Virus record (IMG/VR): IMGVR_UViG_3300010412_000041
Location: 1-36,715 of that record
Length of the DNA stretch: 36,715 bases
Reading direction: 5' to 3' (one strand)
Source: a virus
In this document: positions 1-36,715 of the stretch, in pieces
Position numbering within the stretch: position 1 is the first letter of the stretch
Layout: each line of letters begins with the position of its first letter
Made by a program: the position numbers and the translations under genes
Notes under the pieces: model-generated
What the model saw: the letters and a program-made list of their open reading frames with translations, nothing else
Told to the model about the DNA's origin: nothing
The model's database searches: none

Positions 1-144
1 TTATTTGACGTGCAGACAGTCTGGATTTTTCGAATTGAAAAGTGATGGTGATCTGATTGCGAGTGGAAGAACTGGACCTTCATCTTTGAATGTGAATTTT
101 TCGTTTTTTCCATTCAGAAATATAGATTCTGGAAAAGTTCTTGT
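1..144. repeat. Terminal direct repeat, left copy
   Basis: Identical base for base to 36572-36715. The repeat shows that the sequence closes on itself, giving a circle of 36,571 bp. It lies inside a coding sequence and contains no obvious signal of its own. An assembly overlap of a circular or circularly permuted genome is the simplest reading. A genuine short terminal repeat is possible but less likely, because it would split a virion gene. Confidence 0.95.
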
Positions 145-217
145 GCTAGAATTCACGCAGGGGACAGGAGGTCCCGCAACTGACATTGAAGCTTATTTAC
201 AAGCTTCATTAATTTAA
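1..217 (+). CDS. Small virion protein, 3' part of a gene split by the window ends
   Basis: This is the C-terminal part of a 120-residue protein whose start is at 36426. Joining 36426-36571 to 1-217 gives 363 bases, exactly 120 codons plus stop, with no frame break. The translation is rich in beta-strand-type alternation (FELKSDG, VLVLEFTQG) and ends in QASLI. I do not recognise a named family. Its place directly downstream of the capsid gene, and its likeness in style to the products at 1439 and 2795, suggest a small head decoration or fibre-like virion protein (inference). The next gene follows after a canonical AAGGAGG ribosome site. Confidence 0.8.
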   Translation, partial: YLTCRQSGFFELKSDGDLIASGRTGPSSLNVNFSFFPFRNIDSGKVLVLEFTQGTGGPATDIEAYLQASLI

Positions 218-228
218 GGAGGATTAAT

Positions 229-783
229 ATGGATAAGCGGGAAGTTTTCACGATTGTAGAAGATGACCTAACGGGCGAGGGCGTAAAACTCCCAGCACGT
301 CAAGAGGGTGATAGTCCGAGTTTAAAGAATGGTGTCATTGGTTTCAGCTTCAAGGATAGTGCTGGCAATCTTGTATTGCCACAGCTTGATTCATCAGGTC
401 GATTGCCGACCACTCCAATTGCTGGTGCTTGCAAATATGGCTATGCAAAAGCAACACCCGCTGGACTTGGAAGTGACACAGCACTTGGTGAGGTAACTGG
501 AGCCCTTGCAAAGAAATATAATGAATTTGAAGTCTCATTGTCTTGTATGTTCCCTACATCTTGGGAATTGGTCTACATTGACGATGCGGCTGGAACTCCA
601 GTTGAGACAGTTCTTTGGTCAAGAGTGACTGGCCCTGGTGATTACGGGGTTGAGGTTCAATTTGAGTGTATTGAAGTTGATACCACTGGTGGAACTGGTG
701 TTCAGAAGTTTCAAGTGAGAGGCGCTCAATTGACTGGTGCTGTTAGTGATATGCGCGGTTATATTGGAGTGAGAGAGGTTTAA
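229..783 (+). CDS. Hypothetical virion-associated protein (184 aa)
   Basis: No family recognised. The ATG is preceded by TAAGGAGGATTAAT, a canonical Shine-Dalgarno that contrasts with the AAGGGG used by most genes here. The sequence is acidic and beta-rich, with no membrane segment or cysteine motif. I count about 16 CpG in 555 bases, far above the capsid and tail genes, so base use is unlike its neighbours and suggests a different recent origin. Position between the capsid and connector genes points to a structural role, for example a head decoration or spike (inference). It is followed by a 55-base AT-rich gap. Confidence 0.7.
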   Translation: MDKREVFTIVEDDLTGEGVKLPARQEGDSPSLKNGVIGFSFKDSAGNLVLPQLDSSGRLPTTPIAGACKYGYAKATPAGLGSDTALGEVTGALAKKYNEFEVSLSCMFPTSWELVYIDDAAGTPVETVLWSRVTGPGDYGVEVQFECIEVDTTGGTGVQKFQVRGAQLTGAVSDMRGYIGVREV

Positions 784-798
784 TTAAAAATAGTTTTT

Positions 799-815
799 AA
801 AATTTGATAAATTTT
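799..815. other. AT-only inverted repeat
   Basis: AAAATTT (799-805), GAT spacer and AAATTTT (809-815) form a perfect 7-bp dyad in the gap between two virion genes. It lacks GC pairs, so it would be a weak terminator at best. It may simply reflect the AT-rich gap. Confidence 0.25.
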
Positions 816-838
816 CAATAAAAAATAGGAGATAAAAA

Positions 839-1438
839 ATGGCAACTAAAACAATAACTATCAATGGCGCTGGCAGTTCAGGTGCATTACACACAAGCGG
901 TGGTGGACTTTATGTAATTTCAGGTTCTGACTCGCGAGTGAAAGATTCAGCTACCTATGTTGAGCCGCAGTTCAATGGAGATATGCTTTTGAGATGTGTT
1001 TATGACAACTCATCTGGAAACAATGCCCTATTTCATAAGGTAAAAGGCCACATCAAAATGCAATTGATTGATAAAGATGACAATGTGGTAAAGGAAATTT
1101 CAAAGCCTCTCGACGAAGGGATTGGAAACAGGTCTTTCGGGATCAATCTTTGGGCCAATCCATTGACTGCGGCTGGTGAAAACCTTGGGGCTCAATTGGA
1201 CGCAAGCAGACCTAGCATTATTCATTGGTATGTAGATCAAGCCACTTTTGCTACTGGAAAAGTTAAAATTCAAATTTCTGGACGCCTTTCTGGTGACACA
1301 GCTGCAACAGATGCTGAGTGGCTTTCTTTCTTTGGGTTTTCTGATGCGATGCCTGGTGATCCGTATCAGTGCAGAGTTACTGCAAGCGGAAATGGAGTGA
1401 TGGAATATGAAATTCCATTTACTGTGGTTGAGGCTTAA
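839..1438 (+). CDS. Hypothetical virion-associated protein (199 aa)
   Basis: The ATG follows AATAGGAGATAAAAA, a near-canonical ribosome site. The N-terminus (ATKTITINGAGSSGALHTSGGGLYVISG) is glycine- and serine-rich, and the rest alternates polar and hydrophobic residues as in all-beta phage head or fibre proteins. There is no signal peptide, membrane segment or catalytic motif. The stop is immediately followed by the TTG start of the next gene, so the two are translationally linked. The function is unknown; a structural role is inferred from place and fold style only. Confidence 0.75.
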   Translation: MATKTITINGAGSSGALHTSGGGLYVISGSDSRVKDSATYVEPQFNGDMLLRCVYDNSSGNNALFHKVKGHIKMQLIDKDDNVVKEISKPLDEGIGNRSFGINLWANPLTAAGENLGAQLDASRPSIIHWYVDQATFATGKVKIQISGRLSGDTAATDAEWLSFFGFSDAMPGDPYQCRVTASGNGVMEYEIPFTVVEA

Positions 1439-1960
1439 TTGGTTGACTTAGATCCAGTCTTTAATCAGAAAGATATTAGTGATGAGAATGGTCCCATTGA
1501 CACAAAAGTCAGTGGGACTGATTCTAAGGTTGAGGAACGTGTTCATGATCTAGACGCAAACATCAAGCTGACTGCAATTGCTGCGGCACTTGGCGCATCA
1601 TCTGGAAATATTTTTAAAAAGAATGAACTCAACATCACTTCAAAAAATGAAGTTGATCTTTCTGGCACCACATACGTTGTTCCATCTGGGAAAACATTTT
1701 TGATCACCAGCTTTGCGGCGTCCTATGATGCTCAAGCGTTGATGTATGTGAGGCTTAAAAAACAGACTGGTGGATCTGGTCCATTTGAAACTCAGTTTAG
1801 ATTGGTGATGATGAATGGTGGCCAAGGTGATTCGACAAACTCATTCAATTTTGGCGGTGGAATTGCCATTGGACAGCCTGGTGATGTGTTCAAAATAACT
1901 GTTGAAGCATCTTTATCTAAAGGAACTGTGTGGGCTGAATTCTCTGGAAATGAGGTTTAG
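1439..1960 (+). CDS. Small virion protein, VPSGK-type (173 aa)
   Basis: The start is TTG directly abutting the preceding stop; no ATG fits better near it. The first 50 residues are charged (KDISDENGPIDTKVSGTDSKVEERVHDLDANIK). From about residue 75 there is a beta-sandwich-like section with the phrase TYVVPSGKTFLITSF. Similar phrases occur in the gene at 2795 (TFIPPSGEFFVTHF) and in the gene that spans the window ends (QTLLTYTVQVNEQLALSQIYL). I take these three as diverged relatives by eye. A role on the capsid surface or at the neck is inferred. Confidence 0.75.
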   Translation: MVDLDPVFNQKDISDENGPIDTKVSGTDSKVEERVHDLDANIKLTAIAAALGASSGNIFKKNELNITSKNEVDLSGTTYVVPSGKTFLITSFAASYDAQALMYVRLKKQTGGSGPFETQFRLVMMNGGQGDSTNSFNFGGGIAIGQPGDVFKITVEASLSKGTVWAEFSGNEV

Positions 1961-1962
1961 GA

Positions 1963-2364
1963 ATGGGAAAACCAACAGGTGGCGGTGGAATATCAAATTT
2001 TGATCTAAACATTTCTGGTGATGGAAGTGTTGGATCAACTTTCTACCATGACCTAGGTGTGATTCCATCTGGCCAAAGAATTTGGTTTGGATCTTTGCAA
2101 GCAACAAGTCCTGATAAATCAATTACTTTTGAGGTTAGGACTTCAAATGTTGGTCAGAGTGCTGGAGATGATTCGAGCACCACTGTTCTTGCATCTGCAT
2201 CTGTGAGCCCGAGAAAGGGAACTGTTCTTTTGGATATGTATAAACGTGGACGCCTTCATCTTGTTTCTGTTGTAGGGACTGGTGTTGAGCGCTTTTGGAT
2301 AAAGTTGAAATCAAAAGGTTCTGTCGGATCTTATTTATTTATTTTGAATTACACTTTGGAGTGA
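1963..2364 (+). CDS. Small virion protein, tandem paralogue A (133 aa)
   Basis: It starts with ATG two bases after the previous stop. It begins GKPTGGGGISNFDLNISGDGS and ends GSVGSYLFILNYTLE. The second half aligns by eye with the next gene product: IPSGQRIWFG with IPNGKQLLLG, GVERFWIKLKSKGSVGS with GVEKLWLKVTGNGAIGG, and FILNYTLE with FILYYTLY. The two genes therefore look like an old tandem duplication. The family is not one I can name. Small beta-rich proteins in this position are usually head decoration or fibre proteins (inference). Confidence 0.8.
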   Translation: MGKPTGGGGISNFDLNISGDGSVGSTFYHDLGVIPSGQRIWFGSLQATSPDKSITFEVRTSNVGQSAGDDSSTTVLASASVSPRKGTVLLDMYKRGRLHLVSVVGTGVERFWIKLKSKGSVGSYLFILNYTLE

Positions 2365-2368
2365 GAAT

Positions 2369-2785
2369 TTGGCTTCTATAATTCCAATATTTGATCTTGT
2401 GTGCATTGGTAGCGGAACTGTTACCACTGAAACTTGGGTTGACTTGACATCGTTTGGTCCAGATGTCAATTCACCAATTCCAAATGGCAAGCAATTGTTG
2501 CTTGGATATATAACGCTCATTTCACAAGACAAGCCTTTGACATTTCAGATCAAGCCAAATCTCCCAACAAAGAGCCTTGGAACAGATGCTGAAACTCAAC
2601 TGAGGGCTTTTGCATCGGTTCCAAAAGAAGATTCCAAAGAAATTGATTTGAACTACTATGGACAGATCACAACACTTGCACCAGTTTCAGCGCCAAGCAC
2701 AGGTGTTGAAAAGCTGTGGCTCAAGGTCACTGGCAATGGTGCCATTGGTGGATTTGATTTTATTTTGTACTACACTCTTTACTGA
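2369..2785 (+). CDS. Small virion protein, tandem paralogue B (138 aa)
   Basis: The start is TTG at 2369 with GGAG seven bases upstream, inside the end of the previous gene. The protein is the partner of the tandem pair: it shares the IPxGxxxxxG, GVEkxWxKxxxxGxxG and C-terminal FILxYTL patterns with the product at 1963. The N-terminal 30 residues (ASIIPIFDLVCIGSGTVTTETWV) differ. No catalytic residues or membrane segment are seen. It is translationally packed with its neighbours, so it is part of the late structural operon. Confidence 0.8.
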   Translation: MASIIPIFDLVCIGSGTVTTETWVDLTSFGPDVNSPIPNGKQLLLGYITLISQDKPLTFQIKPNLPTKSLGTDAETQLRAFASVPKEDSKEIDLNYYGQITTLAPVSAPSTGVEKLWLKVTGNGAIGGFDFILYYTLY

Positions 2786-2794
2786 GGAATTTTG

Positions 2795-3121
2795 ATGGGA
2801 ATTGTAAAGACACAGCTAGTTATCTCAAAAGAGGTTGCAGCACAAACAGAGGAATGTGTGACTTTTATCCCACCATCTGGTGAGTTCTTTGTGACTCATT
2901 TTATTGGAGAGGCTGCTTTTGACACAAATTGTGCGGTCAAGGTTGTTTGGGATTCAGATGGAACACCAGAAATTCTGTTCTCAACAAAGGGCTCAACCAT
3001 TGCTGATCTTGACATTTCAAGAATTGGTGATGGTGTGAAGAAACTTGCTTTGTGTTTGGACAATGGTCTTTTGGGGCCAGTTGTGATGAGTGGAATTGTA
3101 GACGTGAGACAAGAGGTTTGA
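2795..3121 (+). CDS. Small virion protein (108 aa)
   Basis: A TTG at 2792 and an ATG at 2795 are both possible; the ATG is better spaced from GAGGA. The product contains TFIPPSGEFFVTHFIGEAAF, resembling TYVVPSGKTFLITSFAAS in the gene at 1439, and ends in SGIVDVRQEV. It is all-beta in style with no enzymatic motif. The stop overlaps the start region of the next gene (TTTGATGATG). Likely another member of the decoration/fibre cassette; function not established. Confidence 0.75.
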   Translation: MGIVKTQLVISKEVAAQTEECVTFIPPSGEFFVTHFIGEAAFDTNCAVKVVWDSDGTPEILFSTKGSTIADLDISRIGDGVKKLALCLDNGLLGPVVMSGIVDVRQEV

Positions 3122-3123
3122 TG

Positions 3124-3447
3124 ATGGGTTTTGAAACTAAACCAAGCTCAAGAGCTAATCAGACAACTGCAAAGAGTGTGATTGCAGTTGGTTCTGGAAA
3201 TTCAAAGACCAAAAGAATCTCTTTGACCAGCGCGGTTTCCAGCGTGACATTGCCAGAGAGAGTGACTTCTGTTGTGTTTCACAACGCTGGAACTGAGGAC
3301 ATTTTCATAAGAATCAATTCATCTGGATCAGATTTTTTCACAATAAAACCTGGTGTTATTTTGCCAAAGATCATTGTCAACAGATCAACAATTGATGCAA
3401 GATCAACAGCTATTGGATCTGTTTTAGAATGCATATTGGAAGGATAG
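3124..3447 (+). CDS. Small virion protein (107 aa)
   Basis: ATGs at 3121 and 3124 are in frame; GAGG at 3113-3116 is better spaced from 3124. The central pattern SVVFHNAGTEDIFIRINSSGSDFFTIKPG resembles AMGIQNTSNLEIKINFDSG in the gene at 36039: a strand, an N-x(2-4) turn, an IxI strand and a later proline-glycine turn. I therefore group them as distant relatives. The end reads GSVLECILEG. Probable head or tail-tip accessory protein (inference). Confidence 0.72.
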   Translation: MGFETKPSSRANQTTAKSVIAVGSGNSKTKRISLTSAVSSVTLPERVTSVVFHNAGTEDIFIRINSSGSDFFTIKPGVILPKIIVNRSTIDARSTAIGSVLECILEG

Positions 3448-3453
3448 AAAGAT

Positions 3454-4164
3454 ATGATATTTCCAGAACTTAAAGCTGAATCAAAGATTCAAACAGATGA
3501 CAAGATCAGGCTTGATGCGACAATGTGCTTTGTTGACAAGAGTGAATCTGCAATCACCCTTGTTGAAATTGAACCTGAAGCTGGAAATGGGTTCATCAAT
3601 GTCACTGGAACAAAGTTCAAAGATTGGTTCTTGGATTGGAAATATTCAGGTGCATCAAGAACAGTGACAGCAACTGTCAGAGTGACAACAGATGGCGCTC
3701 CAGTTTCAAAGTCAATATCAATTCAAGTTCTGACTCCAGCCGATGACAAGCTCTTTTCTTCAGATGATGACCTTCTTGCCATTGAGAGTGAGGCTTTGAA
3801 GTTTCTGCCTGAACATAGGTCCAGTTTCTTGAATGTCCACAGAAAGGCTCAAGAGTTGATCTTGTCATATCTTGATGAGTCTGGATTCACAAATGATGAT
3901 GGATCAAGAATCACCAAAGATCAGGTGACAGAAATTGAAGATGTGAACAAGTGGTCAACCTATCTTGTTTTGTGGATGATCTTTCAGGACATATCCAACA
4001 AGCCAGATGACACATTTGCTGTGAAAGCAAAGGAATATCTTGGAAGATCAAACTTCCACAAAGAGAGATCTTTCATTAGACTGGACTTAGACAGTGATGG
4101 AACAGCTGATCCAGGTGAGGGTGAATTTCAGTCCATCAGAACACAAAGGATGATCAGAAGATGA
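3454..4164 (+). CDS. Head-tail connector-like protein (236 aa)
   Basis: The N-terminal ~95 residues are beta-rich and look like a bacterial Ig/PKD-type domain (VEIEPEAGNGFINVTGTKF...TVTATVRVTTDG). The C-terminal ~130 residues are helical, as in phage connector/adaptor proteins. Near the end, residues 211-219 read DLDSDGTAD, matching the DxDxDGxxD calcium-loop pattern. The order connector, then tail terminator-like gene, then tail tube supports a head-completion role. The gene ends four bases into the next one (ATGA overlap), implying coupled translation. The connector call rests on place and shape, not on a recognised family signature. Confidence 0.6.
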   Translation: MIFPELKAESKIQTDDKIRLDATMCFVDKSESAITLVEIEPEAGNGFINVTGTKFKDWFLDWKYSGASRTVTATVRVTTDGAPVSKSISIQVLTPADDKLFSSDDDLLAIESEALKFLPEHRSSFLNVHRKAQELILSYLDESGFTNDDGSRITKDQVTEIEDVNKWSTYLVLWMIFQDISNKPDDTFAVKAKEYLGRSNFHKERSFIRLDLDSDGTADPGEGEFQSIRTQRMIRR

Positions 4165-4580
4165 TTTCAGGGGTGAGACAATTCTTCAGAGACAGAATGG
4201 ATGTCCTTGGATTCAGGGAACATGAAACAGCATTCAACTTTGAAGACCTTGCATCCAGCATTCTTGACGGATCATATCATATTTCAAGCGGAACAACTCT
4301 TGGTTCTCCAGTGAATCAGAAGTCAATTTCACTGGACTATCAAATAGATTTGAGAATTTTCAAGAGAGGATATAGAAACACCAATGAAGCTCTTGATGAC
4401 CTTGACCAAGTTGCTGAAGACATTTTGAAGGATATTCTTCCTTCAGCTGTCAGAAACACAACTGGAATCAAGGACATTCAGCTGGAATCTATTGACAGAT
4501 TCCCATTGTCAGATTCAAATGACAATGCGATGTATTTAGAAATGAACTTCACAGTCAAGCTGGTGGAGTGCTTTGAATAG
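4161..4580 (+). CDS. Probable tail terminator / neck protein (139 aa)
   Basis: A short alpha/beta protein starting MISGVRQFFRDRMDVLGFREHETAF, with a middle section of alternating strands (SISLDYQIDLRIFKRGYRNTNEALDDLDQVAEDILKDIL) and the ending YLEMNFTVKLVECFE. This outline (N-terminal helix, a strand, a helix carrying aligned acidic residues, a final long strand) is typical of tail terminator proteins of siphoviruses. It sits between the connector and the tail tube gene, where that protein is usually encoded. The ATG overlaps the upstream stop. Role inferred from synteny and secondary-structure style. Confidence 0.6.
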   Translation: MISGVRQFFRDRMDVLGFREHETAFNFEDLASSILDGSYHISSGTTLGSPVNQKSISLDYQIDLRIFKRGYRNTNEALDDLDQVAEDILKDILPSAVRNTTGIKDIQLESIDRFPLSDSNDNAMYLEMNFTVKLVECFE

Positions 4581-4605
4581 AAACAAATAAACAAGGGGAC
4601 GAAAA

Positions 4606-5505
4606 ATGTCTGTTGATGGAAGCGCAAATATTGTCAATTCACCAGTGAATGTGTTTTGGAGAATTGAAGCAAGTGAAAGACTTGATGTTTCAACTGTGAC
4701 ATCATTTGATGGAACATCATTTGAATTGTATGAACCAGATGGAACAAAGGTCATTGTTGCTTTTGACCTTGACAATGCTTCTGTTCTTCCAACACCTGGA
4801 GTTGGTGAAAGACTTCTTGAAGTTGATGTCTTGACAGCTGACACTGTTGCGCAGAAAGCGACAAAACTTGCAGCTGCTCTTGAAGCTGATGCTGGATTCA
4901 AAGCAAGTGCTGTTGGAACTTTGGTTGATGTCTTCAGAGAAGATGTTGGGGAAGTTTCAGCACCAGCTGATGTTGATTCAGGCATCACAATCACTGTTTG
5001 CAGACGGGGGAAAAACTTTGACCTTGGTCTTCTCCAAGGTGATCTTGCTCCAAGCTTCACACCAAATAATTTGGTTATCACTTCTCACCAGACTGGTGTT
5101 TCACCAATTGGTCTTCTTCATCTTGGAATTGACACACTTGAAGTTGAGACTGTTCTTCAAGAAACAACTAAGTCAAAGCTTGAAGAACTATACAAGATCT
5201 ATGGTGGTTCTTTGACAGCAGCGGAGACTGGTGGAACGGCTGTCTTTGGAATTGGATCTGGTGCCATTGGAAGAAATCTTTTGATTGATGCTGGAAGACT
5301 TGAATTTGTTCCAGTCAACACAATCACTGATGACCTTTCATACAATGTCAATTTCATGTTGGCTCTTCCAGTTCCAGGTGAGCTTGTCTTCTCTGGTGAG
5401 AATGTCAGAACATTGACTGTGAACTGGCAAGGCTTCATTGACAGAACCAAGAATTCAAAGGTAGATACTTTCCTTGTTGGTGATCCAACACAGACTGGAA
5501 TCTAA
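4606..5505 (+). CDS. Major tail tube protein (299 aa)
   Basis: The ATG follows ACAAGGGGACGAAAA, the standard ribosome site of this genome. The 299-residue product is beta-rich, starts SVDGSANIVNSPVNVFWRIE and contains a C-terminal strand pattern ENVRTLTVNWQGFIDRTKNSKVDTFLVGDP. No enzymatic motif is seen. It stands immediately upstream of the frameshifted tail-assembly chaperone pair and the tape measure, the expected place of the tail tube gene in long-tailed phages. It is longer than small tube proteins such as lambda gpV, so it may carry an extra surface domain (about residues 40-140). Identity is inferred mainly from position. Confidence 0.7.
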   Translation: MSVDGSANIVNSPVNVFWRIEASERLDVSTVTSFDGTSFELYEPDGTKVIVAFDLDNASVLPTPGVGERLLEVDVLTADTVAQKATKLAAALEADAGFKASAVGTLVDVFREDVGEVSAPADVDSGITITVCRRGKNFDLGLLQGDLAPSFTPNNLVITSHQTGVSPIGLLHLGIDTLEVETVLQETTKSKLEELYKIYGGSLTAAETGGTAVFGIGSGAIGRNLLIDAGRLEFVPVNTITDDLSYNVNFMLALPVPGELVFSGENVRTLTVNWQGFIDRTKNSKVDTFLVGDPTQTGI

Positions 5506-5520
5506 ACAAGGGGAAAATGA

Positions 5521-5775
5521 GTGAACATTGATCTTGGTTCAAAAGAAGTTGCAAATGTGAAATTCAATGGGAACACCTATGAACTGGGTGTTCCCACTGT
5601 TCCACAAGCTGAAAAGTTTGTTGAAGCTTTGAAAGAGAATGAAGGAAGTGAATTCAAAGTCTTCAAAGACTTTGCAATCAGCCTTGGTCTTCCACCAGAA
5701 GTTGCGGAAGAACTCACTGTGAATCAATATCAAATCCTTGCAAATGGATTGATGGGAATGACTGAAAAAAAGTGA
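5521..5775 (+). CDS. Tail assembly chaperone, short form (G-like, 84 aa)
   Basis: The GTG start follows AAGGGGAAAATGA. The small acidic protein (NIDLGSKEVANVKFNGNTYELG...TEKK) is encoded between tail tube and tape measure, the position of the lambda G/T-type chaperones that coat the tape measure during tail assembly. Its last sense codons are GAA AAA AAG followed by TGA, and they contain a perfect A AAA AAG slippery heptamer at 5766-5772. Most ribosomes should stop here; a fraction should shift back one base into the frame of the next reading frame, giving a 187-residue fusion. Confidence 0.85.
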   Translation: MNIDLGSKEVANVKFNGNTYELGVPTVPQAEKFVEALKENEGSEFKVFKDFAISLGLPPEVAEELTVNQYQILANGLMGMTEKK

Positions 5776-5802
5776 CATCCTTTGTCTTCATGAAGGCGAA
5801 GG
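5766..5802 (+). promoter_or_regulatory. Programmed -1 ribosomal frameshift signal
   Basis: The slippery heptamer A AAA AAG lies at 5766-5772 in the correct zero-frame phase (GA-A AAA AAG). After a six-base spacer, 5779-5788 pairs with 5793-5802 in an uninterrupted 10-bp stem (two G-U pairs) closed by a CATG tetraloop. Slipping by -1 avoids the TGA at 5773-5775 and continues at GTG ACA TCC. Heptamer, spacer length and stem match the known design of -1 signals in tail chaperone genes. Confidence 0.9.
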
Positions 5803-6083
5803 TTTGTCAGACATATGGATGGAGTGAGAAGGATATGGAAAGCCTTTCAATCAAGAAATTCTATGAATATTGGTTGTGCATTCCAGCCCTTGAAGCTCAA
5901 GCCACACTTGGAATGATTCAGGCTTCTCAATATCCACACTTGAAAGACAAGTCAGCAAGAACAAAAGTCTTTAACAAATTGATGAAGGTGATCAAGGGAA
6001 CAGTCAAGAATCCAAATGATGGAAAGACAGCCACCTTTGGAAACTTGATGAAATCTATTTCAAGGATAAGTGGAAATGGCTGA
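5772..6083 (+). CDS. Tail assembly chaperone frameshift extension (T-like domain)
   Basis: This 103-codon frame is the -1 continuation of the upstream chaperone gene; it opens at the slippery site and has no ribosome site of its own that stands out. It reads VTSFVFMKAKVCQTYGWSEK and ends ISRISGNG. The expected long product is the 84 residues of the short form plus 103 residues. In lambda-like systems the extended form bridges the tape measure and the tail tube. It overlaps the tape measure start by eight bases. Independent initiation at the GTG at 5772 cannot be excluded. Confidence 0.82.
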   Translation: MTSFVFMKAKVCQTYGWSEKDMESLSIKKFYEYWLCIPALEAQATLGMIQASQYPHLKDKSARTKVFNKLMKVIKGTVKNPNDGKTATFGNLMKSISRISGNG

Positions 6084-8076
6084 TGAAAATAAGCTTGAGA
6101 TAGAAATTGTTCTGGATGATGGATCTGTCAGAAAAGGATTTGCAACAATCAGAAAAGAATCCAAGACAACTGAGAAAGAAGTCAAAGGTCTTGGTGAACA
6201 GTTCAGAGAAGAATTTGGAAAGCTTGGAAAGAATATTGGTCTTGCGACAATTGCAATTCTAGGCATCAGGACAGCCATTTCATTTGTCAAACAATCATTG
6301 ACTGAATCAATTGGCGCATTCATCAGGCAAGAAAATGCTGTCAACAACCTGAATGCAACATTGAATCTGTTCAATTCATTCTCAAGATCTGCATCAAAAG
6401 ATATTCAAAACTTTGCAGCTGAGATTGAGAAGTCAACAAAAGTAAGTGATGAACAAGCTCTTGAATTGTTCAACCTTGCAAGGGCTTTCACAAGAACAAA
6501 TGATGAAGCAAAGAATCTTGTCAAGGCTGGATTGGATGCAGCTGAAGGCGCTTCAATTTCTCTTGAGTCAGCTGTCAGAAACTTGGGAAAGACCTACTCT
6601 GGACTGATTGGTGAGCTTGGTGAAAGCATTCCAGAAATTAGAAATTTGACAGCTGAACAATTGAAGGCTGGAAAGGCTGTTGAGGTTGTTGCGCAAAAGT
6701 TTGATGGCCTTGCAAAGGCACAGCTTCAGACCACATCAGGACAACTTGCAAGACTGTCAAACACCTTTGGAACTTTCCTTGAAAGAGTTGGTGAAGCAAT
6801 CACTCAGACACCAATTTTCAAGAATCTGATTTCTGGTTTGACAGTGAGCCTTCAGGGGCTGTCAGACTTGATTGGAACACAATCAGACAGACAGCTGAAG
6901 AAGTTCACTGAGAGAATTGGTGAAAATGCTAATTCAATTGAAGTCACAAGAACTAAAATCAAAGAGCTTCAAGCAGATCTTGAAAAGACATCATTTGAAA
7001 GATTTGCTTCTGGTGCTGGATCTGTCAAAGTCATTGAGGGAAATATAAGACTTCTTCAAACAAGACTTTCTCAGCTGACAGAAGAAGAGAAAACAATCAA
7101 TGCTGAATTTGATCAGTTCCTTTCAAAGCTTAGTGAGACAGCAAGGAAGAGAAATGAAGCTGTTGCAAAAGGTCCAGACAAACAGGCTTTGGACAATCAA
7201 AGGCAATTCAATCAACAGCTTCTTGAGCTTCAGTTGCAGAATGTTGACGCACAAGTCAAGGCGGCTGATTTTATAAACAATGAAAGAGAAAGACAGGTTG
7301 AGCTTGATGCTTTGAGGCTTGAGAAGAGTCTGTTGGTTGAAGAGCAATTCAACCAAAGAAAAGCTGAACTCAAAAGACAGTTTGAGCAAAACAGCCTGAT
7401 CACAAAACAAGAATTCAATCAGCTTGAAGTTGAGCTTGAGATCCAGAAACAGCTTCAGCTTGAAGAAATCAGAAGGCAATTCTCACAAAATCAACAGGCT
7501 GAATTTGATCAATTCATCAATGGATTTGTTGAAGGTCTTTCAAGGCTTGAAGTCAGCATCAAGCAAGTTGGAAAGACAGCTGCACAAAGTTTTGTGAATG
7601 GAATTGGATCATCATTCGCAGCATTTGGAAGAGCCCTTGCGCAAGGTGAAAATGCATTTGAAGCTTTTGGAAAGAACTTTCTTGGTGTCCTTGGTGGAAT
7701 TGCAATTCAGCTTGGTCAATTCTATATTTCAGTTGGTATTGCCCAACTTGCATCAGGTGTTGTCCTTGGTCCTAGTCCAGCACAAGCAATTGCTTCTGGT
7801 ATTGCCTTGACAATTCTTGGTGGAGTTCTTCAAGGTCTTGGTGGTGCATCTGTTCAAGGTGGTGGAGTTGGTCAAGGTGGTGGCTTTGTTGACACAACAG
7901 AAACAACAACACCAGAGATTGCAGATGATGAACTTGCACAGCAAGGGGCTCAAATCACAGTGAATGTTGAAGGAAATGTCCTGACAACTTCAGACAGGGC
8001 TTTGGGACAAGAACTTGTTCAGGTGATCCAAGAAGCTTTTGACACAACTGGTGCAACTGTGATTAGGGGTTCATGA
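6076..8076 (+). CDS. Tail tape measure protein (666 aa)
   Basis: The longest tail gene after the hub, directly after the chaperone pair. I choose ATG 6076 (AAGGA nine bases upstream) over the in-frame GTG at 6070. Residues ~1-280 are mostly helical with heptad-like patterns (LSRLSNTFGTFLERVGEAI type), ~290-480 are rich in Gln/Glu/Arg coiled-coil (QRKAELKRQFEQNSLITKQEFNQLE) and ~540-600 hold hydrophobic glycine/alanine-rich segments (GVLGGIAIQLGQFYISVGIAQL) that could insert in the host membrane during DNA delivery. By the usual rule of about 0.15 nm per residue, a tail near 100 nm is expected. Confidence 0.9.
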   Translation: MADENKLEIEIVLDDGSVRKGFATIRKESKTTEKEVKGLGEQFREEFGKLGKNIGLATIAILGIRTAISFVKQSLTESIGAFIRQENAVNNLNATLNLFNSFSRSASKDIQNFAAEIEKSTKVSDEQALELFNLARAFTRTNDEAKNLVKAGLDAAEGASISLESAVRNLGKTYSGLIGELGESIPEIRNLTAEQLKAGKAVEVVAQKFDGLAKAQLQTTSGQLARLSNTFGTFLERVGEAITQTPIFKNLISGLTVSLQGLSDLIGTQSDRQLKKFTERIGENANSIEVTRTKIKELQADLEKTSFERFASGAGSVKVIEGNIRLLQTRLSQLTEEEKTINAEFDQFLSKLSETARKRNEAVAKGPDKQALDNQRQFNQQLLELQLQNVDAQVKAADFINNERERQVELDALRLEKSLLVEEQFNQRKAELKRQFEQNSLITKQEFNQLEVELEIQKQLQLEEIRRQFSQNQQAEFDQFINGFVEGLSRLEVSIKQVGKTAAQSFVNGIGSSFAAFGRALAQGENAFEAFGKNFLGVLGGIAIQLGQFYISVGIAQLASGVVLGPSPAQAIASGIALTILGGVLQGLGGASVQGGGVGQGGGFVDTTETTTPEIADDELAQQGAQITVNVEGNVLTTSDRALGQELVQVIQEAFDTTGATVIRGS

Positions 8077-8855
8077 TGGCAATCGGAACAAGATCAGCTT
8101 TCTATTTGACCAATGAAATTCTTGAATCAAATGCATTCATCAACTTTGATGAAGGTGGTGGTGAGCTTTCAGCACAGATCAGTGTTGGATTGTATTCAAT
8201 GGAAGAACTCGCAGCGGCTGTTTCAGTTGCAATGAATGCAGCTGGTGGTTTGACATATTCAGTTGGGTTCAACAGACTTGACAGAACATTCACCATTCTT
8301 GCTGATGGAGTGTTTGACCTTTTGACAAATAGTGGAACACAGCTTGGCGCAAGTCCTTGGTCTGTTCTTGGATTCTCAACTGATGTTGATCGGACTGGTC
8401 TGACAACATACACTGGAAATCTTTTGGCTGGTCAACAATATATCACTCAATTTCCACTTCAAGATTTTGTTGGTCCAGATTTCAACATTGAAAAGATTGA
8501 TCCAACAATCAATGAATCAGCATCTGGAGAAATCGAGACAATTTCCTTTGGTGACAGAAGGTTCATAGAGGGATCACTTGAATATATCACAAATGAATTG
8601 ATGGATGGAAAAGTGATTTTGAACAATCCAAATGGTGTTGCAGATGCTTTGAACTTCTTGAAGAACATCATCAGAAAAGGTGGATTTGAAATCATGCTTG
8701 ATGAGAGTGACAGATTGAATTTCTTTAAAGTGAAGCTTGATTCAACTCCATCATCAAGAAATGGAACTGGATTCAAATTGCTTGAATTGACAAGTCAGAA
8801 CTTGCCTGGATTCTATCGAATAGGTCCATTGAAACTGAGAATCATTGAAGACTAA
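8076..8855 (+). CDS. Tail-tip / distal tail-like protein (259 aa)
   Basis: ATGs at 8073 and 8076 are both in frame; the second is better spaced from AGGGG. The product starts AIGTRSAFYLTNEILESNAFINFDEGGGE and has a second half with FGDRRFIEGSLEYITNELMDGKVIL and the ending YRIGPLKLRIIED. No catalytic residues are visible. A gene directly behind the tape measure normally encodes the distal tail or a baseplate protein, and this is the basis of the call. It overlaps the tape measure stop and is followed after 11 bases by the next gene. Confidence 0.6.
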   Translation: MAIGTRSAFYLTNEILESNAFINFDEGGGELSAQISVGLYSMEELAAAVSVAMNAAGGLTYSVGFNRLDRTFTILADGVFDLLTNSGTQLGASPWSVLGFSTDVDRTGLTTYTGNLLAGQQYITQFPLQDFVGPDFNIEKIDPTINESASGEIETISFGDRRFIEGSLEYITNELMDGKVILNNPNGVADALNFLKNIIRKGGFEIMLDESDRLNFFKVKLDSTPSSRNGTGFKLLELTSQNLPGFYRIGPLKLRIIED

Positions 8856-8866
8856 GGGGAAGAAGA

Positions 8867-9553
8867 ATGAGTGTTGCACCTTTTCAAAATATCAGCGCCG
8901 CAGTTGTAAACGCCGCATTCATTTCAAGGCTCACTGACAGTTCAACAGTTGCAAAGATTGACCTTCAGAATGCTGACTTGGTTTCTGGTGGAAGTGTGTT
9001 CAACATTCAAAGAGCCTTCAATGGGCTTTCTTCATATGCTGGATCAAATCCAAATGGTGACTTTGATCAGATTCCAGCATGGTCTTCAAATGCGATTGGT
9101 TCACCAACTGACAATTTGTTTCAGAGAATTGAAGCTTTGCAATCATTCTCTGAGGGAATCAATCCTTCTAGTTGGAATGTTGTTGAGATTGATTTCTCAC
9201 AATTTGCTGTTGCATCATTGAACACAACAATCACAGCACTTGTCATTGGTGAGAAGACAATATTGAATGGAATTGTGTTCAAGGTCCAGCAAGAATTCTT
9301 TGGTGGATCTATTTCAGCAATCACAGCGAGTGTTGGAATTGCTGGAGAATCTGATAGATATGTTGAAACATTTGATTTGTTCGCAGTTCCAACTGGAACA
9401 GATTTTGAAATTGTTCTTTCATCTGATTTATTTTCTTTTGATTCTCCACAGAATATTGAGATTTTGGTTGAAGCAACTGGTGACAATCTTGACCAACTGA
9501 CACAAGGTATGATTGAATTCTACTATTTGACTTCACAACTTCCAACACCATAG
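8867..9553 (+). CDS. Hypothetical tail-tip protein (228 aa)
   Basis: The ATG follows CTAAGGGGAAGAAG. The N-terminus (SVAPFQNISAAVVNAAFISRLTDSSTVAKIDLQNAD) reads like a short coat or fibre-base segment, and residues ~105-228 alternate as beta strands. No family recognised. It lies between a presumed distal tail gene and a fibre-like gene, so a minor tail or fibre-attachment role is plausible (inference). Confidence 0.65.
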   Translation: MSVAPFQNISAAVVNAAFISRLTDSSTVAKIDLQNADLVSGGSVFNIQRAFNGLSSYAGSNPNGDFDQIPAWSSNAIGSPTDNLFQRIEALQSFSEGINPSSWNVVEIDFSQFAVASLNTTITALVIGEKTILNGIVFKVQQEFFGGSISAITASVGIAGESDRYVETFDLFAVPTGTDFEIVLSSDLFSFDSPQNIEILVEATGDNLDQLTQGMIEFYYLTSQLPTP

Positions 9554-9561
9554 AGGGAAAA

Positions 9562-11583
9562 ATGAAAAACAAAGCATATCTTCTTTCACTATTGATGATC
9601 ATCACCTTCTGGTCTGTTGCATACGCAGCACAGACAGGTGTCTTTGATAGGTTGAAAGTTGGGAACACATTGATTGACACAAATGGTGTTGAGTCAAAGA
9701 CAAATCTGATTTTGAATGCACCCTCTGGTGACATTGATGTCACAGCCGTGAATGTTGATTCAGATGTCACAACATCTTTCAACATCAATGTTGGTGGTGC
9801 TGAAGCAATTGATGTGATGGAGTCAACAACTCCAACTGGTGGCTTTGGGAATGTTGGTCTTGGTGGACCAGCTTCAACAGCTGACACTCAACCATTGACA
9901 ATCATCAGAAGCATCAATGACCTTTCGGCTGTGCTTTCAAGCAACACTGGAACTGGAACATCTGTTCTGTCTGGATATTCAGCACAAGTTGCAAATGGTC
10001 CTGGTGGAGTTGGATTGACAAATGTTCTTCAGGCTCCAACAAACTATTCACTGATCCCAGACTGGCAAGGCTTTGGAATATTCAGAAACTTCAGGGGATC
10101 TGGATTGAAGATGATTGCAAGGGATGTTGATGCATCTGGAAATGACTCCATTGATTTTCTTGTTGGTGGTCAAGATGATTCTTTCATGATTTCATCTGTT
10201 GATGGATCTGGAATGTCAATCTTTGATGGTTTGGATCTTTCTTTCTTTGATGCTGATTCTTCAAACTTTGTTTCTTTGAAATCACCAGCTGTTGTTGGTG
10301 TTGATGTTGTTCTGACCTTGCCAGACACAGATGGAAATGCTGGTGAATTTCTTCAAACAGATGGAACTGGTGTTTTGACATGGGCCGCAGCTGGTGGCGG
10401 TGGTGCAAACACAAATCTTTCAAACCTTGCAAGCCCAACCGCTGTGAATCAAGACTTGTTGCCTGGAATTGATGACAACTTTTGGCTTGGATCAGGTTCA
10501 TTTCATTGGACTGGTCTCTATACTCCATTCATATTGAATGCATTGGGATCATTTCTAGACATTCAATCAAATGGTGGAATCTTCATTGATCCAGATGCAA
10601 ACAATTCTGGTGCGGAGCCACTCATTGTTGAGGGTGACATCCAGCTTAATTCAGTTGGTGCTGTCAATTCAGAATTAAGGTTGAGAGAGGATTCTGCCAA
10701 TGGAACTCAATATGTGGGATTTGAAGGGCCTGATGCAATTACAACAAATGTAATTTGGAAATTGCCAAATGCAGATGGTGCTGGTGGCTCCATGCTTCAG
10801 TCAGATGGTTCTAGCAATTTGTTTTTCTCAACAATTGCCTTGATGAAAAATTCTGCAACTGCATTCAACTTTTGGGGTGCAAACATTCCAGGCATTGAAC
10901 TTGATGGAACAACAGCCGATGCTTTGAGCGCCTTTGGTGCTGGACTTTTTCTAAAGGCAAATGGATCTCAAGCTGATCTTATTGTCACAACACAAGAGCA
11001 AACATCTGGAACTGCACCATCATCATCACTTCAGATTTTCACTGGACAGAATAGCGGAACAGCTACGGGCAAGACTGGTGATGTTTATGTTTACACTGGA
11101 GACCAGACCAATAGTGGGGACACTGGATTTATAACAATTGAAACAGGTACACCAACAAGCGGAAGCTCTGGTGAAATTCTAATTAGAACCAGAAATGCCA
11201 CAGTGAACAGTGGTGATATTCGCCTTGTTGTTGGAGATGGAACTTCACAATCTGGAACAATTCAAAATGATGGAAGAGTTGTTGATATTCCAGCAAACAC
11301 AGTGAATCTGACAGCTGATGATCAGGTTGTGACAATAACTAGATCAGTTCATGCGATAAACAGTGACAACGCAACAGCCGCAAACAGAACATTCACAATT
11401 TCAAATGGACAGGTGAATGGTCAAAGATTGACTTTACTTTTCACAGATCCAACAGATGCAGCTGAATTGATAGACACTGGCAACGCTGCATTAAGTGCTG
11501 ATTGGGTTCCAAATTTGAATGACAGTTTATCTTTGGTCTGGTTTGGAAGTGTTTGGATTGAAACATCAAGATCAAGTAATTGA
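9562..11583 (+). CDS. Fibre-like protein with N-terminal Sec signal peptide (673 aa)
   Basis: The ATG follows AGAGGGAAAA. Residues 1-23 are a convincing signal peptide: MKNK, a hydrophobic run (AYLLSLLMIITFWSV), then AYA-A as a cleavage box. The mature part starts QTGVFDRLKVGNTLIDTNGVE and is a long all-beta, Asn/Gly/Thr-rich protein with repeated patterns such as LPDTDGNAGEFLQTDGTGVLTW (about residue 254) and LPNADGAGGSMLQSDGSSNLFF (about residue 400). It ends SLVWFGSVWIETSRSSN. The repeated 'LPxxDGxxGxxLQsDGsG' phrase is typical of phage and cell-surface fibre domains. A secreted fibre is unusual for a virion part; it could be a surface adhesin instead. Confidence 0.75.
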   Translation: MKNKAYLLSLLMIITFWSVAYAAQTGVFDRLKVGNTLIDTNGVESKTNLILNAPSGDIDVTAVNVDSDVTTSFNINVGGAEAIDVMESTTPTGGFGNVGLGGPASTADTQPLTIIRSINDLSAVLSSNTGTGTSVLSGYSAQVANGPGGVGLTNVLQAPTNYSLIPDWQGFGIFRNFRGSGLKMIARDVDASGNDSIDFLVGGQDDSFMISSVDGSGMSIFDGLDLSFFDADSSNFVSLKSPAVVGVDVVLTLPDTDGNAGEFLQTDGTGVLTWAAAGGGGANTNLSNLASPTAVNQDLLPGIDDNFWLGSGSFHWTGLYTPFILNALGSFLDIQSNGGIFIDPDANNSGAEPLIVEGDIQLNSVGAVNSELRLREDSANGTQYVGFEGPDAITTNVIWKLPNADGAGGSMLQSDGSSNLFFSTIALMKNSATAFNFWGANIPGIELDGTTADALSAFGAGLFLKANGSQADLIVTTQEQTSGTAPSSSLQIFTGQNSGTATGKTGDVYVYTGDQTNSGDTGFITIETGTPTSGSSGEILIRTRNATVNSGDIRLVVGDGTSQSGTIQNDGRVVDIPANTVNLTADDQVVTITRSVHAINSDNATAANRTFTISNGQVNGQRLTLLFTDPTDAAELIDTGNAALSADWVPNLNDSLSLVWFGSVWIETSRSSN

Positions 11584-11613
11584 TTTTAATAATTAAAGCG
11601 AAGGGAAGACATC

Positions 11614-11895
11614 ATGGATGAAGTCAGTTCTGAAGTTCCAAAGGCATCAAAAGCAAAGGAATTTGCAAAGAAATATGCTGGAACAGGTGTCATTGGATCA
11701 ATGTTGATGTTCATGATGACATATGTTGATGGAAAGATTGAAGCCGTTGAAAGAAACATGAATGAAAAACAGGTCATGGTGACATCATATGTTGACATCA
11801 GGCATGATGAAGTGAAAGAAGACTTGAAGGAAATCAAAATGATTCTTGAAAAAATAGATGCAAGAATCTATCAAATGAAAGGGGAAAAACAATGA
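11614..11895 (+). CDS. Holin-like or membrane-associated coiled-coil protein (93 aa)
   Basis: The ATG follows GCGAAGGGAAGACATC. After a charged start (DEVSSEVPKASKAKEFAKKYAG) there is a 15-17-residue hydrophobic stretch (TGVIGSMLMFMMTYV), then a charged helix with heptad-like spacing (DVRHDEVKEDLKEIKMILEKIDARIYQM type). One membrane span plus a coiled coil at the head of genes leading to an amidase suggests a holin or other lysis accessory, but the hydrophobic run is short. It overlaps the next gene by four bases (ATGA). Confidence 0.5.
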   Translation: MDEVSSEVPKASKAKEFAKKYAGTGVIGSMLMFMMTYVDGKIEAVERNMNEKQVMVTSYVDIRHDEVKEDLKEIKMILEKIDARIYQMKGEKQ

Positions 11896-12179
11896 GTGAA
11901 GAAGCAACAGTTCAGGTTCAGCTTTTGGACAAGCCAAGAAAAGTTGGAAAAGAAATTTCAGAAATTGCTGAAGGCTTGAAGGAAATAATCCTTGATGTTC
12001 GGGCTGGAAAGAAGATGGAAGTGGTTTCTGAAAATCTGATGAATGTGATGACCATGATTCAGGGATGGGAAATGTTGGATGATGAAGCAAAGCATGCATC
12101 AAATATCAAATCTTTTGCTTATTTGGCAGAATGCCTTGGTGAGGCTTTCACTCAAGATGTTGTCAAAGTCACTGAATAG
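11892..12179 (+). CDS. Hypothetical protein in lysis region (95 aa)
   Basis: The ATG overlaps the upstream stop and is preceded by GAAAGGGGAAAAACA. The product is a soluble, mainly helical acidic protein (VGKEISEIAEGLKEIILDVRAGKKMEVVSENLMNVM). No family recognised and no membrane segment. Its end overlaps the start of the lipoprotein gene by 23 bases. Because it is embedded between a membrane protein and a lipoprotein it may be a regulator of lysis timing, but nothing in the sequence shows this. Confidence 0.7.
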   Translation: MSEEATVQVQLLDKPRKVGKEISEIAEGLKEIILDVRAGKKMEVVSENLMNVMTMIQGWEMLDDEAKHASNIKSFAYLAECLGEAFTQDVVKVTE

Positions 12180-12963
12180 TTTTTTTCAATCAATGGTGGT
12201 TGTTGTTGTTGCTTCAACCACCATTGGTTGTTCAATGCTTTTCAAGCAATATCCAGACATATCAGCTGAAAAATATTACATGCATGATATGAGAATGGAG
12301 ATCAATGGAAAGGTGTTCAATGGTGTTGCAGTTCCACCAAAGTCTGAATCATATGAAATCAAGATCTTTCCAGCTGATGAAAGGATTGACAGACTGACTT
12401 TCACAAGCTGTGGAAGATATGATCAGTTTGACAAAGCTGTCACAGTCAAAGGTCATTTGTTTTGGAAGAAGAAGGATGAGTTCTTTAAATATTCATATAA
12501 GCCTTCACCAAAGGTTGAACTCAACAGAACTTGCAATATGAAGATTGGTGCTTTTGAATCCAAGAAGAAGAGAATGTCCTATGGACTGATTGTCTTCTCT
12601 GATGTGAGGGAAAATGTCAGGCTTTCTTCTGAAGTTGTGTGCAATGGTGAAGAAGAGATCTTTGCGTTTGGGAAATCAGCTTGTCAATCAGCACCTGGAT
12701 TGATGCAAAGGATTGAATTCAAAACACCTGTCTTCACTCCAAAGACAAACCAGAAGCCTGAATGTTTGGCTTTGATGACTGAAGATCTGAAGCCATATGA
12801 TCACAATTCAGCACAGAAGGTGTTTTTCTATAAGATGCCAGTTGGAGATTGTACCTGGATTTTCACAGCACAAGAGAAGTCTTTGAATGGAAACAGGATG
12901 CGCCATGATCACACATCTTTTGGCTTTGAAGATGTGCCGCCACCAGAGGAAGTGACAAAATGA
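12157..12963 (+). CDS. Lipoprotein in lysis cassette (268 aa)
   Basis: I choose ATG 12157 because it gives a full lipoprotein signal: MLSKSLNSFFQS, a hydrophobic run VVVVVAS and the lipobox TIGC with Cys25 as the lipidated residue. Threonine at -3 is tolerated but not ideal. An in-frame ATG at 12079 would overlap the upstream gene by 101 bases. The mature protein is beta-rich with several cysteines (FTSCGRYDQF, NRTCNMKIG, SEVVCNGEE, KSACQS, KPECLA, VGDCTW), suggesting disulfides in the periplasm. The length is far above Rz1-type spanins. The stop overlaps the next gene (ATGA). It may be an outer-membrane lysis or exclusion factor (inference). Confidence 0.7.
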   Translation: MLSKSLNSFFQSMVVVVVASTTIGCSMLFKQYPDISAEKYYMHDMRMEINGKVFNGVAVPPKSESYEIKIFPADERIDRLTFTSCGRYDQFDKAVTVKGHLFWKKKDEFFKYSYKPSPKVELNRTCNMKIGAFESKKKRMSYGLIVFSDVRENVRLSSEVVCNGEEEIFAFGKSACQSAPGLMQRIEFKTPVFTPKTNQKPECLALMTEDLKPYDHNSAQKVFFYKMPVGDCTWIFTAQEKSLNGNRMRHDHTSFGFEDVPPPEEVTK

Positions 12964-13199
12964 TTGCTTTCATTCTTCAATTGCTTGTTCCACCTTTGCT
13001 TGGTCTGTCACTTAGATGGGTTGAATCTTATTTCAACAGAAAAGGTGCTGAATTTGAAGACTGGAAATTTCTTGTCAAATTCACAGAAACAATGAGAAAA
13101 AGGCATCTTCTCCATGCATCATATCAGCTTGATGTTGAAAGACAGGCACAAGATGGTGACAATTGGTGGAGTGAACAAGAGTCAAAGGAACAGAAATGA
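12960..13199 (+). CDS. Small inner-membrane protein in lysis cassette (79 aa)
   Basis: The ATG overlaps the stop of the lipoprotein gene. An N-terminal hydrophobic span (IAFILQLLVPPLLGLSL) is followed by a charged helix (RWVESYFNRKGAEFEDWKFLVKFTETMRKRHLLHASYQLDVERQ). That is the outline of an i-spanin, which would pair with the lipoprotein encoded just upstream, or of a small holin. It overlaps the amidase gene by four bases. The family itself is not recognised. Confidence 0.6.
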   Translation: MIAFILQLLVPPLLGLSLRWVESYFNRKGAEFEDWKFLVKFTETMRKRHLLHASYQLDVERQAQDGDNWWSEQESKEQK

Positions 13200-13606
13200 A
13201 CAGGCCAAAGAAAGTGATCTTCCATTGCTACTATACCCCAGACACAGTTCAATCAAAATTTTCAGTTGAAGATGTCAGAAAGTGGCACCTTGAAAGAGGC
13301 TTCAATGACGTTGGATATCATTGGCTAATAAATAGGGAAGGGTTGATTGAAAAAGGAAGAGAAGAAAATCAAATTGGAGCCCATACCAAAGGCCAGAATA
13401 CAGATTCAATTGGTATTGCATATGAGGGAACAAACTTTCCTTCAGCTGAACAGTGGTTGTCTGTGATATATTTATATAGGAAAATCCATTCAACACATGG
13501 ACTTGTTTGGTCTGATTGGTTTGGACATTGTGAATTTGCAAACAAAGACTGTCCTGGATTTGATCCAGATGTTTTGAGAAGCATATTGAGAACTGTTCAG
13601 CTGTAG
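13196..13606 (+). CDS. Endolysin: N-acetylmuramoyl-L-alanine amidase, T7-lysozyme-like (136 aa)
   Basis: A zinc amidase of the Amidase_2/PGRP fold that cleaves the bond between N-acetylmuramic acid and L-alanine of peptidoglycan. Visible landmarks align with T7 lysozyme: IFHCYYT (His10, first zinc ligand), VRKWHLERGFNDVGYHWLINREG (Tyr41), IGAHTKGQNTDSIGI, GHCEFANKDCPGFD (His111 and Cys119, remaining ligands; Lys117 in the position of T7 Lys128). It lacks a signal peptide, so it depends on a holin for release. The family is usually ~150 residues, so this is full length and without a binding domain. ATG overlaps the previous stop. Confidence 0.92.
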   Translation: MNRPKKVIFHCYYTPDTVQSKFSVEDVRKWHLERGFNDVGYHWLINREGLIEKGREENQIGAHTKGQNTDSIGIAYEGTNFPSAEQWLSVIYLYRKIHSTHGLVWSDWFGHCEFANKDCPGFDPDVLRSILRTVQL

Positions 13607-13613
13607 GGGAATC

Positions 13614-15851
13614 ATGGCTTTTGAACTGACACAATCTGCAAAACTGGCTTTTGAGAAAGAACAAATTCTTCCACAGCTTGTCATGGAGATTGAAGGTGTT
13701 GACAGAGTGTATGGCGCTGAAACTGTCAAGACCAAGATCAAGTTCGATGAAGGCTATCAATTTGACCAAGGGTATTTATTTGACCAACTGATTCCAGTGA
13801 ACAACCAAAGAGACATCATTTCCTTTGAAAAGGGAACATCAACAGACATAACTCAGACTTTGAATTCAGACAAGGGCGAGGGCTCAAGTGTTTCATCAAT
13901 GAAAGTCAGGCTTGTTGATTTGAATGGTGAAGCAACAAAGCTGATCACCCCTGGTGAACTTGCTCCAGACATTCTTGGAAGAAAGGTTGTCATTTGGTAT
14001 GGATCACAGGAAACATCTTGGAAGCAGGATTTCTTTATTGTGTTCAGGGGCTTCATTGATGATGTGATCAGTGGACCTGGATTTGTTGACTTGGTGATCT
14101 CACATCCAAACCAAAGAAAGAGACAAGAGATTTTCACAAAGGCAACATCAGAATTGAATGGTGCAATCAATGCATCAACAACAACAATTGTTCTGAATGA
14201 TGCTTCTTCTTTCCTTGCTCCGATTGCTGATGGTGCTGGAAACTTTGATGATGGAATTGAATATTTTGTCAGAATTGATGATGAAATAATTCAATACACT
14301 GGAATCAGTGGAAACACTTTGACTGGTGTCACAAGGGGCTCACTCTCAACAGTTGCAGCTTCTCATGACAATGATGATGATGTTGAATCATTCTTCAGAA
14401 TCAAGGGGAATGCAATTGATCTTTCATTGAAGTTGATGCTTTCTGGATGGAATGGACCATATAAAGAAGACATATCAATCACAAGCTTCAACAAGATTGA
14501 TGGATCAACAAACATTCCAAATGCAATATATTTTGACAGATTCAATGCGAATATTGAATTTGGAATAGTTGTTGGTGACTATGTGACAATCACTGGATCT
14601 TCAAATCCTGGATCAAATGATGTTGTGTCAAAGAAAGTTCTTCAGGTTGTTGAAACTGAATTTGGATCTTATATTGTTGTTGATGATGTCACTTTTGTTG
14701 ATGAAATAGATTCTTCAGCTGTTCTCGCTGTCAGAAGTCAATATGATGTCTTTGCTGATGGATTGAAACTTGGTGGTGAAGAAGTTGACATCATTGAACA
14801 CTTGAGATTGAAAGATCTATATTTCCTTTCATTTGAATATGATTTCTATTTGAGGGATGAAATAAATGGAAAGGAATTTCTTGACCAGAAAGTATATCTT
14901 CCGATGGGCGCTTTCTCTCTTCCAAGACAGGCAAGGGCTTCTCTTGGTGTTCACGCTCCACCACTTCCAACAGACATCATCAAGACATTGAACATTTCAA
15001 CCGTGACAAATCCATCAAAGCTTCAGATCAGAAGAACAACAGCAAGAAACTTCTACAACTTCATATTGTTCAAATATGAAGACAGACCACTCCTTGATGA
15101 AGACAGATTCTTCAAAGGCTTGTTGTATGTGAATGCAGAATCATTTGACAGAACTGGTGTGAAAAAACAACTGACAGTTCAGGCCAGTGGATTGAGACAG
15201 GTTCTTGGTGCTGATATTCAGTCAAACCAAGCTGCATCTAGGTTGTTGAAAAAATACAAGTTTGGTGCTGAAACAATCAAAGGTGTTCAAATCAACTTTG
15301 GAAGAATTGGTGTTGGTCTTGAAATTGGTGATCTTGTTGTCCTTGACCTGAAGTCGCTTCAGATTTCTGATATCAAAGATGGATCAAGGAATGGCGCCGC
15401 AAGGTTGTTTCAGGTGGACAACATGAAATTCTCTTTCACTGGATCTGTGACAGTTGATTTGATTGACACTGATTTTGATCTTGATGCAAGAAGGGCTTTG
15501 ATTGGACCAACTTCACTTGTTCAGTCTGGAATTGATCAGCAAAACTTTGTGATCAAACCAACACTATCACAAGTCTTGTATGGTCAAAATGAGTGGAAGA
15601 AGTGGAGAGATTTCATTGGAACTGGAGTGAGAGTCAGGTCAAAAGACTTTACAACTGAAGGAAGTTCAACAATCAGATCTGTGAATGGAAACACAATCAC
15701 CCTTGAAACACCGCTTGGATTTGTTCCCGTTGCTGATATGATATTTGAATTTGATGAATATTCAAACCAAGTTGAAGATGTGAAAGTCAGATATGGATTC
15801 ATTTCAGATGGTCCATTTGCTGATGGAAAACCAGAATATGTGATCTATTAA
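13614..15851 (+). CDS. Tail hub / baseplate protein (745 aa)
   Basis: The ATG follows GTAGGGGAATC. This large beta-rich protein contains repeated FDEGYQFDQGYLFDQ near residue 45, a section FFIVFRGFIDDVISGPGFVDLVISHPNQRKRQEIF (~140-175) and 'EYFVRIDDEIIQYTGISGNTLTGVTRGSLST' (~215-250), phrases common in siphovirus tail hub or central baseplate proteins. No peptidase or lysozyme motif is seen. It is separated from the other tail-tip genes by the lysis cassette, an unusual order. The hub call is based on size, location and these phrases, not on a full match. Confidence 0.68.
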   Translation: MAFELTQSAKLAFEKEQILPQLVMEIEGVDRVYGAETVKTKIKFDEGYQFDQGYLFDQLIPVNNQRDIISFEKGTSTDITQTLNSDKGEGSSVSSMKVRLVDLNGEATKLITPGELAPDILGRKVVIWYGSQETSWKQDFFIVFRGFIDDVISGPGFVDLVISHPNQRKRQEIFTKATSELNGAINASTTTIVLNDASSFLAPIADGAGNFDDGIEYFVRIDDEIIQYTGISGNTLTGVTRGSLSTVAASHDNDDDVESFFRIKGNAIDLSLKLMLSGWNGPYKEDISITSFNKIDGSTNIPNAIYFDRFNANIEFGIVVGDYVTITGSSNPGSNDVVSKKVLQVVETEFGSYIVVDDVTFVDEIDSSAVLAVRSQYDVFADGLKLGGEEVDIIEHLRLKDLYFLSFEYDFYLRDEINGKEFLDQKVYLPMGAFSLPRQARASLGVHAPPLPTDIIKTLNISTVTNPSKLQIRRTTARNFYNFILFKYEDRPLLDEDRFFKGLLYVNAESFDRTGVKKQLTVQASGLRQVLGADIQSNQAASRLLKKYKFGAETIKGVQINFGRIGVGLEIGDLVVLDLKSLQISDIKDGSRNGAARLFQVDNMKFSFTGSVTVDLIDTDFDLDARRALIGPTSLVQSGIDQQNFVIKPTLSQVLYGQNEWKKWRDFIGTGVRVRSKDFTTEGSSTIRSVNGNTITLETPLGFVPVADMIFEFDEYSNQVEDVKVRYGFISDGPFADGKPEYVIY

Positions 15852-15861
15852 GGGGTGAAAA

Positions 15862-16704
15862 ATGGCTGAAATTCCAGGTGACATCAATCCAATGTTGATT
15901 GAAGAAACAGATGTTGAAAGTCCACAGAATGAAGCACTATTTCAGAAGATTGGTGCAAACATCAATGCGCTGATTTCGGGAAAAGAAATCCAAAGCTACA
16001 ATTCTCCAGGATCATTCACGTTCAATGTTCCAGAAAACGTCACAAAGGTTCTTGTCTATGGTGCTGGTGGTGCTGGTGGCGGTGGCGGTGGCGGTGGCGG
16101 TGGAACAGCTTTTGGTGGTGGGTATGCTGGTGGTGGCGGTGGTGGTTCCGCTGGTTCAGAATTCTTGAAAATTGTTGACGTGACACCAGCTTCGTCTGTT
16201 GCTGTCACAGTTGGAAGCGGTGGAAGTGGTGGAAGTGGTGGCGCTGGTGGAAATAGTGCTGGAACAAATGGTGGAAATGGTGGAAATGGTGGAAACACTC
16301 TCTTTGGCTCTTTGATTTTCTATGGCGGTGATGGTGGATCAAGGGGAACTCCAGCTGGTGGTGGATCAAAGGGAAATGCTGGAAGAGTTGGTGTTGCCAA
16401 TGGTGGGAATGGTGGATCTCAGGGGATCAATGGTGGTGCTGGTCAAAGTTCATTTTCAAAGAATGGCGGTGCTGGTGGAACAACAGTTGGTGCATTTGCT
16501 GGTGGTGCTGGTGGCGGCGGTGGCGCTTCATTGAGTGGAAATGGTGGTGGTGGTGGAAATGCTGGAACTGGTGCTGGATCAGATGGAACAGCTGGTGGAC
16601 TAGGTGCTGGTGGCGGCGGTGGCGGTGGTGGTGGGCTTCTTGCGGCTGGTGGTGATGGTCGGTCTGGTGGCGCTGGATTTCTGGTTGTTGTTGCTCTTGG
16701 ATGA
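15862..16704 (+). CDS. Glycine-rich tail adhesin (280 aa)
   Basis: Starts at ATG after TTAAGGGGTGAAAA. Residues ~1-60 form a conventional N-terminal region ending SYNSPGSFTFNVPENVTKVLVYGAG, the entry phrase of phage 'glycine-rich domain' proteins. From ~residue 66 to the end the protein is dominated by Gly with GGN, GGA and GGS units. The DNA shows matching GGTGG(N) repeats. Such sequences can pack as polyglycine-II helices, as in the Gp38 adhesin of Salmonella phage S16, where loops between runs bind the receptor. A receptor-binding tip role is therefore likely. The final FLVVVALG strand may close the fold. Confidence 0.8.
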   Translation: MAEIPGDINPMLIEETDVESPQNEALFQKIGANINALISGKEIQSYNSPGSFTFNVPENVTKVLVYGAGGAGGGGGGGGGGTAFGGGYAGGGGGGSAGSEFLKIVDVTPASSVAVTVGSGGSGGSGGAGGNSAGTNGGNGGNGGNTLFGSLIFYGGDGGSRGTPAGGGSKGNAGRVGVANGGNGGSQGINGGAGQSSFSKNGGAGGTTVGAFAGGAGGGGGASLSGNGGGGGNAGTGAGSDGTAGGLGAGGGGGGGGGLLAAGGDGRSGGAGFLVVVALG

Positions 16705-16989
16705 TTACTTGTCAGTCAGCTTGAAGTTTTTCACAATCCATTTGCTGACATTTTCACATACAAGCTCTTGAACATCGAGTGAAGTCATTGTTTGATTGAG
16801 CCCTGTGTTTTGCCAGATTGCATGAATGATTTCATGAAGAAAGGTTTGAAACATTTCTTCTTTGCTCAATGTCTTGTCCAGAAGAATTTCTTGTTTCTTC
16901 AAATGGTATAGACCAACAAAATCTTGATTTGAAAGGTCAACTTTCTTGACTGTGACCTTGGTCCCAAAGACATCATATTTTCTTTTCAT
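16705..16989 (-). CDS. Small HEIIH zinc metallopeptidase-like protein (94 aa)
   Basis: Residues 52-56 are HEIIH in TFLHEIIHAIWQ, the zincin core, followed by acidic residues in DVQELVCENV that could supply the third ligand. The first 35 residues are strands (KYDVFGTKVTVKKVDLSNQDFVGLYHLKKQEILLD), the outline of small phage ImmA/SprT-style zincins. Probably cytoplasmic, since no signal peptide is present. Substrate unknown. Its stop abuts the stop of the glycine-rich gene (convergent, no spacer), and its start overlaps the metallophosphatase stop by four bases, so it is the last gene of the leftward operon. Confidence 0.75.
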   Translation of the reverse strand: MKRKYDVFGTKVTVKKVDLSNQDFVGLYHLKKQEILLDKTLSKEEMFQTFLHEIIHAIWQNTGLNQTMTSLDVQELVCENVSKWIVKNFKLTDK

Positions 16990-17762
16990 GCCTTGAACCT
17001 ATGGCCATTGAACACACAAGTGTTGTTGTCAAGAATCTGGACCTTTTGATGGTAGAAAAATTTTGTCACTGGATCAACATAGACAATTCCAAAGCCTTGT
17101 TGCCATTGATGATGTTGCTTCACATATCCAAAGACCTTCTCTTGTCTTTTGTCACCAAGCCACCCAACAGAAAATGAAACATGACTCTTTCCATCCATTC
17201 CAACAATCTGTGATTCTTCAATTCTGTGAATGTGTCCATAGACCAGTGAGCAAAGAGCTTTTGATGCTGTTGCCTTTGCTGATGATCCAAGTGGTTCATG
17301 CCTTGCCCAAAGCTTTGATTTTGCAACTTGAACCTTCTGTTGTGGACCATATGAAACAAATCTCCAGTTTGGTCTTGTTCTGATTTTGAGAAGGTCTTGA
17401 ATGTCTATATATCCAAAGAGTTGTGGAACATTGTTCATCACAATTCTTTCAAGCCTGTATTCATGATTGCCTTGGATATATGTCTTGATTGCATCTGGAA
17501 AGAACTTGTCCAATTCATCAAGCCCTTGATTGACATCTTCCACTTCTCTTTCAAGAAGCCCTGGAAGTCTTGGATCTTTGACTCCATGCTGGTGAATGCA
17601 ATAGAAATCAGCATAGTCACCAAGCAAATAAATCTGGTCAACACCAGCAAATGCAAAGACTTCAAGACACAAAGCCATTGCCCGTCTTGAGTGCCAAGGT
17701 CTATGTGAGTCGGGAATGATTCCAACTTTGATCAATCCATCCATAGGATGATCATAGTTCAA
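16986..17762 (-). CDS. Calcineurin-like metallophosphoesterase (258 aa)
   Basis: All motifs of the two-metal phosphoesterase fold are present: PDSHRPWH (Asp18, His20), LLGDYADF (Gly48-Asp49), GNHEYR (98-103), ARHEP (His155) and YGHIHR (His177, His179). These bind a dinuclear metal centre that hydrolyses phosphoesters; the substrate could be nucleic acid ends, nucleotides or phosphoprotein. The start used is TTG 17762; ATG 17744 is a possible shorter start and keeps every motif. No strong ribosome site is visible for either. It belongs to the leftward operon with the recombination genes, which favours a DNA-related role (inference). Confidence 0.85.
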   Translation of the reverse strand: MNYDHPMDGLIKVGIIPDSHRPWHSRRAMALCLEVFAFAGVDQIYLLGDYADFYCIHQHGVKDPRLPGLLEREVEDVNQGLDELDKFFPDAIKTYIQGNHEYRLERIVMNNVPQLFGYIDIQDLLKIRTRPNWRFVSYGPQQKVQVAKSKLWARHEPLGSSAKATASKALCSLVYGHIHRIEESQIVGMDGKSHVSFSVGWLGDKRQEKVFGYVKQHHQWQQGFGIVYVDPVTKFFYHQKVQILDNNTCVFNGHRFKA

Positions 17763-17776
17763 GCATTTAAGATATT

Positions 17777-18115
17777 TTAAGATTTTGATTCAATCTGGTC
17801 TTTAGTGCTGAAAATCTGAACAATCTCAACAAACTTCTTGAAATCGAATTGGTTTTGATGCTGGAGTTCCTTCATCCTTCTGACAACAGAAACGATTGAC
17901 CAGCTTCCAGAGAGTGGAAAATCTGTGGCAAATATGGCTCCAAAGGGTGTCTGAATCCAGATGTTGTTTGGTCTCACCAGTGGGTTTCTTTGCCTCAATG
18001 GATTGGGAACAAACCTGATCACAATTGGTGATTCATCATATGTCCTTGATCTCCAGTCTTCCTTGATTGGAACCTTGTCACCAGAATCATCTTCATAGTA
18101 CCATTGACCTGTCAT
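17777..18115 (-). CDS. Hypothetical protein (112 aa)
   Basis: Begins MTGQWYYEDDSGDKVPIKEDW after AAAGGTGAAAAGAA. It is aromatic-rich at the N-terminus and carries IVIRFVPNPLRQRNPLVRPNNIWIQTPFGAIFATDFPLSGSWSIVSVVRRM in the middle. No family recognised and no membrane or signal sequence. It lies between the metallophosphatase and the nuclease gene, which runs the other way only about 30 bases upstream, leaving little room for a private promoter. Confidence 0.65.
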   Translation of the reverse strand: MTGQWYYEDDSGDKVPIKEDWRSRTYDESPIVIRFVPNPLRQRNPLVRPNNIWIQTPFGAIFATDFPLSGSWSIVSVVRRMKELQHQNQFDFKKFVEIVQIFSTKDQIESKS

Positions 18116-18144
18116 TTCTTTTCACCTTGTTGATGGGAAAATGT

Positions 18145-18666
18145 GTGTCAGACTATCAAGACAGAATCAGAAAATCAATTGAAGCCTTCAATGAAAAGAA
18201 TGATCCAGCAAGGAAGAAGAGATCCAATTCAAAGCCTGAAAAGAAGGTTGAGGCTGATTGCTTGAAGTGGCTGAGGGATTCTGGATTTTCAATTGATGTC
18301 TTTGAATCAAAAGCCACATACAATCCTAATTCTGGAAGATATATTTCACAATCAATGAAGTCTGGAATCACTGACTCAATTGGATGTGATCCATTTGGTC
18401 ATGCTTGTTTCATTGAGTTCAAAGCACCTGGAAGGCTGTCAACACTAAGGGAAAATCAAAGAGATTTCTTGGTCGAGAAAATCAATCATGGAGCCTTTGG
18501 CTGTGTTGTTGATTCTGTTGAGAAGCTTGTATGGATTTATAAAAGATGGAAAATGATTGTGAAGTCAGAAGGTGTTGAAAACGGAAAGGGCTTTCTTTTG
18601 AAAACCCTTCCCTCAGAGAGATCCAGACCTAAAACGGAAGGTCTTCATCCATGTCCATTTGTTTGA
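18145..18666 (+). CDS. VRR-NUC-type PD-(D/E)XK nuclease (173 aa)
   Basis: After a basic N-terminus (RKKRSNSKPEKKVEADCLKWL) the core reads GITDSIGCDPFGHACFIEFKAPGR, giving the catalytic Asp and the E-x-K of the PD-(D/E)XK fold, then LRENQRDFLVEKINHGAFGCVVDSVEKL, the characteristic VRR-NUC ending. Phage members act as Holliday junction or structure-specific nucleases. I choose GTG 18145 (GGGA six bases upstream); ATG 18133 is in frame. It is the only rightward gene in a leftward block and its 3' end overlaps the SSB-like gene antisense by 38 bases. Confidence 0.85.
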   Translation: MSDYQDRIRKSIEAFNEKNDPARKKRSNSKPEKKVEADCLKWLRDSGFSIDVFESKATYNPNSGRYISQSMKSGITDSIGCDPFGHACFIEFKAPGRLSTLRENQRDFLVEKINHGAFGCVVDSVEKLVWIYKRWKMIVKSEGVENGKGFLLKTLPSERSRPKTEGLHPCPFV

Positions 18667-19066
18667 TTCTATCTGGGGTTAGCAATTCATTCAAATAGAC
18701 ATTGGTATAGTTTTTTCCTTGATATTCTTTATTTTTGCAATACACAACAACTTCTTTTCCAATACAGTTCTGAAGGATGTCTGGAAGATCTTGACCTTTG
18801 ACATCATGGTGGCCAAGTGTTGCAAGATCTTTCTTGATGAATGGCGCTCCTTTTTCTGTCAATTGAGAGTTCTGGAAAAGCTTTCTTCCTTTGAATTTCC
18901 CATTGATGATTTCATATTCAAAGCACAGAAGTGCTGGCTTTCCATCTTTTGGTGCTTTGAGATTTCCATTGGTGATCACAGCTTCATATTCACCATTAGG
19001 AATTGATTCAAATTCTCTTTCTTCAGCCTTTTCAGCTTTGTCAAATGCATCCATCCATTCACTCAT
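18629..19066 (-). CDS. DUF669-type single-stranded DNA-binding protein (145 aa)
   Basis: ATG follows GAAAGGGGAAAAGAA. The body (YEAVITNGNLKAPKDGKPALLCFEYEIINGKFKGRKLFQNSQLTEKG...LPDILQNCIGKEVVVYCKNKEYQGKNYTNVYLNELL) has the layout of phage DUF669 proteins: a five-stranded OB-type domain binding ssDNA. The last residues, DMDEDLPF, copy the acidic tip of bacterial SSB (DDDIPF), the docking site for recombination and repair partners. Next to a Sak4-like ATPase, this is the usual annealing-recombination pair. Overlaps the ATPase gene by four bases. Confidence 0.85.
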   Translation of the reverse strand: MSEWMDAFDKAEKAEEREFESIPNGEYEAVITNGNLKAPKDGKPALLCFEYEIINGKFKGRKLFQNSQLTEKGAPFIKKDLATLGHHDVKGQDLPDILQNCIGKEVVVYCKNKEYQGKNYTNVYLNELLTPDRIKQMDMDEDLPF

Positions 19067-19764
19067 TTCTTTTCCCCTTTCAAAAGTTTGTTGAATTCTT
19101 CAAAGTCCATTGGAATGATTTCTGGAAGTCTTCCAGTCCTGTCACCTGCAATCACATATTCTGTTCCTTTTGTTCTGATAAGCCTCGTTCCATCGTGCTT
19201 CGCATAGCAATACAGAATGAGATCACACATCTTGGTGATCACAACTTCAGTCTTCTGTGAAAGGCTTGTTGCCATTTGTGTCCATTCTTTGATGGATGTC
19301 TTTCTTGTTCTTTCCATTGCATGACTGATGAACACAAATCTATATCCACCTCGCTCAAACATCTTGATGATCTTTTCAAATTCTTTTCTGGTCAAAGACA
19401 TTCCCATTCCATAGGCAAGTGTTCCTTCATTGATAGACTGAACACCATGCTGATTGCAAATGTGTTCTTCACATAGTCTGTATAGATCGTCAACAACATC
19501 AACCACAAGATGCTTCAAAGACTTCCAGGGCTCTTTTGAATTGTTGTCTTTGAGAAGCTTTGCGAGGTCATACATGTCAGTCCATTTGTTGATGTCAACA
19601 TTCAAGATTTCCAAGTGGTTGTAGCCTTTCTCAGTTGAGAGAAAGAGCGAATTTGGAAAGTTGGAAGCAAAGGTTGTCTTTCCAACTTTTGGCTCACCAT
19701 AAATCATCAGGTGCTGTGATGAAAGGTCATTCTGAATCTTTGTCTTTGTCTTTGGAAGTTCCAT
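19063..19764 (-). CDS. Sak4-like RecA-fold ATPase, AAA_24 family (233 aa)
   Basis: ATG follows ACAAGGGGAAACA. Walker A is GEPKVGKTT (23-31) in HLMIYGEPKVGKTTFASNFPNSLFLSTEKGYNHLE; Walker B is LVVDVVD (86-92); FVFISHAMERTRKTSIKEW and the later RTKGTEYVIAGDRTGRLPEI are typical of AAA_24 phage proteins. The Sak4 group promotes single-strand annealing together with an SSB, and an SSB-like gene follows directly. Usual length about 220-250, so it is complete. It probably drives recombination-dependent replication or concatemer formation (inference). Confidence 0.88.
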   Translation of the reverse strand: MELPKTKTKIQNDLSSQHLMIYGEPKVGKTTFASNFPNSLFLSTEKGYNHLEILNVDINKWTDMYDLAKLLKDNNSKEPWKSLKHLVVDVVDDLYRLCEEHICNQHGVQSINEGTLAYGMGMSLTRKEFEKIIKMFERGGYRFVFISHAMERTRKTSIKEWTQMATSLSQKTEVVITKMCDLILYCYAKHDGTRLIRTKGTEYVIAGDRTGRLPEIIPMDFEEFNKLLKGEKK

Positions 19765-19960
19765 TGTTTCCCCTTGCTGGAATTAGTGAATATAATTTTT
19801 CTTTGTCACAGTTCAGGCAATATGTGTGAATGAATTCTTTTGGTGGTGAGCTTGTCAGATATTGATCACCACAAGTCAAACAGGCATATTCACATCTGTG
19901 TTGAAAGCCTATGATTTCAGATTCAAATGATCTGGAAGACACCAAAATGAATTTTGACAA
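19727..19960 (-). CDS. Small zinc-ribbon protein (77 aa)
   Basis: I choose the TTG at 19960, preceded at eight bases by AAGGGG and lying downstream of a plausible promoter; an ATG-like upstream start at 20017 would place the promoter inside the gene. Residues carry two pairs, CEYACLTCGDQYL and HTYCLNCDKEK, which form a four-cysteine zinc ribbon. The tail GNNGTSKDKDKDSE is acidic and disordered. It is the first gene of the leftward operon and overlaps the ATPase gene by 38 bases. Likely a DNA- or protein-binding adaptor; function not known. Confidence 0.65.
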   Translation of the reverse strand: MSKFILVSSRSFESEIIGFQHRCEYACLTCGDQYLTSSPPKEFIHTYCLNCDKEKLYSLIPARGNNGTSKDKDKDSE

Positions 19961-19988
19961 ACCACATTCCCCTTGTTGTTGGTGGACC

Positions 19989-20017
19989 AAATTAGACCAA
20001 AATTGAATCCAAGTCAA
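19989..20017 (-). promoter_or_regulatory. Putative sigma70 promoter of leftward recombination operon
   Basis: Reading leftward, TTGACT (20017-20012) is separated by 17 bases from TAATTT (19994-19989). The -35 matches five of six consensus bases; the -10 is weak. Transcription would begin near 19982, just upstream of the AAGGGG ribosome site of the zinc-ribbon gene. Assigned by eye. Confidence 0.45.
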
Positions 20018-20060
20018 TTGAGAAAAATCTAGAGATTTAAAGCACTTATGAGATTGGGTG

Positions 20061-20119
20061 TCTCAATGTGAGAGTTGGTGTAGACTTTTGTAGACTTTCA
20101 TGCTACACTGAAAGTGTAG
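20061..20119. promoter_or_regulatory. Divergent control region with dyads and tandem repeat
   Basis: Between two divergent operons: TCTCA-ATG-TGAGA (20061-20073), a tandem 10-bp repeat TGTAGACTTT at 20079-20098, and a perfect 17-bp dyad CTACACT-GAA-AGTGTAG (20103-20119). TGCTACACT (20101-20109) resembles an extended -10 for the rightward operon, so a protein bound to the dyad would cover it. These are good operator candidates. The 9-mer GTGTAGACT (20078-20086) recurs inverted at 28392-28400. Confidence 0.55.
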
Positions 20120-20151
20120 TTTTGATTTGTTGGTGAGAAAGGGGAATGAAG

Positions 20152-21021
20152 ATGAAAGATCTTGAAAAGAAAATGGATGAAGTGGATAGAAAGAAGCTTG
20201 AAAAGTGCAACAAAGAATTCTTTGTTCCAGATCAAGCTGATCACATTGTTGTGTGTGTCTCTGGTGGAAAAGATTCAGCCTGTTTGATGGAATATGCATT
20301 GAGAAAATTCCCAAAGGAAAAGCTTCATTTTGTCCATGCAATGATTGACATTGACTGGACTGTCACTAAAGAAGTCTGTGAACAACAGGCTGAACACTTT
20401 GGTGTGAAGATGAATTATGTTCAAGCAATCAGCAAAGCTGGAAAAGCAATTGGATTTCTTGATGTGTTGACCAGAAGTAGAATTGACAGAAAAACTGGTG
20501 AAGCAAAAGAATATCAATTTCCAGACAATTCAAATAGATGGTGTACTTCAACTTTGAAGACTGGTCCTTTGGACAAATTCGCAAGAAAGTTCAAAGGAAA
20601 TGTTTTGATTTTGATTGGTGAAAGGGCTGAAGAATCCAGCAAAAGAGCAAAGCTTGAAATGTGGCGACCACAACCAAAGATGATGACAGCTTCAAGAAAT
20701 GTGGTGAAGTACAGTCCAATTCTGTACTATACACAAAGCAAAGTCTGGCAAATCATCAATGACCAAAACATTCCAAAGCACCCTTGCTATAGTTGGGGCG
20801 TTTCAAGGGCTTCTTGTGCAATTTGCATCTTCTCAAGCAACAAAGAAATCAAAATTGCAGCTGAGAAAGAGCCTGAATTAGTCAGAAAATATGTTGAGGC
20901 TGAGAAGAAGATTTCACACACATTCAGGTATAGAAAGACAAAGAAAGATGGAGAGATCAAAGAAACTGTTGAAGATATTTTGAACGGTTCAGACAAACTT
21001 CCAAAGAAAAATGAAGCCTAA
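20152..21021 (+). CDS. PAPS-reductase-like PP-loop enzyme (289 aa)
   Basis: SGGKDS (37-42) in HIVVCVSGGKDSACLME is the PP-loop of the PAPS reductase / adenine nucleotide alpha hydrolase family. Later landmarks are NRWCTSTLKTGPLDKF, GERAEESSKRAKL and HPCYSWGVSRASCAICIF, whose clustered cysteines may hold an iron-sulfur cluster as in DndC-type members. I prefer ATG 20152 over 20146, which sits one base from GGGG. Phage members are usually of unknown role; DNA or tRNA sulfur chemistry and nucleotide modification are options, but no dnd or other sulfur genes are present. First gene of the rightward operon. Confidence 0.85.
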   Translation: MKDLEKKMDEVDRKKLEKCNKEFFVPDQADHIVVCVSGGKDSACLMEYALRKFPKEKLHFVHAMIDIDWTVTKEVCEQQAEHFGVKMNYVQAISKAGKAIGFLDVLTRSRIDRKTGEAKEYQFPDNSNRWCTSTLKTGPLDKFARKFKGNVLILIGERAEESSKRAKLEMWRPQPKMMTASRNVVKYSPILYYTQSKVWQIINDQNIPKHPCYSWGVSRASCAICIFSSNKEIKIAAEKEPELVRKYVEAEKKISHTFRYRKTKKDGEIKETVEDILNGSDKLPKKNEA

Positions 21022-21040
21022 TATAGAAAGGGGAATGAAA

Positions 21041-21349
21041 ATGAAAAGTGCAATCTTGAAAGAAACAAAGCCGTCAAAGGGATATTCAGTCAATGATATG
21101 AGGCTGAAGAAATATCTTGAACTTAAAGAAGCTGAAAAGGAAATCAAGAAAGAGCTTGAACAATTGAAGGTGGAGATTGAACACTCTGGAAGTCACACAA
21201 CAAAACACTTCGTTGTGACAGTGACTCCACAGACAAGAACATATGCTCCAGGGCTTGAGAAGTTAAGACAACTCTATCCAGATATTGACAAGCACACAAA
21301 TGAAGTAACTTTCAACAAAATTTCAATTTCAAAGAAAGGTGGTGAGTGA
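21041..21349 (+). CDS. Hypothetical charged helical protein (102 aa)
   Basis: ATG 21041 lies seven bases after AAAGGGG; upstream in-frame ATGs are too close to it or inside the previous gene's end. Residues ~18-48 form a Lys/Glu helix (DMRLKKYLELKEAEKEIKKELEQLKVEIEHSG) likely to be a coiled coil, followed by strands (KHFVVTVTPQTRTYAPG). Not recognised. It is packed in the rightward operon, sharing one base with the next start (TGATG). Confidence 0.72.
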   Translation: MKSAILKETKPSKGYSVNDMRLKKYLELKEAEKEIKKELEQLKVEIEHSGSHTTKHFVVTVTPQTRTYAPGLEKLRQLYPDIDKHTNEVTFNKISISKKGGE

Positions 21350-21603
21350 TGAAGAAAATTGAATTCAAATCTTGTGAACATGGAATTGATATTGAAATTG
21401 AAAGAAGAAATTCTGATGGTGGTGATCCGATGGGAATTTCTGAAGAAGGATTTCAAAGACTGTTTAATGAAATGAAAAATGGAATGTTTGAGGCTGTCAC
21501 CAGCGCATTAGATCAAGGAATATTGCCGAGACATATTAGGCTTGAAGGAATTTTCACAGTCAATGGAATATATGAACCAAGAAAGAAGGGTGGTGAAGAG
21601 TGA
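21349..21603 (+). CDS. Hypothetical protein (84 aa)
   Basis: ATG 21349 follows AAAGGTGGTGAGTG; a GTG three bases earlier is in frame. The short protein starts KKIEFKSCEHGIDIEIERRNSDGGDPMG and has an amphipathic helix in the middle (EEGFQRLFNEMKNGMFEAVTSALDQG). No family recognised. It overlaps the lipoprotein gene by four bases (GTGA), so expression is linked with the metalloprotease-like lipoprotein. Confidence 0.7.
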   Translation: MKKIEFKSCEHGIDIEIERRNSDGGDPMGISEEGFQRLFNEMKNGMFEAVTSALDQGILPRHIRLEGIFTVNGIYEPRKKGGEE

Positions 21604-22196
21604 AATTTCATATGAAAGAAATCACACTATTTCTGTCATTTGCACTTGCTGGATGCATTCCAGACATTGGATTCAAAAGGGCTGAAAATTTTGTTGATCC
21701 ACAGTTCCAGCCATATGTCCATGCATTCCAATTGAACTACAAAGGTGAATGGCCACCTGGACTTGAAGTTCAGTTTGGACAACCAGAAGATCATGAAAAA
21801 ACACTTGGTGATTGTCACACTGAATCTGTTAATGGAAAGGCTTTCCAATACACAATCAGGATTGATGAGAGTGATTGGGATTCTGTCAGGATGTACCAGA
21901 GAGAAGCCTTGATCATGCATGAACTTGGTCACTGTGTCCTGTTGAGGGAACACTTGAACACAAATCAGACAATTCAGGTTGATGACAAAGACTTTGAATG
22001 TCCTGTCAGCTGGATGACAAAATCAATCAGATCTGAAGATGTTTATTTGAATTGCAGATCAAAATTGTATATTGAATTCTTTGGATATCAAGATGAATCT
22101 GAAATCTTCTTTCCAAACTACAAACCAAGAAGACCTTCATCAATATCTGGAATTTTCACAGAACTTCTTGAAACATTGAAAGGATTTTTCCAATGA
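21600..22196 (+). CDS. Lipoprotein zinc metallopeptidase-like protein (198 aa)
   Basis: GTG start overlapping the upstream stop. Residues 1-19 form a lipoprotein signal: KFHMKE, hydrophobic ITLFLSFA and lipobox LAGC with Cys19. The mature part has IMHELGHCVLLREH: His107, Glu108, His111 of the HExxH zincin core, with His118 close to but one residue beyond the metzincin third-ligand spacing. Several cysteines (Cys72, Cys112 and later) fit a periplasmic location. A phage early-type gene making an anchored envelope protease is unusual; host surface remodelling or superinfection exclusion are possibilities (inference). The C-terminus is amphipathic (FTELLETLKGFFQ). Confidence 0.75.
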   Translation: MKFHMKEITLFLSFALAGCIPDIGFKRAENFVDPQFQPYVHAFQLNYKGEWPPGLEVQFGQPEDHEKTLGDCHTESVNGKAFQYTIRIDESDWDSVRMYQREALIMHELGHCVLLREHLNTNQTIQVDDKDFECPVSWMTKSIRSEDVYLNCRSKLYIEFFGYQDESEIFFPNYKPRRPSSISGIFTELLETLKGFFQ

Positions 22197-22369
22197 AAAA
22201 CAAACTGAAATCAAATGTCCTATCTGTCAGAATTGATGACCAAACAAGAGACAGGCTTTCAAAGATGAAGGTTGATATTCCAGCCTTCATCAGAGGAATG
22301 CTTCAAGATGCAATCAAAGATCCAGTCTGTCCAGTGTGCAACAAACCAATTGAAAAGGAAAAGCCATGA
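22193..22369 (+). CDS. Ribbon-helix-helix mini-protein with CPVC knuckle (58 aa)
   Basis: A gene of only 59 codons, ATG overlapping the lipoprotein stop and its own stop overlapping the next ATG. Residues ~8-43 (NVLSVRIDDQTRDRLSKM, then DIPAFIRGMLQDAI) follow the strand-helix-helix plan of Arc/CopG-type DNA-binding proteins. The end, VCPVCNKPIEKEKP, contains one C-x2-C pair that could bind zinc in a dimer. The only transcription-factor-like protein seen in the genome; it could act on the dyads near 20061-20119 or 28445-28468 (inference). Confidence 0.72.
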   Translation: MKNKLKSNVLSVRIDDQTRDRLSKMKVDIPAFIRGMLQDAIKDPVCPVCNKPIEKEKP

Positions 22370-22899
22370 TCTCCAAAACACTTTCACTGATTCAAAAGAT
22401 TGAGCTTTCAAAAGCTGCGTCAAGAGAAGTGTATGTCATGAAGTTCAAAGTTGGTTTATCTGACATTGCATTCTTGACTGAGAGAATCAGAAACAAAAGG
22501 AAAAGCATTGTGACATTTGAATGGTCTTCAGATGTGAGGGAAGCAAGACTCTTTATCCAAAGGCAGATCACTGGGCCAATGATTGATTTGAGAGAAGAAA
22601 TCATTTGTGCAAATTTGTTTGATGATGTTGAATTTGTTGAGCTTGATTTCTATCTCAGAACAGCTTGGATGATTGATCTCCAAACAGGTGAAATTGTCAA
22701 AACAAAATGCTTCCAAGAAGATCTTGAAAACTCAAAGACCTTCTTCTTTTCATCAAAGGAAGATGCAATTCAACACCAAATCAATGACACCAAGAAGAGC
22801 ATTGAATTCTATCAACAGGCCAAGAACAAAGCTCAAGGGAAGATTGATGAGTTTCAAAGAAAGCTTGAAGCCTTAGTCAAGGACTCGACAAAGAAATGA
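22366..22899 (+). CDS. Hypothetical protein with C-terminal coiled coil (177 aa)
   Basis: ATG overlaps the preceding stop. The N-terminal ~125 residues look alpha/beta (VYVMKFKVGLSDIAFLTERIRNKRKSIVTFEWSSDVREARLFIQ); residues ~133-177 are a Lys/Gln/Glu-rich helix. Not recognised; absence of signal or catalytic motifs noted. Last gene of the rightward operon; its 3' end overlaps the convergent leftward gene by 27 bases, with no terminator between. Confidence 0.72.
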   Translation: MISKTLSLIQKIELSKAASREVYVMKFKVGLSDIAFLTERIRNKRKSIVTFEWSSDVREARLFIQRQITGPMIDLREEIICANLFDDVEFVELDFYLRTAWMIDLQTGEIVKTKCFQEDLENSKTFFFSSKEDAIQHQINDTKKSIEFYQQAKNKAQGKIDEFQRKLEALVKDSTKK

Positions 22900-23193
22900 T
22901 TCAATTGTTCTTGCAACTTTGACATCATTGGTTGTCAGCAAGGTCTCTTGACCAGAAATGTCTCTGATCACAAACTTGATGCTTTTCAATTTTCCTTCTT
23001 GTGGATCTGTTTCAAGCTCATATTTGAAAGAGACAATCTTGTCTTTCTTGAAGAACTGATTTCCTATCTGAAAGAGCTTTCCACCTTTCTCAGCAAGGTT
23101 CAAAAGGTCTTCCATTCTTTCTTGCGAATCATCCATTTGAACCATCTTCAATGTTTGATTTATTTCCATCATCATTTCTTCTGTCTTTGACAA
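22873..23193 (-). CDS. Hypothetical protein (106 aa)
   Basis: Starts with TTG 23193, seven bases after AAGGGG (leftward), so the start is well supported although it lies 65 bases inside the previous gene; ATG 23175 would be an alternative. N-terminal helix (EEMMMEINQTLKMVQMDDSQERMEDLLNLAEKGG) then strands (KIVSFKYELETDP, KSIKFVIRDISGQETLL). Not recognised. Last gene of the second leftward operon. Confidence 0.65.
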   Translation of the reverse strand: MSKTEEMMMEINQTLKMVQMDDSQERMEDLLNLAEKGGKLFQIGNQFFKKDKIVSFKYELETDPQEGKLKSIKFVIRDISGQETLLTTNDVKVARTIESFLCRVLD

Positions 23194-23353
23194 TTGCTTT
23201 CCCCTTGTTTTGAGACTGTTTGTCCATCATGGTCCACAACATCACAGCTGAATTCAATTCTTCCATGACACCTTGAATGATTTCTTTTGACCTTTTCTTG
23301 ACCTGTTTTTCAATCAACACTTCAATCATATCTTTGAGTTCTGATTCAGTCAT
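23129..23353 (-). CDS. Hypothetical helical protein (74 aa)
   Basis: ATG 23353 overlaps the stop region of the upstream gene and has AAAGGG eight bases before it; a longer in-frame start lies inside that gene. Mostly helical and charged (ESELKDMIEVLIEKQVKKRSKEIIQGVMEELNSAVMLW) with a polar tail. Not recognised. Overlaps the next gene by 65 bases in another frame, one of the deepest overlaps here. Confidence 0.6.
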   Translation of the reverse strand: MTESELKDMIEVLIEKQVKKRSKEIIQGVMEELNSAVMLWTMMDKQSQNKGKAIVKDRRNDDGNKSNIEDGSNG

Positions 23354-23546
23354 GAACAAGCCCTTTGAAGTCAAATCTGTTTGTCTTTCTCATTTCATTG
23401 ATCAATGCCTGTTGGTCCTGTTGGAACTTGATGAATGATTGATGAAGCTCTTCTCTTGTGCATCTTCCTTCAATCACATCAATCAGCTTAAGATCTGGAC
23501 CTTTGCACTTGAGCTTGAACAATCTTGATCTCAATGGAATATACAT
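23346..23546 (-). CDS. Hypothetical small protein (66 aa)
   Basis: ATG 23546 is preceded by AAAGGGGAATTTAT (ideal spacing), favouring it over an upstream in-frame start. Reads YIPLRSRLFKLKCKGPDLKLIDVIEG, then a helix (REELHQSFIKFQQDQQALINEMRK). Not recognised. Part of the leftward operon of small early-type genes. Confidence 0.65.
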   Translation of the reverse strand: MYIPLRSRLFKLKCKGPDLKLIDVIEGRCTREELHQSFIKFQQDQQALINEMRKTNRFDFKGLVHD

Positions 23547-23559
23547 ATAAATTCCCCTT

Positions 23560-23874
23560 TCATTGCTGTCTTGACCACTCTTTGACAGCTTCAGCTTCAA
23601 TCATTCTCTCCATTCTCTTCTTTCCAACATACAGTCCTTGCTCTTGAAACTTCCTTCTGACTCTGGTGATTGACTCAAGCTTTGGGATTTCATTTCTCAT
23701 GAAATAAAGACAGAACTTCTTCCATCCATCTTCACCAAGAATGAACTTGATGCTGGTGTTTCTGGCTATATAGTGAAGGAAAAGCTTCTTGTCACAATCT
23801 CTTGTGGCTGGAACTTCCAGCAAGATTTGCTCAACCTTTCCACTGATTTTCAAAAGATCTTTGACCATGTTCAA
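23560..23874 (-). CDS. Hypothetical helical protein, possible DNA binder (104 aa)
   Basis: Starts with TTG overlapping the upstream stop (ATTGA); an ATG two codons in is also possible. All-helical: KDLLKISGKVEQILLEVPATRDCDKKLFLHYIAR, then ITRVRRKFQEQGLYVGKKRMERMIEAEAVKEW. The arrangement, with paired basic residues in RVRRKFQ, resembles small phage proteins that bind DNA, but I do not recognise a named family. Packed between a coiled-coil gene and another small gene. Confidence 0.65.
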   Translation of the reverse strand: MNMVKDLLKISGKVEQILLEVPATRDCDKKLFLHYIARNTSIKFILGEDGWKKFCLYFMRNEIPKLESITRVRRKFQEQGLYVGKKRMERMIEAEAVKEWSRQQ

Positions 23875-24134
23875 TCGCCATAGAATTGATCAGACAATTC
23901 ATTGAACAAACACTTCAGCTTTTCATGATCAGACTTCAATTCAGAATATAGGCTTGAGAGTGCGTCAACATCTTGTGTCTGTTTGTCTTTGAGTGAATTG
24001 ATTTTGATTTGGATCTTGTCCATTCCATCAATCATCTTCATCATCAGATCAGATTGCTTTTCAACAATCACCAGCATTGTATTTTCTAATGCGCACACAT
24101 GGTCTTCAAGAGCCCTTGTTCTTCTCCAGAACAT
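23871..24134 (-). CDS. Coiled-coil hypothetical protein (87 aa)
   Basis: ATG 24134 is preceded by AAAGGGGTGAAAGA; longer in-frame starts would overlap the small membrane gene upstream. A basic start (FWRRTRALEDH) is followed by an almost continuous helix with heptad leucine/isoleucine/methionine spacing through residue ~80. Not recognised; probably oligomeric. Confidence 0.65.
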   Translation of the reverse strand: MFWRRTRALEDHVCALENTMLVIVEKQSDLMMKMIDGMDKIQIKINSLKDKQTQDVDALSSLYSELKSDHEKLKCLFNELSDQFYGD

Positions 24135-24150
24135 TCTTTCACCCCTTTGT

Positions 24151-24273
24151 TTAGTTGAACCTATCAACCAACAAAAGAAGACAAGACAGAATCAGTGAAT
24201 AGAGAATCAACATTGTGATCCATTCAAATATGGTCAAATAGTGGACAGCAATGGTCCTGAAGACTGATTTCAT
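24151..24273 (-). CDS. Small single-span membrane protein (40 aa)
   Basis: A 41-codon gene: ATG at 24273 (leftward), AAGGGG six bases upstream, stop TAA at 24151-24153, and the next gene's ribosome site immediately after. The product has a polar N-terminus (KSVFRTIAVHYLTIFEW) and one strong membrane span (ITMLILYSLILSCLLLLV) ending DRFN. It is first in the leftward operon below a good promoter. Possible toxin-like, exclusion or membrane-anchor peptide; not recognised. Confidence 0.65.
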   Translation of the reverse strand: MKSVFRTIAVHYLTIFEWITMLILYSLILSCLLLLVDRFN

Positions 24274-24299
24274 TTGTCACCCCTTGTTGGTGTGGCTGG

Positions 24300-24328
24300 A
24301 ATATGCACAAGGCATCAATCATTGTCAA
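24300..24328 (-). promoter_or_regulatory. Putative sigma70 promoter of second leftward operon
   Basis: Leftward TTGACA (24328-24323, perfect consensus), 17-base spacer, CATATT (24305-24300, four of six). Transcription would begin about 20 bases before the small membrane gene and its AAGGGG site. Confidence 0.55.
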
Positions 24329-24360
24329 TGGTGAAAAATGTCTTTGACGCTGTGAAAAAG

Positions 24361-24394
24361 AAAGCCCTGGAAATGTGGTGTTTCCAGGGCTTTT
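24361..24394. terminator. Perfect 13-bp hairpin, bidirectional terminator or structured RNA
   Basis: AAAGCCCTGGAAA (24361-24373), loop TGTGGTG, then TTTCCAGGGCTTT (24381-24393) with a further T. The GC core CCCTGG and T-runs on both strands fit a bidirectional intrinsic terminator. No gene feeds directly into it from either side: it lies between a leftward promoter at 24328 and a rightward gene at 24516. A small RNA ending here or a replication-linked structure are alternatives. Confidence 0.7.
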
Positions 24395-24461
24395 GTGTGC
24401 AACCAACAAAGGAAGTCCACCAACAAGGAATAGGACTGTATGCACCTTTGGTGAATTCTGT

Positions 24462-24491
24462 TTGACACTATCACCAAGAATTGTCAATCAT
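24462..24491 (+). promoter_or_regulatory. Possible promoter of helicase operon
   Basis: TTGACA (24462-24467) is a perfect -35; with an 18-base spacer the -10 would be AATCAT (24486-24491), four of six. Transcription would begin just before the AAGGGG site at about 24504-24509. Weak support from the -10. Confidence 0.35.
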
Positions 24492-24515
24492 TCTTGTCAC
24501 AACAAGGGGTGGGTT

Positions 24516-25940
24516 TTGGCTGACATAGATCAATATGTTGATGCGCTGTCTTTTCTAGGAATAGATCCAGAAAAGCCTTTGAAGTCTCTTCAAGAATCTT
24601 TGGAATATCCGTCAAGGGCTTTTGGCTTCTTTGATGACAAACATCCACAGTTCTCTGAACTCGCAAAGTTTCTGAAGAATGAAAGACATCTTGTCTCTGA
24701 TGATTCTTGCTCCTATCTTTGGATTGATGATCATTATCAAATGGTGTCAAAGCTCCACATTCAAAACATGATTTCAAGGTTGACACAAGACCAGTCAAAG
24801 CCACATCACATTGAGGCTTTCTATAAAATGGCATTGGTGGAGTCATTCAAGCCTTTGGATCAAATGAGAAATCCAATTGGAATGATAAATGTAAACAATG
24901 GTGTGCTGGATTTGGAAACAAGAAGACTTGAAAAGCCAGATCCAAAGAGATTCTTCAAATATAAGATCAAACACAACTTTGTTCCAGGTGCCAGATGCCC
25001 AACATTCATTGAGTTCTTGAATTTTGTCTTTCTTGGAAACGAAGAACTGATCAAACTGACAGCACAGATCTTTGGATATACTCTTCTTGGTGGAGATCCA
25101 TTTGCACACAAAGCCTTTCTTCTCTATGGAGAAGGAAGAAATGGAAAGTCCACCTTTCTCTTTGTGTTGCAGAATCTTCTTGGTCTTCCAAATGTGTCCA
25201 GTGTTTCAATGAAGATGCTTGGAAAGCCCTTTTCGATGATCAGACTTGATGGAAAACTTGCGAATATAGTTGAAGAATCACCAGCTGAGATTGACCAAGA
25301 AGAGTTCAAGAATGTTGTCTCTGGTGGTCATGTGACAGCTGCAATGAAGCACAAGCCTGAATTTGATTTGAAGGTTGATGCAAGGCTATTCTTTGCAACA
25401 AATAAGATTCCAAGATTCAATGACACATCAATTGGAAATCGGGAAAGACTTTGCATCATTCCCTTTTCAAGATATATCAAGCCAGAAGAAAGAGATGTTG
25501 GAATCTTTCAAAGACTTTTGTCTGAGATGCCTGGAATTCTGAACTTTGCACTTGATGGCCTTGAAGACTTCATGGCGACAAAGAAATTCATGAAGGTTAG
25601 GGTTGTTGAAGATATGCTTGAGCAATACATGACAGAAACAGATTCTGTCTTTGATTGGTGTGAACAACACCTTCTGTTTGATCCAGATAGTTCAGAGAAG
25701 ATACAGGTCAATCATCTGTTCAAAATATACAAGATTGACGCTCCAGAGACAGGACAAAAGCCTGTTGGATATATAGAATTTTCAAGAAGGCTAAATGGAT
25801 GGCTGAAACATAAGATTGGAGTTGACAGGGCTGAAGAATTCAAGTCAAGAGAAGCTTCAAAGAGATCTTTGGTCAAGGTCAAGTGTTCACATCCAAGATA
25901 TAATGAAATAAGATTGACATCTTCAGGGGCTCCATATTGA
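24516..25940 (+). CDS. SF3 replicative helicase, D5/P4 family (474 aa)
   Basis: TTG 24516 follows ACAAGGGGTGGGTT and yields ADIDQYVDALSFLGIDPEK; longer in-frame starts would run through the hairpin. Residues ~30-190 match the D5_N-type region (MINVNNGVLDLETRRLEKPDPKRFFKYKIKHNF), Walker A is GEGRNGKST (205-213), Walker B lies in LANIVEESPAEI, sensor-1 in FFATNKIPRF (Asn296) and an arginine finger candidate in NRERLCIIPF. These hexameric helicases melt origins and unwind DNA for viral replication. No archaeo-eukaryotic or TOPRIM primase domain is attached, so priming must come from elsewhere. Confidence 0.9.
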   Translation: MADIDQYVDALSFLGIDPEKPLKSLQESLEYPSRAFGFFDDKHPQFSELAKFLKNERHLVSDDSCSYLWIDDHYQMVSKLHIQNMISRLTQDQSKPHHIEAFYKMALVESFKPLDQMRNPIGMINVNNGVLDLETRRLEKPDPKRFFKYKIKHNFVPGARCPTFIEFLNFVFLGNEELIKLTAQIFGYTLLGGDPFAHKAFLLYGEGRNGKSTFLFVLQNLLGLPNVSSVSMKMLGKPFSMIRLDGKLANIVEESPAEIDQEEFKNVVSGGHVTAAMKHKPEFDLKVDARLFFATNKIPRFNDTSIGNRERLCIIPFSRYIKPEERDVGIFQRLLSEMPGILNFALDGLEDFMATKKFMKVRVVEDMLEQYMTETDSVFDWCEQHLLFDPDSSEKIQVNHLFKIYKIDAPETGQKPVGYIEFSRRLNGWLKHKIGVDRAEEFKSREASKRSLVKVKCSHPRYNEIRLTSSGAPY

Positions 25941-25954
25941 CAAGGGGAATGGAA

Positions 25955-26116
25955 ATGAAGTGGAAGACATATTTTTTCATCAATGGTTTTGGTTTTAAAT
26001 TTGAAAAGAAGGTTGTTTGGCGTGACGAATTTGAAGGTGTTGACAGGGGGACGCAACACATTCAAATCGGTCCTTTCAATTGGATGAGAAAAATCAAATA
26101 TGAAGGTGAAAAGTGA
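25955..26116 (+). CDS. Hypothetical small protein (53 aa)
   Basis: ATG 25955, six bases after AAGGGG; stop TGA at 26114-26116 overlaps the GTG of the next gene. Aromatic and basic start (KWKTYFFINGFGFKFEKKVVW), ending FNWMRKIKYEGEK. Not recognised. Too short for most gene finders, but the ribosome site and tight overlap make it likely real. Confidence 0.6.
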   Translation: MKWKTYFFINGFGFKFEKKVVWRDEFEGVDRGTQHIQIGPFNWMRKIKYEGEK

Positions 26117-26394
26117 CAGACTTTCTTGAATCCTACTATGACAAATTGTCCAAAAGGCTTGATGACAAAATCAGCAAACATATTAAGGGGAATAGAATGA
26201 ATGATATGAACTCACAATTGATGTCAAAATTGAAGAAGGCACTCTATCAAGTTCTTGGTGAGAAGATCACTCCAAATGTGAATGAACACTTGGTTGACTT
26301 TGAGGGAAAGCAATATGTTCTGATCTTTGGTGAGAAAAGTGCTGTGATCCGAGAAGGTGGATTGATTGATTCTTTGATCAAGGGGAAAAAATGA
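26113..26394 (+). CDS. Hypothetical protein with possible internal second start (93 aa)
   Basis: GTG 26113 overlaps the previous stop (GTGA). A second in-frame start, ATG 26197, has AAGGGG at ideal spacing, so a 65-residue short form may be made alone or as well. Helical N-terminus (DFLESYYDKLSKRLDDKISKHIKG), then HLVDFEGKQYVLIFGEKSAVIREGG. Not recognised. Confidence 0.6.
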   Translation: MTDFLESYYDKLSKRLDDKISKHIKGNRMNDMNSQLMSKLKKALYQVLGEKITPNVNEHLVDFEGKQYVLIFGEKSAVIREGGLIDSLIKGKK

Positions 26395-26798
26395 CCGACA
26401 AGATCAAACTAAAGTTAGCGGAGATTGAGGCTTTGTGTGAGGGGGCGACTGAGGGGCCTTGGCATCTATATTGTGGGTTCGGTTCAAGTGATTTGCCAAT
26501 TTCAATAGTTAAGGAAACTGGAAGTAAAAAAATAATAGCTGGCGTCGATTGTGATGATAATGAATATATTGTCGATGTAAATGAAGAAGCAAAGAGACCG
26601 ACTATTGATATGAGATTCATCGCCCAATCACGCGCTCTAGTCCCGAAGCTTAAGAAAATTGCGGAGATTGCGGTTGATGCGCTTGAGGAAATTTCTAAGA
26701 AACCCTATGAGGATAGCGACTCTGAAAGTTTGTTATTATGGATTGAGGGTCGGTCTAAAAAGTCTATTGCCGAGATCGAAAAGGAGTTGGGGGGATGA
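26391..26798 (+). CDS. Ead/Ea22-like hypothetical phage protein (135 aa)
   Basis: ATG follows TCAAGGGGAAAAA and overlaps the previous stop. The phrase LCEGATEGPWHLY near the N-terminus and DMRFIAQSRALVPKLKKIAEIAVDALEEI at the middle are typical of the Ead/Ea22-like accessory proteins common in phages; their role is unknown. Composition changes abruptly here: I count 19 CpG in 408 bases, against none in 420 bases of the portal gene (32041-32460). Leucine TTA/CTA codons also appear. First gene of a probably imported block. Confidence 0.7.
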   Translation: MTDKIKLKLAEIEALCEGATEGPWHLYCGFGSSDLPISIVKETGSKKIIAGVDCDDNEYIVDVNEEAKRPTIDMRFIAQSRALVPKLKKIAEIAVDALEEISKKPYEDSDSESLLLWIEGRSKKSIAEIEKELGG

Positions 26799-26938
26799 CC
26801 TGGTCCAAACTATACGACTACATAGAAGTAGACTGCGGTAAATACTTCCACAGACTCGACTTCATGCTGCCACATTGGATGCCTCTTTGGGCTTGTAAGA
26901 TCATTATTAGGTTTAGATTTAGGGGGTTGAAGTTATGA
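26795..26938 (+). CDS. Hypothetical small protein (47 aa)
   Basis: ATG overlaps the preceding stop (ATGA) and its own TGA overlaps the next ATG (ATGA); GGAG/GGGGG lies just upstream. Reads TWSKLYDYIEVDCGKYFHRLDFMLPHWMPLWACKIIIRFRFRG, aromatic-rich with a short hydrophobic section. Double overlap is the main support. CpG-rich block; function unknown. Confidence 0.6.
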   Translation: MTWSKLYDYIEVDCGKYFHRLDFMLPHWMPLWACKIIIRFRFRGLKL

Positions 26939-27291
26939 GCAAGCAAGACTTTGAGAAGGCGAGGAATGATTTTGCCACAGAACAAACTATGCTTCACGAC
27001 CGAAACGGGCCTACTGGCGAATTTGGACCTAATGCCGAAATAGATCAATTTATGATTAAGCTAGGCGCAGACTGGGCCTACTCCTACGCACAAAAGGAGA
27101 TTGATGAGTTGAAGGCTGAGAATGAGAAAGCCAAAAAACTTTTAAATGAAATAGGCGATATGGTTTATGTTAATCGCAGAGATTTTGACAGATTAAGGGT
27201 TCAAGAGTTTGAGACGTTTAATGTTCATACTTTGGATAGCATTAGCGCCGAGATACAAATGTTTTTCTTTAAACTTGAGGGCCAGAAATGA
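26935..27291 (+). CDS. Hypothetical protein (118 aa)
   Basis: ATG overlaps the upstream stop; AGGGGG is located a few bases earlier. Begins SKQDFEKARNDFATEQTMLHDRNG; a heptad-like helix (AQKEIDELKAENEKAKKLLNEIGDMVYV) lies at residues ~55-80. Not recognised beyond a phage-accessory look. The block's mixed codon use continues. Overlaps the homing endonuclease gene by four bases. Confidence 0.7.
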   Translation: MSKQDFEKARNDFATEQTMLHDRNGPTGEFGPNAEIDQFMIKLGADWAYSYAQKEIDELKAENEKAKKLLNEIGDMVYVNRRDFDRLRVQEFETFNVHTLDSISAEIQMFFFKLEGQK

Positions 27292-27821
27292 GCAAGCCGA
27301 GAGAGATATGGAAGCCTGTGCCTGAGTGGGAAACTTACCAAGTTAGCAACTTAGGTAGAGTAATAGGTCCAAAGGGCAAGAAATCTTTTGGCAGCGTAAC
27401 ATCACATGGATATAGACAATTTACTTTAATAAGAGGCAAGACATCTAGATCATTTCGCGTTCACAGACTTGTGATGAGGGCCTTTGTTGGCTATAGCGAA
27501 CTAGAAGTAAATCATAAGAATGGGATTAAGGCTGACAATCGACTATCAAACCTAGAGTATGTAACACGCCACGAGAATAGGCGTCATGCTGTCAAAACGG
27601 GATTGTGGAAGCCTAAGAAGGGGTCGAAAAATGGCACAGCTAAACTTCAGGAAATTGATGTTTATGCTATTAGAATTTTATTGGCTTACGAATTTAGAAA
27701 TTGTTATCTAAAAGAACTTTTTGGCGTCTCCAACTCTACTATTGATTTCATTAAGAGGGACAAACTTTGGAAGCACGTAAAAAACAAAGACTGGCAAGCA
27801 TTCAAGGAAAAGATCAAATGA
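27288..27821 (+). CDS. HNH homing endonuclease with NUMOD4 domain (177 aa)
   Basis: N-terminal NUMOD4 signature EIWKPVPEWETYQVSNLGRV (6-25), then the HNH core: VHRLVMRAFVG (His59), EVNHKNGIKADNRLSNLEYVTRHENRRHA (His76, Asn84, Asn88). The C-terminus (KLQEIDVYAIRILLAYEFRNCYLKELFGVSNSTIDFIKRDKLW) looks like a helix-turn-helix DNA-recognition module. Free-standing enzymes of this type cut related phage genomes and spread themselves with flanking DNA. CpG and CGN arginine codons are frequent, unlike the late genes. No intron or intein is apparent around it. Confidence 0.9.
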   Translation: MSKPREIWKPVPEWETYQVSNLGRVIGPKGKKSFGSVTSHGYRQFTLIRGKTSRSFRVHRLVMRAFVGYSELEVNHKNGIKADNRLSNLEYVTRHENRRHAVKTGLWKPKKGSKNGTAKLQEIDVYAIRILLAYEFRNCYLKELFGVSNSTIDFIKRDKLWKHVKNKDWQAFKEKIK

Positions 27822-27982
27822 AAATTGAAATAGAAGAAAATGAAACTGCAAGTTTTGTGGCCTTATTGGCACTAGTGATATTAATTGGAGCATTTATCTG
27901 GACGATCACAACCTGTTCATATCTTGATGAGTTGGAAAGTCGAGCTAAGGTTAGGGAAAAGATCGGGGACGGTGAGGGATAA
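27818..27982 (+). CDS. Small single-span membrane protein (54 aa)
   Basis: ATG overlaps the endonuclease stop; AAGGAAAAG lies upstream. Polar N-terminus (KIEIEENETA), one membrane span (SFVALLALVILIGAFIWTITTC) and a charged C-terminus (DELESRAKVREKIGDGEG). Not recognised. Last gene of the imported block. A membrane-interfering or exclusion peptide is possible. Confidence 0.65.
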   Translation: MKIEIEENETASFVALLALVILIGAFIWTITTCSYLDELESRAKVREKIGDGEG

Positions 27983-28268
27983 ACAATGTTCAGTCAACGT
28001 AAGCTGTTCAATTATATATGAACAAGCTGACTTCACTTTATTGACAAGGACCGCAATCGAGACTGAATTGTTTATATACATAGAAGACTTTTGAACTGAC
28101 TTATGTATATAACCTAATCGCCAAAATTTGCTGAAAAAATAGGCAATCATCTTCATCAAATATTAATCCATTTACACAGATCAATTTTGTGATCACTTGT
28201 GTCAGAAAAATTTCTCTCCATTTTGCAAAGCGCAATCTCAATTTCTTAATCAATCCTTAACAAAAGTC

Positions 28269-28500
28269 CTGCCAGATCTGGTGCGTCAAGTGATGGTCCA
28301 TTCAAATGTGTTTCAGCTGAAGGTGATGTGGCAGATATCTGACAAACATCTGGCAGACCTTAACTTGTTGAAATTGTTCATTTGATGCATTAGTCTACAC
28401 AGATGTCAGATGTTTTTTAATTAGTTTTAAAAAAAATAATATTATTAGTATTACTATAGTATAACTAATTTTGAGTTCATTTGACTGGCAGTCTGGCAGG
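28269..28500. repeat. Cluster of TGGCAG-type motifs
   Basis: Copies: CTGCCAGATCTGG (28269-28281), TGGCAGATATCTG (28329-28341), ATCTGGCAG (28348-28356), and CTGGCAGTCTGGCAG (28485-28499, two copies eight bases apart). Related CAGATGTCAGATG is at 28400-28412. Spacing is irregular. Consistent with operator or iteron-like sites; chance recurrence of a short motif cannot be excluded. Confidence 0.45.
28445..28468. promoter_or_regulatory. 24-bp imperfect palindrome in AT-rich tract
   Basis: TTAGT-AT-TACTATAGTA-TA-ACTAA: a perfect 10-bp core with matching 5-bp arms. It lies 40 bases before the next ATG and includes TATAGT, which could be a -10. Good candidate operator. Confidence 0.45.
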
Positions 28501-28508
28501 GGAATATT

Positions 28509-28604
28509 ATGTTTCACAGAGAAGATTTCATTTGGGACTGGATCATGGTCCTTGTGTTCATCATCACATTTTCAGTTGTGCTGAGAATGTGCCAAACTAT
28601 GTGA
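28509..28604 (+). CDS. Tiny single-span membrane peptide (31 aa)
   Basis: ATG 28509 preceded by CAGGGGAATATT at ideal spacing; stop at 28602-28604 directly followed by the GTG of the next gene. Product MFHREDFIWDWIMVLVFIITF, then SVVLRMCQTM: charged start and one membrane span. Not recognised. Size and position suggest a regulatory or exclusion peptide, without proof. Confidence 0.55.
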   Translation: MFHREDFIWDWIMVLVFIITFSVVLRMCQTM

Positions 28605-28826
28605 GTGATTTTCTCAAAGAATGGATTCTATTCTCACCCATCACTCAAAGGACTTTTGGTCAAAGTTGTTGACATTGATTTTCAATGTGAAGAATATGCT
28701 GATATTGTGATTCAAATCTTTCACAATGATGTTCATGGAAATCATCAAAGAATGAAATCCATTGATGAACAGAAACTTAGAGTCAAATCTGATGAATACA
28801 ACTTCTGGTTTGATTTAATAAATTGA
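28605..28826 (+). CDS. Hypothetical protein (73 aa)
   Basis: GTG start abutting the previous stop, so coupled translation is expected. Contains strands and histidines (YSHPSLKGLLVKVVDIDFQCEEYADIVIQIFHNDVHGNHQRM) and ends FWFDLIN. CpG-free like the late genes, so it belongs to the native set. Not recognised. Confidence 0.65.
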   Translation: MIFSKNGFYSHPSLKGLLVKVVDIDFQCEEYADIVIQIFHNDVHGNHQRMKSIDEQKLRVKSDEYNFWFDLIN

Positions 28827-28848
28827 ATACAGAAACAGGGGTGGATCT

Positions 28849-30009
28849 GTGCTTTTCAAGTGTTCTCACACTGGCCTAGTTGATATTTCAACACTCAAAC
28901 CAAATCCAAAGAATCCAAACAAGCATCCAGCTAAACAGATCCAACTCCTTTCCAAGATCATTCAATATCAAGGACAAAGATCTCCAATTGTTGTCTCAAA
29001 GAAATCTGGATTCATTGTCAAAGGTCATGCAAGACTTGAAGCAATCAAAGCTCTTGGATGGACAAAGGTCGCCGTTGACTTCCAAGACTATGATGATTCA
29101 GCACAAGAATTCGCTGACCTTGTTGCTGACAACAAAATTGCAGAACTGGCTGACCATGACGATGCCTTCATGATTCAAACAATTCAAGATGACTTTCCAA
29201 ACATTGATCTAGAACTTCTTGGTCTTGATGACTTTGAACTTCCACAATCACCAGATGAAGCCAAAGAAGAGATTGAAGATGATGTGCCTGAACAGGTGGA
29301 CACAAGATGTAAAGAAGGTGATCTGTGGATCTTAGGCAATCACAGACTTCTTTGTGGGGATGCCACTAATATTCAGCACGTTGAAAGGCTTATGAACGGT
29401 GAGAAGGCTGACATGGTGTTTACTGATCCGCCTTATGGGATAAATATTGGAAAGCAATCAATGGGTAAAGGTGGCGGTGTTGCAAAAAAAATAGACTATG
29501 GCGTTAATGATTGGGATTCAGAAATACCTTATGAGGCAATAGGAATTGCTCAAACAATGGCTCCAATTACTGTTTTGTGGGGTGCTAATTATTACGCCGA
29601 AAAGTTAGAGCCCCAGAGTGGATGGATTGTTTGGGATAAAGACAATGGCAAAACTGATTTTGCCGATGCGGAGTTAGCCTGGACCAACAAGAAATGCCCA
29701 GTGCGCATCTTTAAGTGGAAGTGGATGGGCATGATTCAGGAAGACATGAAAAACAAAGAGAAAAGAGTCCACCCGACACAAAAGCCTATAGCTTTATCCG
29801 AATGGTGCTTTGCAAACTATGGCAAGCCAAAATCAGTCCTAGATTTATTCGGCGGCTCAGGCTCAACTCTAATCGCTTGCGAAAAGACAGACCGAAAATG
29901 CTTCATGATGGAAATTGATCCACACTATTGCGATGTTATACTATCCAGATGGGAAAACTATTCAGGCAAGAAAGCTGAATTGCAAGAAAACAAGGACCAA
30001 ACACCATGA
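28849..30009 (+). CDS. ParB-N / DNA methyltransferase fusion (386 aa)
   Basis: GTG start seven bases after AGGGG. Residues ~8-100 are a ParB/Srx-type domain (LVDISTLKPNPKNPNKHP, GFIVKGHARLEAIKALGW). The methyltransferase follows: GDLWILGNHRLLCGDA, DPPYG (193-197) and DLFGGSGST (332-340), i.e. catalytic motif before AdoMet motif, as in beta-class N6-adenine/N4-cytosine enzymes. Such enzymes modify DNA, probably against host restriction. Composition changes at the domain border (~29335): about 4 CpG in the first ~490 bases, about 18 in the next ~600, so the gene looks like a recombinant. Stop overlaps the terminase gene. Confidence 0.9.
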   Translation: MLFKCSHTGLVDISTLKPNPKNPNKHPAKQIQLLSKIIQYQGQRSPIVVSKKSGFIVKGHARLEAIKALGWTKVAVDFQDYDDSAQEFADLVADNKIAELADHDDAFMIQTIQDDFPNIDLELLGLDDFELPQSPDEAKEEIEDDVPEQVDTRCKEGDLWILGNHRLLCGDATNIQHVERLMNGEKADMVFTDPPYGINIGKQSMGKGGGVAKKIDYGVNDWDSEIPYEAIGIAQTMAPITVLWGANYYAEKLEPQSGWIVWDKDNGKTDFADAELAWTNKKCPVRIFKWKWMGMIQEDMKNKEKRVHPTQKPIALSEWCFANYGKPKSVLDLFGGSGSTLIACEKTDRKCFMMEIDPHYCDVILSRWENYSGKKAELQENKDQTP

Positions 30010-30362
30010 AGACTGGAAGACCAAGAATTGAATTTGATGACAAAGACTGGAAGTACATTGAAGGAATGTGTCTGATTCAATGCACTCAAGCTGAAATTGC
30101 AAATGTCATGAAAGTTTCTGTGGACACACTCAATGCAAGAATCAAAGAGACAACTGGTCTTTCTTTTCCAGAATACTATAAAAGATATGCTGACCAAGGA
30201 AAAATGTCTTTGAGAAGGATGCAGTGGCGAACAGCTGAGAAGGGAAATGCTACAATGCAAATCTGGCTTGGCAAACAATATCTTGGTCAAAGTGACAAGT
30301 CAGAAACTCTTGTCAATGAAATCCCACAGCCGATATATCACAAAATCAAGCATGGTGCTTGA
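30006..30362 (+). CDS. Terminase small subunit (118 aa)
   Basis: ATG overlaps the previous stop. N-terminal GRPRIEFDDKDWKYIEGMCLIQCTQAEIANVMKVSVDTLNARIKETTGLSFPEYYKRY is a helix-turn-helix of the small-terminase type that recognises the packaging site; the rest (MSLRRMQWRTAEKGNATMQIWLGKQYLGQSDK) is the usual oligomerisation part. Located directly before the large subunit. Length is at the short end of the family. Confidence 0.85.
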   Translation: MKTGRPRIEFDDKDWKYIEGMCLIQCTQAEIANVMKVSVDTLNARIKETTGLSFPEYYKRYADQGKMSLRRMQWRTAEKGNATMQIWLGKQYLGQSDKSETLVNEIPQPIYHKIKHGA

Positions 30363-31585
30363 TGCACATCAGTCTGACTGATCCACAGTTTGACTTCATC
30401 ACAGCTGATGAAAAGTTCTGTGCTTTCATTGGTGGCATTGGTGCTGGAAAGTCTTTTGTTGGGGCTCACTTTGTCAGAAAGAAAATCAGTGAAGAACATC
30501 CTGAAGTTCCAGGGCTCATTGGTGCAAACACCCACAGACAGCTGATGAATGCAACACTGACAACTGTCTTCAGTGTCCTTGATGACTTGATGATCCCATA
30601 TGAGTTCAACCAACAGAAAGGCATTCTGTATGCTGGTGGAAGAAAGATCTTCTGCTACAGTCTTCAGAACTATGAGGTGATTCGGGGAATCCAGATTGGA
30701 TGGTTCTTGCTTGATGAAACAAGAGACACAGACCAAAGAGCCTGGAACGTCATTCTTGGTCGATTGAGACACCCAAAGGCAACAAAGCTTGAAGGAAGGA
30801 TCACAAGCTCACCAAATGGCTTTGATTGGATGTATGAGAGATTTGCTGGAGAAAAGAAGACCAAAGACTTCAAACTGATCCAGGGCTCTTCAATGGACAA
30901 TCCCTACCTTCCAGCTGGATATTTGGATTCGTTGAAAGAAGCATACACTCAAGAGTTCTATGAACAGGAAGTCCTTGCAAAGTTTGTCGCTATCAACAAA
31001 GGTCGAGTGTATAGGAATTTTGACAGGACCAAGCACGTCAAGACCAAAGTTGAGTTCAATCCACAAGCACAAGTTTGGATTGGAATGGACTTTAACGTGG
31101 CTCCAATGTCAGCCGTTGTGATTCAGCATTATAACAACAAGATTCACATCATTGATGAGTTCTTCATGTTTGACAGCGGAACACCTGAAATGGCTGAAGC
31201 AATCAAAGAGAAATATGGAAAATGGAATCCAGTGATCATTCCAGATGCAACTGGAAAAGCAATCAAGACTTCTTCTGGTGGTTTGTCAGATCATGAAATC
31301 TTGAGAAGAAAAGGATTCAGAGTTGTCTCAACGTACAATCCTGGAAGAATGGATAGGTACAACGCGGTGAACAACGTCTTTGAAAAGAACATGATTTGGA
31401 TTGACAGTTCATGCAAGAATACAATCAGAGATTTTGAGCAAGTTGTATACAAGGAAGGCTCAACGCATCCAGATGTTTCAAAGAACAAAGAGTTGACACA
31501 TTTGTCAGATGCAGTTGGATATGCAATTTGGCATATTGAACCGATTCAAAGACCAAGGCTTGAAGTTGGTCTTATTAATAGATAG
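30362..31585 (+). CDS. Terminase large subunit (407 aa)
   Basis: ATP-driven DNA translocase and nuclease of packaging. Walker A GGIGAGKS at residues ~24-31, Walker B GWFLLDE near 115-121, coupling-type SSPNG; the RNase H-like nuclease has Asp in WIGMDFN, PDATGKAI and HLSDAVGYAIW. ATG 30362 chosen; an in-frame TTG precedes it by three bases. Start overlaps the small subunit stop. Length about 400 fits the family. Confidence 0.95.
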   Translation: MHISLTDPQFDFITADEKFCAFIGGIGAGKSFVGAHFVRKKISEEHPEVPGLIGANTHRQLMNATLTTVFSVLDDLMIPYEFNQQKGILYAGGRKIFCYSLQNYEVIRGIQIGWFLLDETRDTDQRAWNVILGRLRHPKATKLEGRITSSPNGFDWMYERFAGEKKTKDFKLIQGSSMDNPYLPAGYLDSLKEAYTQEFYEQEVLAKFVAINKGRVYRNFDRTKHVKTKVEFNPQAQVWIGMDFNVAPMSAVVIQHYNNKIHIIDEFFMFDSGTPEMAEAIKEKYGKWNPVIIPDATGKAIKTSSGGLSDHEILRRKGFRVVSTYNPGRMDRYNAVNNVFEKNMIWIDSSCKNTIRDFEQVVYKEGSTHPDVSKNKELTHLSDAVGYAIWHIEPIQRPRLEVGLINR

Positions 31586-31596
31586 GGGTGAGGGAA

Positions 31597-33147
31597 ATGG
31601 CAATTGATGTCACTAAGTCAAGTGAAAGAGCTTCAGTTCTTGAATGGATCATGACTGATGAAGAAAACCTTCAGAGAAAGAGAGATCATCAAAGAAGGTT
31701 TGATGTCTATCAAGATAGACAAGCAAAATATGTTGAAGAGATTCTTTCATCTGATTTGTCAGACCAGACAATGCGAGAAATGAGAAAGGTCCTTTCAATC
31801 AACATTGCAAAGAAGATCATCAATGAACAGGCTTCACTTTACAATCAAGAAGCCACAAGAGAATTCAGCAACGCCAATGAAAGAGTTCTTTCACAGATAG
31901 AAAATCTATACAGCCTTGGAAAAGTTGATCAGAATATGAGAAAGGCGAATAGATTCTTTAAAAATCACAAGCAATGCTTTCTGATGGTTCTTCCGATGAA
32001 TGGAAAGGTCTGTGTCAGACCACTTGCTCCACATCACCTTGATGTGATTCCAAGCCCAACAAATCCAGAACTTGCTGACACATACATTTTGAATGTTTGG
32101 GATTTCAATAAGTACACAACCACAAAAGAGAGATACAACAAGGTTGATAGAAACTACACTTCACAGTCTGATCAAATGAATGAAAAGGCAGCTGATCAGG
32201 ATGACAGACTTCAGATGATGAGATTCATTTGGTGGAACAAAGATGTGTATTTCACAACCAATGGAAAAGGTGTGATTGTTGATGACAATCAAGAGCCAAA
32301 CAGTGAAATGGTCTTTCCAAATCCAATTGGAAGACTTCCTTTTGTTGATGTTTCCAATGAGAAGGACTTCAAGTTCTTTGTTGACAGTGGTGGCAATGTC
32401 ACTCAATTTTGTTTGGACTTCTTGACTCAATTGTCAGACAACTGTGAAAGTTCCAGGCTTCAAGCATATGCACAAGCGGTGATCAAGGCTGAGAAGCCAC
32501 CAAAGAATTTGATCATCGGTCCACAACACGTTCTGTTTCTTCCGATTGATCCAGCAAGACCAGAAGCCAGTCCAGACTTTCAGTTTGTTTCACCAAATCC
32601 AAATCTTGGTGATTCACTTTCACTTCTTGAAGCACAAGTGAAGTTCTTCTTGTCAGCTGAAGGTCTTGACTCAACAGCAATCTCTGGAAGTGGTGACGCA
32701 CAGAAGTTCACTTCAGGTGTGGATAGACTTTTGTCTATGATGGACAGGTTTGAAGCAAGCCAGACTGATATGGATATTTTCAGAAGTGCAGAATATGATG
32801 TCTTTGATTTGATCAGGCTTTGGTCGAACCATATGCAAGATGTGACAGATGAGTCAAAGCTTGATGATGAGTTGTTGCTTGCAAGGATTCCAGATGATGT
32901 TGAGTTGTCGATGAGATTTGCACAACCCGTTGCTGTTGAAACACCTTCTGAAGTTAGAGAAAGAGTGAGAGAAAATCTTGAGCTTGGAATCATGACAAAG
33001 AAAGAAGCAATCATGGAACTCAGAGAAGTTGATGAAGAGAGAGCTGAAGAGATCATGAGAGAAGTCATGATTTCAGAGGGCTTTCAGCCAAACATGGATG
33101 GATCAGTTGATCAAGGTGTGATAGATGGCGAAGGAATCACTGAATAG
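31597..33147 (+). CDS. Portal protein (516 aa)
   Basis: ATG 31597 follows TAGGGGTGAGGGAA; an in-frame GTG at 31588 overlaps that ribosome site. SPP1-type portal outline: N-terminal helices (DRQAKYVEEILSSDLSDQTMREMRKVLSINIAKKIINEQASLYN), clip/wing strands (VDVSNEKDFKFFVDSG), a long helix region (SLLEAQVKFFLSAEGLDSTAISGSGDAQKFTSGVDRLLSMMDRFE) and an acidic C-terminus (EEIMREVMISEGFQPNMDG). Twelve copies form the DNA gate at one vertex. Follows the terminase as expected. I see no CpG between 32041 and 32460. Confidence 0.92.
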   Translation: MAIDVTKSSERASVLEWIMTDEENLQRKRDHQRRFDVYQDRQAKYVEEILSSDLSDQTMREMRKVLSINIAKKIINEQASLYNQEATREFSNANERVLSQIENLYSLGKVDQNMRKANRFFKNHKQCFLMVLPMNGKVCVRPLAPHHLDVIPSPTNPELADTYILNVWDFNKYTTTKERYNKVDRNYTSQSDQMNEKAADQDDRLQMMRFIWWNKDVYFTTNGKGVIVDDNQEPNSEMVFPNPIGRLPFVDVSNEKDFKFFVDSGGNVTQFCLDFLTQLSDNCESSRLQAYAQAVIKAEKPPKNLIIGPQHVLFLPIDPARPEASPDFQFVSPNPNLGDSLSLLEAQVKFFLSAEGLDSTAISGSGDAQKFTSGVDRLLSMMDRFEASQTDMDIFRSAEYDVFDLIRLWSNHMQDVTDESKLDDELLLARIPDDVELSMRFAQPVAVETPSEVRERVRENLELGIMTKKEAIMELREVDEERAEEIMREVMISEGFQPNMDGSVDQGVIDGEGITE

Positions 33148-33691
33148 ATATTTGACCAGAAATGAAGAAGGCAACAAATATGAACTTGAAGTTGACCTTG
33201 GTGAAATCTTTGGTGCAGATCTATCAGACAGACCAGCTTTGAAAGAAGCAATTGCACAACAGATCATTGATCGAATTGTTGAAAGAACTGAATCTGGAAT
33301 TGACAGACACAACAGGGGCTTTAAATCATATTCTGGTCAATATGTTGAGTCAGATGAATTTCAGGCTTTTGGAAAGAGAGAGGGACAGGTCAACTTGACT
33401 TTGACTGGAAATATGCTTGGTCTTCTTGATGTCAAAGAGATTTCTGGAAACAAGATCGTGATTGGATGGGATGAGCCTGAAGAAGCTGAGAAAGCACATG
33501 GTCACATCAGTGGAAATGTTGGAAAGAAAAGAGACTTCCTTGGTCTTCCAGTTTCAGAGATAGAAAAGATCAGAGAAGAGTTCAAGTCTGAAATCAGAAC
33601 CTTTGAAACAGATGAAGAGTCATTCAATGAAAGACCAGACTTCACAGCTGAATTTGCATTTGAGCTTTTGAAGCTTTTGAGAGAAGGCTAA
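33125..33691 (+). CDS. Head morphogenesis / neck protein (188 aa)
   Basis: ATG lies 23 bases inside the portal gene. Contains RHNRGFKSYSGQYVESDEFQAFGKREGQVNLTLTGNMLGLLDV and KAHGHISGNVGKKRDFLGL, phrases common to Mu gpG-like/'virion morphogenesis' head-tail proteins. Ends EFAFELLKLLREG. Role in head-tail joining inferred from these phrases and the neighbourhood. Confidence 0.65.
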   Translation: MAKESLNRYLTRNEEGNKYELEVDLGEIFGADLSDRPALKEAIAQQIIDRIVERTESGIDRHNRGFKSYSGQYVESDEFQAFGKREGQVNLTLTGNMLGLLDVKEISGNKIVIGWDEPEEAEKAHGHISGNVGKKRDFLGLPVSEIEKIREEFKSEIRTFETDEESFNERPDFTAEFAFELLKLLREG

Positions 33692-33694
33692 AGA

Positions 33695-34279
33695 ATGGCA
33701 AAGGTCAATTTCAAGTTCAATCCAAAAGGTCTTGAACAGAGGGTGAGACAGGCTTTTCTTGAAGTGAAGTCTGACAGTGGTTTGTTGACAAAGATTGGTG
33801 AATTGTTTGTCAAACAGATTGTTGGTCAAGGAAAGAAAAGAACTCCATACAATAGAACAAGATCTTTTCCAGATCTGAAGTCAACAACAGTCGTGACAAG
33901 AAAAACATTGAGAAAGAAATCATCACCAAAAGACAGACCTTTTGATGAATCAAAGTCAAACCTTCTTTTGACTGGCCAACTGTGGCGGTCTGTGAAGTTT
34001 GAGATCATGGACAAAAGGCTTGAAATATTTGTTGATGACAACAGAAGGACTGAATATGTTCTTCCTTCTGGAAAGAAAGTTCCACTTTCACCAAAAGCAA
34101 AGACAAACAAAGATCTTTCTGAACTTTTGGCTGGTGGAATCAGCAATGGAAAGAAGTTTGTCATGTTTGTTGGATCTGTTGTTGGGAATGATGCAAAACT
34201 TGTGAAGAGAGTGACAGCTTTGACGCAAAGTGCATTGAGAAAAGAGCTTGTGAAGAAATTTGGAAAATCAATCAAATAA
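33695..34279 (+). CDS. HK97 gp10-like head-tail joining protein (194 aa)
   Basis: ATG three bases after the previous stop with AAGAATGG context. Strongly basic, with LTGQLWRSVKFEIMDKRLEIFVDD and RTEYVLPSGKKVPLSPKAKTNKDLSELLAGG, a pattern seen in HK97-gp10-type neck proteins (LTGxLRxSI...). Overall charge and place between portal and scaffold are compatible. Family assignment is by phrase only. Confidence 0.6.
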   Translation: MAKVNFKFNPKGLEQRVRQAFLEVKSDSGLLTKIGELFVKQIVGQGKKRTPYNRTRSFPDLKSTTVVTRKTLRKKSSPKDRPFDESKSNLLLTGQLWRSVKFEIMDKRLEIFVDDNRRTEYVLPSGKKVPLSPKAKTNKDLSELLAGGISNGKKFVMFVGSVVGNDAKLVKRVTALTQSALRKELVKKFGKSIK

Positions 34280-34309
34280 ACTTGAAAAACAAACAAAAGG
34301 GGAATTAGA

Positions 34310-34924
34310 ATGCAAGATGAATCAAAAGTCCACAGTGTGGAGCCTGGTGAAAAAGTCGGTGACAGTCAACGGGAATCTGAAGGCACAAATCAAACTAGCG
34401 GTGCTAGTGAAGACAGTGTGAAATATGACACATACAGAAGGACACTTTCTGAAGCAAAGAAATACAAATCCATTGCACAAGAGCTTGAAGAAAAATATCA
34501 AGAGCTTGAGCAAAGGCAACTTCAAGCTGAAGGAAGGAAGGATGAACTGATTGAGAAGTTGAAACTTGAACTTGACCAAACAAAGGGAAAGCTCAAGACA
34601 GCTGTTGGTTCATTCGCAAAATCAAAAGCCTTTGATGTGATCACAGATGAAGCTGTCAAGATTGGTTGCACTTCAACAAAGCTTTTAAAGAAGATGGTTG
34701 AAGAAAAGATTTCTTCTCTGGACTTTGATGAAAATTTCAATCCATCCAGAGATCAGGTGAAGGAAATGTTGTTGGAACTGAAACAAGAAGAGCCTATCTT
34801 GTTCTCCAAGGAAGGACCAAAGATCCCGCCACATTTCCCCAAAGATCAAAACTATGATCCAAAAGCACCTGATTTATCCAGCATGACGAAGGCTCAACTG
34901 TTGGAACTTGCAAAGAAACTTTGA
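34310..34924 (+). CDS. Capsid scaffolding protein (204 aa)
   Basis: ATG follows AAAAGGGGAATTAGA. Highly charged; residues ~45-100 are a long coiled coil (YRRTLSEAKKYKSIAQELEEKYQELEQRQLQAEGRKDELIEKLKLELDQ), then a helical C-terminus ending SSMTKAQLLELAKKL. Typical scaffold located directly before the capsid gene; removed from the procapsid after assembly. No protease domain present. Confidence 0.85.
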   Translation: MQDESKVHSVEPGEKVGDSQRESEGTNQTSGASEDSVKYDTYRRTLSEAKKYKSIAQELEEKYQELEQRQLQAEGRKDELIEKLKLELDQTKGKLKTAVGSFAKSKAFDVITDEAVKIGCTSTKLLKKMVEEKISSLDFDENFNPSRDQVKEMLLELKQEEPILFSKEGPKIPPHFPKDQNYDPKAPDLSSMTKAQLLELAKKL

Positions 34925-34964
34925 TTCAACTTTGATATGAAACAACTTTTGAAAGGAAAATAAA

Positions 34965-35813
34965 ATGGCTGACGTAATTACGGGCTCACAACTTGACCCA
35001 ACACAACAACAGGTTGTCATGCAAGTTGCACAAAGAGAATTGGCTGAATCTGTTAAACTTCTTCCATTGGTGACAGATTTGTCAGCAATGGCTTCACCTG
35101 GAGTTGACACAATCAAAGTTCCAAAGCTCACTTCATTCACAGTGATCAATCGGGCTGAAGGTGCTGCTGGTGATGCTTCTGCATTGACAGCAACAACCAC
35201 AGATCTTGCTCTTGATCAAAATCTGTATGTTTCTTGGATCATTGATTCATATTCAAAGATTCAATCAAACCTCTCAGCACAAATTGAATTTGCAAGACGC
35301 GGCGCAGCTGCACATGGTCGCAAAATTGACCAGTTGCTAGTCGCTGAAGCACTTGCAAACAGTTTGACCACAAGCACAGCTGGTGCTGCAATCACCCGAG
35401 ACATCATTCTTGAGATGCGTGAAACATTGTTGAAAAACTATGCGAATCTTTCTCAGATGTTCTTGGTGATCAACCCAACTCAAGAGAGCAATCTTTTGAA
35501 AATTTCTGAGTTCAGCAATCACGATGTGTATGGACCTTCAGCACAACCGATCGCGTCTGGCCTCGTGGGCTCTTTGTATGGTGTTCGTGTTGTTGTTTCC
35601 ACCTTCCTTGCTGACACAGAATATTTCATGATGGATTCAGAAGGTCTTGCAATTGCATTCCAGCAACAACCAAGAATGGCTCAACAGCCTGAAATTGCCT
35701 ATGGAACAGATGCTGTTCGCGTGGCAATGGATCAAATTCTTGGTGTGTCTGTCATGCAAGATGTTGCAACACCTGGAATATCTGATTTGATCATCAAAGA
35801 CAACAATATCTAA
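34965..35813 (+). CDS. Major capsid protein (282 aa)
   Basis: ATG follows AAAGGAAAATAAA. HK97-fold features: N-arm (DVITGSQLDPTQQQVVMQVAQRELAESVKLLPLV), E-loop (VPKLTSFTVINRAEG), spine helix (FARRGAAAHGRKIDQLLVAEAL), P-domain MFLVINPTQESNLLK, and the C-terminal strands GLVGSLYGVRVVVSTF...IAYGTDAVRVAMDQILGVSVM. The protein is the expected size (~280) and stands behind the scaffold gene. No prohead protease was found, so maturation without cleavage is likely. Confidence 0.93.
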   Translation: MADVITGSQLDPTQQQVVMQVAQRELAESVKLLPLVTDLSAMASPGVDTIKVPKLTSFTVINRAEGAAGDASALTATTTDLALDQNLYVSWIIDSYSKIQSNLSAQIEFARRGAAAHGRKIDQLLVAEALANSLTTSTAGAAITRDIILEMRETLLKNYANLSQMFLVINPTQESNLLKISEFSNHDVYGPSAQPIASGLVGSLYGVRVVVSTFLADTEYFMMDSEGLAIAFQQQPRMAQQPEIAYGTDAVRVAMDQILGVSVMQDVATPGISDLIIKDNNI

Positions 35814-35814
35814 T

Positions 35815-36039
35815 ATGATTTCTGGAAGTACCAGATTAATCCCAAACTATGTTAAGTCGCGCACTCCAGAAGGGGTGCGCAGACTTTTCCTTCAAAGACA
35901 AGCAATGAAAAGAAAGCAATTTGTTGTTCTTGGAAATCCTGTCTTTGATGGTGAATTCTGGTTTGTTTGGTTTACTGAAGAAGTCACAATGCTTGACGTC
36001 TTGAGTCAATCAAATAAAGAAGGCGAAGGCGGTGACTGA
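35815..36039 (+). CDS. Hypothetical small head-associated protein (74 aa)
   Basis: ATG one base after the capsid stop. Basic N-terminus (GSTRLIPNYVKSRTPEGVRRLFLQRQAMKRKQ) and aromatic strand section (FVVLGNPVFDGEFWFVWFTEE). Not recognised. Its location directly behind the capsid gene suggests a minor capsid or decoration part. Confidence 0.65.
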   Translation: MISGSTRLIPNYVKSRTPEGVRRLFLQRQAMKRKQFVVLGNPVFDGEFWFVWFTEEVTMLDVLSQSNKEGEGGD

Positions 36040-36422
36040 TGGCAACATTCAGTGAGCTTCCATATGTTCTTCAGACAAGGGAATATGAAAAGTTTGAATT
36101 GACAGCTGCTGGTGAAGTTGCTGTGAGAACCTTGTCAACTCCCAGTGGGTTGAACACAGCTGGATTGATTACGGAAGTCACATTGAATTCATTGACATGG
36201 ACAGCACTTCCATTGTCAAGTTTAGCAGGACGAAATGCTATGGGAATTCAAAACACTTCAAATTTAGAAATCAAAATAAATTTTGACAGCGGCATACTTG
36301 GATATGTTGGGTGGAGAGTTGCGCCTAATGGTGAATTGTTTCTTGATGTCAGGCAGGATGTGATTGTCTATGCAAAATCAAAGAATGGAAATCCTGTTGT
36401 GACAATATTAGAGGTTTCTTAA
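36039..36422 (+). CDS. Small virion protein (127 aa)
   Basis: ATG overlaps the previous stop by one base. All-beta outline: LITEVTLNSLTWTALPLSSLAGRNAMGIQNTSNLEIKINFDSG, GWRVAPNGELFLDV, VIVYAKSKNGNPVVTILEVS. Alternation and turn pattern match the product at 3124 by eye. Such proteins are usual beside capsid genes in marine-type siphoviruses. Decoration/fibre role inferred. Confidence 0.72.
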   Translation: MATFSELPYVLQTREYEKFELTAAGEVAVRTLSTPSGLNTAGLITEVTLNSLTWTALPLSSLAGRNAMGIQNTSNLEIKINFDSGILGYVGWRVAPNGELFLDVRQDVIVYAKSKNGNPVVTILEVS

Positions 36423-36425
36423 AAT

Positions 36426-36715
36426 ATGGCCTTTTTAGGTTCTAGTATATTAGCATCAGACAGTGGTTCACCTTTCTTCAGTGAAGTGAAGACGGTGACA
36501 ACACCTGGTGTGAAGCAAACCTTGCTGACATATACTGTTCAGGTGAATGAACAACTTGCCTTGAGTCAGATTTATTTGACGTGCAGACAGTCTGGATTTT
36601 TCGAATTGAAAAGTGATGGTGATCTGATTGCGAGTGGAAGAACTGGACCTTCATCTTTGAATGTGAATTTTTCGTTTTTTCCATTCAGAAATATAGATTC
36701 TGGAAAAGTTCTTGT
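36426..36715 (+). CDS. Small virion protein, 5' part of the gene split by the window ends
   Basis: Begins AFLGSSILASDSGSPFFSEVKTVTTPGVKQTLLTYTVQVNEQLALSQIYLTCRQSG and runs off the end. The remainder is at 1-217. In the closed circle the gene is 363 bases and codes for 120 residues. The QTLLTYTV...LSQIYL section resembles the VPSGK-type products at 1439 and 2795. Confidence 0.8.
   Translation, partial: MAFLGSSILASDSGSPFFSEVKTVTTPGVKQTLLTYTVQVNEQLALSQIYLTCRQSGFFELKSDGDLIASGRTGPSSLNVNFSFFPFRNIDSGKVL
36572..36715. repeat. Terminal direct repeat, right copy
   Basis: Exact copy of bases 1-144 (see left copy). Confidence 0.95.

Follow-up and report, generated by a model that had tools for sequence, protein, structure and literature searches.

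The DNA analysed here (the window) is the whole of a 36,715 bp virus record from IMG/VR, IMGVR_UViG_3300010412_000041. It carries direct terminal repeats of 144 bp at positions 1–144 and 36572–36715 and is thus probably a complete tailed-phage genome; family searches identified a terminase, a portal protein, a major head protein, an amidase, an SSB, a Sak4-like protein and a D5-like primase. The gene described here encodes a predicted lipoprotein zinc peptidase (Table 1) and is the fourth in an operon of six, which encodes, in order, a PAPS-reductase-like protein, a coiled-coil protein, an 85-residue protein, the peptidase, an RHH-like protein and a 177-residue protein. The peptidase gene overlaps each of its neighbours by 4 bp, and the short protein encoded after it looks, from its sequence, like a ribbon-helix-helix protein with an added CxxC motif. 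The first-pass annotation of the window had assigned the gene to an early-type operon away from the lysis genes. The six overlapping genes do lie far from the probable lysis cassette (∼11.6–13.6 kb), whereas a promoter scan of the operon region gave no improvement over shuffled sequences and so lends nothing to the early timing.

Table 1. Features of the peptidase locus, in window coordinates.
Feature	Position	Strand	Basis
Six-gene overlapping operon	20146-22899	+	Gene coordinates; overlaps of 4-11 bp
Predicted lipoprotein zinc metallopeptidase gene, 198 aa, GTG start	21600-22196	+	ORF list; homologous family
Predicted signal peptide MKFHMKEITLFLSFALAG, residues 1-18	21600-21653	+	Hydrophobic N-terminus up to Cys, common to nearly all relatives
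Lipobox LAGC, residues 16-19, predicted lipidated Cys19	21645-21656	+	Lipobox Cys in 41/42 aligned relatives
Cys72 of G-x-C motif, predicted disulfide partner of Cys112	21813-21815	+	Co-occurrence with Cys112, 55/55 sequences
Zinc motif HELGHCVLLREH, residues 107-118, HExxH-x6-H; predicted ligands His107, His111 and third ligand His118, with Glu108	21918-21953	+	55/55 sequences
Met-turn-like CPVSWM, Cys134 to Met139	21999-22016	+	Met aligned in 41/42; lines up with the adamalysin-type Met-turn region
Cys152, predicted disulfide partner of Cys134	22053-22055	+	Pair co-occurrence

Three other loci in the window were noted in passing. A further predicted lipoprotein (VVVASTTIGC), assigned to no family, is encoded at 12193-12963 (+) within the ORF 12079-12963, between genes for small membrane proteins and the amidase gene at 13196-13606, that is, in the likely lysis cassette. 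Another small HExxH protein (94 residues, LHEIIHAIW, no signal peptide) is encoded at 16705-16989 (-); it has sub-threshold matches to M78/IrrE and SprT-like families and is probably a cytoplasmic zincin. At 28849-30009 (+) a DNA methyltransferase is fused to a ParB-like domain.

Before the GTG at 21600, at normal spacing, stands an AAGG that resembles a Shine-Dalgarno site, which the in-frame alternative ATG at 21612 lacks; with either start the signal peptide stays short and ends at Cys19. The N-terminus of the protein reads VKFHMKEITLFLSFALAGC. After its hydrophobic stretch, LAGC matches the Sec/SPII lipobox pattern [LVI][ASTVI][GAS]C, and there is no Asp at position +2 after Cys19. The coordinates, the length, the lipobox and the zinc motif were all as first annotated, and the lipobox and zinc motif recur in the relatives described below.

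Searches with the single sequence against the INPHARED phages and the PDB, together with a first IMG/VR scan, gave nothing useful. The family was opened by searching IMG/VR with a degenerate nucleotide pattern encoding MHELGHC-x-L and then extended by alignment-based scans, which placed the same architecture on ten other viral contigs with nine distinct sequences (L002, L007, L003, L004, L010, L016, L017, L078, L081 and L083; L003 and L004 are identical). The L002 contig has a second copy of the peptidase. One 55.5 kb viral contig encodes two divergent copies, L087:8767-9456 (-) and L088:10745-11179 (-). At its N-terminus L083 appears to have a type I signal peptide, and that of L003 is hydrophobic but shows no lipobox; the remaining viral copies have the lipobox. 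Among isolated-phage records no close homologue was found, and two uncultured-phage records hold a distant homologue annotated as ‘neutrophil collagenase’, without a signal peptide and with the motif HEMGHAALARPH; in one of them (L099:3752-4744; MW202601.1) this gives the identical 12-residue spacing.

Bacterial relatives comprise a Bdellovibrio plasmid protein, proteins from Saprospiraceae MAGs and one from a MAG labelled Epsilonproteobacteria by NCBI. One bacterial family, named Saprospiraceae in the NCBI titles, has these proteins in 77 of 150 genomes sampled, with up to five copies each; among genomes drawn from the phylum of the Saprospiraceae MAG they occur in nine of 198. A second phylum, that of the MAG labelled Epsilonproteobacteria, has them in 56 of the 144 genomes searched, where 42 matches with E < 1e-11 are followed by a weak tail; we suspect that this phylum is Bdellovibrionota, the likeness to the Bdellovibrio plasmid protein being among the grounds. 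That plasmid protein has kin in 33 of the 144 genomes sampled as the phylum of the L021 MAG (QNFX01000032.1), and the NCBI label of this MAG, Epsilonproteobacteria, may be wrong. A reading of the lipobox and zinc motif combination as an invention of phages is not borne out: the family is one of envelope lipoproteins in bacteria, carried by phages as well. No family in Pfam, NCBIfam or PHROGs covers the protein, and a literature search found no paper on these lipoproteins.

In a 42-row alignment Trp93, His107, Glu108, Leu109, Gly110, His111, Leu114 and His118 are invariant, and the lipobox Cys and Met139 are each present in 41 rows. His107, Glu108, His111 and His118, with the last at motif position 12, are conserved in every one of the 55 homologous sequences; the Saprospiraceae sequences were extracted with a pattern that requires the 12-residue spacing, which excluded none of the 27 loci kept from the family-level search, and the second-phylum sequences, extracted without it, have the spacing in ten of ten. 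Homologues that had lost the motif, which the first-pass annotation had named as one finding that would overturn it, are therefore absent from this set. By sequence, an S-x-M reminiscent of a Met-turn lies downstream of the third His in the relatives. In the Bacteroidota relatives L035 and L036 the motif reads HELAHDILNLDD, and Asp may stand for His as the third ligand, in parallel to Asp-type zincins. The window protein itself is divergent in the 42-row alignment, with a seven-residue loop insertion and a C-terminal extension; these would suit a binding protein that retains the zincin scaffold and has lost catalysis, but the conservation of all ligands and of the catalytic Glu in the 55 sequences makes a dead enzyme very improbable. 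A firm dN/dS was not obtained, as dS was saturated or undefined in both pairs tried.

The cysteines covary in pairs. Of the 55 sequences (uncorrected for relatedness), 53 have Cys72 together with Cys112 and two have neither, the loss being a single event in L016/L017. Cys134 and Cys152 are present or absent jointly in all sequences except L087 by script, an exception that arose because the pattern caught the wrong S-x-M; by eye, L087 has both cysteines. Paired presence and absence of this kind fits two disulfides and hence an oxidizing, extracytoplasmic site.

AlphaFold2 gave a pLDDT of 84 with ten sequences and, for the mature domain with 13 sequences, a pLDDT of 90.1 and a pTM of 0.84. The model is a small zincin-like domain in which a backing helix is followed by three clear strands, an active-site helix ending at Cys112, a hairpin and a C-terminal helix. 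Set against the five-stranded upper sheet of the metzincin clan, it has three clear strands, and its Foldseek similarity to metzincins is not significant. Against solved structures Foldseek returned nothing at E 0.001 (best E 0.18), the weak matches being BlaR1, MMP-12 (TM 0.46), the Colwellia lipoprotein 3o0y, selecase and SprT; predicted viral proteins gave better matches, to uncharacterized phage proteins (E 5e-6). Profile searches of the PDB placed adamalysin-type metzincins first (E 0.0015–0.004), with the Met-turn region aligned and one extra residue after HELGH. The metzincin consensus HExxHxxG/NxxH/D, with the third ligand at position 11, does not describe these proteins: their motif is one residue longer, with the His at position 12 throughout, and has no conserved Gly before the third ligand. 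The original remark that the ligand spacing is not exactly metzincin-like was thus right.

The family-wide lipobox, the covarying cysteine pairs, the invariant HExxH with its third His, the Met-turn-like Met and the confident model agree with the initial proposal of an exported, lipid-anchored zincin, an identity that we consider very probable. On the model, the protein would be a zincin closest to a small metzincin, with zinc binding predicted and clan membership unproven.

Several other families were considered and set aside. SprT-like and IrrE/M78 proteins, which are cytoplasmic families, gave weak matches only, as did flagellinolysin (E 0.08); the match to PrgH was due to chance, and weak matches to transposase PHROG 513 around the motif (best E 0.003) carry an uninformative name. 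PF18894 (PhageMetallopep) is the nearest named family, but the window protein scores 21.9 bits, below the gathering cut-off of 23.7; four relatives (L007, L012, L078 and one second-phylum protein) score above it at 25.2–30.1 bits, with matches that cover ∼30–55 of the 134 profile positions, at most positions ∼41–101. The igalysins (MEROPS M64, IgAse), a recognized exception within the metzincins, also have their third ligand at position 12, the extra residue being compensated by half a helix turn (PMC12237041), and share the zinc motif one residue over the classical metzincin length, a Met-turn and a C-terminal helix. Their motif is HExxHxxxGxxD, with Asp as the third ligand, in a catalytic domain of 313 residues, whereas here the ligand is His, Gly is not conserved and the domain is of ∼130 residues; the M64 motif does not describe the window protein.

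The classical metzincins (adamalysins and matrixins, M12/M10) give the best profile matches to solved structures and have in common with the window protein HExxH, a later third His, an S-x-M turn and a C-terminal helix, with MMP-12 in the Foldseek list. They differ in that the window protein has one more residue separating HExxH from the third His and a much smaller N-terminal part, and the structural match is not significant. Minimal zincins (selecase MJ1213 and the mini-zincin Acel_2062) resemble it in their small size and active-site helix, with weak profile and fold similarity to selecase; Acel_2062 has neither a Met-turn nor a signal peptide (PMC3890501), and selecase is a 110-residue chain, shorter than the window protein, and is not described as a lipoprotein. 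The window protein would be a variant of a phage-carried envelope metallopeptidase, with a lipoprotein signal of its own and a 12-residue motif ending in His.

The gene behaves as accessory cargo. The nearest capsid relatives of the window (two are 32 and 34 kb) do not carry it, and its phage carriers have little else in common with the window. Several genes are shared only by the L007 phage, at low identity (terminase 37%, amidase 32%, head protein 24% and portal 21%). In the tree L016/L017 adjoin Saprospiraceae, L078/L081 fall within second-phylum proteins and the window groups with L007, a grouping with support of 97/82 that should be treated with care as both branches are long. The scattered placement of the viral copies suggests several captures from bacteria and, with the differing neighbours and the absence from the capsid kin, marks the gene as cargo. 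Neighbourhoods differ among the viral carriers. Outside the window the peptidase gene lies beside structural genes, just upstream of the terminase or among DNA-metabolism genes, so an early position is not conserved. In L007 (3154-5420) amidoligase-like and class II glutamine amidotransferase-like genes, read by eye, lie just upstream of it, and the neighbour in L014 is, also by eye, a putative PD-(D/E)XK-like gene. In L016/L017 it is in the structural region, directly after a putative tail-region gene, as a virion or structural-module peptidase might be; a lipobox and signal peptide misfit a virion protein assembled in the cytoplasm and the gene is not generally beside structural genes, which leaves that role scarcely plausible.

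Shine-Dalgarno sites precede 24 of the 36 gene starts in the window, compared with a background of 9%. Bacteroidota genes usually lack such sites, and their strong use here speaks against a host from that phylum. Among the second-phylum genomes a search with the capsid protein gave a single weak match. Acidic residues directly after the lipobox Cys, which resemble the Bacteroidota surface-export signal, were found in 27 of the 31 Saprospiraceae copies scored and in three of nine viral copies. The gene might be moron cargo that benefits the host cell, as a surface protease for nutrient scavenging or competition: these lipoproteins are very common and often multi-copy in Saprospiraceae, where the acidic stretch prevails, and they are patchy in phages. 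Most viral copies lack the acidic stretch, however, and no integrase or repressor was noticed in the gene list of the window, which thus gives no sign of a long-lived carrier state; we regard service to the host cell as distinctly unlikely.

A phage-derived exported metalloprotease has been described before. Mtz of Listeria monocytogenes (LMRG_00713) is a prophage-derived secreted metzincin that raises sensitivity to phage lysis, is frequently encoded downstream of holin-lysin genes and is paired with the lipoprotein Tim (PMC8235301). Like Mtz, the window protein is a zincin from a phage-associated accessory gene, has an extended zinc motif and a Met-turn-like segment, and is predicted to be exported and to act outside the cytoplasm. 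Mtz has a type I signal peptide, the motif HExxHxxGxxH/D, a TIMP-like lipoprotein partner and a place near lysis genes in prophages of a Gram-positive host; the window peptidase, by contrast, is itself a lipoprotein. No TIMP-like family was found by Pfam or PHROGs among the window neighbours, and the TIMP likeness in Listeria was structural only. By analogy with Mtz, cleavage of envelope or cell-wall-associated proteins could help the holin, endolysin and spanin at lysis, and the place of the L078 gene just upstream of the terminase genes would suit such a role. The window gene is ∼8 kb from the amidase gene, though, in another operon, and Mtz differs in its signal peptide and its 11-residue motif, so a lysis helper seems to us unlikely.

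In superinfection exclusion proper, the peptidase would act soon after infection, cutting or shedding the receptor that the phage itself uses (a surface lipoprotein or an outer-membrane protein), as an enzymatic counterpart of the phage T5 lipoprotein Llp. To our knowledge, the known exclusion lipoproteins block rather than cut, and the neighbours and genome position vary among phages; both count against this account. The lipoprotein signal and an operon away from the lysis cassette are in its favour, and phages are already known to encode lipoproteins that act at the outer membrane (T5 work, PMC9586334). We consider exclusion in this strict sense rather doubtful. Operon position and lipoprotein anchoring make it a little more likely than help with lysis.

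The case for an envelope protease is good; that it is an active peptidase working on envelope proteins we infer. The best explanation as a whole, to which we give a probability of about 0.6, is that the gene encodes a bacterial envelope lipoprotein zinc endopeptidase of an unnamed metzincin-like family, captured by phages more than once, that remodels the envelope. After infection the host would export the protein through its Sec system, attach lipid at Cys19 and process it with its own lipoprotein machinery; in a Gram-negative host the absent Asp at +2 would direct it to the outer membrane. Two disulfides would stabilize the domain, His107, His111 and His118 would hold the zinc and Glu108 would activate a water molecule, so that envelope proteins are cleaved on the periplasmic (or surface) side. 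The likeliest use would be remodelling of the infected cell's envelope to the advantage of the phage, the entry of later phages being blocked by the cutting of surface or periplasmic proteins or, alternatively, the envelope being weakened ahead of lysis. Early action on a receptor or signalling protein, as first suggested, is one option among these versions. That remodelling benefits the phage at all we hold at even odds; no partner or neighbour gene is conserved across phages, so the benefit is a guess.

More broadly, and only tentatively, phages may repeatedly take a host lipoprotein peptidase of an undescribed metzincin family (HExxH-x6-H) as an anchored enzyme that cuts host envelope proteins in the course of infection, which would make for exclusion or envelope takeover by enzymatic means and not by blocking. 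Most phage envelope effectors known to us block, bind or degrade the cell wall. A membrane-anchored protease would, if this is true, be an unusual phage weapon, and the homologues assembled here offer ready material for asking what function these widespread lipoproteins have and for what reason they are carried by phages.
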